From: Pseudomonadota bacterium
GTDB lineage: Bacteria; Desulfobacterota; Binatia; UBA1149
Length of the DNA: 54,115 bases
Reading direction: 5' to 3'
Assembly (NCBI GenBank): GCA_014382245.1
Contig: JACNKC010000056.1
Coordinates: 1-54,115 of the forward strand
Shown: positions 1 through 54,115 of the stretch, piece by piece
How positions within the stretch are numbered: the first letter of the stretch is position 1
How the letters are laid out: the number at the start of each line of letters is the position of its first letter
Notes under the pieces: generated by a model
What the model saw: the letters and a program-made list of their open reading frames with translations, nothing else
What the model was told of the DNA's origin: nothing
Database searches by the model: none
Made by a program: the position numbers and the translations under genes

Positions 1-1
1 C

Positions 2-772
2 GGGGAGAGGGGCGTGACCTTAGACGCCGCCGCCGGCGATGACGTTGTTCCCGGCCACCACCTCCCCCGCCTGCGCGCTGACTTCGCCTTGCCCGCAGCA
101 CCGCCGCCGGTGGCCGACAGCCTGCGCCTGCGCCGACCTTCTGAAACCGGCAAGCCCATACACGCCGAGGCCATGACAACCGACCGCAGCGCGCTGCAGA
201 AAGGCACCGTGGTGCACAAGTGGCTCGAGCGCATCGGCCACGACGCGATGGAGGGCTGGGACACCGAGCGACTTGAGCGAGAGAAGCCTCGTATCAGGCA
301 GGCCTTGGCGGCCGAGGGCGTGCTGCCCGACCGACTGGACACGCTTACCGATGAAGCAACAGCTGCCCTGGACCTTGCGCTGGCCGACGACAAGGGCCGC
401 TGGCTGCTGGGCAGACAGGAAGACGATCGCTACGAGTGGGACCTAACGATGGTGGCCGAGGTGTCAGGCCAGTCAGAAATTACCTCGGCCAGCATCGATC
501 GCAGCTTTGTAGAAAAAGGCGTGCGCTGGATCGTGGACTACAAGACCGGCCGGGTGCCGTTTGGCCAAGGCGAGTTTGCCGGCCTGGACAAGGCCGCTGC
601 GCGCGAGAAGTACCTGGCTGAAAAGAAGGAGCACTACCAGGACCAGCTGCAGGCTTACGGCGAGTTGCTGTCCCAGCTCGAGCCCGGCCGCAGCATCATG
701 CTGGCGCTGTATTTTCCCGAGGTCGAACGCGGTCTGCACGAGTGGCGTTACGAGGAAACTCCTCGGTCTTAG
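2..772 (+). CDS. RecB/AddA-like PD-(D/E)XK nuclease, C-terminal part (partial gene)
   Basis: The reading frame is open to the left edge of the window, so only the C-terminal part of a larger protein is present; numbering here starts at a GTG at position 14. The visible part resembles the nuclease domain at the C-terminus of UvrD/AddA/RecB helicase-nucleases, which process double-strand breaks. Expected family motifs are present: a GTVVHKWLE motif with His68, a metal-binding Asp162 in SIDRSF, and the core VDYKTG with Asp175 and Lys177. A helix with the QxxxY-like sequence DQLQAYGELL follows. The helicase motifs would lie upstream of the window. Family assignment is good. Whether it is AddA, RecB or a stand-alone PD-(D/E)XK protein cannot be decided from this fragment. 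Confidence 0.8.
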   Translation, partial: GERGVTLDAAAGDDVVPGHHLPRLRADFALPAAPPPVADSLRLRRPSETGKPIHAEAMTTDRSALQKGTVVHKWLERIGHDAMEGWDTERLEREKPRIRQALAAEGVLPDRLDTLTDEATAALDLALADDKGRWLLGRQEDDRYEWDLTMVAEVSGQSEITSASIDRSFVEKGVRWIVDYKTGRVPFGQGEFAGLDKAAAREKYLAEKKEHYQDQLQAYGELLSQLEPGRSIMLALYFPEVERGLHEWRYEETPRS

Positions 773-843
773 CCACTCGACCCGCTGCCTGCCCGGGGCC
801 TGTCCGGGCCCGTCACCACCGTTCAATTACATGGCTGTCGTAG

Positions 844-868
844 CCGTAAAGACCCGCCGGGCTTACGG
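844..868. repeat. Inverted repeat CCGTAA/TTACGG between the nuclease and vapBC
   Basis: Perfect 6-bp arms CCGTAA (844-849) and TTACGG (863-868) flank a GC-rich centre that can pair further. It lies 70-95 bases after the nuclease stop and about 40 bases before the vapBC promoter. No U-tract follows, so it is either a weak terminator or a protein-binding site. The remaining bases 773-843 hold nothing recognisable apart from a GC hairpin around 800-818. Confidence 0.35.
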
Positions 869-909
869 TATATGGGTCGCGGGCACGGCCGCTGGAGGAG
901 GGAATCATC

Positions 910-945
910 TTGACAGGACAATCTGCCATATGTATGCTTACAGAT
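910..945 (+). promoter_or_regulatory. Sigma70-type promoter of vapBC, probably leaderless, with a possible operator
   Basis: A perfect -35 TTGACA (910-915) is followed by a 17-base spacer and the -10 hexamer TATGCT (933-938). The expected start of transcription falls at about 945, directly on the vapB ATG at 946, so the mRNA may be leaderless. An imperfect inverted repeat with arms ATCTG (921-925) and CAGAT (941-945) overlaps the -10, as expected if VapB represses its own operon. A competing reading is translation from the TTG at 910, which has a good GGAGG upstream, but then the promoter motif would be coding. Confidence 0.6.
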
Positions 946-1182
946 ATGAAAAAGACTACGCTCATCCTTGAAGACGGCTGCATGGAAGGGGTGCGTCGCC
1001 TGGCCAACGAGCAGGGCCGAACCGTAACTGCCATCGTGGGCGAACTGCTTGTCGAAGGAGTGCAGCGCCGGCTTGAGCCGCGAGAGCCCTGGCCCCTGGA
1101 CCTGCCGAGCTTCGACATGGGCACCCCGGAGGTAGATATAGCCGACCGCGAGGCCCTCGATCGCTTGATGGCCGATGACTGA
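946..1182 (+). CDS. vapB: VapB-like ribbon-helix-helix antitoxin
   Basis: This 78-residue protein begins MKKTTLILEDG and continues into a short helix-turn region, as in Arc/MetJ ribbon-helix-helix antitoxins. The first strand would bind operator DNA and the C-terminal tail (rich in Pro, Asp and Glu) would wrap the toxin. Its stop codon overlaps the start of the next gene by 8 bases, the usual arrangement in type II toxin-antitoxin pairs. An alternative in-frame TTG start at 910 with a strong Shine-Dalgarno would add 12 residues. ATG 946 is preferred because the domain starts there and a promoter occupies the upstream bases. Family by fold and context; no specific subfamily is claimed. Confidence 0.75.
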   Translation: MKKTTLILEDGCMEGVRRLANEQGRTVTAIVGELLVEGVQRRLEPREPWPLDLPSFDMGTPEVDIADREALDRLMADD

Positions 1183-1675
1183 TCCGGAGAGGCGGGCAGG
1201 GCAGGCGTTGCAAAAGGACTCCGGCAAAGTCGCCGCGCCGGGCGTGGTCGACACCAACGTCCTCGTCTACGCTGCCAATTCGGGCGCGGCAGAGCAGGAG
1301 GTCGCGCGAAGAATGCTCCAAGCCGCCGCAGCTGATCCGGCGCCCTGGTATCTGACCGAGGGAATCGTCTACGAGTTTCTGCGTGTCAGTACCCACCCAC
1401 GGGTAATGAAGTCTCCCTTGCGAGCAGGGCAGGCGCTGTCTTTCGTGGAACGGTTGCTTGCCGTGGACGCTTTTCGCTTACTCAGGGCAGGCCCACGCCA
1501 CTGGGAGTTACTCGCTGACCTTGCTGCTTCGGTTCACGGTGCCGCGGGAAGCCTGTTTTTCGATCTCAGGACGGCGGTGCTCATGCGTGAGCACGGGGTC
1601 AGGAGGATCTACACCGCCGACAAAGATTTCAGCCGCTTCGAGGGGATAGACCCGATAAACCCCTTCGTGGTCTGA
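1175..1675 (+). CDS. vapC: VapC-like PIN-domain ribonuclease toxin
   Basis: A 166-residue PIN-domain protein; such toxins cleave RNA with a cluster of acidic residues binding Mg2+ or Mn2+. The expected acidic residues are all visible: Asp26 in VVDTNVLVYA, Glu67 in VYEFL, Asp130 in FFDLRTAV and Asp149 in TADKDF. The first 22 residues before the PIN core are longer than usual, so translation might start a little later, but the ATG at 1175 overlaps vapB and suggests translational coupling. Catalytic residues are intact, so the toxin is probably active. The next 80 bases contain a GC hairpin (1682-1701) without a U-tract. Confidence 0.88.
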   Translation: MTDPERRAGQALQKDSGKVAAPGVVDTNVLVYAANSGAAEQEVARRMLQAAAADPAPWYLTEGIVYEFLRVSTHPRVMKSPLRAGQALSFVERLLAVDAFRLLRAGPRHWELLADLAASVHGAAGSLFFDLRTAVLMREHGVRRIYTADKDFSRFEGIDPINPFVV

Positions 1676-1754
1676 GCGGGACCGGCCGGCGACCGGGCCG
1701 GCTGGATTTCCGCGCCGCGGGATTCAGCCCGTTACCGGCTGTGAACGGAATTGT

Positions 1755-1919
1755 ATAGTAAAAGACGCCGAAACCAGGCTCAGCCGCCGAGGCCTGACCG
1801 ATCCTCCTGCGGGGAAAGAGCAAACAGAATCTCTCTACGGCTTTCGGCCATTTGCGCCGGGAGGCAAGGTGGTCACGAACCAGGAAATAAATCGTCTGCG
1901 CGAAGAAGACGCTTACTGA
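1755..1919 (+). pseudogene. Remnant of a second antitoxin (C-terminal part)
   Basis: A frame ending at TGA 1917-1919 reads ...SLYGFRPFAPGGKVVTN... and ends RLREEDAY. This resembles the C-terminal tail of small antitoxins paired with PIN toxins. No ATG, GTG or TTG start and no ribbon-helix-helix segment is found in frame upstream, so the N-terminal half appears to be lost. It ends 4 bases before the start of the broken PIN gene, the spacing expected of a former toxin-antitoxin operon. The assignment rests on local similarity recalled from the family and on position, so confidence is limited. Confidence 0.4.
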
Positions 1920-1923
1920 GTTC

Positions 1924-2240
1924 ATGCGCGCACTCCTCGACCTTAACGTATTAGTTTCCCTCCTGGATTCGGAGCATTCCATGCACCGGCAGGCCAGGCT
2001 TTGGCTTGGCGACAACGCTGAGCAGGGATGGGCCCCGTACACGAATACTGGCCTGATGACCTGAGCTTGCTTGATCCGCAGGTGGTTGACCGCAGCCGAA
2101 TTCACGGCCCGAAACAACTCACCGATCTCTATCTTCTTGCGCTGGCTGTTCGCCACGGTGGGCGGCTGGTTACTTTTGACCAGGGTATTCCACTTGCCGC
2201 GGCGCGAGGTGCTCACCGGGCTAACCTGCTGGTCATTTGA
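1924..2240 (+). pseudogene. Broken VapC-family PIN toxin (internal deletion and frameshift)
   Basis: The ATG at 1924 opens with MRALLDLNVLVSLLDSEH and continues to about GDNAEQGWA near 2033, a normal VapC N-terminus with its first catalytic Asp. That frame stops at 2062. The C-terminal half follows in another frame: HEYWPDDLSLLD, then GPKQLTDLYLLALAV and GGRLVTFDQGIP, ending at 2240. About 35-40 residues normally lying between these blocks, including the conserved Glu region, are missing, and the junction is out of frame near 2025-2040. The simplest explanation is a small deletion that inactivated the toxin. An intact VapBC lies immediately upstream. Confidence 0.75.
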
Positions 2241-2275
2241 ACGCCGCTTTCAACAGCAGGGTTCGATCCTGACTC

Positions 2276-3253
2276 TCAGCCCCCGTAACTACCGGCAGCT
2301 GCTTTCAGACGCGAGGCGACTTCGTCGCGCAAGCCGGGCGGGCCGAGCACCTCCACGTCTGGGCCGTACTTGAGTATGTCCATCATCAGCTCCTCGCTGC
2401 GTCCGTACGGCACCTCGAGCTGGTAGCTGCCGTCTTCGAGGCGGCGGCCTTTCTGCTCGGGGTGCCACCACTCGCCCTCCACCCAGCGGGCGCGGTGCGG
2501 GTTGAACCTGAGCACGGCCGTGCCCGTGACGGCGCCCGGAAAGATCCCGTAGGTGCTTTTCACGTGGTCGTCGAGGTGTTCATCATCAACATCGGTGGCT
2601 GCCTCTTCGAGCACGCTGTAGTCGAGTATGCAGTCGAGCGAAAACATGCGCAGGTCCTCTCGCATGTGGCACCAGGCGTCGAGGTACCAGGCACCGCGGT
2701 AACTCACCAGGCGTTGCGGCGAGATGTCTCGCTGGGTCTCCTGGTCATTGCTGCGGGCGTGGTACTTGATGTGCACCCGGCGGCGCTCAAGCGTGGCAGT
2801 GGCCAGTGTCTCGAAGGTGTCTTCGGGCGTGTCCCTGTTGCCCACGCCCAGTATGCGTATGCGGTCCACCTGGCTGCGGTCGCGTCCCAGCTCGCGCTCG
2901 ACCAGTTCCTTTACCGGTGCGGTAAACCGATCGCTGAGGTCGGGCTCCACCCGGCTGACGAGTTCGTGCATGGCGAGCAGCGCTCGCAGTTCGGCGCCAG
3001 AGAACTGCATGGGTATGGCCCGCATGGCGTGCTCGCTGCTCGCCTCGATGTAGTAGCCGTTGGTCTCGGCGTGAAACGGTATGTCGTGGCCCATGTCGCG
3101 CAGGTTCTGCAGCGCGCGTTTGACCGTCGGCCGCGAGCAATCCATGCGCCTGCACAGAGAGTGCATGGACACCGGCTGCAGCGCCTGGTCGGGTCCGCGG
3201 CCCATGAGTTCACGGAAAAGCTGGACGGCCCGGTCGGTGGTGCTCATGCCCAT
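2276..3253 (-). CDS. HTH plus WYL-domain transcriptional regulator
   Basis: A 325-residue regulator. The first 70 residues form a winged helix (CRRMDCSRPTVKRALQNLRD), followed by a linker and a WYL domain with the signature GAWYLDAW and then a C-terminal WCX-like extension (SEELMMDILKYGPDVEVLGP). WYL proteins often sense nucleic acid or nucleotide ligands and control DNA-damage or defence genes; here the flanking genes are a recombination nuclease and toxin-antitoxin pairs, so a stress or defence link is plausible but unproven. Two ATGs (3253 and 3247) are possible starts. It is transcribed alone, tail to tail with the vapBC remnants. Confidence 0.88.
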   Translation of the reverse strand: MGMSTTDRAVQLFRELMGRGPDQALQPVSMHSLCRRMDCSRPTVKRALQNLRDMGHDIPFHAETNGYYIEASSEHAMRAIPMQFSGAELRALLAMHELVSRVEPDLSDRFTAPVKELVERELGRDRSQVDRIRILGVGNRDTPEDTFETLATATLERRRVHIKYHARSNDQETQRDISPQRLVSYRGAWYLDAWCHMREDLRMFSLDCILDYSVLEEAATDVDDEHLDDHVKSTYGIFPGAVTGTAVLRFNPHRARWVEGEWWHPEQKGRRLEDGSYQLEVPYGRSEELMMDILKYGPDVEVLGPPGLRDEVASRLKAAAGSYGG

Positions 3254-3411
3254 AATAACGACTGTTTAAGCATAAAGTCAGGGCTACGGGCAATCCCGAT
3301 GCCCGTTGTGCGGCCAGCCCGCTGGCTCGGCTTTTGAGCCAGGGCCGGGCGTATCTTTATTACTGCTGTGTCATCAGCCGTTGCCAGGGAGTCAGCACGA
3401 GGGAGGTCAGC

Positions 3412-3795
3412 ATGGGAAGCAATCGCAACAGCCAGGTTACTTTTGCAGAAATCGAGCAGGCCAACGCAGGCCCGGCGGCCGGGGCACTGGCCGGCAGGGC
3501 CCGCCTGGCCAATTGCATTGCCCACGGGGGCTGCGCTTTCGTGGCCCGCGGCCGTGCCTTTTCGGTCAAGAGCGACGCCATCGTTCACGCCATAGAAAAG
3601 TTTCCGCGACAGTGGAGTCTCGACGGTGTCGAAAACGACGGCCACTTGCTGGGCGTGACCTGGCAGGGCGCTTCGCGCCAGCCGGTTTCGCTGCACCTGC
3701 CCGTGGACCAGTTGTCGCCCGCCGCTCGCTGCTGGCTCGACGGCGAGCTCGCGCGCATTGAGTTGCTCTACGACCAGCGCCTCGAGATCGCCTGA
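3412..3795 (+). CDS. Hypothetical protein (127 aa)
   Basis: The ATG at 3412 follows a GGGAGG Shine-Dalgarno at suitable spacing. The product is a soluble protein without signal peptide or membrane segment. It has an N-terminal helix (VTFAEIEQANAG), an Ala/Gly-rich stretch, and a C-terminal region with FSVKSDAIVHAIEKF and SLHLPVDQLSP. I do not recognise a family. It stands between the divergently oriented WYL regulator and nnrS. High-GC third positions are consistent with a real gene. Confidence 0.55.
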   Translation: MGSNRNSQVTFAEIEQANAGPAAGALAGRARLANCIAHGGCAFVARGRAFSVKSDAIVHAIEKFPRQWSLDGVENDGHLLGVTWQGASRQPVSLHLPVDQLSPAARCWLDGELARIELLYDQRLEIA

Positions 3796-3905
3796 CGCCG
3801 CACCGCACTCGGCACCGGGCGGGCGATGGCGTTGACCACCGTGTTTCTGTAGTTCGCGCTGCTGGTGGCGTTTGCAGGGGAGGCTGGCCGTGAAAAAGTG
3901 ACGCA

Positions 3906-5111
3906 ATGACGACCACTGATTTTCTGCGCGAACAGCCTTTTCGAATTTTCTTTCCGCTGGGCCTGTTGCTGGCCTGGGCGGGCGTGGGCCACTGGCTGCT
4001 GCACGCGGTCACGCTGGCCGTCGAATCGCTGCCGGCCGACCAGGCCCAGCGACTGTCCTGGCTCGCCCTCTTGCCCGACTACCGGCCGGTGTTTCACGCC
4101 ATAGCACAGGTAGAGGGCTTCATGACCTGCTTCGCCGCCGGTTTCTTATTCACCATGCTGCCGCGTCGCACCGCCGCACCGCCGGCCGAGGCCTGGCAGA
4201 TCGCCGTTGTGGCTGCCTGCCTGCCGGCGGCCGTCGCCCTGGCCTGGGCCGGGCGCTTGTCGCTGTCTCAGGGGGCGTGGACCGTGGGCCTCTTGGTCAT
4301 GGCCGGTTTCGTGCTGCCGCGCTTGTCGGGACGCCTGGGGCAGCGGCGGCCTCCAAACGCTTTCGTCTGGTTGCCGGTAGCCCTGTTCGCGGGCGTGGCC
4401 GGCGCGTTGCTCATAGGCGCTTACGGCATACTGGGTGACAGCGCTTTGTGGTTGCACGACCTCGGCCGCGCGCTCGTGCTGCAGGGTATGTTTATCGCGC
4501 TGGTCTGCGGCGTGGGTTCGCTGGTGCTGCCCATGTTTCTCTACGGGCAGCCGCCGCCCGACGCCGGCGACACGCCCGGCGACAGGCGAGAGAGGGCCGG
4601 CCACCTGCTGGCGGCCCTGCTTCTGCTAGCCGCTTTCGTGGGCGGCCTGTGGTACCCACGCGCGGGCGCGGTGGCGTTGTCGCTGGTGACCGCTGTCGTG
4701 TTGCTGCGCGTGGGGCGCATAGCGGCGCTGCCGCGCGCGCCCGGCCTGCATCGCCGCCTGCTGTGGCTGGCGGCCTGGGCCATCCCGGCAGGCTACGCGG
4801 CGCTGGCTGTTTTCCCGGCGCATAGGGCGGCAATGCTGCACGTGGTTTTCCTGGCCGGCTTTGCCATGCTCGCCCTGGCCGTGGCCAGCCAGGTTGTTTT
4901 CGGACACGGCGGCCGACCGGGCGAGCTCGCGGGCAACCCGCCCATGCTGGTAGTAACGGCCTGCGGCCTGGCGCTGGCACTGGCTGGGCGCGTGATGGTG
5001 AGCGTCGACCCTGCGCATTTTGTCGCTTGGCTTGGACTGGCTGCCGGAGCCTTTCTCGTGGGCAGCCTGGCCTGGGCTGCCTGGACCTTTCCGCTTATCG
5101 CCAAGCGCTGA
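3906..5111 (+). CDS. nnrS: NnrS-family multi-spanning membrane protein
   Basis: A 401-residue integral membrane protein with about 12 hydrophobic segments. The family, known as heme- and copper-containing proteins linked to nitric oxide tolerance, is recognised by the N-terminal block FRIFFPLGLLLAW, the segment VEGFMTCFAAGFLFTMLPRRT (residues about 62-82), and the central GMFIALVCGVGSLVLPMF with several Gly and a following GQPPP. Conserved His residues are present (for example GHWLLHA). It is followed after about 100 bases by a GH3 enzyme on the same strand, with no obvious functional link. Confidence 0.82.
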   Translation: MTTTDFLREQPFRIFFPLGLLLAWAGVGHWLLHAVTLAVESLPADQAQRLSWLALLPDYRPVFHAIAQVEGFMTCFAAGFLFTMLPRRTAAPPAEAWQIAVVAACLPAAVALAWAGRLSLSQGAWTVGLLVMAGFVLPRLSGRLGQRRPPNAFVWLPVALFAGVAGALLIGAYGILGDSALWLHDLGRALVLQGMFIALVCGVGSLVLPMFLYGQPPPDAGDTPGDRRERAGHLLAALLLLAAFVGGLWYPRAGAVALSLVTAVVLLRVGRIAALPRAPGLHRRLLWLAAWAIPAGYAALAVFPAHRAAMLHVVFLAGFAMLALAVASQVVFGHGGRPGELAGNPPMLVVTACGLALALAGRVMVSVDPAHFVAWLGLAAGAFLVGSLAWAAWTFPLIAKR

Positions 5112-5212
5112 CGGTTTTTGCAGGGCCGAGGCTGCCGCGGCTGATCTTGCCCGGCCGCAGTCGAACGCAAAATGTCTGGCCTCGCGCAGGGTTCCGACAT
5201 AAGCTCGGCTTC

Positions 5213-7402
5213 GTGCTTTACACCCTTGTTGTCGTTGTACTCCTGGCTGTCTGCTCGCTGGCCATCCTGCTGTGGACCGCTGTTCACTACCGCAGGATAG
5301 AGACGCGGGCCGACCCCGGCTTGTTTCCGCCGGTGAGCTGCCCCGACGATTGCGACGCGATCGCGACCGACCTCGTGCAACAGATGAGCCTGGGCGAAAA
5401 GCTGGCGCAGCTTTCGGGCGACCTGTCGACGCGGCGTTTCTCGTTTCGCTACGTGGCCAACTTGTTGCTGGGCCACGGAGTCCCCCTGGCGTACAGCGGT
5501 TACAATCGGCGCCTGGGGATTCCGCCGCTGGCCTTTGCCGACGGGCCAAGGGGCGTGGGCGTGGGACGGGGCAAGACCTGCTTTCCGGTCACCATGGCTC
5601 GCGGGGCCACCTTCAACCCCGCCCTCGAGCAGCAGGTGGGCATGGCCATGGGCCGCGAGCTGCGCGCGTCGGGCGCCAATTATTCGGGCGCGGTTTGCGT
5701 GAACCTCTTGCGCCACCCGGGTTGGGGGCGCGCCCAGGAAACCTACGGCGAGGATTCCTACCACCTGGGCGAGATGGGCCTGGCGCTCACCCGTGGCCTG
5801 CAGTCGCGTAACGTGATGGCCTGCGTGAAACACTTTGCGCTCAACAGTATCGAGAACTCGCGCTTCTATGTTGACGTGAATGTCGACGAGCGTTCGCTGC
5901 GCGAAGTTTACCTGCCGCATTTTCGCAAGATCGTCGAGCAGGGGCAGGTGGCCTCGGTGATGAGCGCCTACAATAAGTTTCGCGGCGAGTACTGCGGTCA
6001 CAGCCGCGAGCTGCTCACTGACATTCTTCGCGATGACTGGGGCTTCAAGGGTTTCGTGACCTCGGACTGGATGCACGGTGTGCGCGATGGCGTCAAGGGC
6101 ATACGCGCGGGCCTCGACCTGGAGATGCCCAGCCCCGTGCGCTACGGCAAGCCGCTGCTGGCAGCGCTGAGGCGCGGTGAGCTGAGCGAGGCTGACATCG
6201 ACGCGCGCGTGCACCCGCTTCTGCGCACCCGCTTGTGGTACGCGCTGGCGCCCGACACCGAGGACTACGATGCGCAGCTGCTGGCTTGCGATGATCACGT
6301 GAGGCTTGCCCGGCGCGTGGCCGAGGAGTCGATGGTGCTGCTCAAGAACGACGGGGTGCTGCCACTTGATCCGGCCCGCGTGCGCCGCCTGGGCGTGTTC
6401 GGGCAGCTGGCCGCGCTCGAGAACACCGGCGACCGGGGAAGCTCCGCGGTCGCGGCCCCGCGGGTGGTGACTCCGCTCGAGGGCTTGTCGAGTTACATGC
6501 AGGAGCAGGGCGGCGAGGTCGTTTTTGCCGACGGCAAGGATACCGACGCTGCCCGCGTCGTGGCCGAGGGCGTGGACGCGGCAGTCGTGGTCGTGGGCCT
6601 GACCTGGGCCGACGAGGGTGAGTGGTTCGTGTTGCAGCCGGAGAAGAAAGCAGCGGCGCGCCGCCTGGAGTTTATCGGTGGCGGCGGCGATCGCACGAGC
6701 CTGCGCTTGCGTGCCCGCGACGAGGCATTGATAGCCGAGGTGGCCGCCGTGCAGCCGCACACCGTGGTGGTCTGCGTTGGAGGTAGCGCTGTCGATGTCA
6801 GCTGGCGAGAGCAGGTTGCTGCCATCCTGTTTTCTTTTTACAGCGGCATGGAAGGAGGGCACGCGCTGGCCTCGTTGTTGTTCGGCGATGCCAATCCGAG
6901 CGGTCGTTTGCCGTTTACAATTCCCGAGTCCGACGCTGACCTGCCCGAGTTTCTCCCCTTTGCCGAGAGCGCAACTTACGGACCGCTGCACGGCTACTCG
7001 CTGTTTGAACAGAAAGCGCTACCGGTGGCCTATCCCTTCGGCCACGGGCTCGGCTACAGCGAGTTTTCGTTGTCCGAGCTGGAAGTCGACACCCGGTCGG
7101 ATGACTGGACGGTGACCGTAACGCTCGTCAATTGCGGCAACGTGAGTGGCGCCGAGGTGCTGCAGGTTTACCTGGCCTTCCCTGGATCGGCGGTCGATCG
7201 GCCACCGAAAAAACTCGCGGCCTTCCAGAAGGTGCTGCTGCCTGCCGGCCAACGCGCCACCGTTACCATGGTGGTCGACGCCCAGGCGCGGCAGGTCTAC
7301 GACCCGGACGCTGGTGAGTGGGTATTGCCCGATGAGCCGGTAGAGCTGCTGGTCGGGAGATCTTCGGCCGATATCTCGCTGCGCCACACCTTTTTACCTT
7401 GA
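5213..7402 (+). CDS. Glycoside hydrolase family 3 (beta-glucosidase-like), membrane-anchored
   Basis: A GH3 enzyme that should release terminal sugars from beta-glucosides or similar glycans. From a GTG start at 5213 the protein has 729 residues. Residues about 1-22 form a single hydrophobic anchor (YTLVVVVLLAVCSLAILLW). The catalytic (alpha/beta)8 domain runs from about 45 to 330, with GRAQETYGEDSYH, the KHF motif and the nucleophile Asp285 in SDWMHG. The second alpha/beta/alpha domain (about 360-600) contains LLKNDGVLPL. A fibronectin-III-like C-terminal domain ends the protein. The frame stays open upstream into nnrS, so the exact start is uncertain; GTG 5213 is chosen because it places the anchor at the N-terminus. 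The likely location is the outer face of the inner membrane. Confidence 0.88.
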   Translation: MLYTLVVVVLLAVCSLAILLWTAVHYRRIETRADPGLFPPVSCPDDCDAIATDLVQQMSLGEKLAQLSGDLSTRRFSFRYVANLLLGHGVPLAYSGYNRRLGIPPLAFADGPRGVGVGRGKTCFPVTMARGATFNPALEQQVGMAMGRELRASGANYSGAVCVNLLRHPGWGRAQETYGEDSYHLGEMGLALTRGLQSRNVMACVKHFALNSIENSRFYVDVNVDERSLREVYLPHFRKIVEQGQVASVMSAYNKFRGEYCGHSRELLTDILRDDWGFKGFVTSDWMHGVRDGVKGIRAGLDLEMPSPVRYGKPLLAALRRGELSEADIDARVHPLLRTRLWYALAPDTEDYDAQLLACDDHVRLARRVAEESMVLLKNDGVLPLDPARVRRLGVFGQLAALENTGDRGSSAVAAPRVVTPLEGLSSYMQEQGGEVVFADGKDTDAARVVAEGVDAAVVVVGLTWADEGEWFVLQPEKKAAARRLEFIGGGGDRTSLRLRARDEALIAEVAAVQPHTVVVCVGGSAVDVSWREQVAAILFSFYSGMEGGHALASLLFGDANPSGRLPFTIPESDADLPEFLPFAESATYGPLHGYSLFEQKALPVAYPFGHGLGYSEFSLSELEVDTRSDDWTVTVTLVNCGNVSGAEVLQVYLAFPGSAVDRPPKKLAAFQKVLLPAGQRATVTMVVDAQARQVYDPDAGEWVLPDEPVELLVGRSSADISLRHTFLP

Positions 7403-7436
7403 CGCAGGCGGGCTAAGAGTCGACACTCGTGGTCGG

Positions 7437-9668
7437 GTGAGAAGGCTTGTCAAAGGCAAGTTCTGGGCGCTACTGGGCGCGGCGCTCCTGGCCGCGGTCT
7501 TCGTGGGCGCGGTCTTTCCCGGCGCGGTGCACGATGCCGCGGCGGCGACCCTGGCGGTGCCCTCGGCCTACGCCAGCATACAGGCGGCACTCGATGTGGC
7601 CGGCCCCGGCGATCGCGTGGAGGTAGCCGCGGGAGTGTACAGCGAGAAGCTCGTGCTGCCGTCGTCGGGCAGCCAGGCCGGTGGCTGGATAGAACTCACA
7701 GCCGCCCCCGGCGCCCGCCCGGTGCTCGACGGCGTGGGAGTGGCGGGCTGCGACATGATCCTGCTTCCCTCGCGCAGCTGGGTCAGGGTGGAGGGCTTCG
7801 AGATACGCAACAACCTGGGGGTAAGCGACTGCTCGGGCATACGCATAACCGGCAGCGGCTCGCACATAGAGCTGCTCGACAACATCATCCACGACATGCG
7901 CGGCAACCACGCCATGGGCATCACCGTGTACGCCACCGAGCCCACGCCCATCAGCTACAAGCAGAACGCGGCATACGAGATCTACGACTGCGAGCCAGCC
8001 AACAGCGAGGCGCTTACGCTCAACGGCAACGTCGACGGATTTGAGGTGACCAACAATATCGTTCGCGACGTCAACAACATCGGCATCGACTTCATCGGCG
8101 GCGAGACCGACATCCAGCCCGACCCGTCGCTGGTGACGCGCAACGGTGTGTGCCGAGGCAACGAGGTCTACCGCGCCAACTCCAACTACGGCGGCGGCTG
8201 GGCCGGCGGCATCTACGTGGACGGTGGCCGTGACATCCTGGTAGAGCGCAATATCGTGGGCGGCTGCGATCTCGGCATAGAAATAGCCGCCGAGAACGCG
8301 GGCACGGTGACCACCGGTATCACCGTGCGCAATAACTTTATCTACGGCAACAACAAGGCCGGCCTCGTGTTCGGCGGCTACGCCGCCTCGGTGGGACGCG
8401 CCAACGGTAACAGCTTTACCAACAACAGCACGCACGGCAACGACACCTCGGGCCAGGGCCTGGGCGAGTTGTGGATACAGTTTGCCGAGAACAACACGGT
8501 GCGCGGTAACGTCTTTTCGTCGACCTCGCAGAACGTGTTGATCTATTCCGAAAGCGGGGCGGTGGGCAACCAGCTCGACTACAACCTGTGGTACGCGCCG
8601 GGTGGGCAGGCGGCTGCCGAGTTTAACTGGCAGGGTACGTCGTACGCGGGCTTCAACGCGTTTGTAGCTGGCAGCGGGCAGGGCGCCAATTCGCTGTTCG
8701 CAGACCCCCTGTACCTCGACGCGGCGGCGGGCGACCTGCACCTGGACGGCTCGTCGCCGGCGCGCGACGCGGGCGACCCGGCCTTCACGGCGGCGGTGGG
8801 CGAGACCGATATCGACGGCTCAACGCGGGTGTCGGGCGCGGCCGTTGACCTCGGGGCCGACGAGGTGGGCTGCGGCGACGCTGTTGTTGACCCCGGCGAG
8901 CAGTGCGACGACGGCAACCAGGTGGACGGTGACGGCTGCGACTCCAACTGCACGTTCACTGCCTGCGGCAACTCGGTGTTGACAGCGGGCGAGCAGTGCG
9001 ACGACGGTGGCACCGACGACGGCGATTGCTGCTCGGCCAGTTGCCAGTGGGACGCAGCTGGCGTGGCTTGCGATGACGAGAGTGCTTGCAGCGCCATCGA
9101 CAGTTGCGACGGCGCGGGCGCCTGCATTGGTCTTGCCGAGCCCGCCGCGGGTTGTTTCGCACCGGTAAAAATCGACGCGGCCAGGTTCGATCTTTCCAAC
9201 CGCGATGGCAGCTCGAGAGACAAGGCCGGCTTGAAATGGAAATCGGGCGAGGCCCACGACCTCGCCGCGCTGGGCGACCCCACGCTGGTCACTCCCTACA
9301 CGCTCTGTGTCTACGACCAGTCGGCCGGCAGTTGGCAGACGGCGCTCGAGACGACCATCCCCGCTGGCGGCAGCTGCGCGGGAAGTCCCTGCTGGAAAAC
9401 GCTGGGCAGCAAGGGCTTCAAGTACAAGGACCGTGCGGGCGCGGCCGGCGGCGTGCAGAAGTTCATGCTCAAGAGTGGCGACGAGGGTAGGACGAAGTTC
9501 ATACTCAAGGCCCGCGGCGGCGCGATCGACCTGCCCGCCATGCCGCTGGCCCAGGACAGCGCCGTAGCCGCGCGTCTTTCCAACGGCGCGGGCAGCTGCT
9601 GGCAGGCTGATTTCACCACGCCGGCGGCTGCCAACAGCGCCTCGCGCTTTAAAGACAAGGGCAACTGA
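7437..9668 (+). CDS. Secreted parallel beta-helix protein with DUF4215-type repeats and recurring C-terminal module
   Basis: This 743-residue secreted protein starts at GTG 7437 with a signal peptide (residues 1 to about 37, hydrophobic core then AAAA). Residues 45-440 form a right-handed beta-helix of the pectate-lyase/NosD type, with repeated short Asn- and Gly-rich turns (VTNNIVRD, VERNIVGG, VRNNFIYGN). Residues about 480-570 hold two Cys-rich repeats of the GEQCDDGN type, common in myxobacterial surface proteins, and a third Cys-rich segment. Residues 580-743 are a Lys/aromatic-rich module (GFKYKDRAG, GGVQKFMLKSG, LKARGG) that recurs in three other secreted proteins in this window. No catalytic residues are evident, so binding or polysaccharide processing remains open. 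No sorting signal is seen at the C-terminus. Confidence 0.8.
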   Translation: MRRLVKGKFWALLGAALLAAVFVGAVFPGAVHDAAAATLAVPSAYASIQAALDVAGPGDRVEVAAGVYSEKLVLPSSGSQAGGWIELTAAPGARPVLDGVGVAGCDMILLPSRSWVRVEGFEIRNNLGVSDCSGIRITGSGSHIELLDNIIHDMRGNHAMGITVYATEPTPISYKQNAAYEIYDCEPANSEALTLNGNVDGFEVTNNIVRDVNNIGIDFIGGETDIQPDPSLVTRNGVCRGNEVYRANSNYGGGWAGGIYVDGGRDILVERNIVGGCDLGIEIAAENAGTVTTGITVRNNFIYGNNKAGLVFGGYAASVGRANGNSFTNNSTHGNDTSGQGLGELWIQFAENNTVRGNVFSSTSQNVLIYSESGAVGNQLDYNLWYAPGGQAAAEFNWQGTSYAGFNAFVAGSGQGANSLFADPLYLDAAAGDLHLDGSSPARDAGDPAFTAAVGETDIDGSTRVSGAAVDLGADEVGCGDAVVDPGEQCDDGNQVDGDGCDSNCTFTACGNSVLTAGEQCDDGGTDDGDCCSASCQWDAAGVACDDESACSAIDSCDGAGACIGLAEPAAGCFAPVKIDAARFDLSNRDGSSRDKAGLKWKSGEAHDLAALGDPTLVTPYTLCVYDQSAGSWQTALETTIPAGGSCAGSPCWKTLGSKGFKYKDRAGAAGGVQKFMLKSGDEGRTKFILKARGGAIDLPAMPLAQDSAVAARLSNGAGSCWQADFTTPAAANSASRFKDKGN

Positions 9669-9674
9669 CCCCTT

Positions 9675-9710
9675 CACCCCCACAGGGGTGGCACCCGCCC
9701 GGGGGGGTGC
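9675..9710. terminator. Two tandem GC hairpins after the beta-helix gene
   Basis: CACCCC/GGGGTG (9675-9680 and 9685-9690, 4-base loop) is followed by GCACCC/GGGTGC (9691-9696 and 9705-9710). They start 7 bases after the stop codon. No U-run follows, so factor-dependent termination or mRNA 3'-end protection is more likely than classical intrinsic termination. The rest of 9711-9865 shows nothing recognisable. Confidence 0.4.
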
Positions 9711-9865
9711 GGGCTGGTTGGCGGTCGCGTGCCGGGCCGAAAAAGAACGCCGTGGACGGGGCGTGAACAGTCCGGCGCAAAGGGGGGCTTCCTGTCTCGC
9801 CCCGGGTGAGGCAATTCTGGTCTCATCGGTGACCGCCCCCGGGGCCGTCACGGGGAGCTGAAGAA

Positions 9866-10807
9866 ATGAGAAAGAGCCTGCGAGTGATTGTGAGCGTGGC
9901 CGCGTTGGCCGTCCTGTCGGCCAGCGGTGGCTGCACGGTGAAGTCCTGGTACACGGTGGTTGTGCCCAACGAGGGCCAGGGGATGACCCTTAGCGGCGAG
10001 AGATCGCGGATGATGGTGAGCGTGCCCGAAGTGGTCAGCCAGGAGACCGTGCTCGGCTACACGGCGGGTCGCCGCGCGGCAGCCGCCCCCGGCGAAACGC
10101 TCGCAGAGGTGCGCGACTCGGTACTGGTGTCGAAGACCACCATCGCACGGGCCCTTTTTGATCTCGCGCCGCAGTGCATGACGCGCGAGAACAAGGACAG
10201 TGCGCTGCTGCCCGACGACTGCTTTCGTCGTCCTCTCAACGAATTCAAGCTGGTCGAAGGCGAAGGACACCTGGTTGCCGGCCGTATTTTTGAAGACCGC
10301 CAGTCCTGGTACCTCGTGTCGGTCGACGCGCGCGACGGAAGCTTTTTTCTCGTGGTCGACGCCGATGGCCGCCTGCGCCAGGAACGCAACCTGGTCTGGC
10401 GCGACCTCAACGCCTGGGAACACAACGTCCGCGACCGCGGTGAGCTGCCCGGGGCGACCGGCCCCGCGGTGGGCGAGAAGCTCGACTACATAGACCTGCC
10501 CGTGGCGCTCGACACATCACGTCGCGTGTTCGACATGGAGGTCAGCGAGCGTCGTCAACCGGGACAGGGCAACCTTAACTTCGACATCGTCTGGGCCGGC
10601 CCGGTGCAGCACATAGACGGGCCACGCAACCGCGTCATACTGCGCGACTATTCTCCCTCCGCCCCGGGCTACGTGGTGAACGAGCTGGCCGTGGATTACC
10701 GTCCCTCGGTCGAAATGATTTCGCTCAGGGGAATAGGGATCGCGCTCAGGCCGGGAGACAACGGCGAGGTGGTCTTCGCGGTGCAGCCGGGTTCACGCCC
10801 CGGCTGA
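9866..10807 (+). CDS. Predicted lipoprotein of unknown function
   Basis: A 313-residue protein with a lipoprotein signal: MRKSLRV, a hydrophobic stretch, then LSASGGC with the lipidation Cys at about residue 23. The mature part is soluble, mostly beta and charged, and contains no motif that I recognise. Two Cys (in QCMTREN and DDCFRR) could form a disulfide. A good Shine-Dalgarno (GGGGAG) precedes the ATG. It is followed by serine acetyltransferase about 100 bases later with its own promoter-like sequence, so it is probably a single-gene unit. Confidence 0.65.
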   Translation: MRKSLRVIVSVAALAVLSASGGCTVKSWYTVVVPNEGQGMTLSGERSRMMVSVPEVVSQETVLGYTAGRRAAAAPGETLAEVRDSVLVSKTTIARALFDLAPQCMTRENKDSALLPDDCFRRPLNEFKLVEGEGHLVAGRIFEDRQSWYLVSVDARDGSFFLVVDADGRLRQERNLVWRDLNAWEHNVRDRGELPGATGPAVGEKLDYIDLPVALDTSRRVFDMEVSERRQPGQGNLNFDIVWAGPVQHIDGPRNRVILRDYSPSAPGYVVNELAVDYRPSVEMISLRGIGIALRPGDNGEVVFAVQPGSRPG

Positions 10808-10874
10808 GGCCAACGACAGCCAGGCTGAAACAGGCTGTTTCAACAACGGCGTTACCCTGGCTGGGGCAATAGCG

Positions 10875-10880
10875 TATACT
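10875..10880 (+). promoter_or_regulatory. Candidate -10 element (TATACT) ahead of cysE
   Basis: TATACT at 10875-10880 lies about 32 bases before the cysE GTG, in an otherwise GC-rich gap. A convincing -35 is not visible at 16-18 bases upstream. The call is therefore tentative. Confidence 0.35.
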
Positions 10881-10911
10881 CGACCATTCGGCACCCGCCA
10901 GGGGTGCGGGC

Positions 10912-11913
10912 GTGATCATGGCCAAGGCAGAAAAAGGACACCGCAGGCTCGAGTCGATAATCGACTCGCTTGCCGCGAGCTACGACAGCGGTCGCACCAT
11001 CGACAGCCTCGAGAGCGCTGCGCTGCCCAACAAGCGCAAGATTATCGAGGCGCTCGACCACGTGGTCTCATCGATCTACCTGGGCTTCTACTCCACGCGG
11101 CGACTCAACTCGAACAACCTTCGCCACTACCTGGGCGAGCACCTGCACAGCAGCTACGAGATGCTGTCGCGGCAGATCGCGCGCGCGGTGGCCTACCAGC
11201 GAGAGGGGGGCGGCGAGCCAGCAGCCCAGGACCGCGAGTTCGGCGAGCAGGCGGTGCTCGACGTGCTGGCCGAGCTGCCCCGCCTGAGGGACGCGCTTCA
11301 CCTGGACGTCGAGGCGGCCGTGACCAGTGACCCGGCGGCGACCAACGCCGAGGAAGTCATTTACAGCTACCCGGCCATCGACGCCATAACTGTCTACCGC
11401 GTAGCCCACGAGTTCTACCTGCGCGGTGTCCCGCTCATTCCGCGCATCATGAGCGAACACGCCCACTCTCTTACCGGCATCGACCTGCATCCCGGTGCGA
11501 CGGTGGGCCGCAGCCTGTTCATTGACCACGGCACGGGCGTGGTCATAGGTGAGACGGCTGTCATCGGCGACGACGTAAAGATCTACCAGGGCGTGACCCT
11601 GGGCGCGCTCACCATTCCGCGCGACGACAAGGGCCAGGTCATAACAACGGTGAAGCGTCACCCGACCCTGGAAGACCGCGTGACGATCTACGCCAGTGCC
11701 ATCATACTCGGTGGCGAAACGGTGGTGGGCGAAGACTCGGTGATAGGCGGTAACGTGTGGCTCACCGAATCGGTACCGGCCGGCACCCGCATCACCTACT
11801 CGGCCACCGGCGCGGGGCAGGGCAGCCAGACCGTTACCAGCCTGAGCGACCTGCAGCTCTCTCAGGGCCGCGCTCGCAGCAGGCGCGACAGCAAGGCGGC
11901 TGACGTCCGCTGA
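10912..11913 (+). CDS. cysE: Serine O-acetyltransferase (long N-terminal domain type)
   Basis: The enzyme makes O-acetylserine from serine and acetyl-CoA, the first step of cysteine synthesis. The 333-residue protein has an N-terminal helical domain (to about 190), then the family block YRVAHEFYLRGVPLIPRIMSEH and a left-handed beta-helix of hexapeptide repeats with the active-site His in FIDHGTGVVIGETAVIGD and the acetyl-CoA binding repeat at GGETVVGEDSVIGGNVWL. The tail (about 300-333) is Ser/Arg-rich. GTG 10912 has the better Shine-Dalgarno spacing; ATG 10918 is an alternative start two codons later. No cysK is present in the window. Confidence 0.9.
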   Translation: MIMAKAEKGHRRLESIIDSLAASYDSGRTIDSLESAALPNKRKIIEALDHVVSSIYLGFYSTRRLNSNNLRHYLGEHLHSSYEMLSRQIARAVAYQREGGGEPAAQDREFGEQAVLDVLAELPRLRDALHLDVEAAVTSDPAATNAEEVIYSYPAIDAITVYRVAHEFYLRGVPLIPRIMSEHAHSLTGIDLHPGATVGRSLFIDHGTGVVIGETAVIGDDVKIYQGVTLGALTIPRDDKGQVITTVKRHPTLEDRVTIYASAIILGGETVVGEDSVIGGNVWLTESVPAGTRITYSATGAGQGSQTVTSLSDLQLSQGRARSRRDSKAADVR

Positions 11914-11950
11914 CGCATCGCTGGCCTGCTTGACGCTCTGCTGACGCATC
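11907..11950. repeat. 13-bp direct repeat (GCTGACGCATCGC x2)
   Basis: Identical 13-mers at 11907-11919 and 11938-11950, period 31 bases, start at the cysE stop and run into the gap before the acyl-CoA dehydrogenase. The remaining gap (to 12038) has a good Shine-Dalgarno (GAGGAG) before the next gene and only weak promoter-like hexamers. Confidence 0.5.
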
Positions 11951-12038
11951 GCGTTGCACTTGAAAAAGGCACCCGCCTGAAACAGTATCGGCATCCGCCG
12001 GACGATGACCGTCTTGCCCGGCACGAGGAGAACCCTTC

Positions 12039-13889
12039 ATGTCAGACGCTAACATCAACTTCTTCAAGGCAGACCTGCGCTCCATGGAGTTCACGCTATA
12101 CGAACACCTCGGGGCCCAGGAACTGTTCGAGCACGAGTACTACGAGCACATGAGTCGCGAAGACTGCGACCAGGTGATGCAGCAGACCCTCAGGTTGTGC
12201 AATGAAGTGCTGGGCCCGATCAATTCGTCTGGCGACCGCCAGGGCTGCACGCTCAAGGACGGCGTGGTCACCACCCCCGACGGTTACAAGGAGGCCTGGA
12301 AGCAGCTCTGGGAACTCGGCCTGCCCAACTTCTCGGTGTCGCTGGAGGCCGGCGGTTTCCAGGGGCCGATGGCGGTGCTGGGCATGCTGAGCGAGCTGCA
12401 GATGGGCGCCAACATTTCGTTTACGATGTACTCCGGGCTCACCTACGGTGCCATGGAGTTGATCGAGCACTTCGGCACCGACGACGACAAGGCACGTTTC
12501 ATAGAGGGCATGACCAGCGGGCGCTACGGCGGCACCATGTGCCTGTCCGAACCGCACGCGGGCAGCGACGTGGGTGCCATAACGACCACGGCCACCCACA
12601 TCGACGGCAACAGCTACCTGATCAAGGGTAGCAAGTGCTGGATATCGGGCGGCGACCATGACCTTGCCGAGAACATCATCCACCTTCTGCTCGCGCGCGT
12701 GGAAGGAGCCCCCGAAGGCACCCAGGGCATCTCGCTGTTCATAGTCCCGCGCGACGTCATAAACGAAGACGGCAGCTCGGGCGAGAACAACAACGTGATC
12801 ACGGCCAGCCTGGAGCACAAGCTGGGCATCAACAGTTCGGCCACCGCCGTGCTCAACTTCGGTGACGACGGCGACTGCGTAGGCTACCTCTGCGGCAGCG
12901 AAGAAAACGTGGGCATGAAGCAGATGTTCAAGATGATGAACGGCGCGCGTTTGTCGGTGGGCCTGCAGGGGCACTCGGTCGCGGCCACCGCCTACCTCAA
13001 CGCCCTGGCCTACGCGCGCGACCGCAAGCAGGGCGCTTCGGTCAAGGCCTTCAAGGACCCCAACGCACCGCGCGTGAGTATCATCGAGCACTCCGACGTC
13101 AGGCGCATGCTCCTGGAGATGAAGTCGAAGATTGACGGCATGCGGGCGATAGCCGGCAAGATGGCGCTGCACCTCGACTGGGTCAACGTGCTCAGGGACA
13201 AGGACCCTGACCAGGCCGCCTACCACCAGGGACAGGTCGACCTGCTCACGCCCATCGTCAAGGCCTACTGCAGCGACCAGGGTTTTCGCGTGTGCGAGAC
13301 CGCCATCCAGGTGTACGGTGGCGCCGGCTACGTGAAGGACAACCCGGTTGAGCAGTACCTGCGTGACAGCAAGATATTCTCTATCTACGAGGGCACCAAC
13401 CACATACAGGCGCTCGACCTCGTGGTGCGCAAGCTCAGGGGGCGCAAGGGCCAGGACCTCGCGGATTTTTCGGGCGACCTCACCGACTTCGTCGAGGCCA
13501 ACAGCCAGGACCCGGCCATAGGCGCCGAGACCCAGCTGCTGGGCGAAGCCTCGGAGCGCTTGCAGACCGCTGGTGCCGCCATCGTGGGCTACATGATGGA
13601 GGGCAAACTCGACCAGCTTACGCTCTACGCGACGCCTTTCATGCAGGCCATGTCTCACGTGGCCGTGTGCCACCTGCTGCTCGAAGCGGCGCTCGTGGCC
13701 GAGGGAGCCCGCACCCAGGACTTTGACCAGAGCCAGGAGGAGTTCGATTTCTATGCGGGCAAAGTCATGTCGGGCAAGTTCTACGCGAACTTCATCATGC
13801 CCGAGGTGTTCTCGTTGTGCAGGGCCATCTGTTCTGCCGATCGCAGCGCCATCGACATTCCCGACAACGGTTTCTGCACCCAGTGGTAA
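12039..13889 (+). CDS. Long-form acyl-CoA dehydrogenase (DmdC/FadE-like, 616 aa)
   Basis: A FAD-dependent acyl-CoA dehydrogenase that forms a 2,3-double bond in an acyl-CoA thioester. At 616 residues it belongs to the long class that includes 3-methylthiopropanoyl-CoA dehydrogenase and has an extra N-terminal stretch and a C-terminal helical extension (about 480-616). The FAD/substrate block TMCLSEPHAGSDVG lies near residues 166-180, and the catalytic base should be Glu451 in IYEGTNHIQ. It is followed 6 bases later by tesB, so the two are probably one operon. Substrate cannot be read from the sequence; the DmdC resemblance alone does not prove sulfur metabolism. Confidence 0.9.
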   Translation: MSDANINFFKADLRSMEFTLYEHLGAQELFEHEYYEHMSREDCDQVMQQTLRLCNEVLGPINSSGDRQGCTLKDGVVTTPDGYKEAWKQLWELGLPNFSVSLEAGGFQGPMAVLGMLSELQMGANISFTMYSGLTYGAMELIEHFGTDDDKARFIEGMTSGRYGGTMCLSEPHAGSDVGAITTTATHIDGNSYLIKGSKCWISGGDHDLAENIIHLLLARVEGAPEGTQGISLFIVPRDVINEDGSSGENNNVITASLEHKLGINSSATAVLNFGDDGDCVGYLCGSEENVGMKQMFKMMNGARLSVGLQGHSVAATAYLNALAYARDRKQGASVKAFKDPNAPRVSIIEHSDVRRMLLEMKSKIDGMRAIAGKMALHLDWVNVLRDKDPDQAAYHQGQVDLLTPIVKAYCSDQGFRVCETAIQVYGGAGYVKDNPVEQYLRDSKIFSIYEGTNHIQALDLVVRKLRGRKGQDLADFSGDLTDFVEANSQDPAIGAETQLLGEASERLQTAGAAIVGYMMEGKLDQLTLYATPFMQAMSHVAVCHLLLEAALVAEGARTQDFDQSQEEFDFYAGKVMSGKFYANFIMPEVFSLCRAICSADRSAIDIPDNGFCTQW

Positions 13890-13895
13890 CACGAC

Positions 13896-14807
13896 GTGCC
13901 TGAAAGCTTTGACGAACTCATCGAGCTTCTCGATCTCGAGGAACTCGACCTCGATCTCTACCGCGGATTCAGCCCCCCGGGCGACGTGGGACGCGAGCGC
14001 GTGTTCGGCGGCCAGGTAGCCGCCCAGGCCATGGTGGCGGCCAGGCGCACGGTGGACGGCGAGCGTCGCGCCCATTCATTGCACGGTTATTTTCTGAGGT
14101 CGGGAGATCCCACCGTACCCATCGTCTACCACGTGGACCGCATACGCGACGGCCGTTCGTTTACGACCCGCCGCGTGGTGGCCAACCAGAAGGGCAAGGC
14201 GATATTCAACATGGCGGTGTCGTTCCAGGTGCCGGAGAAGGCCTGGGAACATTCGTTCACCATGCCCGAGGCGCCTGATCCCGAGTCGCTGCCCGGCAAT
14301 GCCGAGCGCATGCACGCGCTCCTGGGTGACAAGGCCAACCCGGCCATACTCGAACGGCTCACGCGCAAGGGCCCGGTGGAGATTCGTTTCTGTGACCCTC
14401 CCGACTGGCAACCCAGCGAGGGCGAGGACTGCAACACGATGGTATGGCTGCGTGTGCGCGGCGACCTCGGCGACGACCCGCGCGTGCACACCTGTGCCAT
14501 GGTCTACGCTTCGGATTACACGCTGACCTCAACCGTCATGCGTCCGCACGGCCTGCACTGGGCCACTGGTCGCGTGATGTCGGCCAGCCTTGACCACGCC
14601 ATGTGGTTTCACGCCGATGCCCGGGCCGACGAGTGGTGGCTGTACGTCGAAGATTCGCCGTCTGCCTCGGGCGCGCGCGGCCTGGCGCGCGGCAGTATCT
14701 TCGCCCACGACGGGCGCCTGGTGTGCTCGGTGGCGCAGGAGGTCCTGCTCCGGCCATGGCAGGGCACCGGCGACGGCGTGCGCGGCCGGCCGGACAAGAA
14801 GTCCTAG
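13896..14807 (+). CDS. tesB: Acyl-CoA thioesterase II (TesB-like, double hotdog)
   Basis: Hydrolyses acyl-CoA to free acid and CoA. The 303-residue protein has two tandem hotdog folds. The N-terminal one contains VFGGQVAAQAMVAA, HSLHGYFLRSGD and DGRSFTTRRVVA; the C-terminal one carries YASDYTLTSTVMRPHG, SLDHAMWFHAD and ARGSIFAHDGRLVCSVAQEVLLR. The Asp in SLDHAMWFH and downstream Ser/Thr and Gln correspond to the known catalytic Asp-Thr-Gln set. The start is a GTG only 6 bases after the upstream dehydrogenase stop, indicating co-transcription. Confidence 0.9.
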   Translation: MPESFDELIELLDLEELDLDLYRGFSPPGDVGRERVFGGQVAAQAMVAARRTVDGERRAHSLHGYFLRSGDPTVPIVYHVDRIRDGRSFTTRRVVANQKGKAIFNMAVSFQVPEKAWEHSFTMPEAPDPESLPGNAERMHALLGDKANPAILERLTRKGPVEIRFCDPPDWQPSEGEDCNTMVWLRVRGDLGDDPRVHTCAMVYASDYTLTSTVMRPHGLHWATGRVMSASLDHAMWFHADARADEWWLYVEDSPSASGARGLARGSIFAHDGRLVCSVAQEVLLRPWQGTGDGVRGRPDKKS

Positions 14808-14822
14808 GACCAGCGCTGTCCC

Positions 14823-17207
14823 TCAGGGCAGGTAGAAGTTGCCCGTGGCGATAAACATCTCGTCGCCCGTGGTCACGCCACCCAGCAAGGTGCAGGCGTC
14901 GCACACCGAGTTGGGGCAGTTGTTGTCGTCGCCCAGGCAGGCCTGGCCCTTGTTGGGACCACCAACGCAGAAGGCGTCGGCCGCGTCGCAGGGGCCGCCG
15001 GGTATAAAGCCCTGGAAGGCTGATTGGGGAGCATCGGGTGAATTTTCTATTGTCTTGAGCAACGACTCGTCTATGCCACCGTTGTCAAACAGGCCGCAGA
15101 ACTTTACCGTCCGATCTTGCACCGAGCCGCTGAACACCAGCGGCGGATCGTAGTTGATCTCCAACGCGTCCTGGTAGTCGAAGCTTTCGTACATTATGTC
15201 GGCGGGCGAGCCCGGCAGGCAGTTGGGATCAGTGCCCGTCCCGTTGGGCGCGTCGGGGCCGCTGCCACACGGGGTCTGCGGCGGCGCGTAGTAACGGAAT
15301 CTCACGCCGCGCGAGTGCATGTGAGAACCCAGTTTGAACATGTGGGTGTTCTCTTCGAACGTGTGCGTGGCACAGTACTCGCGGGTCTCAAACGGCGGTA
15401 CTTCCTGGGTGAATATATACGTGTCGTTGAACAACCCGGCCGCCGGCCAGGTCTGCGTGGACGCGTAGTCCACGTTTATCCACGATTCCAGGTTCATGTC
15501 GTCGTTGGTCAGGTTGAATGCGTGCGAGTTCCAGATGACCACGCCCTTGAGCGGCAGCGTGCTGAACACCCCGCTGGGGAAATCTACAGTGCTGACCGAT
15601 TCCTGCGAGCCCGACCAGGTGGGGGCGTTGTTGTTAAACAAGCCGTAGTCGGGCGGGCCGAAGCCGTCGCGGGCGAGACAGGCCACGCCCTCGTGGAACG
15701 GGGCGCCGCAGACCCCGCCGCCGGGGCAGGGGTCGGCCGTTGTCGGGTCGCAGGCCAGGGTGTCGTTGTCGCCCCCGAAGCAGCTCCAGGTTCCCCAGCC
15801 GGCGTCGTCCCAGTCGTAGTCACCGCCGTAGATGTGCACGATGCTGTGGTGCGACTGCGCGTCCTGGTAAAGGGTCTGGCCGCTCCAGGCCAGGCACTTG
15901 CCGGCGTTGGTGCCGTGGCCGTTGGTGCCAGTAGCAAAGTTCGGGCAGTCGACCAGTGACGCCGCCGGCACCAGGCCCGGTGCGCTGAAGTCGTAGTAAC
16001 TGGCAATGCAGCCCTCGGTTTCTGATTGCGCGGCCAGGAAGTAGCCCGGCTGCGCCACCTGGAAACCGTCGGCCGGGTCGGGTACGGGGGGTTGCGGTAC
16101 CTTGTTAGGGGTAGGCGGAGGCAGGCAGCTCCCGAGCAGTTCGGCGGTACCCTCTACGATGCCGTCATCGCTGGCGCCGCCGCGTATCCACAGCCTGAGG
16201 GCCTCGAGGTGCTCGGCCGTCACTGTCATCGCGTTCGAGGGCATGGGGCTACCGCCCACCACCGGCCCGTTGGGCGACAGCGTCTTGGCCGCGATCTTGT
16301 TGTAGAGCATGCTCAGGTCCTGGTCGCCGGGGAACACCAGTGAGACGCCGGGGTTGGTGGCCGAGGGCACGTTGACAAGCGCGGCCGCGCCCGCCGACGC
16401 CCGCAGATCGAGGTTGCCCAGCGAGGCCCCGGTAGCGCCGTGGCAAAGATCGTTGCTGCAGTCGTAGGCGTCGAACACCAGTGCCTGTATGGCTTCGTAG
16501 GTGTTGTTGTACTCTACTTCGCTGGCCGCGCAGCCAATGCAGGCGGTGTCACAGGTATCTGAGTTATCGGCGTTGCCGTCGTCACACTGCTCACCGATCT
16601 CGAGCAGCTTGTTGCCGCAAACCGCCGGGCAGTCGGCCGGTTTGGCCGAGGCCTTGCCCTTGAGTTTGCCCGCCTCGTTGCTCAGCAGGTCGGCCGCGTC
16701 GTAGTTCGCACACCAGGTTTCAGCACCGATGACCAGCGAAAGCTCGAGGCTGTCCTGTGGACCCACGAGGTCAAAGGGGAACCACTTGCCCTTGGCCATC
16801 ACTTTCATGCTGCCGCCGACCTTGCCCGACTTGACCATAATTTTCTTGATGCCGCCGTAGCTGAGCAGGCGGTGTTCGCCCTTGTACTTCCAGCCGCTTT
16901 CTCCACCCCTGATGCCTGACCAGCGCGCCGCGTCGAGCGGTATGACGCCGCTTGAGCCCGCGTTGCTGCCGGTGCCACGTATGACAAGGTAGGAGGCTTC
17001 GACCGTGGGGTCGGGGTAGGGGCCGTGTATGGAAAGCTGTCCCTTGGTCTTGTAGACAAACTTTTTCTTGTCGGGCTTCGCTGCGGGAGCCTTCAACTTC
17101 ACGCCGCTGCTGTCGAGCCGGTGGTGTTCGTCATCGTGGGCCGGGGCCGACGGTGTCCAGACGCACAGGATCGTCAAGGTGGTGAGAATGGCGGCAAGCT
17201 TTTTCAT
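14823..17207 (-). CDS. Secreted copper type II (PHM-like) monooxygenase with a cytochrome c-like domain
   Basis: A 794-residue secreted protein. ATG 17207 is chosen because it follows a GAGG Shine-Dalgarno and begins the signal peptide MKKLAAILTT...PAHA. Domain order: recurring Lys/aromatic module (about 30-165; GWKYKGEH, GGIKKIMVKSGK, VMAKGK); one DUF4215-type repeat (about 195-222, GEQCDDGN); a cytochrome c-like domain (about 235-370) with an unusual C250-x4-C255-H256 motif and a possible Met ligand in GGSPMPSN; then a peptidylglycine-hydroxylase-like copper monooxygenase domain (about 400-794). All six copper ligands of that family seem present and in order: His453 and His454, His562 (NSHAFN), His629 and His631 (GSHMHSRG) and Met784 (GDEMFIA). 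It should hydroxylate an aliphatic carbon in an unknown substrate outside the inner membrane. Confidence 0.82.
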   Translation of the reverse strand: MKKLAAILTTLTILCVWTPSAPAHDDEHHRLDSSGVKLKAPAAKPDKKKFVYKTKGQLSIHGPYPDPTVEASYLVIRGTGSNAGSSGVIPLDAARWSGIRGGESGWKYKGEHRLLSYGGIKKIMVKSGKVGGSMKVMAKGKWFPFDLVGPQDSLELSLVIGAETWCANYDAADLLSNEAGKLKGKASAKPADCPAVCGNKLLEIGEQCDDGNADNSDTCDTACIGCAASEVEYNNTYEAIQALVFDAYDCSNDLCHGATGASLGNLDLRASAGAAALVNVPSATNPGVSLVFPGDQDLSMLYNKIAAKTLSPNGPVVGGSPMPSNAMTVTAEHLEALRLWIRGGASDDGIVEGTAELLGSCLPPPTPNKVPQPPVPDPADGFQVAQPGYFLAAQSETEGCIASYYDFSAPGLVPAASLVDCPNFATGTNGHGTNAGKCLAWSGQTLYQDAQSHHSIVHIYGGDYDWDDAGWGTWSCFGGDNDTLACDPTTADPCPGGGVCGAPFHEGVACLARDGFGPPDYGLFNNNAPTWSGSQESVSTVDFPSGVFSTLPLKGVVIWNSHAFNLTNDDMNLESWINVDYASTQTWPAAGLFNDTYIFTQEVPPFETREYCATHTFEENTHMFKLGSHMHSRGVRFRYYAPPQTPCGSGPDAPNGTGTDPNCLPGSPADIMYESFDYQDALEINYDPPLVFSGSVQDRTVKFCGLFDNGGIDESLLKTIENSPDAPQSAFQGFIPGGPCDAADAFCVGGPNKGQACLGDDNNCPNSVCDACTLLGGVTTGDEMFIATGNFYLP

Positions 17208-17262
17208 GTTTTTCCTCTTTTGCGGGGAGTAGGGCGCAGGAATCACCCCTCACCCATCGCCA

Positions 17263-17292
17263 AGTTTAGTTGGATTCGGCGAGCTACGTCAA
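17263..17292 (-). promoter_or_regulatory. Candidate sigma70-type promoter of the copper monooxygenase gene
   Basis: On the minus strand TTGACG (17292-17287) is followed by an 18-base spacer and TAAACT (17268-17263). Transcription would begin near 17256, giving a 5' leader of about 50 bases that contains the GAGG Shine-Dalgarno. The surrounding 17208-17360 is unusually AT-rich for this window, as expected of a promoter region. Confidence 0.45.
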
Positions 17293-17360
17293 GGAAAAAT
17301 CGTTGTTTTTGCTGGGCAAACCCCCGATTTTGCACAAAGAGTAGCCCGGTTGATCGAAAA

Positions 17361-18227
17361 TCAGTCAATAAGCGCTGATCCGTTACCCACCGTAACGCGG
17401 GTGCCGTCGTTTTTGTCGGCCCAGAGATTGAACTGCAGCCGCCGCCGGCCGGCCTCGGGCGCTTCGGAAACCACCTGCCCACCGGTCACCAGGGTCTCGT
17501 TTCCCCACAGCACGTTGACCAGGCGCACGTCCATGCGGCCACCCTCGAGCCATCCCAGTCCGAACTCGTGCGTGAGCATTTCAGACAGGAAACAGGTCGA
17601 CATCATTCCCTGTACCACGATGTCCGGAAATCCCAGCTTGCGTGCCTCCTCGGCGTTGGTGTGGTAGTTGAGGTCCGGCCCCGAAAACGCCATGCACATG
17701 CGCTCGTCCACCAGGCGTTCGAGCGGTTCGAAGCTGCGCAAGCCGGTGTCGGTCTGTTCAAAACTGCGGCCGGCTTTTTTTTCGCGACCGCGGTCCACGA
17801 CCATGCCCTCGTCTTGCGTCTCGGCGAGAAAACTCTGGTGGGTGATGCCGCGGTTGACCAGGCGGCCTTCGCTGTCGAGCACCCAGGTTTCTTTGACCAC
17901 GTAGTCGCGGTCGCGCTTGCGGTAGCGGTCGGCGATGAACGCTCGCGTGTGCACGCGCGTGCCCGGCGCCACGGCGCGGTACATCTCCCACTGCTGGCGA
18001 GCGTGCAGGTTGCCGTATATATTGGCGAGGTACCACGACAGGTCCTCGAAGCACTCCGAATGCAGCAACAGGCCCGGCACGTAGTCGGCGTAGATCGAAT
18101 CGTTGGCCTTCAGTGCGTCGCGGTAAGACCCGCAGAGCTCGGCGCTGAGCTCGAGGTCGCGCCCCCCGTAATCACGTCCAACATAAACCGGTTCGCCCTG
18201 GTAGTTCATGACCTGATTCTGCCGCAT
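17361..18227 (-). CDS. MaoC-family hydratase (double hotdog)
   Basis: A 288-residue protein with the length of two hotdog folds, as in (R)-specific enoyl-CoA hydratase 2 of the peroxisomal multifunctional enzyme and in FAS1-type dehydratases. The C-terminal half carries the family-type motif SGPDLNYHTNAEEARKLGF, retaining the catalytic Asp and His of the hydratase 2 signature, followed by VVQGMMSTCFLSEML. The N-terminal half (GEPVYVGRDYGGRDLELSAE) matches the first hotdog of such proteins. ATG 18227 is used; a second ATG at 18209 is possible, and both have weak ribosome binding sites. It is divergent from an acyl-CoA dehydrogenase and near a (3R)-hydroxyacyl-CoA dehydrogenase, which supports a beta-oxidation role. 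Confidence 0.82.
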   Translation of the reverse strand: MRQNQVMNYQGEPVYVGRDYGGRDLELSAELCGSYRDALKANDSIYADYVPGLLLHSECFEDLSWYLANIYGNLHARQQWEMYRAVAPGTRVHTRAFIADRYRKRDRDYVVKETWVLDSEGRLVNRGITHQSFLAETQDEGMVVDRGREKKAGRSFEQTDTGLRSFEPLERLVDERMCMAFSGPDLNYHTNAEEARKLGFPDIVVQGMMSTCFLSEMLTHEFGLGWLEGGRMDVRLVNVLWGNETLVTGGQVVSEAPEAGRRRLQFNLWADKNDGTRVTVGNGSALID

Positions 18228-18321
18228 GTGCTGAGCCGTTCCAAGATCTTTGCGCGGCGGTTGGCGGGCCTGGCGCGGCCGCCACTCCCCCTTGCCGTGG
18301 CGCGGGTGTATGTTGTCAGGC

Positions 18322-19497
18322 ATGGGACGAGCCGACTGGCAGACCGAAGAAGTGAGTGCGTTCAGGCAGGCATTGAGAGCGTTTTTAGCCTCCGAAGTAA
18401 CCCCCGGGCTTGAGCAGTGGGAAAAAGACCGCCGCGTACCGCGTGATTTCTGGCTGGCCATGGGCCGGCAGGGTTATCTCTGCCCCTGGGTAGACCCGGC
18501 GCTGGGTGGTGCGGGCGCCGACTTTGCCATGTCGGTGGTGGTCTGCGAGGAGCTCGGCCGCACCGGTCACATGGGCCTGCAGACGGGCGTGTCGGTGCAC
18601 GCCGACATCACCGCGCCCTACATCGACCAGTACGCCACGGCCGACAACCGCGAGCGCTGGCTCGCTGGCTGCGCGTCGGGCGAGATGGTGTCGGCCATTG
18701 CCATGACCGAACCGGGCGTGGGCAGCGATCTCGCGGCCGTTGCTACCACCGCCGTGCGCGACGGCGACCAGTGGGTCATCAACGGACAGAAGACCTTTAT
18801 CTCCAACGGCATGGAGTGCGACCTCGTGGTCGTCGTGGCACGCACGGCTGCTGACGACGACGAGGGGCCCGACCAGTCGACAGGCGCGCGCGGGTTAAGC
18901 CTGTTCGTGGTCGAGAGCGGGTCGGCTGGTTTCGTTAAGTCACGGCAACTCGAAAAGATGGGCCAGCACTGCCAGGACACCGCCGAGTTGTTTTTCGAAG
19001 ACTGCCGGGTGCCGGCCGACAACCTGCTGGGCGAGCCCGGCCAGGGATTTGCCTACCTGATGAAAAACCTCCAGCGAGAGCGGCTGATGATAGCCGTGGC
19101 TGCCCAGGTCGCGGGCGAGCAGGCCCTCGCCAAGACCCTGCCCTACGTGCGCGAGCGGCGAGCGTTCGGCAAATCCATCGGCAGCTTCCAGCACAACGCC
19201 TTCAAGCTGGTAGAGCGCGCCACCGAGATCGAGATCGGCCGCACGTTTATCGATTCGTTGATAGACGAGTTCATGGCCGGCGACGACATTACCCGCCGCG
19301 TGTCGATGGCCAAGTGGTGGCTGAGCGACATGGCTTGCCGGGTGGCCGACGACTGCGTGCAGCTGCACGGCGGCTACGGCTACATGGCCGAGTATCCCAT
19401 AGCGCGCGACTACATGGACGTGCGCGCCATGCCCATCTACGCGGGCTCAAACGAAGTCATGAAGCTGATCCTCGCCCGCATGATGGACCTGGAGTGA
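18322..19497 (+). CDS. Acyl-CoA dehydrogenase (long-chain/isovaleryl type)
   Basis: A typical FAD-dependent acyl-CoA dehydrogenase of 391 residues from ATG 18322. It shows SAIAMTEPGVGSDLAAV for FAD and substrate binding, GQKTFISNGMECDLVVV, the helix G region with RERLMIAVAA, and the C-terminal block CVQLHGGYGYMAEYPIARDYMDVR followed by YAGSNEVMK. The position of the medium-chain catalytic Glu is Ala here, as in long-chain and isovaleryl-type enzymes where the base comes from another helix. It is divergent from the MaoC hydratase, with about 95 bases between the chosen starts for shared regulation. Chain-length preference is not determinable. Confidence 0.92.
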   Translation: MGRADWQTEEVSAFRQALRAFLASEVTPGLEQWEKDRRVPRDFWLAMGRQGYLCPWVDPALGGAGADFAMSVVVCEELGRTGHMGLQTGVSVHADITAPYIDQYATADNRERWLAGCASGEMVSAIAMTEPGVGSDLAAVATTAVRDGDQWVINGQKTFISNGMECDLVVVVARTAADDDEGPDQSTGARGLSLFVVESGSAGFVKSRQLEKMGQHCQDTAELFFEDCRVPADNLLGEPGQGFAYLMKNLQRERLMIAVAAQVAGEQALAKTLPYVRERRAFGKSIGSFQHNAFKLVERATEIEIGRTFIDSLIDEFMAGDDITRRVSMAKWWLSDMACRVADDCVQLHGGYGYMAEYPIARDYMDVRAMPIYAGSNEVMKLILARMMDLE

Positions 19498-19510
19498 AGC
19501 GGCCTCCCCG

Positions 19511-20422
19511 CTAGGACGCGTGCTTGAGCGAGGCCATGGTCGACTCCATGGGCGAGTGGATGATCTCACCGCCGGTGGGGTCGTTGATGGCCTTCCAGTT
19601 GTCGGCGATGGTATCCACCGAGATCGGACCGTCGGGCTTGACGGCAAAGCCCTTGGCGCGAAGTGTTTCCACGCGCGCGTAGCAGCCGGCGCCCACTTCG
19701 TAGATCTGGCCGTTGTCTTCGCAGCTCTCGGCGCAGAGGTACACCACCAACGGTGACACGTACTCGGGCTTGATGAGGTCCTGCATCGCCTCGGGCATGA
19801 TGTCCTCGGTCATGCGGCTCAAGGCCAGCGGTGCGATGACGTTGGTGTGGATGTTGTTCTTGGCGCCTTCCTCGGCCAGCGCCTGGCCGAGGCCGCACAG
19901 CGCCGCCTTGGCCGCGCCGTAGTTGGTCTGCCCGAAGTTGCCGTACAGGCCCGAGGCCGAAGAGGTGAGCACCACGCGGCCGTACTTGGCCTCGCGCATG
20001 GGCTCCCAGGCTGCCTTGGTTACGTTGTACGCGCCCTTGAGGTGCACCGCGATCACGAGATCCCAGTCCTGCTCGGTCATGTTCTTGAAGCTCTTGTCGC
20101 GCAGTATGCCAGCGTTGTTGACCACGATGTCTATCGAACCGAAGGCGTCGAGCGCGGTCTGCACCATGGCCTGGGCCGATTCGGTTTCGGACACCGAGCC
20201 GTAGTTTGCCACCGCGTTACCGCCCGCGGCCTTGATCTCTTCTACGACCTTGTCGGCCATTTCGCTGCCCGCGCCCGAGCCGTCGCGCGAGCCACCGAGG
20301 TCGTTTACGACCACGTTTGCCCCGTGGCTGCCGAACAGCAGTGCGTGCTCGCGTCCCAGTCCGCCGCCCGCTCCGGTTATCAGCGCAGTGCGCCCTGCAA
20401 GTCCAAATCTATCCTCTGACAT
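19511..20422 (-). CDS. Short-chain dehydrogenase, HSD17B4/MFE-2-like (3R)-hydroxyacyl-CoA dehydrogenase
   Basis: A 303-residue NAD(P)-dependent SDR. It has the cofactor motif TGAGGGLG (residues 16-23), NNAG (102-105), a catalytic Ser near 155 and Tyr168/Lys172 in NYGAAK. The sequence FGLAGRTALITGAGGGLGREHALL and the extra C-terminal 50 residues (YEVGAGCYARVETLRAKGF) are typical of the dehydrogenase domain of peroxisomal multifunctional enzyme type 2, which oxidises (3R)-hydroxyacyl-CoA. ATG 20422 follows a GGAGG site. The MaoC hydratase nearby could supply its substrate. It is convergent with one acyl-CoA dehydrogenase (ends 14 bases apart) and divergent from another. Confidence 0.9.
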   Translation of the reverse strand: MSEDRFGLAGRTALITGAGGGLGREHALLFGSHGANVVVNDLGGSRDGSGAGSEMADKVVEEIKAAGGNAVANYGSVSETESAQAMVQTALDAFGSIDIVVNNAGILRDKSFKNMTEQDWDLVIAVHLKGAYNVTKAAWEPMREAKYGRVVLTSSASGLYGNFGQTNYGAAKAALCGLGQALAEEGAKNNIHTNVIAPLALSRMTEDIMPEAMQDLIKPEYVSPLVVYLCAESCEDNGQIYEVGAGCYARVETLRAKGFAVKPDGPISVDTIADNWKAINDPTGGEIIHSPMESTMASLKHAS

Positions 20423-20503
20423 CAGTGTTCCTCCGCAAAAAGTATCGCCGGATACTAGGTGACGCCTTGCATCAAGTAAAGGTGCGTGGGACAAAACGCG
20501 GCT

Positions 20504-21622
20504 ATGGATTTTGGATTCAGCGAGGAACAGGAGCAGCTGCGCCGACAGGTACGCCGCTTTGCCGACGAGCGCTGCCCGATGGACAGGGTTCGCGAATTAA
20601 TGGACAGCGACGACGCTTTTGACAGGCATATGTGGGCGTCGATGGCCGAGCTGGGCTGGTTGGGCCTGGCCGTACCCGAGCAGGCCGGTGGACTGGGCCT
20701 GGACTGGGAAGACGTGGTCGTGGTGGCCGAGGAGCTGGGCCGATCGCTTTTGCCTTCGCCGTTCCTGGCCGTTACCACCGCCGCGCGCGCAGTTGACCTG
20801 CTGGGAAGCGAGGCCCAGAAAGCCGAGTTGCTGGCGCCGCTGGCCGAGGGCACGAGCGTGGTGACGCTCGCGTTTTTTGAAGACAGCGACGTCATCGACC
20901 CCGACGGCGTGGCCACCACGGCCACGGCTGACGGCGACGGTTGGCTGACGCTGTCGGGCACGAAGATGTTCGTGCCCTGGGGGCAGTCGGCTGACAAGCT
21001 GCTGCTGGTCGCGCGCGAGGGCGACGGGCTGAGCGTGTTCGCGGTCGACTCTGCCGCAGAGGGCCTCACCGTGGAGCCGCTGCAACTCATCGACACCACC
21101 TGCCGCGCGGCCCGCGTCAGCCTGGACTCGGTGCGCGTGGAGGCCGACTCGCGGCTGGGAACAGCGGGGCAGGCGTGGCCGCTGCTGGCGCGCGCGCTGG
21201 ACGCAGGCCTGGTCGCGCTCTGTGCCGAGATGGTTGGCGCGGCCGACGGTTCACTGCAGCTCACTACGGAGTTCGCAAAGGTGCGACAGCAGTTCGGTAG
21301 CCCGATCGGTCGCTTCCAGGGAGTGAAGCACCGTCTTGCCGAGATCTACGTGGCCACCGAGTCGGCGAGGTCGCTTACCTACTACGCGTCGTGGGCGGTA
21401 GACCATCTTGGTGACGCAGCCAGCAGCGTCGCCATGGCCAAGGAGTGGGCCGCTGAGGCGCTCGACCGGGCCGGCGAGGAAGGCGTGCAGCTGCACGGAG
21501 CCATTGGCTATACCTGGGAATGTGATGCCCATCTCTATTACAAGCGGGGCCGCCTGTGTCGCAACCTCATGGGCTCGCCCGACTACCAGCGCGAGCGCGT
21601 GCTGGCGGCCCAGGGGCTCTAG
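20504..21622 (+). CDS. Acyl-CoA dehydrogenase, probable subunit of a heteromeric enzyme
   Basis: A 372-residue acyl-CoA dehydrogenase family protein beginning MDFGFSEEQEQLRRQVRRF. The N-terminal and middle domains are shorter and more divergent than in classical homotetramers: the TEP..GSD motif is replaced by VTLAFFEDSDV, so FAD contacts are incomplete. The C-terminal domain has FGSPIGRFQGVKHRLAEIY and GVQLHGAIGYTWECDAHLYYKR. This pattern is characteristic of alpha2beta2 acyl-CoA dehydrogenases such as mycobacterial FadE28/FadE29, in which two adjacent genes together make one active site. The next gene, 38 bases downstream, is the likely partner. A GTG at 20486 is an alternative start. Confidence 0.87.
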   Translation: MDFGFSEEQEQLRRQVRRFADERCPMDRVRELMDSDDAFDRHMWASMAELGWLGLAVPEQAGGLGLDWEDVVVVAEELGRSLLPSPFLAVTTAARAVDLLGSEAQKAELLAPLAEGTSVVTLAFFEDSDVIDPDGVATTATADGDGWLTLSGTKMFVPWGQSADKLLLVAREGDGLSVFAVDSAAEGLTVEPLQLIDTTCRAARVSLDSVRVEADSRLGTAGQAWPLLARALDAGLVALCAEMVGAADGSLQLTTEFAKVRQQFGSPIGRFQGVKHRLAEIYVATESARSLTYYASWAVDHLGDAASSVAMAKEWAAEALDRAGEEGVQLHGAIGYTWECDAHLYYKRGRLCRNLMGSPDYQRERVLAAQGL

Positions 21623-21660
21623 AAACAGCACCCCCGAAGAGACAGCGACGGAGCAGTAAC

Positions 21661-22854
21661 ATGGACTTTTCGTTTACAGAAAAAGAAGAAGCGTTTCGCA
21701 GCGAAGTACGCGAGTTTCTCGCCGAGCACCACGACAGCGAGGGCGTTCGTGCTGACGGTGCCGACGTTGAGTCGGCCATGGACAAGCTGCCCAAGCTGCT
21801 GGCCTGGAACCAGGCCTTGTACGAGAAAGGCTGGGTGGGTTTCTCCTGGCCGCGCGAGTTCGGCGGCAGTGGCGGCGGCATCGTTGAGCAGATGATACTC
21901 AAGCAGGAGTGCGGCGACGTGCGCGCTCCCATCCTGGGCTTGTCTTACATGGGCCTTGCCTGGGTCGGCCCGGGCATCATCCAGTACGGCACCGACGCGC
22001 AGAAGAAGCGCTTCATTCCGCCCATACTCAAGGCCGAGGAACACTGGTGCACCGGTTACTCCGAACCCGGCTCGGGCAGCGATCTTGCCAGCCTGCAATG
22101 CCGCGCCGAGCGCGACGGCGACGACTACGTCGTCAATGGCCAGAAGATCTGGACCTCGCTGGCCATGTGGGCGCAGTGGATGATACTGCTCGTGCGCACC
22201 GACCCCACGGCGTCCAAGCACCTGGGCATAAGCTGCCTGCTGGTGCCCATGGATTCAGAAGGCCTGGAGGTAAGGCCCATCAAGGCCATGAACGGCGAGA
22301 CCCCGTTCGCCGAGGTGTTTTTCGACAACGTCCGGGTGCCGGTCGAGAACCGCCTGGGCGCCGAGGGGCAGGGCTGGGACGTCACCAAGCACGCGCTGGC
22401 CAACGAGCGCAGCTCTATTGCCGAGGTCACCGCGCTGCACCACAACCTCGACGATCTCAAGAGCATGGCCGGCCAGTGCCGTCTCAATGGCAAGCCGGCC
22501 ATCGAGGATGCCGGCATCCGCCAGAGACTCGCGCGCATGCAGTCCACCATCGAGGCCATGCGCTTGAACGGACTGAGGTTTTTGACCAAGCAGCTGCGCG
22601 GCGAGCCCATAGGCGCCGAGACTTCGGTCAACAAGCTGCTGCGTACCGAGATGGACGTGGAGACCGGCCGGCTCTCCTGCGACATGCAGGGCGGTCACGG
22701 TGTGCTCACCGGCAAGTCGCCCGGCGCGGTGCAGGGCGGGCGCTGGCAGAAAAATTCGTTGTCGTGGCCGACCACGGTCATAGGCGGCGGCACGCCCAAC
22801 ATCCAGCGCAACGTCATCGCCGAGCGCCTGCTCGGCCTGCCGCACGACAGCTGA
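21661..22854 (+). CDS. Acyl-CoA dehydrogenase, probable partner subunit
   Basis: A 397-residue acyl-CoA dehydrogenase beginning MDFSFTEKEEAFRSEVREF after a GGAG Shine-Dalgarno. It has an intact FAD/substrate motif CTGYSEPGSGSDLASL, GQKIWTSLAMWAQW, and a C-terminus with GGGTPNIQRNVIAERLLGLP. The complementary strengths of this protein (good FAD motif) and the preceding one (weak motif, conserved C-terminal block) suggest a heterotetramer with shared FAD sites, as in sterol or steroid side-chain degrading enzymes. Substrate unknown. The gene ends in a small repeat region, convergent with the acyl-CoA synthetase gene. Confidence 0.9.
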   Translation: MDFSFTEKEEAFRSEVREFLAEHHDSEGVRADGADVESAMDKLPKLLAWNQALYEKGWVGFSWPREFGGSGGGIVEQMILKQECGDVRAPILGLSYMGLAWVGPGIIQYGTDAQKKRFIPPILKAEEHWCTGYSEPGSGSDLASLQCRAERDGDDYVVNGQKIWTSLAMWAQWMILLVRTDPTASKHLGISCLLVPMDSEGLEVRPIKAMNGETPFAEVFFDNVRVPVENRLGAEGQGWDVTKHALANERSSIAEVTALHHNLDDLKSMAGQCRLNGKPAIEDAGIRQRLARMQSTIEAMRLNGLRFLTKQLRGEPIGAETSVNKLLRTEMDVETGRLSCDMQGGHGVLTGKSPGAVQGGRWQKNSLSWPTTVIGGGTPNIQRNVIAERLLGLPHDS

Positions 22855-22862
22855 CGGCCGGG

Positions 22863-22893
22863 GTTAAACAGCCCGGCGTTTAAACAGCCCGGC
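22863..22893. repeat. Tandem 16-bp repeat between convergent genes
   Basis: TTAAACAGCCCGGC occurs twice (22864-22877 and 22880-22893), 16 bases apart, in the 46-base gap between the convergent acyl-CoA dehydrogenase and acyl-CoA synthetase genes. Each unit contains an AT-rich block followed by a GC block. A longer 16-bp array lies in another convergent gap at 49220-49299. Confidence 0.6.
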
Positions 22894-22900
22894 AGGCGAG

Positions 22901-24454
22901 CTAAACGATTCGCGAGTTGCTGTTACCCCAGTAGCGGTCCTTGAGCAGGCGCTTGTAGAGCTTGCCGTTGGGGTGGCGTGGCAGCTCGGCTTCAAAGTCC
23001 ACCGAGCGCGGACACTTGATGGCGCTCAGCCGCTCGCGGCAGAAGGCAAGTAGTTCCTCCTCGAGCTCGGGGCCGGCGCTGTCCACGTCGGCCGGCTGCA
23101 CGACGGCCTTCACCTCTTCTCCGAAGTCTTCGTTGGGCACGCCGAAGACGGCCACGTCGACTACCCCGGGGTGGGTGATGAGTACGTTTTCGGTCTCCTG
23201 GGGGTACACGTTGACCCCGCCGGTGATGATCATATAAGCCTTGCGGTCAGTGAGGTAGAGGTAGCCGTCTTCGTCGAGGTAGCCCACGTCGCCCAGCGTT
23301 GACCAGCCCTGATCGTTGTACGCGTCGGCGGTCTTTTCGGGGGCATTGTGGTATTCGAACTTGCCGCCGCCGCCGAAGTAGACCATGCCGGTCTCGCCCG
23401 TGGGCAGTTCCTTGCCGTCATCGTCCACGATGTGCAGCTCGCCCAGCAAGGGGCTTCCCACCGAGCCACGGTGGGCGAGCCACTGCGGGCTGTCGATGGC
23501 CGTCAGTCCGTTGCCCTCGGTGCCGCCGTAATACTCGTAGAGCACCGGCCCCCACCAGTCGATCATTTGTTCCTTGATGGCTACCGGGCAGGGCGCCGCC
23601 GCGTGTATGGCCACGCGCAACGACGAAGTGTCGTGGCGGTCGCGTTCGCCCTGCTCGAGCTTGAGCATGCGCACGAACATTGTCGGTACCCACTGGCTGC
23701 AGGTCACGCGGTATTTTTCTATCAGCGCCAGCGATTGCTCGGCGGAAAAATTTTCCATGATGATGCAGGTCGCGCCCAAGCGCAGGAGGCTCATGGTGAA
23801 CCTCAGCGGCGCGGCGTGGTACAGCGGCGCCGGCGACAGGTAGACGTCGTCGCTCGAGAAACCGTACAGGATCGTCACCATGCCGACGAGCGGATTGGGC
23901 GTGCCTGCTGGCTTGTTCGGCAGCGGCACGCGCACGCCCTTGGGCCGGCCGGTGGTGCCCGAGGAGTAGAGCATGTCGGCACCCTCGGTCTCGTTGTCGA
24001 CGGCCGTGGCGGGTTGTGCGGCCACGGCGTCCTCGAAGGATTCGTAGCCGCCTGTTGCGCCGCCAACCATGAACGAGCGTTCCGCGGCCGGCAGCTTGCC
24101 GACCAGGTCGCCAGCCACCTCGGCCTTGGCCCGCGAAGTGAAAAACGCGCGCGCACCGCAGTCGTTGACTATGTATTCCACCTCGGGGGCCGTAAGGCGC
24201 GAACTGATGGCGGTGTAGTAAAGCCCGCTGCGCTGCGCCGCCCAGCAGATTTCAAGGAAACGATCGTTGTTCTCCATGAAGATGGCTATGCCATCGCCTT
24301 GCTCCAGTCCCATGGATTTCAGCAGCTGGGCCACGCGGTTGCTGCGTTCGTTGAGCTCGCGGTAACTGACCGACAGGCCGCTGTCGGCCATGATGAAGGC
24401 CGGCTTGTCGGGGGTCCGTTGTGCCCAGGTGGCCGGGTAGAGTTTTTCGTCCAC
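22901..24454 (-). CDS. Fatty-acyl-CoA synthetase (AMP-binding, FadD-like)
   Basis: Activates a carboxylic acid to its CoA thioester with ATP. The 517-residue protein has the adenylation motifs in order: MLYSSGTTGRPKGV (P-loop, about 163-176), YYGGTEGNG (about 305-313), LGDVGYLDEDGYLYLTDR (about 390-407), and the C-terminal catalytic Lys in PRHPNGKLYKR (about 498-508). The start is a GTG with a GGAG site 10 bases upstream. It lies beside the acyl-CoA dehydrogenase genes and supplies substrate for that pathway. Similar enzymes act on fatty acids, steroid side chains or aromatic acids, so the substrate is unresolved. Confidence 0.92.
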   Translation of the reverse strand: MDEKLYPATWAQRTPDKPAFIMADSGLSVSYRELNERSNRVAQLLKSMGLEQGDGIAIFMENNDRFLEICWAAQRSGLYYTAISSRLTAPEVEYIVNDCGARAFFTSRAKAEVAGDLVGKLPAAERSFMVGGATGGYESFEDAVAAQPATAVDNETEGADMLYSSGTTGRPKGVRVPLPNKPAGTPNPLVGMVTILYGFSSDDVYLSPAPLYHAAPLRFTMSLLRLGATCIIMENFSAEQSLALIEKYRVTCSQWVPTMFVRMLKLEQGERDRHDTSSLRVAIHAAAPCPVAIKEQMIDWWGPVLYEYYGGTEGNGLTAIDSPQWLAHRGSVGSPLLGELHIVDDDGKELPTGETGMVYFGGGGKFEYHNAPEKTADAYNDQGWSTLGDVGYLDEDGYLYLTDRKAYMIITGGVNVYPQETENVLITHPGVVDVAVFGVPNEDFGEEVKAVVQPADVDSAGPELEEELLAFCRERLSAIKCPRSVDFEAELPRHPNGKLYKRLLKDRYWGNSNSRIV

Positions 24455-24476
24455 TTTGTAGTTCTCCTTTTACTTT

Positions 24477-24677
24477 CTACTGTTGTTGCCCGGCGGTTTC
24501 AGCGGCGGCCTTGAGCGCCTCGTCCATTACACGCAGCCCCTTGTCTATGTCTTCGCGGTAGGTTCGCTCGATGAGCCCTGAAAGCGGGCCCGCCACGAGC
24601 CGGCCCTCGGCCCATGCCGACGGCGGTGGTGGTTGTGCTCCTCCCTGGCGCCGGGCGTGGCCATTCCGATTGTGCAT
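24477..24677 (-). pseudogene. Possible 5'-truncated SRPBCC-type remnant or small ORF
   Basis: A 66-codon frame upstream of the acyl-CoA synthetase gene. Its C-terminal 40 residues (GPLSGLIERTYREDIDKGLRVMD...) look like the last helix of START/polyketide-cyclase (SRPBCC) proteins, while the first 25 residues are low-complexity and unlike that family. It may be the 3' end of a lost gene, since it ends 22 bases before the synthetase start and shares its strand. It could also be a small gene of its own. Low confidence. Confidence 0.3.
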
Positions 24678-24742
24678 AGAGTGAGTTGTAATGCCGCGTG
24701 GGTCTTGTGTCGAGGGAGCGGTGCCACTACGGTCTGCGCGTC

Positions 24743-25369
24743 GTGGCCATCAAGCTCTACTCAACCACCTACTGCCCCTACGCGTGGCGCTCGCGCATCG
24801 TGCTGCACGAAAAGGGCGTGGAGTTTGAAACCTTCGAGGTCGACCTGCGCGACAAGCAGGAAGACTTTCTCGAGGTTTCGCCCAGGGGCCTGGTGCCTGT
24901 CATGGTGCACGACGACACCACTATTGCCGAGTCGATGACCATCAACGAGTACCTCGAAGAGTTTTATCCCGAGCCACCCCTCATGGGCGATGGCCCAATA
25001 GAGCGGGCGGCGGTGAGGTCGGCGATAGTGGACCTCAACTTCAACCGCAGTCGTCCGCTGGCGCGCCTGGCGTCGATGTTGTTCTACGGTCGCGAGAAGC
25101 GCGACGAGAGTGTCATCGAGCAGCAATCGGCGCGGTGGAACCGCTATCTCGACGATCTCGAGCAGCACTTCAGTGATAACGAGTGGCTGGCCACCGATAA
25201 GTTCAGCATGGCCGACCTCAGCCTTTACCCCACCGAGTTGGTGACGCGCATCGGCTTTCAGTTGGGCGGTGACCGCGAGCGGCCGGCGCTGGACAGCTGG
25301 CGCGAGCGCGTGCAGGCGCGCGAGTCGGTCCAGGCAACAGCGCCCGAAGGCTTCGGCACGGCTGCCTGA
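24743..25369 (+). CDS. Glutathione S-transferase family protein
   Basis: A 208-residue protein with an N-terminal thioredoxin-fold domain (IKLYSTTYCPYAWRSRIVL, residues 3-21) and a helical C-terminal domain containing the family signature WLATDKFSMADLSLYPTE. The cis-Pro region is RGLVPVM and the glutathione gamma-glutamyl binding block is AESMTINEYLEE. The CPYAWR sequence has a catalytic Cys, as in omega/zeta-like or disulfide-exchange GSTs, rather than a Tyr. GTG 24743 is chosen because the domain starts immediately; an earlier GTG at 24698 is also open. Convergent with the large cytochrome gene. Confidence 0.88.
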   Translation: MAIKLYSTTYCPYAWRSRIVLHEKGVEFETFEVDLRDKQEDFLEVSPRGLVPVMVHDDTTIAESMTINEYLEEFYPEPPLMGDGPIERAAVRSAIVDLNFNRSRPLARLASMLFYGREKRDESVIEQQSARWNRYLDDLEQHFSDNEWLATDKFSMADLSLYPTELVTRIGFQLGGDRERPALDSWRERVQARESVQATAPEGFGTAA

Positions 25370-25402
25370 AGCGCACACCCCTGCCGGGCCGAAAACTTCC
25401 GC

Positions 25403-28400
25403 TTAGCGACAGCGCAGGGTTTTGCCGTTAGAAGACGTTGCGCAGGGCGGCGTCGGTCCCGTCCAGAAATCGTCGCCCACGGTCATCGTTATTTCGAATT
25501 CCGACACGCCGGTGGCCCCGCTCGCGTCGGTGTCCTTGGCGATGATCTTGACCTTGAAGGGGTTGCCCGAAATTCCCAGCGTCACCCTCGAAAGGCCCGA
25601 AGCGTGGGGAATCCCTCGCTGGGCTTTCCAACGCCACTTGCTACCCCTCAGTTGCCAGCCCGGATCGCCGGCGTCGATGGTCGTCTGGATGGCAACCACG
25701 TTGCCTACCTCGAGCAGTACCGTGAAATCCTCGTTTGAAGGCGTGAACGACGCCCCGCTACCGTCGAGCGCATCGCTCTTGAGCACGATCTTGTGCTGTC
25801 CGGGGGGGCGGTTAAGGCGCGAAGCCTTCAGTATCCTGGTGTGGAAGACTCCGTTGGCACTGCTGCAGCCGCTTTCGTCAAAGCTGCAGTCGACCGCGCA
25901 GGCCAGCGCGCCGCCCGAGTAGCCCAGGCCGATGCAAGTCTGTCCGCCGAGATCATTGCCGTCGCAGGCTTCTGCACCCTCGCGCACGCCGTCGCCGCAC
26001 ACGGGCGGGCTCGTGCAGCCGCTTTCGTCAAAGCTGCAGTCGACCGCGCAGGCCAGCGCGCCGCCCGAGTAGCCCAGGCCGATGCAAGTCTGTCCGCCGA
26101 GATCATTGCCGTCGCAGGCTTCTGCACCCTCGCGCACGCCGTCGCCGCACACGGGCGGTGCCGGGGGCGTGCTGTTGGGATCTGCGGGGTCTGAGCCCGC
26201 CCGGGTTTCGGTGGTGTCGAAGAAGCCGTCTTCGTCACGATCGAGGGCCAGGCGCGTGCCCGAGCCGGGGGGCACACAGGTGTAAGTTATTTCCTGGCCG
26301 GCGACAGTCGCGAGAAGCCGTACGTCGTCGGCTGCCATGGCCGGCTCGCCGTTGATGTCGAGGGAAAACGTTCCGCCGTTAACGTAAAGCGCGCCGCGTT
26401 GCTCGCCCGCCAGCGTTCCCCTGGCCACGAGCTCGCAGTCGCCGGCTTCGTCTCGGGCAATGAGCAGGGCTATGCGGTCAACTATGGCCTGGGAGTTGAG
26501 GTTGGTGGGCGTGGCCGTCAGCTGCTGGCCCACGGCCGGGGCCAGGCCGGTGTCGAACGCGAGCATGAAGGCTTCGAGCTGGCGCTGCTCGACGTCGTTG
26601 ACCTGGAACACCGGTGCCGCGAAGAAATCGAAGAGCGTCGGGATGGCACCGTCGTGCAGGAATCCGCTTTCGGCCACCTGCGGTCCGGCGGCGTTGAACT
26701 CGCCGAGCTTGTCGTAGGCGTTGCGAAGATGGGGTACCTTGAATTCCTGCGACTCGCCTTCAAAGGTCGAAAATCCACCGGTGCCGAGCGGCAGGTTGTG
26801 GCAGCCTTCGCAGGTGGCGATGACGTCGTGGTTGCCGTTCACGAAAAGATTGGCCCCGGCGGCCTGCTGGGCGGTGAGGCTGCCGTCGAGATTGGCCACC
26901 GGGTTTGGCGGGTAGCGCACCTGCAGGATGAAATCGGTGTAGGCCTGCATCTGTTGGGCCGTGAGCGGCAGGGCCGTGCCCATGAGGCCCACGAAGGCAC
27001 CGTTGAACTGCTTGAAGCTGAGGTCCTCGTTGAGCGGATCGCCGGTGCCGCCGTTGCGGTCGCCGCGCCAGTGCATGGAGCCGGCGCCGTCCATGCCCCT
27101 GAGGCTCTGCGTGGTCATCGGGCCCTTGGCGGGGTGAAAGGGATCGCCGCTGCCTATGATGGGAAACGGGTTGGGGTTGGGCTCCAGCTGGCCGAAGGGG
27201 TCGCCGAGGTTCCAGGCCTTGCGATCCATGTCAGCCGAGAAGTGACAGGTGGCACAGGAGTTGTCGCCGTGTCCCGAGGTGAGCGTGGTGTCGTAGAGAA
27301 AGCGCCGGCCGTCGCGCACGCTGGCCGGTTCGGGGTCGTAGCCCAGGGCCACGGTGCCCAGCTCGCTGGCGCTGCCGGTGTCCACCAGCGATATGGTCTT
27401 GTCAAAAAGGTTGAGCACGTACAGCCGCGAGTGCCCCTCGTGCAGGGCTACTCCCACGGGGCCCGCGCCCACGGTTATGCGATTGGTCACGGTGCCGGTG
27501 GCGTCTATCTCGCCCACCAGGCCTGAACCGAAGGCCGCTATCCAGGCCCGCGTGCCCGCCGCGTTGAAGACGAGGTCGAGCGGCATGCCGAGGCTGTCGG
27601 CTCGTTCCGACGGCGGGCCGGGGCTGGTGGAATAGTCAACGTGGGGGTTGAGGTGAACCGCCGCCGGCGTGCTGCCGCTTATGATGCTGACCCGCTGCTC
27701 GGCGATGTGGCCGCGCAGCACCGGCTCGAAGCGCACGTGGTTGCGCGCGTCCTGGTTGGTGACGTAAACGTCGCCCGTGGCCGGGTTGACGGCCATGTTG
27801 AACAGCATGGAGCCCACCCCGGTGGCAAAGCCGGTTTCAACCGGCGGGTCGGAGTCGGCGTCTATGGCAAACACGTCTTGGTCGGGCAGGTCGAAGGGCA
27901 CAAAAGAACTCCAGTCGCGGCCGTCGGCGTCGAGCCAGTTGCCCGAGCCATCAAACTTGAGGATCAGCCCGGTCTCGGGCTGGTTGGGCGTTGAGCCTGG
28001 CGGAAATGAAGCCGCACCGCCGTTGGGTGTGACCAGCACTTCGGGTATGACAATCGTCTGGCTGCCCGAGTGCAGTATGGCCGCGTACACGGTCGAGCCA
28101 TCGGGCGTGACGGCCAGCGCGCGCGGCTTGTCGCCGAACAGCACCACGACGTCCGCTTGCGCGGAGGGCGTGTCGGCATCAATGACCCACACGTCGCTGC
28201 GGCCTACGCCGGGGGTTGTGAGTTGCGGATCAAAGGGCAGGGCCTGGCCGCGATGCGCGCAGGCCACGAAGATCTTGTTGCCCGCGCTGCCACCCACCAC
28301 GATGTCGCGCGGCTCGTCCCCGACCAGGATCGTGGCCACCACTCGCGCGGTGGCGGGGTTGCTCACGTCGACCAGGCTGACACTGTCCGACAGGTGGTTG

Positions 28401-28729
28401 GATACCCACAGCTGGTTGTTGCCACGAGCGGCCAGCGCCACCGGCTCGAGTCCAACCGCTACCACACCGGCACGGGCCAGGCTGCCGTCGCCCAACACGT
28501 CGAAGATCTCGACGCGGTTGTCGTGGGTGTTGGCGGCGTACAGCCGGGTGCCGTCGGCCGACAACGCCAGCGGGCGAACAGGTACCGACTCGAACAGGGT
28601 GTATGATCCCTGGGCGAATACAGGCACCGCAACAAGCAGCAGTGAGACAGACAGCGCCAGTGTACCCAGGAGGCGGGGCGCTGGGGCAATGCGACGGGGG
28701 CCAAACGCTGGGCGACGGTTGTGCGGCAT
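25403..28729 (-). CDS. Secreted beta-propeller / di-heme cytochrome c peroxidase-like protein with Cys-rich repeats
   Basis: A 1108-residue secreted protein. ATG 28729 starts an Arg-rich signal peptide with a core LLGTLALSVSLLLVAVPVFA. Residues about 35-470 are a YncE-type beta-propeller (repeated LALSADGTRLYAAN-like strands). Residues about 480-800 resemble di-heme cytochrome c peroxidase/MauG proteins, with heme motifs C492-ATC-H496 and C640-EGC-H644 and the block MTTQSLRGMDGAGSMHWRGDRNG. Two identical Cys-rich repeats (about 858-955) follow, encoded by a perfect 144-bp duplication. The last 145 residues are the recurring secreted module (SKWRWKAQRG, LSRVTLG, VKIIAKDT). A periplasmic or outer-surface redox role is likely; whether it is peroxidase, oxidase or electron conduit is open. 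Confidence 0.82.
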   Translation of the reverse strand: MPHNRRPAFGPRRIAPAPRLLGTLALSVSLLLVAVPVFAQGSYTLFESVPVRPLALSADGTRLYAANTHDNRVEIFDVLGDGSLARAGVVAVGLEPVALAARGNNQLWVSNHLSDSVSLVDVSNPATARVVATILVGDEPRDIVVGGSAGNKIFVACAHRGQALPFDPQLTTPGVGRSDVWVIDADTPSAQADVVVLFGDKPRALAVTPDGSTVYAAILHSGSQTIVIPEVLVTPNGGAASFPPGSTPNQPETGLILKFDGSGNWLDADGRDWSSFVPFDLPDQDVFAIDADSDPPVETGFATGVGSMLFNMAVNPATGDVYVTNQDARNHVRFEPVLRGHIAEQRVSIISGSTPAAVHLNPHVDYSTSPGPPSERADSLGMPLDLVFNAAGTRAWIAAFGSGLVGEIDATGTVTNRITVGAGPVGVALHEGHSRLYVLNLFDKTISLVDTGSASELGTVALGYDPEPASVRDGRRFLYDTTLTSGHGDNSCATCHFSADMDRKAWNLGDPFGQLEPNPNPFPIIGSGDPFHPAKGPMTTQSLRGMDGAGSMHWRGDRNGGTGDPLNEDLSFKQFNGAFVGLMGTALPLTAQQMQAYTDFILQVRYPPNPVANLDGSLTAQQAAGANLFVNGNHDVIATCEGCHNLPLGTGGFSTFEGESQEFKVPHLRNAYDKLGEFNAAGPQVAESGFLHDGAIPTLFDFFAAPVFQVNDVEQRQLEAFMLAFDTGLAPAVGQQLTATPTNLNSQAIVDRIALLIARDEAGDCELVARGTLAGEQRGALYVNGGTFSLDINGEPAMAADDVRLLATVAGQEITYTCVPPGSGTRLALDRDEDGFFDTTETRAGSDPADPNSTPPAPPVCGDGVREGAEACDGNDLGGQTCIGLGYSGGALACAVDCSFDESGCTSPPVCGDGVREGAEACDGNDLGGQTCIGLGYSGGALACAVDCSFDESGCSSANGVFHTRILKASRLNRPPGQHKIVLKSDALDGSGASFTPSNEDFTVLLEVGNVVAIQTTIDAGDPGWQLRGSKWRWKAQRGIPHASGLSRVTLGISGNPFKVKIIAKDTDASGATGVSEFEITMTVGDDFWTGPTPPCATSSNGKTLRCR
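25865..26158. repeat. Perfect 144-bp tandem duplication (period 150 bp)
   Basis: Positions 25865-26008 and 26015-26158 are identical over all 144 bases that I compared. They lie in frame in the cytochrome gene and encode two copies of a Cys-rich repeat (VCGDGVREGAEACDGNDLGG and following). Complete identity at synonymous sites means a very recent duplication or gene conversion. Confidence 0.9.
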
Positions 28730-28940
28730 GCCCGTATTTACAACGCACGCGGGGTGTTTCGCAAGAGCAAATAGCGCTTTGCCCTGCCCCGGAGACTGGA
28801 AACAGCTTCTGCGCTTGGATAAACACTCGTAGTCGGCCCTGTTATATCTGTCGCCGCGCGAGTATATTCCCCGGCTCGACCGGGGGGGCGCAGCGCCGGT
28901 AGAGCAGGACCAGGGGTCCGCAAAGGAGATCAAACAAGAC

Positions 28941-30173
28941 ATGGGAAACGCTTATATTCTTGACGCCGTCCGCACGCCCAGGGGCAAGGGCAAGTCCTCG
29001 GGCCGCCTGCACGAAACCCACCCCCAGGAGCTGCTTGCAACCTGCCTGAGGGCGCTTCCCGAACGCAGCGACTTCGACCCGCGCGAGGTCGAGGACGTGG
29101 TCGTGGGCTGCGTGACCGAGACCGGTGAGCAGGGTGGCTGCGTCGCCCGGCACTCGGTGCTGGCCGCGCAGTGGCCGCAGGAAGTAACCGGCGTGTCGCT
29201 CAACCGCTACTGCGGCAGCGGTCAGCAGGCCGTCAACTTTGCCATGATGGGCTGCGCGGCCGGTTTCCAGGATCTCGTGGTGGGCGGCGGCGTGGAGAGC
29301 ATGTCGAGGGTTCCCATGGGCGCCGACAAGTCGGGGCTGGACGGTCACAACCCGGCGCTTCGAGAGCTGCACCCCCTGGTGCCGCAGGGCATTTCGGCCG
29401 ACCTCATTGCCACCTGCGAGGGCTTTACCCGTGATGATTGCGACCAGTGGGCAGCTTCGAGCCAGGCCCGCTGCGAGCAGGCCGTGGCCGACGATCGTTT
29501 CGCCGCGAGCATGGTGCCGGTGTGCAACCCCGATGGCGAGGTCATGCTCGACCGCGACGAACACCCTCGACCAGGCACGACGGCCGAGAGCCTGGCTGCC
29601 CTGCCCCTGTCGTTCGACCAGATGGGCGACTACGTGCAGAAGGGCGACGAACTCAGCTTTGACCAGAAGGCGGTGTCGGTTTATCCCGAGCTGGACGGCA
29701 TCAAGCACGTGCACCACGCGGGCAACGCCAGCGGCATCGTCGACGGTGCCTCGGCGGTACTCGTGTGTTCGGACGCCTACCTGGCCGCCCATCCGGGCAG
29801 CAAGCCGCGTGCGCGCGTTGTATCGATGGCCACCATGGGCGACGAGCCGGTCATAATGCTCACCGCGCCGGCCCCGGCATCGCAGCTCGCGCTCAAGAAG
29901 GCCGGCATGACCTGGGACGATATCGATCTAGTGGAAGTCAACGAGGCCTTCGCCGCCGTAGTGCTCAAGTTTCTCAAGGAAACCGGCTATGACGGCGACA
30001 AGGTCAACGTCAACGGCGGGGCCATTGCCCTGGGTCACCCCCTGGGGGCCACTGGCGGCATGCTGATGGGTACGGCGCTCGACGAGCTCGAACGCCGCGA
30101 CGCGACCACGGCGCTGGTGACCATGTGTATAGGCGGCGGCATGGGCATAGCCACCGTCATAGAAAGAGTCTGA
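28941..30173 (+). CDS. fadA: Acetyl-CoA C-acyltransferase (thiolase)
   Basis: Cleaves 3-ketoacyl-CoA with CoA in the last step of beta-oxidation. The 410-residue thiolase has the nucleophile Cys91 in [11 protein letters not shown], the loop [26 protein letters not shown], the catalytic His in [16 protein letters not shown], and the second Cys in [10 protein letters not shown] strong AGGAG site lies 12 bases before the ATG. The next gene starts 13 bases after its stop, so the thiolase heads a four-gene unit with an F420-type oxidoreductase, a selenoprotein and a membrane protein. Confidence 0.93.
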
Positions 30174-30185
30174 GGGGGAAGCAGG

Positions 30186-31106
30186 ATGAAGATAGGAATA
30201 TTTGCCGGTGGAGGAGAGTCCACTCTCGAGCAAGCAGTAGAGCGCATAGTACAGGCCGAGCGCGACGGTTTTGCGTCGGCGTGGCTGGCCAACATTTTTG
30301 CGCTCGACGCGCTCACGGTGCTGGCGCTGGCCGGCCGCGAGACTTCTCGCATAGAGCTCGGCACGGCCGTGGTGCCTACCTACCCGCGGCATCCGCACTC
30401 GCTGGCCCAGCAGGCGGCCACCGTCAACGCGGCCTGCGGCGGCCGCTTGTCGCTGGGCGTAGGGCGTAGTCACAAGCTGGTCATCGAAGACATGCTGGGC
30501 TTGACCTACGACAAGCCCATCGGCCACATGCGCGATTATCTCGAGGTGTTGCGCTCGCTGTCGGACACCGGCAACTGCGCTTACACGGGCGACCAGTACA
30601 CGGTCAACGCGCCCCTGCAGGTAGAGGAGGGGGTGGGTTTCGGCTTGTTCGTGGGCGCGCTCATGCCGCGCATGCTCGAACTTTGCGGCCAGCTCTGCGA
30701 AGGCACACTCACCTGGATGAGCGGTCCGAAGCACATCGAGAAGAACATCGCGCCGGTGCTCAACGCCGCGGCCTCGGCCGCCGGGCGGCCCGCGCCCCGG
30801 GTCATAGCGTCGTTGCCGGTCTGCGTGACCTCCGACGAAGCGCGCGCGCGCGAAGAGGCGGCGAGACTGTTTACCATCTACGGCAGCCTGCCGGTCTACA
30901 GGGCCTGCATGGACGAGGAGGGAGCCGACGGTCCGGCTGACCTCGCCCTGGTGGGTGATGCCGGGCAGGTGAAGGAGGCCATCAACAGGGTGCGCGACGC
31001 TGGCGCCACTGATTTTTACCCGGCGGTGTTTCCCTCGGGTGTCGAAGGCGAGGACTCCGAACGCGCGTCCTACGACCTGATGGCGTCACTGGGGGGCGAA
31101 GTCTGA
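30186..31106 (+). CDS. F420-dependent LLM-class oxidoreductase (TIGR03564-like)
   Basis: A 306-residue luciferase-like (beta/alpha)8 protein of the bacterial-luciferase/F420-dependent superfamily. Features are [19 protein letters not shown] at the N-terminus, [41 protein letters not shown], and a C-terminal segment with [16 protein letters not shown] typical of the group. The overall pattern is that of the MSMEG_4879-type F420 subfamily. F420 genes are not in the window. Its stop codon overlaps the proposed CTG start of the selenoprotein gene (bases CTGA), so the two are translationally coupled. Confidence 0.85.
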
Positions 31107-31948
31107 AAACCGTAGACTACGTCGGGCGTACGCGTGAGCTCTACGAACCGCTGCCGGCTTACCGCTGGGTCGACAACAGCGGGGAGCCCGTGCCCTGGAC
31201 TCCGCTGTCGCGGCCGCTGGCCGAGTGCCGCGTGGCCCTCGCCGGTTCGGGCGGGGTGCACCTGCAGGGGCAGCAGGCGTTTCACTTCAGCGACGACACC
31301 AGCATTCGCGAGATCCCGGCCGACAGCGAAAGCGGCGACCTGCGCGTGTCGCATTTTGGCTACCCGGTGGGTGACGCGCGCAAAGATCCGAACTGCGTGT
31401 TTCCGCTTGAGCGGCTGCGCGAGCTCGCCGACCGGGACGTTATAGCCGGTGTCGCACCCACGGCCTTTACTTTCATGGGAGGCATATACTCGCATCGGCG
31501 GGTGGCCGAAGAGCTCATCCCTGCACTGCTCGATGGCCTGCGCAGCCAGGAGGTCGATCTTTTTCTGCTCGTGCCGGCTTGACCGGTGTGTCACCAGACC
31601 GTCGGTCTGGTTGCAAGGGCGGTGGAGGCGGCGGGCATAGCCACCATGACGGTATCGGTGGGCCTGGACATCACGCGCCTCGTGCGGCCACCGCGGACGG
31701 CGTTTCTCAATTATCCCATGGGCAACGAGACCGGCCGCCCCGGTCGCGCAGATGAACAACGGGTGATAGTGCAAAAGACTCTCGAGGCTGCCTTGAGCAT
31801 CAAGCAGGCCGGTGAGATAGTCGATCTCGGCATGACCATGGAAGGCGAGGCGCCGGGTGGCGGCCCGTGGCAGGACTGGGTGTACACCAAGGAGTTTCGC
31901 GATAGCTTGATGCGGTCGCGTTCGCAGATCGACGGAGGAAAACAATGA
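31103..31948 (+). CDS. Selenoprotein of the glycine/betaine/D-proline reductase subunit B (GrdB) family, Sec160
   Basis: A 281-residue protein read through an in-frame TGA at 31580-31582 as selenocysteine. Before it the frame reads VDYVGRTRELYEP, ECRVALAGSGGVHLQGQQAF, THFGY-like VSHFGYPVGDARKDPN and TFMGGIYSHRRVAEEL, all typical of GrdB/PrdB-family proteins. After it the frame continues PVCHQTVGLVARAVEAAG, NYPMGNETGRPG and MTMEGEAPGGGPWQDW. The redox motif is therefore U-x-x-C. A bacterial SECIS-like hairpin follows immediately. No ATG, GTG or TTG fits the conserved N-terminus; the best start is CTG 31103 overlapping the previous stop, while GTG 31190 would remove about 29 conserved residues. 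The reaction is unknown in this context: other GrdA/GrdE subunits are absent, so it may be a stand-alone thiol/selenol reductase. Confidence 0.85.
31593..31611 (+). promoter_or_regulatory. Bacterial SECIS-like stem-loop downstream of UGA
   Basis: ACCAGACC (31593-31600) and GGTCTGGT (31604-31611) form a perfect 8-bp stem with a 3-base loop GUC. The loop G lies 18 bases after the UGA at 31580-31582. Known bacterial SECIS elements have a small apical loop with a G in its first two positions, 16-37 bases from the UGA, and this hairpin meets each condition. SelB with Sec-tRNA should bind it. Confidence 0.82.
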
Positions 31949-32349
31949 CTGAAGCTGGAAGAGACAAGACGCTGAGGGTTTTTGCGCTGTTGTTCGGGTT
32001 GCTGGCCGTTTCCAATTTTCTCAAGCCCCTGCAGTTGAGCCCCGACGTCGGTTTCGTGCTTTTCGGCACGCGACTTGAGGGCACGGCCAACTCGATTGCG
32101 GGCCCGGCTTTCGGCCTTTATCTAGCGGCCTACGCGCTCGCCCTGTGGCGACGGCTGCCGGCCGCGCTGCCACTGGCCCTGATCTACGTGGCCTACGTGG
32201 CGGCCAACCTCGTGTTGTTCAACATGACGCCGCTTGCCGACGAAAGCGGGCTGCTCTTTGGCCTGGCCTACACTGCCGTGGCGCTGGGCGTTTCGGGTGG
32301 CTCGGCCTGGCTGCTGTGGACGGGCCGCCCCCGGTCCGACCAGGGCTGA
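31945..32349 (+). CDS. Small integral membrane protein (134 aa)
   Basis: The ATG overlaps the selenoprotein stop by 4 bases (ATGA), so it is translationally coupled. The protein has four predicted membrane helices: about residues 10-28, 45-66, 74-92 and 100-124, ending with a short basic tail. I do not recognise a family. Its strict coupling to the selenoprotein and F420-type oxidoreductase suggests a membrane partner, perhaps an anchor or quinone interface, but that is inference. Confidence 0.7.
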   Translation: MTEAGRDKTLRVFALLFGLLAVSNFLKPLQLSPDVGFVLFGTRLEGTANSIAGPAFGLYLAAYALALWRRLPAALPLALIYVAYVAANLVLFNMTPLADESGLLFGLAYTAVALGVSGGSAWLLWTGRPRSDQG

Positions 32350-32404
32350 CGGCCGGGTTCCCGGGACCGGGAACAGCCGCCCCTGGATATCAGTTTTGCG
32401 GACA

Positions 32405-32451
32405 GCCCCCGAACGGGGGGCAGGGCAATTGGCCATAACCTGGGGGAAATC
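32405..32451. promoter_or_regulatory. GC hairpin and putative enhancer motif upstream of a sigma54 promoter
   Basis: GCCCCC/GGGGGC (32405-32410 and 32416-32421) forms a hairpin or inverted repeat. It is followed by TGGGGGAAATC (32441-32451), one base different from the TGGGGCAAATC motif found upstream of the other sigma54 promoters. It lies about 90 bases before the -24 box at 32540, a normal distance for a response-regulator binding site. The rest of 32350-32539 holds nothing else recognisable. Confidence 0.4.
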
Positions 32452-32539
32452 GCAGCCGGGGCACCTGAAGCTCGCCTATGAAAACCAATGAATAGCTGTA
32501 TTTCCCGGGCTTTTACTCTACTAAAAAATGCCGGTGGTC

Positions 32540-32555
32540 TGGCACGCCCCCTGCT
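32540..32555 (+). promoter_or_regulatory. Sigma54 (-24/-12) promoter
   Basis: TGGCAC at 32540-32545, a 5-base spacer, then CTGCT at 32551-32555, matches the RpoN consensus TGGCAC-N5-TTGCW in every position but one. GG and GC dinucleotides are correctly spaced. Transcription should start near 32566, about 40 bases before a small ORF with a strong Shine-Dalgarno. Confidence 0.72.
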
Positions 32556-32605
32556 TTGCCTTCAGTATCCTTGCTCACAGCCGGAGGGGGCGAGGAGGGA
32601 TTGGA

Positions 32606-32671
32606 GTGATTGAGAGTGCATTGATGGTTGCCGTGTTTATTGCTGTCGGGGTTTTTTTTCCTTCCAGCTGA
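32606..32671 (+). CDS. 21-codon hydrophobic small protein
   Basis: A GTG at 32606 lies 7 bases after a perfect AGGAGG (32593-32598). The frame encodes MIESALMVAVFIAVGVFFPSS and then a TGA at 32669-32671. After two polar residues the peptide is almost wholly hydrophobic and long enough for one membrane helix. It is placed directly downstream of a sigma54 promoter in a gap of nearly 400 bases without other genes. No family is recognised; small membrane regulators and leader peptides are both possible. Codons include a TTT run (GTT TTT TTT) that also gives a T-tract. Confidence 0.45.
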   Translation: MIESALMVAVFIAVGVFFPSS

Positions 32672-32747
32672 GCGTCAGCGCCCGGGTATCCAAGACTGGA
32701 CGGCCGGCCCTCGGGCCGCTGCACGGACTCCGGGTTGAGAATCGGAC

Positions 32748-33371
32748 TCAGAGTTCGCGCACGAGCAGGAACCAGCTCGACATCGATTTCTCGTCCCTGG
32801 TGGCCAGGCCTATGAATACGTCGTCGGCCACCCGCCGCATGTAGTCGATCATGCGGTTGTAAACAAAACGCGATACCCCGCGTTCGTTGGGTTTTATAGT
32901 CGGCCAGCCTTCGGCGGCGCGCAGGGGCAGGCGGTTGTAGTCAAAGGCGCAGGCTCCCAACTCTGAGTCGGGCGTGTCGTGGGTGACGTAGTAGCCCGGG
33001 CCCACCACCTTCATGGTGGGGGAACGGTTGTAGCCCCACAGCTCGTTGGGCTGGGACTCGCCGCTGTCCTGCTCGTCTGGCCTGCAGCAGATCTTCTCAA
33101 ACTCGGTGAACAGCGGCAGCGAGTTCTTGCCGTGGAAAACAACCGCTTGCATGGCGGGATGATCGATGGGCACCAGGTCGCTCGTGACCACCGGGGGGTT
33201 GCTGGCCACCTGTTCCCACACGCGGGCCTGCGCCCGGGTGCCCGACAGTGAGCGCGCGGCCGCGACGGCCCGCTCGAGCGGCAGGCGGTTAAAAAAGTCT
33301 GCGAGGTCGACGGCCGACGCCGAATCATCGGCGATAATAGAGTGTAGTTCGTCCTGCCTGTCGTCTGCCAT
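32748..33371 (-). CDS. Hypothetical protein (207 aa)
   Basis: ATG 33371 follows an AGGAGG site at 10 bases and is preferred to ATG 33398. The protein is soluble, with an N-terminal helical part (ELHSIIADDSASAVDLADFFNRLPLERAVAAARSLSG) and a C-terminal alpha/beta part with KVVGPGYYVTHD, CAFDYNRLP and FVYNRMIDYMRRV. The C-terminal VADDVFIGLATR...FLLVREL resembles a small ligand-binding or PAS/lipocalin-like fold, but no named family is recognised. It is divergent from the dehydrogenase cluster, separated by about 80 bases. Confidence 0.65.
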   Translation of the reverse strand: MADDRQDELHSIIADDSASAVDLADFFNRLPLERAVAAARSLSGTRAQARVWEQVASNPPVVTSDLVPIDHPAMQAVVFHGKNSLPLFTEFEKICCRPDEQDSGESQPNELWGYNRSPTMKVVGPGYYVTHDTPDSELGACAFDYNRLPLRAAEGWPTIKPNERGVSRFVYNRMIDYMRRVADDVFIGLATRDEKSMSSWFLLVREL

Positions 33372-33454
33372 TTGCTGCCCACCTCCTGACTTCGCCATGC
33401 TAGGTCGCCCAGCCGGTCGTGGCAATGGCAACGGCACCAACCTAGACTCGGCCC

Positions 33455-33940
33455 GTGGCCGCTTACAGCCCTGGTGTTTCCTGGCGTGACCGCCGCAACC
33501 ACGGTTTAAATGACCGGGTGTTGCTGGCCGTCATCGACGCGCTCTGCCCGCACGAAGAACCTTTTGATTTTGACGCCACCAGCGATGTCCTGGGTGAGCT
33601 GAAGAGCTTTCTGCCCTTTCTACCCGGGGCGCTCAGGCTGGGCTTGCCCGCGGGCCTGGCCCTGCTCGAGTTCAGTGGCTTGCTGCTGCCGCAGCCCAGG
33701 GGTTCGGGCAGGCAACGCTTTACCAGGGCCGACAGGGACTCACGGCGGCGCACACTGGAGGCTTGGCTTCACGGCGGCGGCATACGCGAGGCCATGGTCG
33801 CCGGCCTCAAGGCGCTCTCGCTGCTGTGTTTTTACCAGCATCCCTCGGCCCAGGCTTCGCTGGGCATTGATTGGCAGGCACGGGCTGACAAGCTTACGCT
33901 TGAACGAGCCAGGCTTCTTGCCGCGGTGGCTTCGCAGTGA
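33455..33940 (+). CDS. Small subunit of a GMC-type dehydrogenase (gluconate 2-dehydrogenase subunit 3-like)
   Basis: A 161-residue protein from GTG 33455 with the opening VLLAVIDALCPHEE and a helical core (LGELKSFLPFLPGALRLGLPAGLALLEFSGLLLP), features of the small subunit that accompanies FAD-dependent GMC alcohol, sugar or sterol dehydrogenases. Family members usually carry a Tat signal; none is visible here, suggesting cytoplasmic location or a lost signal. It overlaps the GMC gene by 4 bases (GTGA), so the two are co-translated and should form a complex. Confidence 0.75.
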   Translation: MAAYSPGVSWRDRRNHGLNDRVLLAVIDALCPHEEPFDFDATSDVLGELKSFLPFLPGALRLGLPAGLALLEFSGLLLPQPRGSGRQRFTRADRDSRRRTLEAWLHGGGIREAMVAGLKALSLLCFYQHPSAQASLGIDWQARADKLTLERARLLAAVASQ

Positions 33941-35541
33941 GCACAGGGGTGTCCGAGCAGAACCTGTTGCCGCCCGAGTACTCGCTTGCCTACCCCAACG
34001 TGGAGTCAGGCCTCGACCTGGCGCCGCGACTTTCTTCGCCCCGCGTCTATCACGCCGACGCCGTGGTGGTGGGCAGCGGCGCGGGCGGGGCGCCTGTGGC
34101 TGCGCGGCTGCGCGACGCCGGGCTGGACGTGCTGTTGCTCGAAGAGGGCGGACTCTACCGCACGGCTGATTTCGTGACCGACCCCCTGGAGTCGGCCCGG
34201 CGCATGTATCGCGACGCGGGCACCAGCCTCATCCTGGGACAGCCGCCCATAACCTTTGCCGAGGGCAGGTGCGTTGGCGGATCCACCGTTATCAACGGCG
34301 GCATGTCCTGGCGCACACCCGGGCGCGTACTGCAGCACTGGGATCGCAAGCTGGGCCTGGACGGTTGCGATGAGAAGAGCATGCAGGGCTGGTTTGAGCA
34401 GGCCGAGCGCATACTGACCCCTGAGACCCAGCATCCCGAAACCATAGGAAAGCCCTTGGCCCTGTTCGCCGACGCCGCCCGTCGCAAGGGTTGGGACCCG
34501 GTCGATAACCAGCGCAATATGCACCGCTGCATGGGGCTGAACAACTGCGCCTTCGGCTGTCCGACCGGAGCCAAGCGCTCGATGCTGGTCACCGAGATTC
34601 CTCGCGCGCTGGCCGCCGGTGCGAAGCTGGTAACCAACGCCAGGGTGGACCGCGTACTGAAACACCGTCGCCGCGTGGCTGGCGTGGCGGGTAGTTTCGT
34701 CGACCTGCACGGGCGTCGGCAGGGCCGCTTCGAGGTTCGCGCGCGCCTGGTGGTGCTGGCGGCGGGCGCCCGCAACCCGCCGGGCCTTTTGCTCAGGAGT
34801 CGGCTGCGCGGTCCGATGACCGGCCGCGGCCTGCACGTGCACCCCAACGCCAAGGTGGTGGGGCTGTTTGACCAGCCGCTCGACAGCTGGGTGGGCACCC
34901 ACCAGGCCCACCAGGTCCATCGCTTCATGGACGAGGGCATACTCATGGCCGCCGCCGGAGTCCCGCCGGGCATACTGGCGGCGGGCATCCCCGGCCTCGG
35001 CGAGGAGCACGGCCGCTTGATGGCGCGCTACAACCACATGCTGACCGCCGGTTGCCTGGTGGAGGACAGCGGCCAGGGCCGCGTTCGCCTGGGACCTGAC
35101 CGCCGGCCCCTGATGACCTTCAAGTTATCGTCGCGGGATCTCGAGGTGCTGCACCGTGGCGTGCGCCTGCTGGCCGAGGGCGTATTCGAGGCTGGTGCCG
35201 AGCGCGTGTTGTTGCCCTTTGCCGACCTTCCGCTGCTCGAGTCAGCAGACGAACTCGAAAAGATTGACCAGCGACCTCGGTCACCGCAGGGGCTCGAACT
35301 GATGACAGTACACATAATGGGCAGTTGCCGCATGGCCGTCGAAGAGCGCCACGGACCCTGCGACCCCTGGGGCCGCGTACGCGGCATAGAAGGGCTGGCG
35401 GTGGCCGACGCAAGCGTCATACCCTCGCCGGTGGGGCTCAATCCCATGCAAAGCATCGTCGCGTTGGCGCTGCGCAACTGCGAGCGCTGGATCGAGGGTT
35501 TCAAGAGACAGGGAGGCAACGGTGCTGTTCACCCGTCCTGA
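33937..35541 (+). CDS. GMC-family FAD-dependent oxidoreductase/dehydrogenase
   Basis: A 534-residue flavoprotein. The Rossmann motif is VVVGSGAGGAPVAARLRDAGLDVLLLEEGG (about residues 44-73), followed by EGRCVGGSTVINGGMSWRTP and the C-terminal GMC block GSCRMAV...DPWGRVRGIEGLAVADASVIPSPVGLNPMQSIVALALR. A ferredoxin-like Cys pattern, CMGLNNCAFGCPTGAK (about 198-213), is typical of the cholesterol-oxidase-like or long-chain alcohol oxidase branch. Starts at GTG 33937, overlapping the small-subunit gene. It should oxidise an alcohol, possibly a sterol or long-chain alcohol, with electrons passing to an unknown acceptor. Confidence 0.9.
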   Translation: MSTGVSEQNLLPPEYSLAYPNVESGLDLAPRLSSPRVYHADAVVVGSGAGGAPVAARLRDAGLDVLLLEEGGLYRTADFVTDPLESARRMYRDAGTSLILGQPPITFAEGRCVGGSTVINGGMSWRTPGRVLQHWDRKLGLDGCDEKSMQGWFEQAERILTPETQHPETIGKPLALFADAARRKGWDPVDNQRNMHRCMGLNNCAFGCPTGAKRSMLVTEIPRALAAGAKLVTNARVDRVLKHRRRVAGVAGSFVDLHGRRQGRFEVRARLVVLAAGARNPPGLLLRSRLRGPMTGRGLHVHPNAKVVGLFDQPLDSWVGTHQAHQVHRFMDEGILMAAAGVPPGILAAGIPGLGEEHGRLMARYNHMLTAGCLVEDSGQGRVRLGPDRRPLMTFKLSSRDLEVLHRGVRLLAEGVFEAGAERVLLPFADLPLLESADELEKIDQRPRSPQGLELMTVHIMGSCRMAVEERHGPCDPWGRVRGIEGLAVADASVIPSPVGLNPMQSIVALALRNCERWIEGFKRQGGNGAVHPS

Positions 35542-36406
35542 CGGCGTAAAACTGGGCGGTCTCGACCCGGTGCGACGCATGTTGCCCTTCATCCTGCCCA
35601 CCCGTAACCAGGCCTCGGTACTGTGCCGCCAGCAGGTCGAGGTGGCCCCGCTCCGGGAGTTCCTGGCCGATTGGAACCGCGACCGAGAAGCGGCCCGGCA
35701 GGCGACGCTGTTTCACCTGGTGCTCAGGGCGCTCGCCATGTCGCTGCACGAGCGCCCCCGGCTCAACCGCTTCGTGATGGGGGGCAGGCTATGGGCTCGT
35801 AAGGGCTTGTGGATCTCGTTTTCGGGCAAGCAGGGTATGAACGACGACGCGCCGGTGTACACCCGCAAGCGCGAGTTTAAGGCCCAGGAGAGCCTGGCCT
35901 CGGTGGTGGACGGTCTGACCGCGGCTTCGGCCAGCGGTCGCTCGGGAGTGGAGACCGATTCGGACAAGGAGGTATCGTTGCTGCTCAGGCTGCCGGCTCC
36001 CTTGCTGCGCCTGGTCATCGGCCTTGTGCGTCTTCTCGATACCCTCAACCTGCTGCCGGCCGCCATGTTGAGGGCCGACCCGCTGTACGCCTCTGCCTTC
36101 GTCGCCAACCTGGGCAGCGTGGGCATAGACGCCTGCTATCACCACAATTACGACTACGGCAGCATCCCGATCTTTGTAACGATGGGGCGGATTCACAAGG
36201 CCGTCGTCGTCACCGCCGACGACCAGCTGCAGGCCAGGGAGGTCTTCGAGCTCAAGTTTACTTACGACGAGAGGGTGGAAGATGGCTTCTACTGTGCGCG
36301 TGCGCTCGAGCGCCTGGCCGAGCTGCTTGCCCACCCCGATCGGCTGCTCGAGGCCCCGGATATTTCGTTATCTGCCGCTGGTTCCAGTCCCGGTCAGGCC
36401 TGCTGA
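35522..36406 (+). CDS. 2-oxoacid dehydrogenase E2-like acyltransferase fold, catalytic His missing
   Basis: A 294-residue protein overlapping the GMC gene by 20 bases (start GTG 35522). It resembles the trimeric catalytic domain of E2 and CAT acyltransferases: RRMLPFILPTRNQASV, LFHLVLRALAMSLHERPRLNRFV, FVANLGSVGIDACYHHNYDYGS and FTYDERVEDGFYCARALERL. The E2 active-site motif HxxxDG appears as DERVEDG, so the catalytic His is replaced and no lipoyl or subunit-binding domains are present. It is therefore not a normal E2. Given its position in a GMC-dehydrogenase operon it may be a CoA-independent acyl-binding or structural protein. It ends inside the convergent glycosyltransferase gene (39-base overlap). 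Confidence 0.72.
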   Translation: MLFTRPDGVKLGGLDPVRRMLPFILPTRNQASVLCRQQVEVAPLREFLADWNRDREAARQATLFHLVLRALAMSLHERPRLNRFVMGGRLWARKGLWISFSGKQGMNDDAPVYTRKREFKAQESLASVVDGLTAASASGRSGVETDSDKEVSLLLRLPAPLLRLVIGLVRLLDTLNLLPAAMLRADPLYASAFVANLGSVGIDACYHHNYDYGSIPIFVTMGRIHKAVVVTADDQLQAREVFELKFTYDERVEDGFYCARALERLAELLAHPDRLLEAPDISLSAAGSSPGQAC

Positions 36407-37591
36407 CCTGGCCCCCTCGTCCAGCGGCTCACGGTGGGCGAGGTATTCGCTGAGGATGCGCGTGGTAGTGCTGCCACCCTCCATGTTGTAGCCCGGCGCT
36501 GGCGGTTTACTGTAGCGCGCTTCCTGTACTGCCTTGAGAAGCGATTCACCGTTGAGTTGCCAGGGCTCAACGACCACCGCCTGGCCTCCTTGCTCGAGGC
36601 GACGGGCCTGGCGGGCCTGGCTACCGCCCGGCTGCCGGCGCGGAATGATCACGGCAGGTGTTGAATTCTGCAGCACGTCGAGGCTGGCGTTGAAGCCCCC
36701 CTCTCCGACCACGACCTCGGCCTGGGTCAGCAGCGGGACAATGTTCTCGACGCTGCGCTGCAGTCTCACGTGGCGGTTTGAGCGGGTCAGGCGTCGCAGT
36801 TCTTTCCAGTCCTCGTTGGATATGGACGGGCCTGCCACGATCCTGGTCTCAAGGCCTTCTTCTCTCCACAGCCTGCCGTGTTCGAGGGCGGCGAGCTTGA
36901 GCAGCTTGGCAGAGTCATGTCCGCTGCCTCCGCTCACCAGCAGCTCGGGGATCGGGTTGGGCGGGGCTGCGGTCGAGTCGCTTCCGAGTTCGCTCAGGTC
37001 GACGAAACCGGTGTGAAGAATCTGTATCGGCAGTTTAACTACTTCGGGGCTGCGGTCTTGAATCCTCACGTGACCGGGGTCGGTGTGCACGAGCAACATG
37101 TCAAAACAGCTGTCGAGCAGTTCCAGCGTGTCCTGGTCGGCGAAGGCCGCTTCGCCCACGTCATCGGGGTTGCGAACACTGCAGGCCATGACCGGTACCG
37201 TGCTGCTGGCCATGGCGCTGTGTATAAGCGGCACGAGCTCAGAAGCCAGGGTGATGAGCTCAAGTGGAAAACGGTCGATGAGCAGGACCTCGGGGCTGGT
37301 GGAGGCAAAAAGCTCGAGCAGTTTTTCGCGGCGCAACTCCAGGGTCTGATCGAGGTCGCGGCGTCGGTCCACGGTCTCAATGCTCCCGTCATCGGTGAGC
37401 GTAGTCGGCGGCAGCTCCCTGACCAGTACGTTGGCCGGGGCGACAACCCCGTCGGGAATGGGGGAACCGAGCACGAGAGTGACCCTGAAGGCTTGGCCGA
37501 GGCTGTCGGCCAGGCCGAGGCTGTGACGCAGGGCACCGAGAGACCAGGAGGGTTGGCTGTAAAAAAATAGTTTTGGTAGCGGTGAAGACAT
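36368..37591 (-). CDS. Predicted glycosyltransferase (MurG/COG4671-like)
   Basis: A 407-residue GT-B fold protein. The N-terminus KLFFYSQPSWSLGALRHSLGLADSL matches the first Rossmann half of COG4671-type predicted glycosyltransferases. The C-terminal half has a nucleotide-sugar binding region with ELLVSGGSGHDSAKLL and the segment AEVVVGEGGFNASLDVLQNSTPAVIIPRR, typical of MurG-like enzymes. No signal peptide. The C-terminus (EGGSTTTRILSEYLAHREP...) is low-complexity and overlaps the convergent acyltransferase-like gene. The substrate is not predictable; cell-envelope or exopolysaccharide synthesis is likely. Confidence 0.82.
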   Translation of the reverse strand: MSSPLPKLFFYSQPSWSLGALRHSLGLADSLGQAFRVTLVLGSPIPDGVVAPANVLVRELPPTTLTDDGSIETVDRRRDLDQTLELRREKLLELFASTSPEVLLIDRFPLELITLASELVPLIHSAMASSTVPVMACSVRNPDDVGEAAFADQDTLELLDSCFDMLLVHTDPGHVRIQDRSPEVVKLPIQILHTGFVDLSELGSDSTAAPPNPIPELLVSGGSGHDSAKLLKLAALEHGRLWREEGLETRIVAGPSISNEDWKELRRLTRSNRHVRLQRSVENIVPLLTQAEVVVGEGGFNASLDVLQNSTPAVIIPRRQPGGSQARQARRLEQGGQAVVVEPWQLNGESLLKAVQEARYSKPPAPGYNMEGGSTTTRILSEYLAHREPLDEGARSAGLTGTGTSGR

Positions 37592-37616
37592 TGTGCGATG
37601 CCCCTATCCTGTATTT

Positions 37617-37921
37617 GGCTGCAAACGTCATACCACTAGCGGGCTTCTGAGTTACAGCCCGGTAATAACGCAGCCCTTTGAGTTTTGGCCACCCGCGCTC
37701 CCACCCTTTCGGGGGGACAGCAAACTGCGCGTATTGCACCGAACTGCGGGGGTATATGCCGCAGCCAGTAGCCCCGGTTGGGTTTTTTTTGCAGTGAGTC
37801 CGCAGCATCCAGATTGGCATGCTGCTTGCTCCCCTGGCTGCGTGTCGTCGTGGTGGTTCCCCCGAAAGCTACTACTTCGGTCACTGGCGGTCGGCGGCCT
37901 GAGTCGCCGGCCGTTTTTTTT
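37617..37921 (+). ncRNA. Candidate structured non-coding RNA with terminal hairpin
   Basis: The gap between the glycosyltransferase and lnt genes is about 290 bases and can fold into a series of helices: GGCTGC/GCAGCC (37617-37622 with 37670-37675) enclosing CGGGCT/AGCCCG (37640-37645 with 37656-37661), then a TCCC-CCC/GGGGGGA stem near 37707-37727, TGCGG/CCGCA near 37745-37763, GCAGCAT/ATGCTGC (37802-37808 with 37819-37825), CCGAA/TTCGG near 37862-37880, and a strong intrinsic terminator. A second T-tract lies at 37783-37790. I do not find the sequence signatures of tmRNA, RNase P RNA, SRP RNA or known riboswitches. Strand is inferred from the T-tracts. The promoter is not clear. Confidence 0.45.
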
Positions 37922-39437
37922 GTGCCGCGGCCCCCAGCGCTGCAAGCATGAGCAATACGCTCAGGCACGGCAGCCAGTCTCCCCCCAGGCTGTAAGGCCC
38001 TGGCCCAGGCCCCGGCTGTACCACGAATAATCCCACGCGCGCCGAACGCGGTCTGAGCGATCCTGCGAGCGAAGCGTCAGCGGCCAGCAGTACGCTGATG
38101 CCGGTGGTCGTTGAGCGCAGCAGGGGCAATCCGTTTTCTACCGTCCGGGGCGTGGTGAAGGCCAGGTGCTGCAAGCGGCCCGCTCCCGCTTCGAACCAGG
38201 AATCGTTGGACAGGTTTACCAGCAGGTCTGCCCCCGCGCGCGCCGCGCTCCGTGACGCCCCGGCAAATACACCTTCAAAGCAGATCAGCGGGGCGATGCT
38301 CCACCCGTCGAGTTCAAACAGCACGCGCCTGCTGCCCGGCAGGTAGTCGAGCGGATCGGCGCCAGGCAACCAACCGGGCCTGTACTCCAACCACTGCAGT
38401 AGTCTCATCTTGTCGTAGACTTTCCATTCGCCCACCGCGGGGTCGAAGAAGTAGGCCGAGTTGTATAGATGGGCGCGGCCGTCGCCGCGATCTTCGCTGC
38501 GCATGCTTCCCAGCAGCACCGCCGCGTTCTGCTGCCTGGCGAGCTCTTCGACACGTTGCTTGCTGGTCGCGTCGAAGAAGCGGGGTACAGCTGCTTCGGG
38601 CCAGACGATGAGGCGGGCGTCGGCAAGTTCGGGTCGGCGGCTGAGCTCGAGCTGGAGATCGAGGTGCGAGCTTTTTTTCGCGGGATCCCACAGGTCGTGC
38701 TGGCCCAGTCCCGGTTGTACCACGGCGACCTTGAGCGGGGGGAGCATGGGCTTATCGGCAGCAGGCAGTCCGACCAGGGCCGATAGTACGAAGGCGGCGA
38801 GCACCCCGCCCGCAACTGCGGCCGAGCGCAGGGCCTGCTCGAGCCGTTGATTCTCGATCCACGCCACCGCCAGGGCGCCTCCGAAGGCCGCCGCCAGCCA
38901 ACCGGGCAACCAGGTACCGCCCAGGCGTATGAGGGCGAAAGAGGCGGGCACGTCGTGGAAGGCCTGGCCCAGCAGTCCCCAGGGATTTCCGCCCAGCAGG
39001 CTGGCGCGCGCGAAGTCCCAGGCCGTCCAGGTACAGGCGAAAGCCAGCACTCGCAAAACCGGTGGCAGCGGGTGCAGTCTGGAGGCAAAAAGCGCGAGCA
39101 GGGCGGAAAAAAGGGCCACGTGCAGGCCCGTAAAGCCCAGCGCGAGGGCCGCGGCTCCGCCTCCGCCCAGGTCAAAGTAACGCAGGGCGGCCTGGGCTAT
39201 CCACGCACCGGTGCCCCCGAGCGCAAAAGCCCAGCCAAACAGCAGTCCGGCCAGCAGAGCGTGCCGGGGCTTGAGCGGGTTGGCCGGATCAAGCAACAGC
39301 AGCGCCAGCGGTGCTGGTGCCAGCAGGGCCGCCCACGAGAGGTCAAACGGCGGAAACGCAGTGATGTATACTAAAGCGGCTGCCAGGCATCGCGCCGGCA
39401 GTCGTGCTAGTGGGGGCGGTGTGCTCGAATCCTGCAC
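37881..39437 (-). CDS. lnt: Apolipoprotein N-acyltransferase
   Basis: Transfers an acyl chain to the N-terminal Cys of lipoproteins in the inner membrane. The protein has about six N-terminal membrane helices (residues 15-220) and a carbon-nitrogen hydrolase domain with the catalytic triad: Glu in IVWPEAAVPRFF, Lys in VYDKMRLLQWLEYRP and Cys in APLICFEGVFAG. Further family motifs are NLSNDSWF and LLRSTTTGISVLL, and there is a last helix near the C-terminus. GTG 39437 is used; the frame extends to ATG 39497, which would overlap the divergent kinase start. The enzyme fits the lipoproteins encoded in this genome, such as the one at 9866. Confidence 0.9.
   Translation of the reverse strand: MQDSSTPPPLARLPARCLAAALVYITAFPPFDLSWAALLAPAPLALLLLDPANPLKPRHALLAGLLFGWAFALGGTGAWIAQAALRYFDLGGGGAAALALGFTGLHVALFSALLALFASRLHPLPPVLRVLAFACTWTAWDFARASLLGGNPWGLLGQAFHDVPASFALIRLGGTWLPGWLAAAFGGALAVAWIENQRLEQALRSAAVAGGVLAAFVLSALVGLPAADKPMLPPLKVAVVQPGLGQHDLWDPAKKSSHLDLQLELSRRPELADARLIVWPEAAVPRFFDATSKQRVEELARQQNAAVLLGSMRSEDRGDGRAHLYNSAYFFDPAVGEWKVYDKMRLLQWLEYRPGWLPGADPLDYLPGSRRVLFELDGWSIAPLICFEGVFAGASRSAARAGADLLVNLSNDSWFEAGAGRLQHLAFTTPRTVENGLPLLRSTTTGISVLLAADASLAGSLRPRSARVGLFVVQPGPGPGPYSLGGDWLPCLSVLLMLAALGAAAQKKRPATQAADRQ
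37888..37921 (+). terminator. Strong intrinsic terminator (plus strand), inside the 3' end of lnt
   Basis: CGGTCGGCG (37888-37896), an 8-base loop, CGCCGGCCG (37905-37913) and eight T (37914-37921). One U-G pair is included in a 9-bp stem. It terminates plus-strand transcripts, although both flanking protein genes are on the minus strand, so it must serve an unannotated plus-strand RNA. The minus-strand complement encodes the last residues of Lnt. Confidence 0.75.
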
Positions 39438-39466
39438 GGCAGGACTCTCGATACTCGCGGGCCGAT

Positions 39467-41983
39467 ATGACTGCAAGCAAGGAAAGCCGCTTCGCAACGA
39501 TACTCGCGCCGGGCCTTGTACAGGTCCTGGTCGCTCTCGTGGCCTCGGTGGTGGTAGCGATGGCGATTTTCGCTTCGGTAGACCGGGTGGGCAAGAGTTT
39601 TCCCGGGTTCTTCGTCTGGGAGAACCTGGTCGTACCGGCGCTGGGCGAGGCCAACTGGACAGGCGCCGAATCGGGGGTCGAATACCTGTCGTGGCTGCGT
39701 TCGGCCGACGGGCGCACGCTGCGCAACGGGCGCGAGCTCACCGAGATGGTGGAGGGGCTGAGCCCCGGTACCAGCCTCAGCTATGTTTTTGAGAAAGAGG
39801 GACGGCTGGCCGAGGTCGAAGTCGAGGTGATGCGCTTCGGCTGGCGCGAGTGGGTCTCGGTGCTGGGCCTGTTCAACTTCGACGCCGCAGCGCTACTCAT
39901 CCTGGGCATAGTTGTTCTCTACATGAAGCCCGACGACCCCGCCGCGCGCGCGCTGTTTCTCTTCAGTGCCAACGGGGCTGCTTATCTCGCGGCTTCGGCC
40001 GACATGCAGGGCAGTTACCTGCTGCGGATGCCGTACTTCTTTTTCTTCAACCTGTTACCAGCCACTACCTTCTACCTCGTGAGTTGTTTTCCGCTGGGTC
40101 GCATCAGGCGGCGCTGGGAGGACGGGGTGTTCGCGGCCTTGCTCGGCCTGGGCTTCGCCTACGGGATTGCCACCAACTACTTCTATTTTCGCGACCACGA
40201 TCTATTGCTCGTACTTGAGCGAATGAGTTACCTGCCGGTAGCGCTGGGCGCTGTCATGGCCCCGGCCTTCTACGCCTACTATTTTTTCACCACCGACAGC
40301 CTGGTGGTCAGGCAGCGCACCAAGGTGGTGTTGTTCGGCACCGCGTTGGCGTTTGCCCCGATGGCCGTGGTCTTGCCGGCCGTCTTTGTCGGCGGCGCGG
40401 ACTTGCCCGTCAACCTGAGCACGGTGCTGTTCGTGGTCTACCCGGTCAGTATCGGCTACGCGGTGGCCCGCCACGACCTCTTCGGTATCGATCGTGTGAT
40501 CAAGCGAGCCTTGGTCTACACCGTGCTTTCGGCCCTGGTACTGGGCATCTATACCCTGACCCTGGGCACGGTGGATTATCTTTTCGAAGGCATGACGGCG
40601 GCCGCTTCGCGGGTGACCGAGGGCGTACTCATCCTCGGGTTGCTGCTTGCCAGTAACCCCAGCCGTGCGCGCATCCAGGCTTTCGTTGACAGGGTGTACG
40701 ACCGGCGTCGCTACGACTACCGGGGGGCGGTAAGATCGGCGTCGCGCAGTTTCAGCTCGATACTCATCTTCGAAGAACTGGTTCGGGCGGTACTCGAGCT
40801 GGTGGACGAAACCCTGCAGCCGGTGTGTGCCGACATACTGTCGGTTGATAAAGACGGAGCTGTTTACAGGCGAGGGCGCCTGGCCCATGCGGCCGGAGAG
40901 CAGGGTGGCGTGCGCACGGGGCTGGATGGCGCGGCTGCCTCCAGCCTGGCTCCGCTGGCCAGGGGCTTGAACGAAGTTGACCTGCTGGCGGAGGACCGCC
41001 AGGTCCGGGATGGCTACCCATCCGACGTCCAGGACGCCATGCGCGAACTGGGCGCCGTGTTCGTGCTACCCATGCGCCTGGAGGGTCGACTGGTGGGCAT
41101 GGTGTCGGTCGGCCAGCGTCGCGCTGGCGGCTATCACGGCGGCGACGACGTCGAACTTCTGCGAACGGTCTGCGACCAGCTGGCGGTGGCACTCGAGAAC
41201 GCGCAGGCCTATTCGCGCATCGATCAGCTCAACCGCGGACTCGAAGAAAGCAACCTCGAGCTCAACCGTACCAACATCGAGCTGCGCGAGACCCAGGGCC
41301 TGCTGGTGCAGAAAGAACGCCTGGCAGCCGTTGGCGAGTTGTCGGCCGCCGTCGCCCACGCCATACGGAATCCGCTCGCGGGCATCAAGGCCGCCGCCCA
41401 GCTGGCTATCCTTGAAGTCGAACAGGAAGAAGGCGCCGATCTGGACGAACAGGTCGCGCTCAGGGACATAGTGTCGGAGACTGATCGTCTCAGCGACCGC
41501 ATAGCAGCGTTGCTCGATTACTCGCGTCCTTTTGAACCCAGCCTCACGCCGGGGTCGATGGAGAAACTGGCCGCCGAGGTCATGGCCCTGTCAGCCGGCA
41601 AGGCGACCGAGCGTTCCATTGAACTCCACTGCCAGCCCGACCCCGCGCAGCCGCCGGTGCTGATAGACAAGGTGCTGTTCGAACAGGTGATAATGGAGCT
41701 GGTGGCCAACGCCATCGATGCTTCACCCGACGGAGGCAAGGTGCGGGTCGCGTGCGGGCATGACGACGAGCTGGCGTGGATCGAAGTGATCGACAGCGGC
41801 GCGGGCATAAAGCCGGACAAGGCTTCGCGCATCTTTGACCTGTTTTTCACCACCAAGGCGTCGGGCACGGGCTTCGGGCTGGCCACGGTCAAAAAGATCG
41901 TCGATCAGCACGGCGGTACGGTTAGGGCTGGGAACGCCGAGCAGGGCGGGGCTACCTTTCGCGTAGAACTCCCCCTGGTCTGA
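39467..41983 (+). CDS. Membrane histidine kinase (PrsK/NtrB-like, with GAF domain)
   Basis: An 838-residue sensor kinase. The N-terminus has one membrane helix (15-37), a periplasmic region with a PDZ-like segment (NGRELTEMVEGLSPGTSLSYVFEKEG), then about seven more helices (125-395). Residues about 435-570 form a GAF domain (FEELVRAVLELVDETLQPVCADIL ... LEGRLVGMVSVGQRRAGGYHGGDDVELLRTVCDQLAVAL), then a short coiled coil, the phospho-acceptor His631 in AAVAHAIRNPLAGIK, and an HATPase with ELVANAIDASP, GAGI and FTTKASGTGFGLATVKKIV. The region resembles kinases that partner NtrC-type regulators and the PEP-CTERM-associated PrsK. The regulator gene lies tail to tail, 35 bases away. Confidence 0.88.
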   Translation: MTASKESRFATILAPGLVQVLVALVASVVVAMAIFASVDRVGKSFPGFFVWENLVVPALGEANWTGAESGVEYLSWLRSADGRTLRNGRELTEMVEGLSPGTSLSYVFEKEGRLAEVEVEVMRFGWREWVSVLGLFNFDAAALLILGIVVLYMKPDDPAARALFLFSANGAAYLAASADMQGSYLLRMPYFFFFNLLPATTFYLVSCFPLGRIRRRWEDGVFAALLGLGFAYGIATNYFYFRDHDLLLVLERMSYLPVALGAVMAPAFYAYYFFTTDSLVVRQRTKVVLFGTALAFAPMAVVLPAVFVGGADLPVNLSTVLFVVYPVSIGYAVARHDLFGIDRVIKRALVYTVLSALVLGIYTLTLGTVDYLFEGMTAAASRVTEGVLILGLLLASNPSRARIQAFVDRVYDRRRYDYRGAVRSASRSFSSILIFEELVRAVLELVDETLQPVCADILSVDKDGAVYRRGRLAHAAGEQGGVRTGLDGAAASSLAPLARGLNEVDLLAEDRQVRDGYPSDVQDAMRELGAVFVLPMRLEGRLVGMVSVGQRRAGGYHGGDDVELLRTVCDQLAVALENAQAYSRIDQLNRGLEESNLELNRTNIELRETQGLLVQKERLAAVGELSAAVAHAIRNPLAGIKAAAQLAILEVEQEEGADLDEQVALRDIVSETDRLSDRIAALLDYSRPFEPSLTPGSMEKLAAEVMALSAGKATERSIELHCQPDPAQPPVLIDKVLFEQVIMELVANAIDASPDGGKVRVACGHDDELAWIEVIDSGAGIKPDKASRIFDLFFTTKASGTGFGLATVKKIVDQHGGTVRAGNAEQGGATFRVELPLV

Positions 41984-42018
41984 CCCAGCCGGGGGTTGGT
42001 GGCAGCTGCGCGCGGCTC

Positions 42019-43413
42019 TCAGCGCAGCGAGTGCTTGTCGAGCCGGTAGCGCAGCGTATCCCTGGACATCCCCAACAGCTTGGCCGCCTGCACCTGGTTG
42101 TTGTCGGCGGCTTTCATCGCGCTGGTGAGCAGGTTGGCCTCGACGGTTTCCAGCGGGATCGGCCCCTGTGAAAAATCAACCTCGAAGTCGGCCGTCGCAA
42201 CGGTGCCCATGTTTTGCGCGGGAGTACCGGCAGCCGGAAAAAAAGCGAGATCCTGGACTTCAAGGGTCCCGCCGCTGTGCATCACCAGGGCGCGCTCCAG
42301 GGTGTGGCTGAGCTCACGGATGTTGCCCGGCCATGGGTAGTTGACCAGGGCCCGCATGGCCTCGTTACTTATCCTTGGCGCGGCCATGCCGTAGTCGGTC
42401 GCGTGTTGTTCCAGGAAGTGTTGCGCCAGGATTTCGATGTCACCATCGCGTTCCCTCAGGGCGGGTAGCTTGATGTTGACCACGTTGATGCGGTGATAGA
42501 GATCCTCGAGGAAGTTGCCCTCGGCGACTTCCTTTTCCAGGTCCATGTGACTTGCCGCCACGATGGTGCAGTTGATCCTGCGGTCGCGGGTGCTGCCCAG
42601 GCGACGCACGATTTTTTCGTCGATGATCTTGAGCAGCTTGGATTGCAGGGGGCGGGCCATGTGGCCGATCTCATCGAGAAACAGCGTGCCGCCGTCCGAA
42701 GCTTCGACCAGCCCGGTCTTGGAGCTATTGGCGTCGGTAAATGCGCCCTTCTCGTAACCCATCAGCTCGGCCTCGAGGAGGTTCTCGGGAATCGCCGTGC
42801 AGTTGACCTCTATGAAGGGCTGGTCGGCCCGCGGCGAGGCGTTGTGCACGGCCCGCGCCACCAGTCCCTTACCTGTTCCGGTTTCACCCGCGAGCAACAG
42901 GGTGGGGCCTTCGCCATCGGCCTTTTTCATGCCCGCGAGCCTGGTCACCAGCTGCCGCACCTGGTCGATGGCCGGTGACCGGCCGATGATGCCCCCCTGT
43001 TCTGGTACGGAGAGGTCGCGTTCGCGGTAGTACTCGAGCTCACGACGTACGCCGGCACCTTCCAGGCAGCGGTTTATGACGAGGGTGAGTTCGTGCAGGT
43101 CGACGGGCTTGCGCAGGTAGTCGGCCGCCCCATCGCGCATTGCCGTCACGGCGTCCTCCACCGTACCGTAGGCGGTCATCATGATCATGACCACGTCCGG
43201 CCACGACTCGTGCACCCTGGTCATCAGTTCCATGCCGCTCATGCCCGGTAGCCTGTTGTCTGTAAACAACAGGTCTGGGGGACCCTCCGAGATAACCGCC
43301 AGTGCCTCTTCGGCCGTTTCAAACTCACGGGCCTGGTGGCCCATCTTGACCAGGGCGCGGGCCAGCGTACGTCGCAGTATCTCCTCGTCTTCAACCAGTA
43401 TTATGTCGGCCAT
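42019..43413 (-). CDS. Sigma54-dependent NtrC-family response regulator
   Basis: A 464-residue activator with a receiver domain (phospho-acceptor Asp52 in LFTDNRLPG), an AAA+ domain and a C-terminal Fis-type helix-turn-helix. The AAA+ domain has Walker A GETGTGKG, the sigma54-contact loop GAFTDA (a common natural variant of GAFTGA), Walker B GGTLFLDEIG and the arginine-finger region RLGSTRDRRINCT. The HTH is ADNNQVQAAKLLGMSRDTLRYRLDKH. The gene is divergent from sigma54-controlled gene(s) and convergent with a sensor kinase, its probable partner. It likely binds the TGGGGCAAATC-like repeats upstream of the -24/-12 promoters described nearby. Confidence 0.92.
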   Translation of the reverse strand: MADIILVEDEEILRRTLARALVKMGHQAREFETAEEALAVISEGPPDLLFTDNRLPGMSGMELMTRVHESWPDVVMIMMTAYGTVEDAVTAMRDGAADYLRKPVDLHELTLVINRCLEGAGVRRELEYYRERDLSVPEQGGIIGRSPAIDQVRQLVTRLAGMKKADGEGPTLLLAGETGTGKGLVARAVHNASPRADQPFIEVNCTAIPENLLEAELMGYEKGAFTDANSSKTGLVEASDGGTLFLDEIGHMARPLQSKLLKIIDEKIVRRLGSTRDRRINCTIVAASHMDLEKEVAEGNFLEDLYHRINVVNIKLPALRERDGDIEILAQHFLEQHATDYGMAAPRISNEAMRALVNYPWPGNIRELSHTLERALVMHSGGTLEVQDLAFFPAAGTPAQNMGTVATADFEVDFSQGPIPLETVEANLLTSAMKAADNNQVQAAKLLGMSRDTLRYRLDKHSLR

Positions 43414-43450
43414 ATTCCTGACAGCTCCTCAAGCCCCCCGTATGGGTCCG

Positions 43451-43488
43451 GGCAAATCCCTCACTGGGGCAAATCACTCACTCCAGTG
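43451..43488. promoter_or_regulatory. Putative upstream activating sites (17-bp direct repeat and inverted repeat)
   Basis: GGCAAATCCCTCACT (43451-43465) and GGCAAATCACTCACT (43468-43482) form a direct repeat with 17-base period. The second overlaps TGGGGCAAATC (43466-43476). CACTGG (43462-43467) and CCAGTG (43483-43488) also make an inverted repeat. A further inverted repeat AGAGCC/GGCTCT lies at 43498-43503 and 43513-43518. The region is just upstream of the regulator gene and 40-75 bases before a sigma54 promoter, an ideal position for regulator binding and autoregulation. The intergenic region 43414-43731 holds otherwise only the promoter and leader. Confidence 0.5.
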
Positions 43489-43524
43489 TAACCAAAAAGA
43501 GCCATAAATAAAGGCTCTCCCACT

Positions 43525-43540
43525 TGGCACAGCAACTGCA
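43525..43540 (+). promoter_or_regulatory. Sigma54 (-24/-12) promoter
   Basis: TGGCAC (43525-43530), 5-base spacer AGCAA and CTGCA (43536-43540) match the RpoN consensus in all but one position. Transcription should start near 43551, giving a long leader of about 180 bases before the exported protein gene. It lies beside the regulator gene and its candidate upstream sites. Confidence 0.75.
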
Positions 43541-43731
43541 TGCAAGTTCCGTGAACAGTCAGGCCCGCTGCGGTTTTACAAGTAACAACAAGGCAACAGA
43601 GGCTGCCAGGAGCAGGTCCTGCGTGGTTTGAGCCGGGATCGTGGTGGAAAAAATTTCCCCGGATGAGGGGGTGTAAAGGTCGAGAGGCGTTTTTGCCGTT
43701 GACTACCATGCTTTCTGGATGGAGTGTTGGG

Positions 43732-44256
43732 GTGGAGCAGGACTTGGAATTGTCTATTAAAACAGGCGCCACGAGCGCTTTGCTGGCCGCAGTTATACTG
43801 CTGGCGGCCTGCCCCTGCGCGCATGCAGGCCTCACTGACCCCAACCTTGCCATCGGCCGGGTTACGGCCACGCCGTCGGGCTCGGGCTCGGTGGTCGACG
43901 TTCTGGGCAACTGGGAGTTCGACGCGCTGATGCAGGTGGAGTTTCCGTTGACGCTGGTAGTGAGCCAGGGCGAAAACTTCGTGCGGATACCTGTTAACGG
44001 CCAGGGAGCAGACAGCGGCAGCCTGCCAGCATTGATAGACGGGCTGGACCCCTCGGAGATCGCGGACCTCGAAGCCGCTGCCTTGCCGGCGGCCCAGGCA
44101 TCGCTGCTGCGCGTGGAGCCGCATCGCATCACGGTGTCGCTGCCGGCGCTCATAGGTGACGGCCAGGTGTCGGTAGAAATTTACGTGATCGTACCCGACC
44201 ACGGTGGATTTGTGAGCAACCGTGTGTCGGTTGAAGTTGCGGGGATAGATCCGTGA
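43732..44256 (+). CDS. Secreted protein of unknown function (sigma54-controlled)
   Basis: A protein of about 174 residues with a signal peptide (SIKTGATSALLAAVILLAACPCAHAG). GTG 43732 has the best Shine-Dalgarno spacing (GGAG at 43721-43724); ATG 43708 and TTG 43744 are alternatives. The mature part is rich in beta-strand-like Val/Ser/Leu patterns (SVVDVLGNWEFDAL, FPLTLVVSQGENFVRIPVNGQG, RITVSLPALIGDGQVSVEIYVIVPDH) and has no Cys after the signal peptide. No family is recognised. It overlaps the next gene by 4 bases (GTGA) and is probably co-secreted with it. Confidence 0.65.
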   Translation: MEQDLELSIKTGATSALLAAVILLAACPCAHAGLTDPNLAIGRVTATPSGSGSVVDVLGNWEFDALMQVEFPLTLVVSQGENFVRIPVNGQGADSGSLPALIDGLDPSEIADLEAAALPAAQASLLRVEPHRITVSLPALIGDGQVSVEIYVIVPDHGGFVSNRVSVEVAGIDP

Positions 44257-46277
44257 GGCGTGTTTTACCCAGGCTGCTCGTCGCTTCGATTGCCGTCCTC
44301 CTACTGGGTGGCCCGGCGACGAGCCAGGTTTTCAACGGCGACCCGGTAGATCCGGCCACGGGCCTGGCCTATCCCATGCTGCCCGGCCTCGAGCTTGCGC
44401 TGCCCGGACCGGACCTGCGCTGGAACACCGGCGACGAAAGCATCGATACTTCGATCACGGGCGACGTTGACCTCGTGATACGCGTGGGCACGGTGAACTC
44501 CGCTGTTATTCCCGCGCCGTCTTCGCCGCTGCAAGAGGTGTCGGCCGGTGGCATGGGGGCCGACGGCGGGCAGTTGCTGCCCTTCACAGTAATGGCGAGC
44601 GACGGTTCGCTGCCCGGTAACGTCGCCAGCTCCTCGGAGCTCGACGCCCGCGGCGTGGCCGTGTTTGCCTTTGCCGATCTCGACGGCGACGGGTTCATCG
44701 GACCCACCGACTCCGACGGCAGCGCTGATTATGCGCTCGAATTGCAGGAAGCCTGGGCCTACGCGGCGCAGCAGACCGGCTTGCTGCTCGCAGGTCGCAG
44801 CCAGGGTACCATCGGCCTGCAAGTGGGAGCCCCGGCCAGCATGGGCGGCCTCACTGTGGCCCTTTGTGCCGGCGCCTACACGGGCGTAGACAGCAATAGT
44901 CTTTTCATTGACGGCACGCCCTTGTTTACCGCCTGGCCGTTCTACCCGCCACTTGATCCGGCCAGGGTGGTGGGCAACGGAAACGCACCGCCGCCTGACC
45001 CGCTGCTGCCGTCACAGGTAAAGTTTGAACCCGGTCACAACTGGCTTCCCCCTCCCGGCCATCCGCTGGTGGGTACCCCCTTTGCTCTGCCGCTCGACGG
45101 CAGCTCGTTGTCAATAGACCGGGCCGTGGTCTTCAGCGGAGAAGCAGTAGGAGCCGCCTTGTTCGTGGAGGTCGACCCGACTGCTTTCATGCCGGGTGTT
45201 CGCAACAGGCTCAAGCCGGCACCGTCTGCCGATGGCAGCGGCAGGGTCCTGGTGCTGCCCGTTGAAACAGCCAGCCTGCTGGTCGACGGCGATAGCAGCC
45301 GGCGCAACTACAGGCTGCTACCGGTTGACTCGCTGGGCAACGTGGCTGACCCGCCCCCTACAGGATTGTGGCTCAGACTCAGGGCCAGCGGCGCCGTTGC
45401 GTTGCACTCGCCCGATACCGACGGCGATCGCTTCCACGAGAGCCTGGTGCTGGTGAGCGCGGCCGGACTGCAGGTGATCCTCGACGACGTGGGGCTGGAC
45501 GGTACCGGGCGCGTGGAGATCGTGCAGGGCACTTCGGGCGTGCAGCGAGTACTGTCGGTAGCCGGCGCGCTGGCCACCGACAGCGACGGTGACGGCGTTG
45601 GTGACGACGGCAGTGGCAGCGGCGTGGAAGGTGACTTTTTCTGCAACGACGAGCTCGCCAGCATGGGTCTGCCCTGCGATGACAACTGTCCCTTTACCAT
45701 CAACCCCTCCCAGTTTGACGACGACGGCGACGGCGTGGGCGACTGTTGCGACGGCACCTGCGTCATAGACCCGGCCGGCGACGGCTGTTCGGAGTGCCTG
45801 CCCGCGTCCCCGGATTTTGCCCCGTCGAGGTCATTCTCACGGGTGGTCCTGAAGCTTAGCAATCCGCTGAACGGCAAAGCGCAGAGGGTTCGTTTGCGCG
45901 CGCTGTTTACCACCAGGGCCGGTGGCTCGCTGGCTCCCGACGCAGAACTGCTGACGATGTTGTTAGAGAAGGGCCAGGTGGAGCTGTACCGCGGCGTGCT
46001 CGATTCGCAGATGGAGCCTGGTGCCGGCATGACCCCCGGGTACTCGTACCGCGACAAGGCTGGCCTGGTCGATGGGCTGCGCAGGGTCCGGTTGAAGAAC
46101 AGCGCCTCGTCGCGTTGGCGTATTTATGCCAAGGCTCGTGGACTGGGGCTGCTGGCCAACCCCGGCCAGGGTACCGTGCGGCTGTCGGTGGATATAGGCG
46201 ACGACGTCTTCTCGCTGGTCTTTGACTGCCAGTCGGGTGGCGTGACCACCCGCTGCCGTTATCGCCCCGCCAGCTGA
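44253..46277 (+). CDS. Large secreted protein with TSP3-type repeats and the recurring C-terminal module
   Basis: A 674-residue secreted protein from GTG 44253. Residues 1-25 are the signal peptide; residues about 30-440 are a large region with calcium-binding-like Asp-rich motifs (FADLDGDGFIGPTDSDG) and beta-rich segments of unknown family. Residues about 445-505 are thrombospondin type 3-like (DSDGDGVGDDG, then CDDNCPFTINPSQFDDDGDGVGD). The last 150 residues are the recurring module (YSYRDKAGLVDGLRRVRLKN, RIYAKARG, VDIGDDVFSLVFDC). Its coupling to the preceding gene suggests one sigma54-controlled transcript. A structural, calcium-dependent surface role is plausible. Confidence 0.75.
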   Translation: MRRVLPRLLVASIAVLLLGGPATSQVFNGDPVDPATGLAYPMLPGLELALPGPDLRWNTGDESIDTSITGDVDLVIRVGTVNSAVIPAPSSPLQEVSAGGMGADGGQLLPFTVMASDGSLPGNVASSSELDARGVAVFAFADLDGDGFIGPTDSDGSADYALELQEAWAYAAQQTGLLLAGRSQGTIGLQVGAPASMGGLTVALCAGAYTGVDSNSLFIDGTPLFTAWPFYPPLDPARVVGNGNAPPPDPLLPSQVKFEPGHNWLPPPGHPLVGTPFALPLDGSSLSIDRAVVFSGEAVGAALFVEVDPTAFMPGVRNRLKPAPSADGSGRVLVLPVETASLLVDGDSSRRNYRLLPVDSLGNVADPPPTGLWLRLRASGAVALHSPDTDGDRFHESLVLVSAAGLQVILDDVGLDGTGRVEIVQGTSGVQRVLSVAGALATDSDGDGVGDDGSGSGVEGDFFCNDELASMGLPCDDNCPFTINPSQFDDDGDGVGDCCDGTCVIDPAGDGCSECLPASPDFAPSRSFSRVVLKLSNPLNGKAQRVRLRALFTTRAGGSLAPDAELLTMLLEKGQVELYRGVLDSQMEPGAGMTPGYSYRDKAGLVDGLRRVRLKNSASSRWRIYAKARGLGLLANPGQGTVRLSVDIGDDVFSLVFDCQSGGVTTRCRYRPAS

Positions 46278-46327
46278 GCCGCGGCCGATTTCTTTTCGGT
46301 CCCTGTTTAAGCGCTGATCCTGTTTCC

Positions 46328-46361
46328 ATTTGCCCCAGCCTCGGGGCAGCTGCCCCAGTTT
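46328..46361. promoter_or_regulatory. Putative enhancer sites upstream of a sigma54 promoter
   Basis: ATTTGCCCCA (46328-46337) is the reverse complement of TGGGGCAAAT, the motif upstream of the sigma54 promoter at 43525. TGCCCC...GGGGCA and a further TGCCCCAG (46351-46358) make inverted and direct repeats. The sites lie 60-95 bases before the -24 box. Another copy, GATTTGCCCC, is downstream at 46467-46476 in the leader. The remaining bases 46278-46419 show a CCCCCTGATGGGGG hairpin near 46367-46380. Confidence 0.42.
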
Positions 46362-46419
46362 GCTACCCCCCTGATGGGGGCAGGGTCGCTGGTTCCCCGT
46401 AAAATCAGGCTTCCGTCGG

Positions 46420-46435
46420 TGGCACCGCTCTTGCT
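46420..46435 (+). promoter_or_regulatory. Sigma54 (-24/-12) promoter, perfect consensus
   Basis: TGGCAC (46420-46425), a 5-base spacer CGCTC and TTGCT (46431-46435) match the RpoN consensus TGGCAC-N5-TTGCW in every position. Transcription should start near 46446, 58 bases before the ATG of a secreted beta-helix protein. The leader contains G/C-rich hairpins (GGGG-ATTTG-CCCC) that could modulate translation. Confidence 0.85.
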
Positions 46436-46503
46436 TATACAAGGGCTCCCCCCGGGCGTTTTTGGGGATTTGCCCCCGGGAATAACAACGGAGGACAGGA
46501 AAT

Positions 46504-47742
46504 ATGATTACAAGAATAACTGCAGTAACAGGGATGGTGGCGATGCTGCTTCCCTCGGTAGCCGTGGCTGCCGTGTTGAACGTGCCTGGAGAATTCTCAC
46601 GCATAGACGACGCGGTTGATGCCGCTTCTGCTGGTGACACGATCGTCGTCGCACCTGGTACATATACCCGGCGCGTACGCGTTCGCAGGGTCGATAACCT
46701 GACCATCGACGGCGGCGGGGCTGCCATCGTGCAGGTTGATTCTGATGACGACGCTTTTCGGGTGCGTGAGTCTGACAATGTCACCATCAACGGTTTCATC
46801 ATCAACGGTGGCGAGCGCGGCGTGAGGGCAAAACGCTCTTCGGGCCTTGCCGTGACCAATAACGTGATGAACAACGTTGAGGAAGGCGTGCGACTGCGCG
46901 AGTGCACTGACGCCACCATTATGAACAACCAGGTTCTCGGCACCAGCAGGGGCCGTGGTATACGCATCGATAGGTCCGACGGCGTCACTGTCGACGGCAA
47001 CTCGGTCTCAAACGCGGCGCGTGAAGGCTTGAGGGCCAAGCGGGCCAACGGTCTCTGGGTCACGGGCGGTAGCTTTGACGGCAACCGCGGTGGCGTGAGA
47101 CTGACCCGTGTGGGCGCTGGCACCAGCGGCGACTCCCAGGTGACCGGCATATCGGCCAGCGGTAACACGCGTACCGGTATCAGGGTCAGGGGCGGTGCTG
47201 GCACCTCGGTGTCAGGCAACACGGCCAACGACAACGGTCGTTACGGCCTGCGCCTTGACGGATCCTCGTTCTCGATGGCAGCTGCCCAGGCAGATAACTC
47301 CGCCAGCGGCAACTGCAGCGGTGACTTCCGCGTCAACTACGAGACCGTCGGTGGCGGCTGTGGTGGCTCGACATCGACGAGTTCCACCAGCAGCACGAGT
47401 ATGCCCGGAAGCTCGACCACTACCATGCCTGGTACGTCGACCACGAGCCTGCCCGGAAGCTCGACCACGACCATGCCTGGTACGTCGACTACGAGCCTGC
47501 CCGGAAGTTCGACCACGACCATGCCTGGTACGTCGACCACGAGCCTGCCCGGAAGCTCGACCACGACCATGCCTGGTACGTCGACTACGAGCCTGCCCGG
47601 AAGTTCGACCACGACCATGCCTGGTACGTCGACCACGAGCCTGCCCGGTGCCTCGACAACCACGGTGATCGCACCGACCACGACGGTGATCGCGACGACC
47701 ACGACGGTTATCGCACCGACCACGACGGTTCCGGCGGTCTGA
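46504..47742 (+). CDS. Secreted parallel beta-helix protein with a Ser/Thr/Pro repeat stalk
   Basis: A 412-residue secreted protein with a signal peptide (MITRITAVTGMVAMLLPSVAVAA) and a good GGAGG site. Residues 25-280 form a right-handed beta-helix (NosD/pectate-lyase-like repeats such as VTNNVMNNVEEGVRL and VDGNSVSNAAREGLR), with two Cys near 270-285 (GNCSGD, GGGCGG). Residues about 285-412 are a Ser/Thr/Pro-rich stalk dominated by five 16-residue repeats (PGSSTTTMPGTSTTSL). Such stretches are often O-glycosylated spacers or adhesive stalks. No LPXTG or PEP-CTERM signal follows the stalk, which ends TTTVPAV. A perfect sigma54 promoter and an intrinsic terminator flank it, so it is a single-gene unit, probably switched on by the neighbouring regulator. 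Confidence 0.82.
   Translation: MITRITAVTGMVAMLLPSVAVAAVLNVPGEFSRIDDAVDAASAGDTIVVAPGTYTRRVRVRRVDNLTIDGGGAAIVQVDSDDDAFRVRESDNVTINGFIINGGERGVRAKRSSGLAVTNNVMNNVEEGVRLRECTDATIMNNQVLGTSRGRGIRIDRSDGVTVDGNSVSNAAREGLRAKRANGLWVTGGSFDGNRGGVRLTRVGAGTSGDSQVTGISASGNTRTGIRVRGGAGTSVSGNTANDNGRYGLRLDGSSFSMAAAQADNSASGNCSGDFRVNYETVGGGCGGSTSTSSTSSTSMPGSSTTTMPGTSTTSLPGSSTTTMPGTSTTSLPGSSTTTMPGTSTTSLPGSSTTTMPGTSTTSLPGSSTTTMPGTSTTSLPGASTTTVIAPTTTVIATTTTVIAPTTTVPAV
47404..47643 (+). repeat. Five 48-bp coding repeats with 96-bp higher-order structure
   Basis: Five tandem 48-base units encode PGSSTTTMPGTSTTSL repeats. Units 2 and 4 are identical to each other, as are 3 and 5, so a 96-bp double unit has itself been duplicated. 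The first unit differs slightly. Length changes here would lengthen or shorten the stalk by multiples of 16 residues without frame loss. Confidence 0.9.
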
Positions 47743-47806
47743 TTGGTTAACAAGCCGTCCCTCGGCTGGTGGCTCGCTACAGCCACTTGTCCGCCGGCAG
47801 GGCTGG

Positions 47807-47837
47807 AGCCCGGGATCGAAAGATCCCGGGCTTTTTT
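47807..47837 (+). terminator. Intrinsic terminator after the beta-helix gene
   Basis: GCCCGGGATC (47808-47817), GAAA loop, GATCCCGGGC (47822-47831) and six T (47832-47837) form a perfect 10-bp stem (11 with the A-T pair), 65 bases after the stop. It ends the sigma54-controlled transcript. Confidence 0.9.
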
Positions 47838-47870
47838 CTTCGGGGCTGGTCGAGCGCCGGCCGCGGGTGC

Positions 47871-48146
47871 CTAGTCGCAACTCTCCCTTGTAACAGGACT
47901 GCGCTGGCAGGCCATGCTGTCGCGCATGCCCGCAGACACGAAGGCGCAGGCGTTCATTATTGCCGCTTGCCGAGCCTCGGCCACGGTGCTTGCCGCTACC
48001 GTGCGGCACTTGTCTCGGCCCTTGTAGCTCACGCAGATCTCGCAGCTGTGTTCCGACATCTGTACCGTGCCGTACACCAGCACTACGGCGAGACCGCCGA
48101 ACAACAACAGTCCCGCCTGGCCCGCGCGTGGAATCTTGATAGCCAT
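47871..48146 (-). CDS. Small Cys-rich single-span membrane protein (91 aa)
   Basis: An N-terminal membrane helix (AGLLLFGGLAVVLVYGTVQ) is followed by a soluble domain with six Cys in the arrangement CEICVSYKGRDKCRT, NACAFV, ACQRSPVTRESCD. The pattern (CxxC, then spaced Cys) suggests disulfides or metal binding outside the membrane. Similar small proteins seem to recur in related genomes, but I do not know a function. It is convergent with the beta-helix gene and divergent from a HEAT-repeat protein. Confidence 0.7.
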   Translation of the reverse strand: MAIKIPRAGQAGLLLFGGLAVVLVYGTVQMSEHSCEICVSYKGRDKCRTVAASTVAEARQAAIMNACAFVSAGMRDSMACQRSPVTRESCD

Positions 48147-48232
48147 CTGGGAGCAAGTTAGCAGTCGTTGCCGTGAGCGGCAACGCGCGGGCGGGTCTTG
48201 GACGGGGGACGCGGCGAGTCTATAAAGCCCGT

Positions 48233-48874
48233 GTGAGCGATGAACCCGGATCGACGGCGCAGGCCGAACACCTGCTACGCGGACTCAACGAAGCGGGCGC
48301 TGCGCCGCTCGAGCTGGTTGAGAAGCTGGCCGGGCTCGCCCGCGTTGGCGCCGAGGCGGCGCTGTTGGAGGCGTTGCAGTCGAGCGAGGGCGATCGCAGG
48401 CTTGCCGCAGCCCTGGCGCTGGCACGCGCGGGCCTGGCAGGCGCCGCTACTTCGGACGCTGTATCGACCGGGGCTGTATCGACCGGGGAGCAGGTGCAGC
48501 GGGCCTTGCTCACGGGCCTTGCCGACCCCCGCAGCGACAGGCGCTGGGCCGCTACCGTGGAGCTGGCTGGCCTGCTGGCCTCGGCGCCAGCCGCCTTGCA
48601 ACTGCTCAGTGTTCTTTCGCAGGAGGGGAGCCCGCTGCAAAGGCGAATGGCGTTCTACTGCATGGCCCGCGCCGGGGCGGGTGAAGAAACGGTCTTGCTC
48701 GACGGGCTGGCCGACCAGGAATCGCTCGTGGTGCTGGCGGCTCTTTCGGCCCTGGGGCGGCTGGCCGGCATCTCGGACGCTGCACTGGCTTCGGTCGAGC
48801 GACTGGCCGATGAGCACGGCGATTCAGCGGTCAGGAGAACGGCGTCGGAGTACGTCCGGAGGTTGAAGAGATGA
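48233..48874 (+). CDS. HEAT-repeat-like protein
   Basis: A 213-residue protein made of short helical repeats with alternating Ala/Leu-rich helices (ALLEALQSSEGDRRLAAALALARAG, GLADPRSDRRWAATVELAGLLAS, GLADQESLVVLAALSALGRLAG), the typical look of HEAT or Armadillo-type repeats used for protein interactions. No catalytic motif. GTG 48233 is used; a longer frame begins further upstream. It overlaps phhB by 4 bases (ATGA), suggesting translational coupling, but no functional link is known. Confidence 0.75.
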   Translation: MSDEPGSTAQAEHLLRGLNEAGAAPLELVEKLAGLARVGAEAALLEALQSSEGDRRLAAALALARAGLAGAATSDAVSTGAVSTGEQVQRALLTGLADPRSDRRWAATVELAGLLASAPAALQLLSVLSQEGSPLQRRMAFYCMARAGAGEETVLLDGLADQESLVVLAALSALGRLAGISDAALASVERLADEHGDSAVRRTASEYVRRLKR

Positions 48875-49221
48875 CAAGCAACAACAGCAACACCGAAGAA
48901 CTGGCAGCGGCTCACTGCTCGCCCTGCGCCGAGGGCTCGCCGGCCATGGACGCGGGCGATGCCGGCCAGCTGCTCGGGGCGCTGGATGGCTGGAGTATAC
49001 AAGGCGGGCACCACCTGCAACGCAGCTGGGAGTTCAAGAATTTTGTTACTGCCCTGGACTTCGTCAACCGGGTGGGCGAGGTCGCCGAAGCCGAGCAGCA
49101 TCACCCTGACATCATGCTCGCCTGGGGAAGGGTGGAGGTCTGCGTGCACACCCACAGCGTGGGTGGCTTGAGCCGCAACGACTTCATACTCGCTGCCCGC
49201 ATCGACCAACTGCGGCGCTGA
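48871..49221 (+). CDS. phhB: 4a-hydroxytetrahydrobiopterin dehydratase (PCD/PhhB)
   Basis: Recycles the pterin cofactor of aromatic amino acid hydroxylases by dehydrating the 4a-carbinolamine. The 116-residue protein carries the family pattern: WSIQGGHHLQRSWEFKNFVTALDFVNRVG, then AEQHHPDIMLAWGRVEVCVHTHSVGGLSRNDFILAARID, with the catalytic His-His-Pro and THxxxGL motifs. The first 35 residues (Cys-rich CSPCAEGS) are an extension. No phenylalanine hydroxylase is in the window. Confidence 0.93.
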   Translation: MTSNNSNTEELAAAHCSPCAEGSPAMDAGDAGQLLGALDGWSIQGGHHLQRSWEFKNFVTALDFVNRVGEVAEAEQHHPDIMLAWGRVEVCVHTHSVGGLSRNDFILAARIDQLRR

Positions 49222-49299
49222 GTTTACCGGCTACCGAGTTTACCGGCTGCCGAGTTTACCGGCTGCCGAGTTTACCGGCTGCCGAGTTTACCGGCTGCC
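49220..49299. repeat. Five-copy 16-bp tandem array between convergent genes
   Basis: GAGTTTACCGGCTGCC is repeated five times (49220-49235, 49236-49251, 49252-49267, 49268-49283, 49284-49299), the first with one A/G change. It begins at the phhB stop and lies before the convergent esterase gene. The period is not a multiple of three and the array is non-coding. A smaller 16-bp array lies at 22863-22893 in another convergent gap. Confidence 0.9.
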
Positions 49300-49318
49300 G
49301 AGCGGCCGTCAGCGCGTT

Positions 49319-50743
49319 TCAGTGCAGCGTGTCGGTGGCCGGGTCTTCGTCGCCTTTGCCGCCGTTTACCGCGTCGGCCTTGGCCTTGCCCGCCTTGCGG
49401 GCCCTGGGCTTGGCCGCTTTTGATTTTTTGACCTCTACCCTCGCGGGCTCTTCGCTCGGACTACTGTCGTTGGCGAGATCGGCGGCCGGCGACTTGTCCT
49501 GTCTCGCCTCCAGCCAGCTGCCGTACAGCCATCCCAGGAACCGGTCGGCCGCGTCTATGACGGCCTGGCTGCGCAACGAGGGGAATATCTCGAAGGCGTG
49601 CTGGGCACCGGGGATCTCGGCGTACAGTACTTTCTCGTCGGAGGCTTCTTCGAGGGCCGAGCTGAACTGCCTGGCTTCTTCCACCGGCACCAGGCTGTCG
49701 CGTTCGCCGTGTATGATGAAAAACGGTGGCGCGTCTGCGTGCAGGCGATCAAGGGGCGAAGCCTTGCGGTACTCGTCCGGCGCTTCTTCGATGGACGCCT
49801 TCATTACCTTTTCTTCGAGCACCTTGAGCAGGCCCTGGTTGTAGAGGTTGGAGTTGCGGTTGGTGAAATCGTAGACGCCGTAGAAGGGTACGCAGCCGGC
49901 TACCGAGGTGTCGACGTTTTCAAAACCGGGTTGGTACTCGGGGTCGTTGGCCGTAAGCGCTACCAGCGCCGCGAGGTGTCCGCCCGCCGAGCCGCCGGTC
50001 GCGACCAGGAAGTCGGGGTTGGCCCCGTAGTCGGCGCCGTGTTCCCGTATCCAGGCTATCGCGTGCTTTATGTCGACCAGGTGGTCGGGGTAAGTTGCGT
50101 GCGGGCTGAGCCGGTAATCAACGCTCACGCAAACCCAGCCGCGCGAGGCCATCTGCTGCATGAGCGGGAGTCCCTGTTCGTTCTTGCTGCCGATGACCCA
50201 GCCGCCGCCGTGGATCTGCAGTAAGGTGGGGCAGTTGGAGGGAGCCGAGCGGCTTCGGTAGACGTCCAGCCGCAGGTTGATGCCGCGCACGCGCCGGTAA
50301 TGTATGTCGGCCACGCGCTCCACGTCGGGCAGGGCAATGGGGAACGGCCGCGCGATAGGCTTCCAGCGGATCTCGGAGTCAAAGGCCTGCCGCCTGTCGT
50401 CGGGTACGGTGTCACGGTAGTCGGCTCCGAGGCCACGCCTGAGTACCGACTCCACCAGCGCGGGCGTTTCAGTGGCGCCCCACCACTCCTTGAGCAGGGC
50501 GGCCCAGGAGCCCAGCAGCAGGAGCATGCCGATGTTACCGAAAAGTGAATCCAGTGCGCCGCCCGAAGCCAGCATCATGGCGAGCAGGGCCTGCAGCGCC
50601 ACGTTGTGAGGGGCGAGCTCGCCCACCAGCCACCCGGCAAAGAAACTCAACGCCGAGGTCTTGTCGCCCGTGTAGGTGGGCCGGTAAACATTCCAGGTGA
50701 ACCAGGCGCTCAGGGCGCCGAGCAACAACATCATAAGGGCCAT
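49319..50743 (-). CDS. Membrane-anchored alpha/beta hydrolase (HSL-type esterase/lipase)
   Basis: A 474-residue enzyme from ATG 50743, preceded by a GGAG site. Residues 1-90 contain two to three membrane helices. The alpha/beta-hydrolase domain shows the oxyanion-hole motif HGGGWVIGS, the nucleophile elbow GGSAGGHLAALVAL with catalytic Ser, the Asp in GERDSLVPVEEA and the His in GAQHAFEIFP. This is the hormone-sensitive lipase family. The C-terminal 60 residues are a Lys/Ala-rich tail (KKSKAAKPRARKAGKAKA) that may bind nucleic acid or anionic surfaces. An ester of unknown type is the likely substrate. Stands alone on the minus strand. Confidence 0.9.
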   Translation of the reverse strand: MALMMLLLGALSAWFTWNVYRPTYTGDKTSALSFFAGWLVGELAPHNVALQALLAMMLASGGALDSLFGNIGMLLLLGSWAALLKEWWGATETPALVESVLRRGLGADYRDTVPDDRRQAFDSEIRWKPIARPFPIALPDVERVADIHYRRVRGINLRLDVYRSRSAPSNCPTLLQIHGGGWVIGSKNEQGLPLMQQMASRGWVCVSVDYRLSPHATYPDHLVDIKHAIAWIREHGADYGANPDFLVATGGSAGGHLAALVALTANDPEYQPGFENVDTSVAGCVPFYGVYDFTNRNSNLYNQGLLKVLEEKVMKASIEEAPDEYRKASPLDRLHADAPPFFIIHGERDSLVPVEEARQFSSALEEASDEKVLYAEIPGAQHAFEIFPSLRSQAVIDAADRFLGWLYGSWLEARQDKSPAADLANDSSPSEEPARVEVKKSKAAKPRARKAGKAKADAVNGGKGDEDPATDTLH

Positions 50744-50843
50744 AGGGGGGTCTCCGTGGGGCCGCGTCAGCCGCGGCCGCAGCCCGAGCCTATAAGCGGG
50801 GCTGTTCTTACGCCAGCCCGCCCCCGGCGCTATACGCAGAATT

Positions 50844-53800
50844 TCAGGGGCAGGGGCTACCACCGTGGCACAAGCCGTCGTTCTCGAAGTCAAAGAACAA
50901 CGGGTTGCTGAAGGCCGTGGCCATGATTCCACCCTCGCCCAGGTTCCACGGCGGCGAAACCCCGGAGTCGGTGAGCTGGCCGAGACTGACGTTGGTGAAG
51001 CTGTCGTGCTCCAGTTCGGCGGGGTTTACCGGAAACAAGGGCCGCGACACACCGTCGGTACCCCTCACCACGACAATGATCCAGGTGTCCTCGCTTACAG
51101 TAACCGGGATGGAGAGGTCGGCCTCAAGCCGCTGGCCCGCCCCGCTCACTCCAACAGTGGTGTTGACGGTGAAGTCTACGCCGGCCGTGAACGTGGCAGC
51201 AGGTACCGCGTCGCACTTACGCTCGGCTACGCCCAGGTAACTGAGCGCCGTTTCGCAGTCGGGGACCGTGTTCATGTAGACGTCGACGGAATCGAACTCG
51301 GCCCAGGTGGGCGATTCGACGTGCAGCTCAATAGTGCCGCTGCCTCCCGTGGCTGCAACCGTCAGGGGGTCGGCCAGCCCGTGACTCGCGGTGGCGGCTG
51401 CGTCACCAACGAGGTTAACGAGCATGAAAAGCCCGTTGGCCCCCACCGCCCGGCCGGCGTTGACGTTGAGCGCCAGCAGGGCGGGATCTATGTCCCCGGG
51501 CAGGTCGGTGGCCGACGCTACATAGGTGCGCGGCGAACCGGCCGGTAGCACCGCCGCCTGGTGGGTGTCGGAGTCGGCTATACCGGTTTTGAACAAACCC
51601 TGGTTCAAGAGACCTATCCAGTCGCCCAGGTTTTCGTGTAGGAAGGTCTCGGTCTGCCCGCGTCCGCCTTCTATCCATACTTCGAGCGCCGTGTAGTCGT
51701 CGGAGTAGAGGTTGGACACGGTGGGGTCGAGTCGGAGAAACGCCGACAAGTTATCAGGCGACGGTGCGCAGACACCTCCGTCAGCAGGGCAATCGCGACC
51801 GAGGCCCTGCACGTTGCAGACACCGTCGGGGCACTCCGTGTCGTCGGCGCAGTCGAGCCCGTCGTTGGCACCACCACGACAGATCTCGGGTGCGCAGGGC
51901 AGGCCGATACGCCAGCCCGCCGTGCAGGCGTAGACCAGCGAACTGGAAGCAGGGGGGGCGACCTGGGTGTCGATGCCCAGGTCGGCGAAGTGGCTCTTCA
52001 CGTGATTGATCTGGATCACCTGGGTGGCCGGGTCAAAATGCGCGAGGATTTCTGATGGCAGCAGGTCGTAGCTGCCCAGCGACGGGTATCCCTGGCCCGG
52101 CACGGTGCCGGCACGTCCCCAGTCAACCGCACCGCCTATGGGCGAGGCCGGGTCGACGGCCAGCGGCCAGGTGTTGAAGTGGCCGTAAGAGAACGTGGTC
52201 AGCTCGTTGCCCGGCGCTGTTTTTATCAGCGCGCTGGCTCCCATGTCGGCGACCTCGTCGCCGAGGTCGTGCACGAAGTCGTGGTCGGTGTTGGCGAAGA
52301 AATCCACGCCCTCGGCCAGCATGGTCAGCAGTCTGCGTTCGCGGCTCACCGCGCTGTCGGGGCTGTTGATCATGTGCACGTGGGTGTCGATCGACACGAA
52401 ACCGCCGGTGTCGACCACGCGGTTCACCGTCGCGTTCACGACCGTGGTAGCTCCCCCGACCAGGGTGACCGCTTCGTCGTACACGTCGTACTCGGCGCCG
52501 TGCGAGACCACCACGTGGTAGCTGCCCGGCTCAAGCTCGGTGGTGGGCGAGCTGCCGCTGATGCCGGCGTAGATGGTGCTCGCGACGCCAAAAATGTCGG
52601 CATCCTTTTCTTCGAATGGTGTGCCGAAGTAGCGTCCGTGGTTTTCGATCAAGCCGGCCACGCTGTCGAGGTTGCGTGGGTCGGGGCTGGCCTCGAAACC
52701 CACTATGCTGATCTTGGCCGCCAGCGGCGCCCCGTTGTGATCGACCACGTTGACCTGTATGGCCGACGATTGCGGAAAGTCGATGTCCACGACGGCGGTT
52801 TTCTTTTTCTTCACCGTCACCGGGTGGCTCGTCGGCTGGCTGGCGCTGCCCTCGTAGGGGATCCCATGGGCGCGTACTTGCACGTCGTAGGTGTCGGGCA
52901 CGACGTAGGCACGGTAGAATCCGTTCTCGTCGGTGAGAGTTGCCGAGTACACGTTTATGCAGTTGCTGCTACCGGCAAAGCCACACCTGTTGCCGGGAAA
53001 CTTGGTTAGGGCCACGTGGGCGTTGGCCACCGGCTGACCGTTCGAGGTCACGGTGCCCTGTATGGCTCCGAGCGCGTTGCCAAACAGTTCTTCCCTGGCC
53101 CTGGTCACGTCGGCCACGGTCTCGCCAACCACGAACCAGCGCCTGAGGGTATTGGTGCCGCCGGCGAGCACCTCGAAGGGAGCCTCGGGCTTGCCCAGGA
53201 ACGGACCGTTGAGGTAACCGACGAGGTTCTGTCTGTGTATCCACGCGGCAACGCCGGTCTGCACGAAGGCGCCGGTGAGAAAGGTGCCATCCCTGAACTT
53301 GTTTATTCCCACGGTAGCTATCGAACGCGGAAAGACGATGCCGTAGGTCACACCCAGGCCTGCGCCGCCTCCCTGGTAGGCTATGAAATCGAGTCCCTGG
53401 GGGGCCACCGACTTGCCGTCGCCGCCCAGTCTCAGCAGCGATTCTCCGAAGCCGAGGCCGGGGGCGAACATTTCAACGGCGCCGCCACCGTTGAGGTAAT
53501 CACCCATGGGCAGGCGCAGGTCGGTCCCGCCCAGGTTCTCAACCGTGGTGGCCACCTGCACGTAATTGCTGTCGGCGCGCAGGATGTAGTCGGTCTGCAG
53601 GGCCAGCGGCAGGTCGTTGTCAATGGTGTCGGGACCCACGGTCAGGGTGCTGCCCGCCTGGAAGATGGCCAGGTTGGGGGTAAGCACGTCAAACAGGTCA
53701 TCGGGGCCCGAAGTGCGGATGATGGCCGGGTTGCCGTCGCTGCCGTCGTTGAGCACCGACACCGCTGTGGTGGCCTGGGTGGCCTCGAGGTTGATCAGCG

Positions 53801-54115
53801 CCTGCATGCCCTGGAAGTTATCCCGGTCTTCGGAGGGATCGTCCCTGACAAGATCCGCGTCGATGATGTGCCCGCCCTCGGTGACCATGAAGGAGTGCAT
53901 TCGTCCGGCATCGCGCACCACCACCCTCACGTCGCTGTTGCGCAGCAGCCAGTCGCCCGTGCGGCCCATGGCCAACGGCCCCCCTATGAGGTCCGCCGCG
54001 TCGGCGACCTGCAGACCCTCTGCTCCGCTGGTCGAGCCAGGCGTACCCGGCAGACAGGTAAACTTGAGCGCGTCGGCATCCTTCTGTTTATCGCCGTCGT
54101 CGACCTGCGCCTTCA
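50844..54115 (-). CDS. Secreted CehA/McbA-type PHP-domain metallohydrolase (partial, 5' end beyond window)
   Basis: The reading frame remains open to the right edge, so the N-terminus (probably with a signal peptide) is missing; over 1080 codons are visible. The first part (to about 330 residues) is beta-rich and unassigned. A carboxypeptidase-regulatory-like domain follows (GAIQGTVTSNGQPVANAHVAL), then a PHP metallohydrolase domain with IDTHVHM, FFANTDHDFVHDLG, INHVKSHF and SDTHQAAVL, the metal-binding pattern of CehA/McbA-type hydrolases. A Cys-rich insert (CRGGANDGLDCADDTECPDGVC) interrupts it. The C-terminus ends ENDGLCHGGSPCP. Substrate unknown; members cleave phosphoesters or carbamates. 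Confidence 0.8.
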   Translation of the reverse strand, partial: KAQVDDGDKQKDADALKFTCLPGTPGSTSGAEGLQVADAADLIGGPLAMGRTGDWLLRNSDVRVVVRDAGRMHSFMVTEGGHIIDADLVRDDPSEDRDNFQGMQALINLEATQATTAVSVLNDGSDGNPAIIRTSGPDDLFDVLTPNLAIFQAGSTLTVGPDTIDNDLPLALQTDYILRADSNYVQVATTVENLGGTDLRLPMGDYLNGGGAVEMFAPGLGFGESLLRLGGDGKSVAPQGLDFIAYQGGGAGLGVTYGIVFPRSIATVGINKFRDGTFLTGAFVQTGVAAWIHRQNLVGYLNGPFLGKPEAPFEVLAGGTNTLRRWFVVGETVADVTRAREELFGNALGAIQGTVTSNGQPVANAHVALTKFPGNRCGFAGSSNCINVYSATLTDENGFYRAYVVPDTYDVQVRAHGIPYEGSASQPTSHPVTVKKKKTAVVDIDFPQSSAIQVNVVDHNGAPLAAKISIVGFEASPDPRNLDSVAGLIENHGRYFGTPFEEKDADIFGVASTIYAGISGSSPTTELEPGSYHVVVSHGAEYDVYDEAVTLVGGATTVVNATVNRVVDTGGFVSIDTHVHMINSPDSAVSRERRLLTMLAEGVDFFANTDHDFVHDLGDEVADMGASALIKTAPGNELTTFSYGHFNTWPLAVDPASPIGGAVDWGRAGTVPGQGYPSLGSYDLLPSEILAHFDPATQVIQINHVKSHFADLGIDTQVAPPASSSLVYACTAGWRIGLPCAPEICRGGANDGLDCADDTECPDGVCNVQGLGRDCPADGGVCAPSPDNLSAFLRLDPTVSNLYSDDYTALEVWIEGGRGQTETFLHENLGDWIGLLNQGLFKTGIADSDTHQAAVLPAGSPRTYVASATDLPGDIDPALLALNVNAGRAVGANGLFMLVNLVGDAAATASHGLADPLTVAATGGSGTIELHVESPTWAEFDSVDVYMNTVPDCETALSYLGVAERKCDAVPAATFTAGVDFTVNTTVGVSGAGQRLEADLSIPVTVSEDTWIIVVVRGTDGVSRPLFPVNPAELEHDSFTNVSLGQLTDSGVSPPWNLGEGGIMATAFSNPLFFDFENDGLCHGGSPCP

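Follow-up and report, generated by a model that had tools for sequence, protein, structure and literature searches.

Does an in-frame UGA at positions 31580-31582 of the window, the 54,115-nucleotide stretch of DNA analysed here, encode selenocysteine (Sec), and what would the resulting protein do in an organism that lacks the partner subunits of the related clostridial reductases? The window is part of a 2.94-Mb metagenome-assembled genome, which is 95% complete. Plain ORF calling gave two ORFs, 31190-31582 and 31586-31948, on the two sides of the UGA, just as the initial annotation, made from the sequence alone, had warned that standard callers would split or truncate the gene. The first ORF is short by about 29 conserved N-terminal residues because no in-frame ATG, GTG or TTG occurs between the last upstream stop and 31190. 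The start codon is likely CTG 31103, since orthologues begin with MPVDYI or VPIDYI at the corresponding place; this CTG overlaps the stop codon of the upstream LLM-class oxidoreductase gene (TGA 31104-31106). The probable CTG start is preserved in three congeneric genomes. Within the N-terminus of the protein, Y6, Y14 and W22 are conserved, and the closest named relative, with 95% protein identity, comes from the Binatota genome UBA1149 (L072). The UGA lies in the motif VPA-U-PVCHQTVGLVAR, which contains the redox motif UPVCHQT exactly as first described.

Table 1. Coordinates of the in-frame UGA, its hairpin and the surrounding genes in the window.
Feature	Position	Strand	Remarks
Acetyl-CoA acyltransferase (thiolase)	28941..30173	+	12 nt before the LLM gene
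F420-dependent LLM-class oxidoreductase	30186..31106	+	TIGR03564 above cut-off; overlaps the predicted selenoprotein gene
Predicted PrdB-like selenoprotein gene	31103..31948	+	281 codons with read-through; predicted Sec at residue 160; stop TGA 31946-31948
In-frame UGA (predicted Sec160)	31580..31582	+	UxxC motif; after a beta strand, at a helix start in the predicted model
SECIS-like hairpin	31593..31611	+	stem ACCAGACC/GGTCTGGT; apical loop GTC 31601-31603, 18 nt after the UGA
Small hydrophobic protein	31945..32349	+	ATGA overlap with the stop of the predicted selenoprotein gene; no Pfam or NCBIfam match

We compared the read-through product with protein families and with related genomes. 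The NCBIfam PrdB profile TIGR04483 matches residues 30-242 across the UGA (E 6.6e-50), confirming that one conserved protein extends over both sides of TGA 31580-31582. Exactly one TGA is present in each of the 19 matches found in 10 genomes of the order, so a sequencing error, which the initial annotation had named as fatal to its reading, is excluded. Among 395 genomes of the phylum, 98 contain a total of 135 PrdB-like matches, and 129 of the at most 132 matches spanning the site have the TGA; six of the 135 were counted as lacking it, three of which stop short of the Sec site. One full-length relative, L050, has GGA (Gly) at about 1900-1902 where its relatives have TGA, by either loss or assembly error. 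No Cys form at the Sec position occurred among the sequences read directly. We also scanned GTDB genomes with two peptide patterns placed away from the Sec site, so that the Sec site itself was not the bait; conservation of DPNCVFP in this set is partly a product of the search pattern. The scan returned 59 loci. All 58 loci that reach the Sec site, whose record titles place them in Binatota, Chloroflexota, Actinomycetota, Pseudomonadota, Rokubacteria and Myxococcota, have TGA, so that column 160 is a UGA codon rather than Cys in these named-genome relatives. The PrdB-like branch extends over at least six phyla and almost never occurs without the UGA.

The hairpin downstream of the UGA has the 8-bp stem and GUC loop originally noted (ACCAGACC-GTC-GGTCTGGT). 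The spacing of 18 bases, given at first for the stem, holds for the apical loop; the stem itself starts 10 nt after the UGA. Published limits for bacterial SECIS elements are a loop of 3-9 nt with G in the first two positions, a stem of 4-16 bp, a spacing of 16-37 nt and a minimum free energy of at most -7.5 (PMC13188914). The hairpin lies inside all of them, as had been claimed, with a 3-nt loop, an 8-bp stem, a spacing of 18 nt and a predicted RNA fold of -20.0 kcal/mol (z -2.4). The window contains 1,249 TGA triplets when both strands are counted. A Watson-Crick stem of at least 8 bp occurs inside the SECIS spacing limits for four of them, and only TGA 31580 additionally has at least 60 open codons on both sides, suggesting that the hairpin is more than a chance occurrence. 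Across 78 distinct sequences, 91.0% of stem cells are paired, compared with 86.6 ± 0.6% (maximum 88.5% in 2,000 trials) when synonymous codons are shuffled within columns, a procedure that keeps the amino acids but not the relatedness of the sequences. Perfect helices are found in 43 of the 78 sequences against 19 ± 3 in the shuffles. The third base of a His/Asn codon covaries with the first base of a Val/Ile codon, giving C-G or U-A pairs, and a Gly third base varies in step with the first base of a Thr/Ser/Ala codon; the covariation in the stem exceeds what the coding constraint would permit. A search of the region against Rfam gave chance matches only and no SECIS family. Elsewhere in the window, the TGA at 40968 (plus strand) lies between open frames and has a 7-bp hairpin at a SECIS-compatible distance; the frame concerned is not the coding frame of the histidine-kinase-like gene in which it lies, and the hairpin is probably due to chance.

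The machinery for selenocysteine insertion is encoded in the same genome: selA, selB and selD form a cluster on contig C125 and a tRNA-Sec with anticodon TCA is found on contig C79, so that all four sel genes are accounted for. Among 16 genomes sampled in the class, the gene is present in 10 of the 11 with selA and in none of the five without a confident selA. Six of the 98 genomes carrying a PrdB-like gene showed no selA, probably because of incompleteness. SelB and tRNA-Sec would read the GUC-loop hairpin and decode UGA 31580 as selenocysteine; this decoding is strongly supported by the genomic evidence, and the initial proposal of recoding gains from the sel machinery, the conserved UGA and the SECIS stem together. 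Residue 160 is almost certainly selenocysteine. Reassignment of UGA to another amino acid such as Trp or Cys would leave the frame open as well, but it is highly improbable, as nothing else was found in its favour, other genes of the window, including the LLM gene, end in TGA, and both a tRNA-Sec and a SECIS stem are present. That the UGA is a real stop separating two proteins, or marks a decayed gene, agrees with the ORFs that mechanical ORF finding places on either side, but can hardly be correct given the conserved frame and UGA, the covarying stem and the complete sel machinery; sequencing error and pseudogene were both ruled out by the TGA counts in the order and the phylum. The SelD gene (L020 1501-2430, minus strand), located beside selB and selA on C125, is another selenoprotein candidate with a UGA and a similar GUC-loop hairpin.

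The assignment to the GrdB family stood only in part. The protein is distantly related to the C-terminal half of GrdB: Pfam GRDB (PF07355) covers the part before the UGA with E 3e-5, at 23.8 bits marginally above the gathering score of 22. PrdB is much closer, and sequence comparison places the protein as PrdB-like rather than GrdB. The full-length GrdB model TIGR01917 scored 22 bits against a cut-off of 602. Both proteins have Sec with UxxC, but in the sampled relatives the GrdB frame runs to about 435 aa or more, includes an N-terminal half and the motif UxxCxxC, and has GrdE beside it, whereas the window protein has 281 aa and UxxCxxT. The GrdB frames that we read (L131, L132) have UGTCTRC, and the third Cys is missing from every short sequence read. 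In a phylogenetic tree, the short proteins are split from GrdB by more than 4 changes per site, a distance to be read with the caveat of long branches. The protein resembles PrdB, the 26-kDa subunit of clostridial D-proline reductase, in size, in UxxC and in a profile match that spans the UGA and almost the whole length of the model; Sec is residue 152 of 242 in Clostridium sticklandii PrdB (PMC3091704) and would be residue 160 of 281 here. Unlike clostridial PrdB, it scores 169.8 bits against the TIGR04483 equivalog cut-off of 300, has no PrdA partner and belongs to a phylum described as aerobic. The tree resolves five motif types, and the window protein is of type A (UPVCHQ). Two other predicted PrdB-like selenoprotein genes with in-frame UGA occur in the same genome, one of type B on contig C59 (L001 1219-2049, minus strand, UGYC) and one of type C on contig C60 (L002 about 788-1993, minus strand, UPFC, with a long C-terminal extension).

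The absence of other glycine or proline reductase subunits, noted at first for the neighbourhood, extends to the whole genome. No PrdA was found over the cut-off in the 395 genomes of the phylum, including the genome of the window; weak matches to TIGR04480 elsewhere, in 15 genomes, fall on GrdE genes in 13 of them. GrdE is absent from the genome of the window, and the same searches were positive in other genomes: 17 of the 395 have GrdE-type PF09338 in 21 copies, and each copy has a GrdB-like frame of at least 435 aa no more than about 2 kb away, but never a short frame. GrdA, found mostly in the same genomes as GrdE, is absent from the genome and, save one marginal match, from the class. These searches support the view that, in this organism, the protein belongs to neither a D-proline reductase nor a glycine reductase complex, and very probably it would work alone, without a pyruvoyl subunit. 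A partner could lie in the unassembled part of the genome, though the absence repeats across many genomes. A role other than that of the clostridial reductases, as proposed in the initial annotation, is likely.

Proteins called 'PrdB' that contain Sec and UxxC ranked with the most abundant selenoproteins in the Sargasso Sea and Global Ocean Sampling (GOS) data, according to the passages on PrdB in the studies published in 2005-2008 (PMC1088965, PMC2398784), and their existence in ocean communities is thus already known. The window protein could simply be this marine 'PrdB' and a genuine proline reductase of known function. The two have in common the family label, UxxC and Sec, a likeness drawn from description, and the relevant passage on GOS counts 235 Sec and 110 Cys sequences (PMC2398784). 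However, none of the 135 matches of the phylum reached the PrdB equivalog cut-off, no PrdA passed its own, and in the passages concerned the function was assigned by homology, which makes a proline reductase quite improbable here. Those passages contain no PrdA test and no division into subtypes; relative to them, what appears to be new is that the branch stands apart from PrdA and GrdE, that forms lacking UGA are nearly absent from the sampled genomes, that it divides into motif types and that it occurs in Binatota. The Binatota have been portrayed as aerobic bacteria capable of methylotrophy and alkane degradation, and selenium use is absent from that main genomic description, in which 'selen' has zero matches (PMC8262859). 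Plain ORF calling cuts genes of this kind in two, and their products would receive the label proline or glycine reductase, which would assign anaerobic amino-acid fermentation to organisms without its other subunits. As Sec has hardly any substitutes in the sequences read, which come from at least six phyla, the branch is well suited to testing why certain enzymes depend on selenium.

The genes of the LLM-class oxidoreductase, the predicted selenoprotein and the small hydrophobic protein overlap in series. The F420-type neighbour named in the initial annotation was confirmed by TIGR03564. It adjoins the selenoprotein gene in six of the eight A-type genomes of the order, and relatives of the small hydrophobic protein are adjacent in five genomes of the order. 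In the window's order, the gene is probably co-transcribed with those of the thiolase, the F420-type oxidoreductase and the small membrane protein. Neighbours change between groups, from LLM in this order to a peroxiredoxin in Binataceae-like genomes and an acyl-CoA ligase or SDR in Acidimicrobiia, and clustering of 642 neighbouring ORFs revealed no partner gene common to all phyla. Because they differ in this way, no neighbour identifies the substrate.

To consider the possible chemistry, we used a predicted AlphaFold2 model (pLDDT 94), in which UxxC follows a beta strand and leads into a helix. A sequence search of solved structures gave no match at E up to 1, and Foldseek none at E up to 0.001; the best hit of the VIA structure comparison was microcystinase C with Z 8.5, near the level that the tool calls a common arrangement and thus no basis for assigning a function. 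For D-proline reductase, the proposed mechanism has the substrate bound to the pyruvoyl group of PrdA and attacked there by the Sec of PrdB; the selenoether is then resolved by a PrdB Cys (PMC3091704). The window protein might likewise be a reductive enzyme cleaving C-N (or C-S, C-halogen) bonds with an unlinked, different carbonyl-binding partner, possibly receiving electrons from the adjacent F420-type oxidoreductase. The PrdB fold and Sec/Cys arrangement, the frequent adjacency of the LLM gene and the CoA-ester genes common nearby agree with such a function, but we consider it unlikely because no PrdA or GrdE-type protein exists in the genome or class, no other partner gene is conserved across phyla, and none of the short sequences read has the third Cys of GrdB.

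Given the lack of a pyruvoyl partner, the simplest interpretation is that the protein functions by itself as a selenol/thiol redox enzyme. The selenolate of Sec160 at the helix N-terminus would attack a small oxidised or electrophilic substrate, for example a hydroperoxide or an activated C-X bond; resolution of the adduct by Cys163 would leave an Se-S bond, to be reduced by thioredoxin or a different thiol donor. A peroxidase activity of GrdB is named in the reference list of PMC3091704 (Grobe et al. 2007), and a peroxiredoxin gene close downstream in seven related loci also speaks for such chemistry. We regard the explanation as a whole, a PrdB-like selenoprotein with selenol/thiol redox chemistry and no pyruvoyl subunit, as reasonably probable, and the specific Cys-resolved reductase or peroxidase chemistry as tentative. 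It is conceivable, if doubtful, that the branch represents a widespread class of single-subunit, pyruvoyl-independent selenoenzymes outside the Stickland anaerobes, with Sec almost without exception, possibly coupled in this order to an F420-type oxidoreductase for an undescribed reductive reaction.

Several other arrangements were seen around these genes. In L077, L082, L083, L084, L085, L087 and L088, the first or second gene downstream of the PrdB-like gene encodes a redoxin/AhpC-TSA peroxiredoxin. In L123, L124 and L125, the PrdB-like gene is flanked by a divergent alpha/beta-hydrolase-like gene and, in L124 and L125, by a conserved downstream protein of about 102 aa. Within the window, the minus strand at 25403-28942 encodes a 1179-aa beta-propeller protein, whose C-terminal part contains two nearly identical Cys-rich repeats (VCGDGVREGAEACDGNDLGGQTC...).
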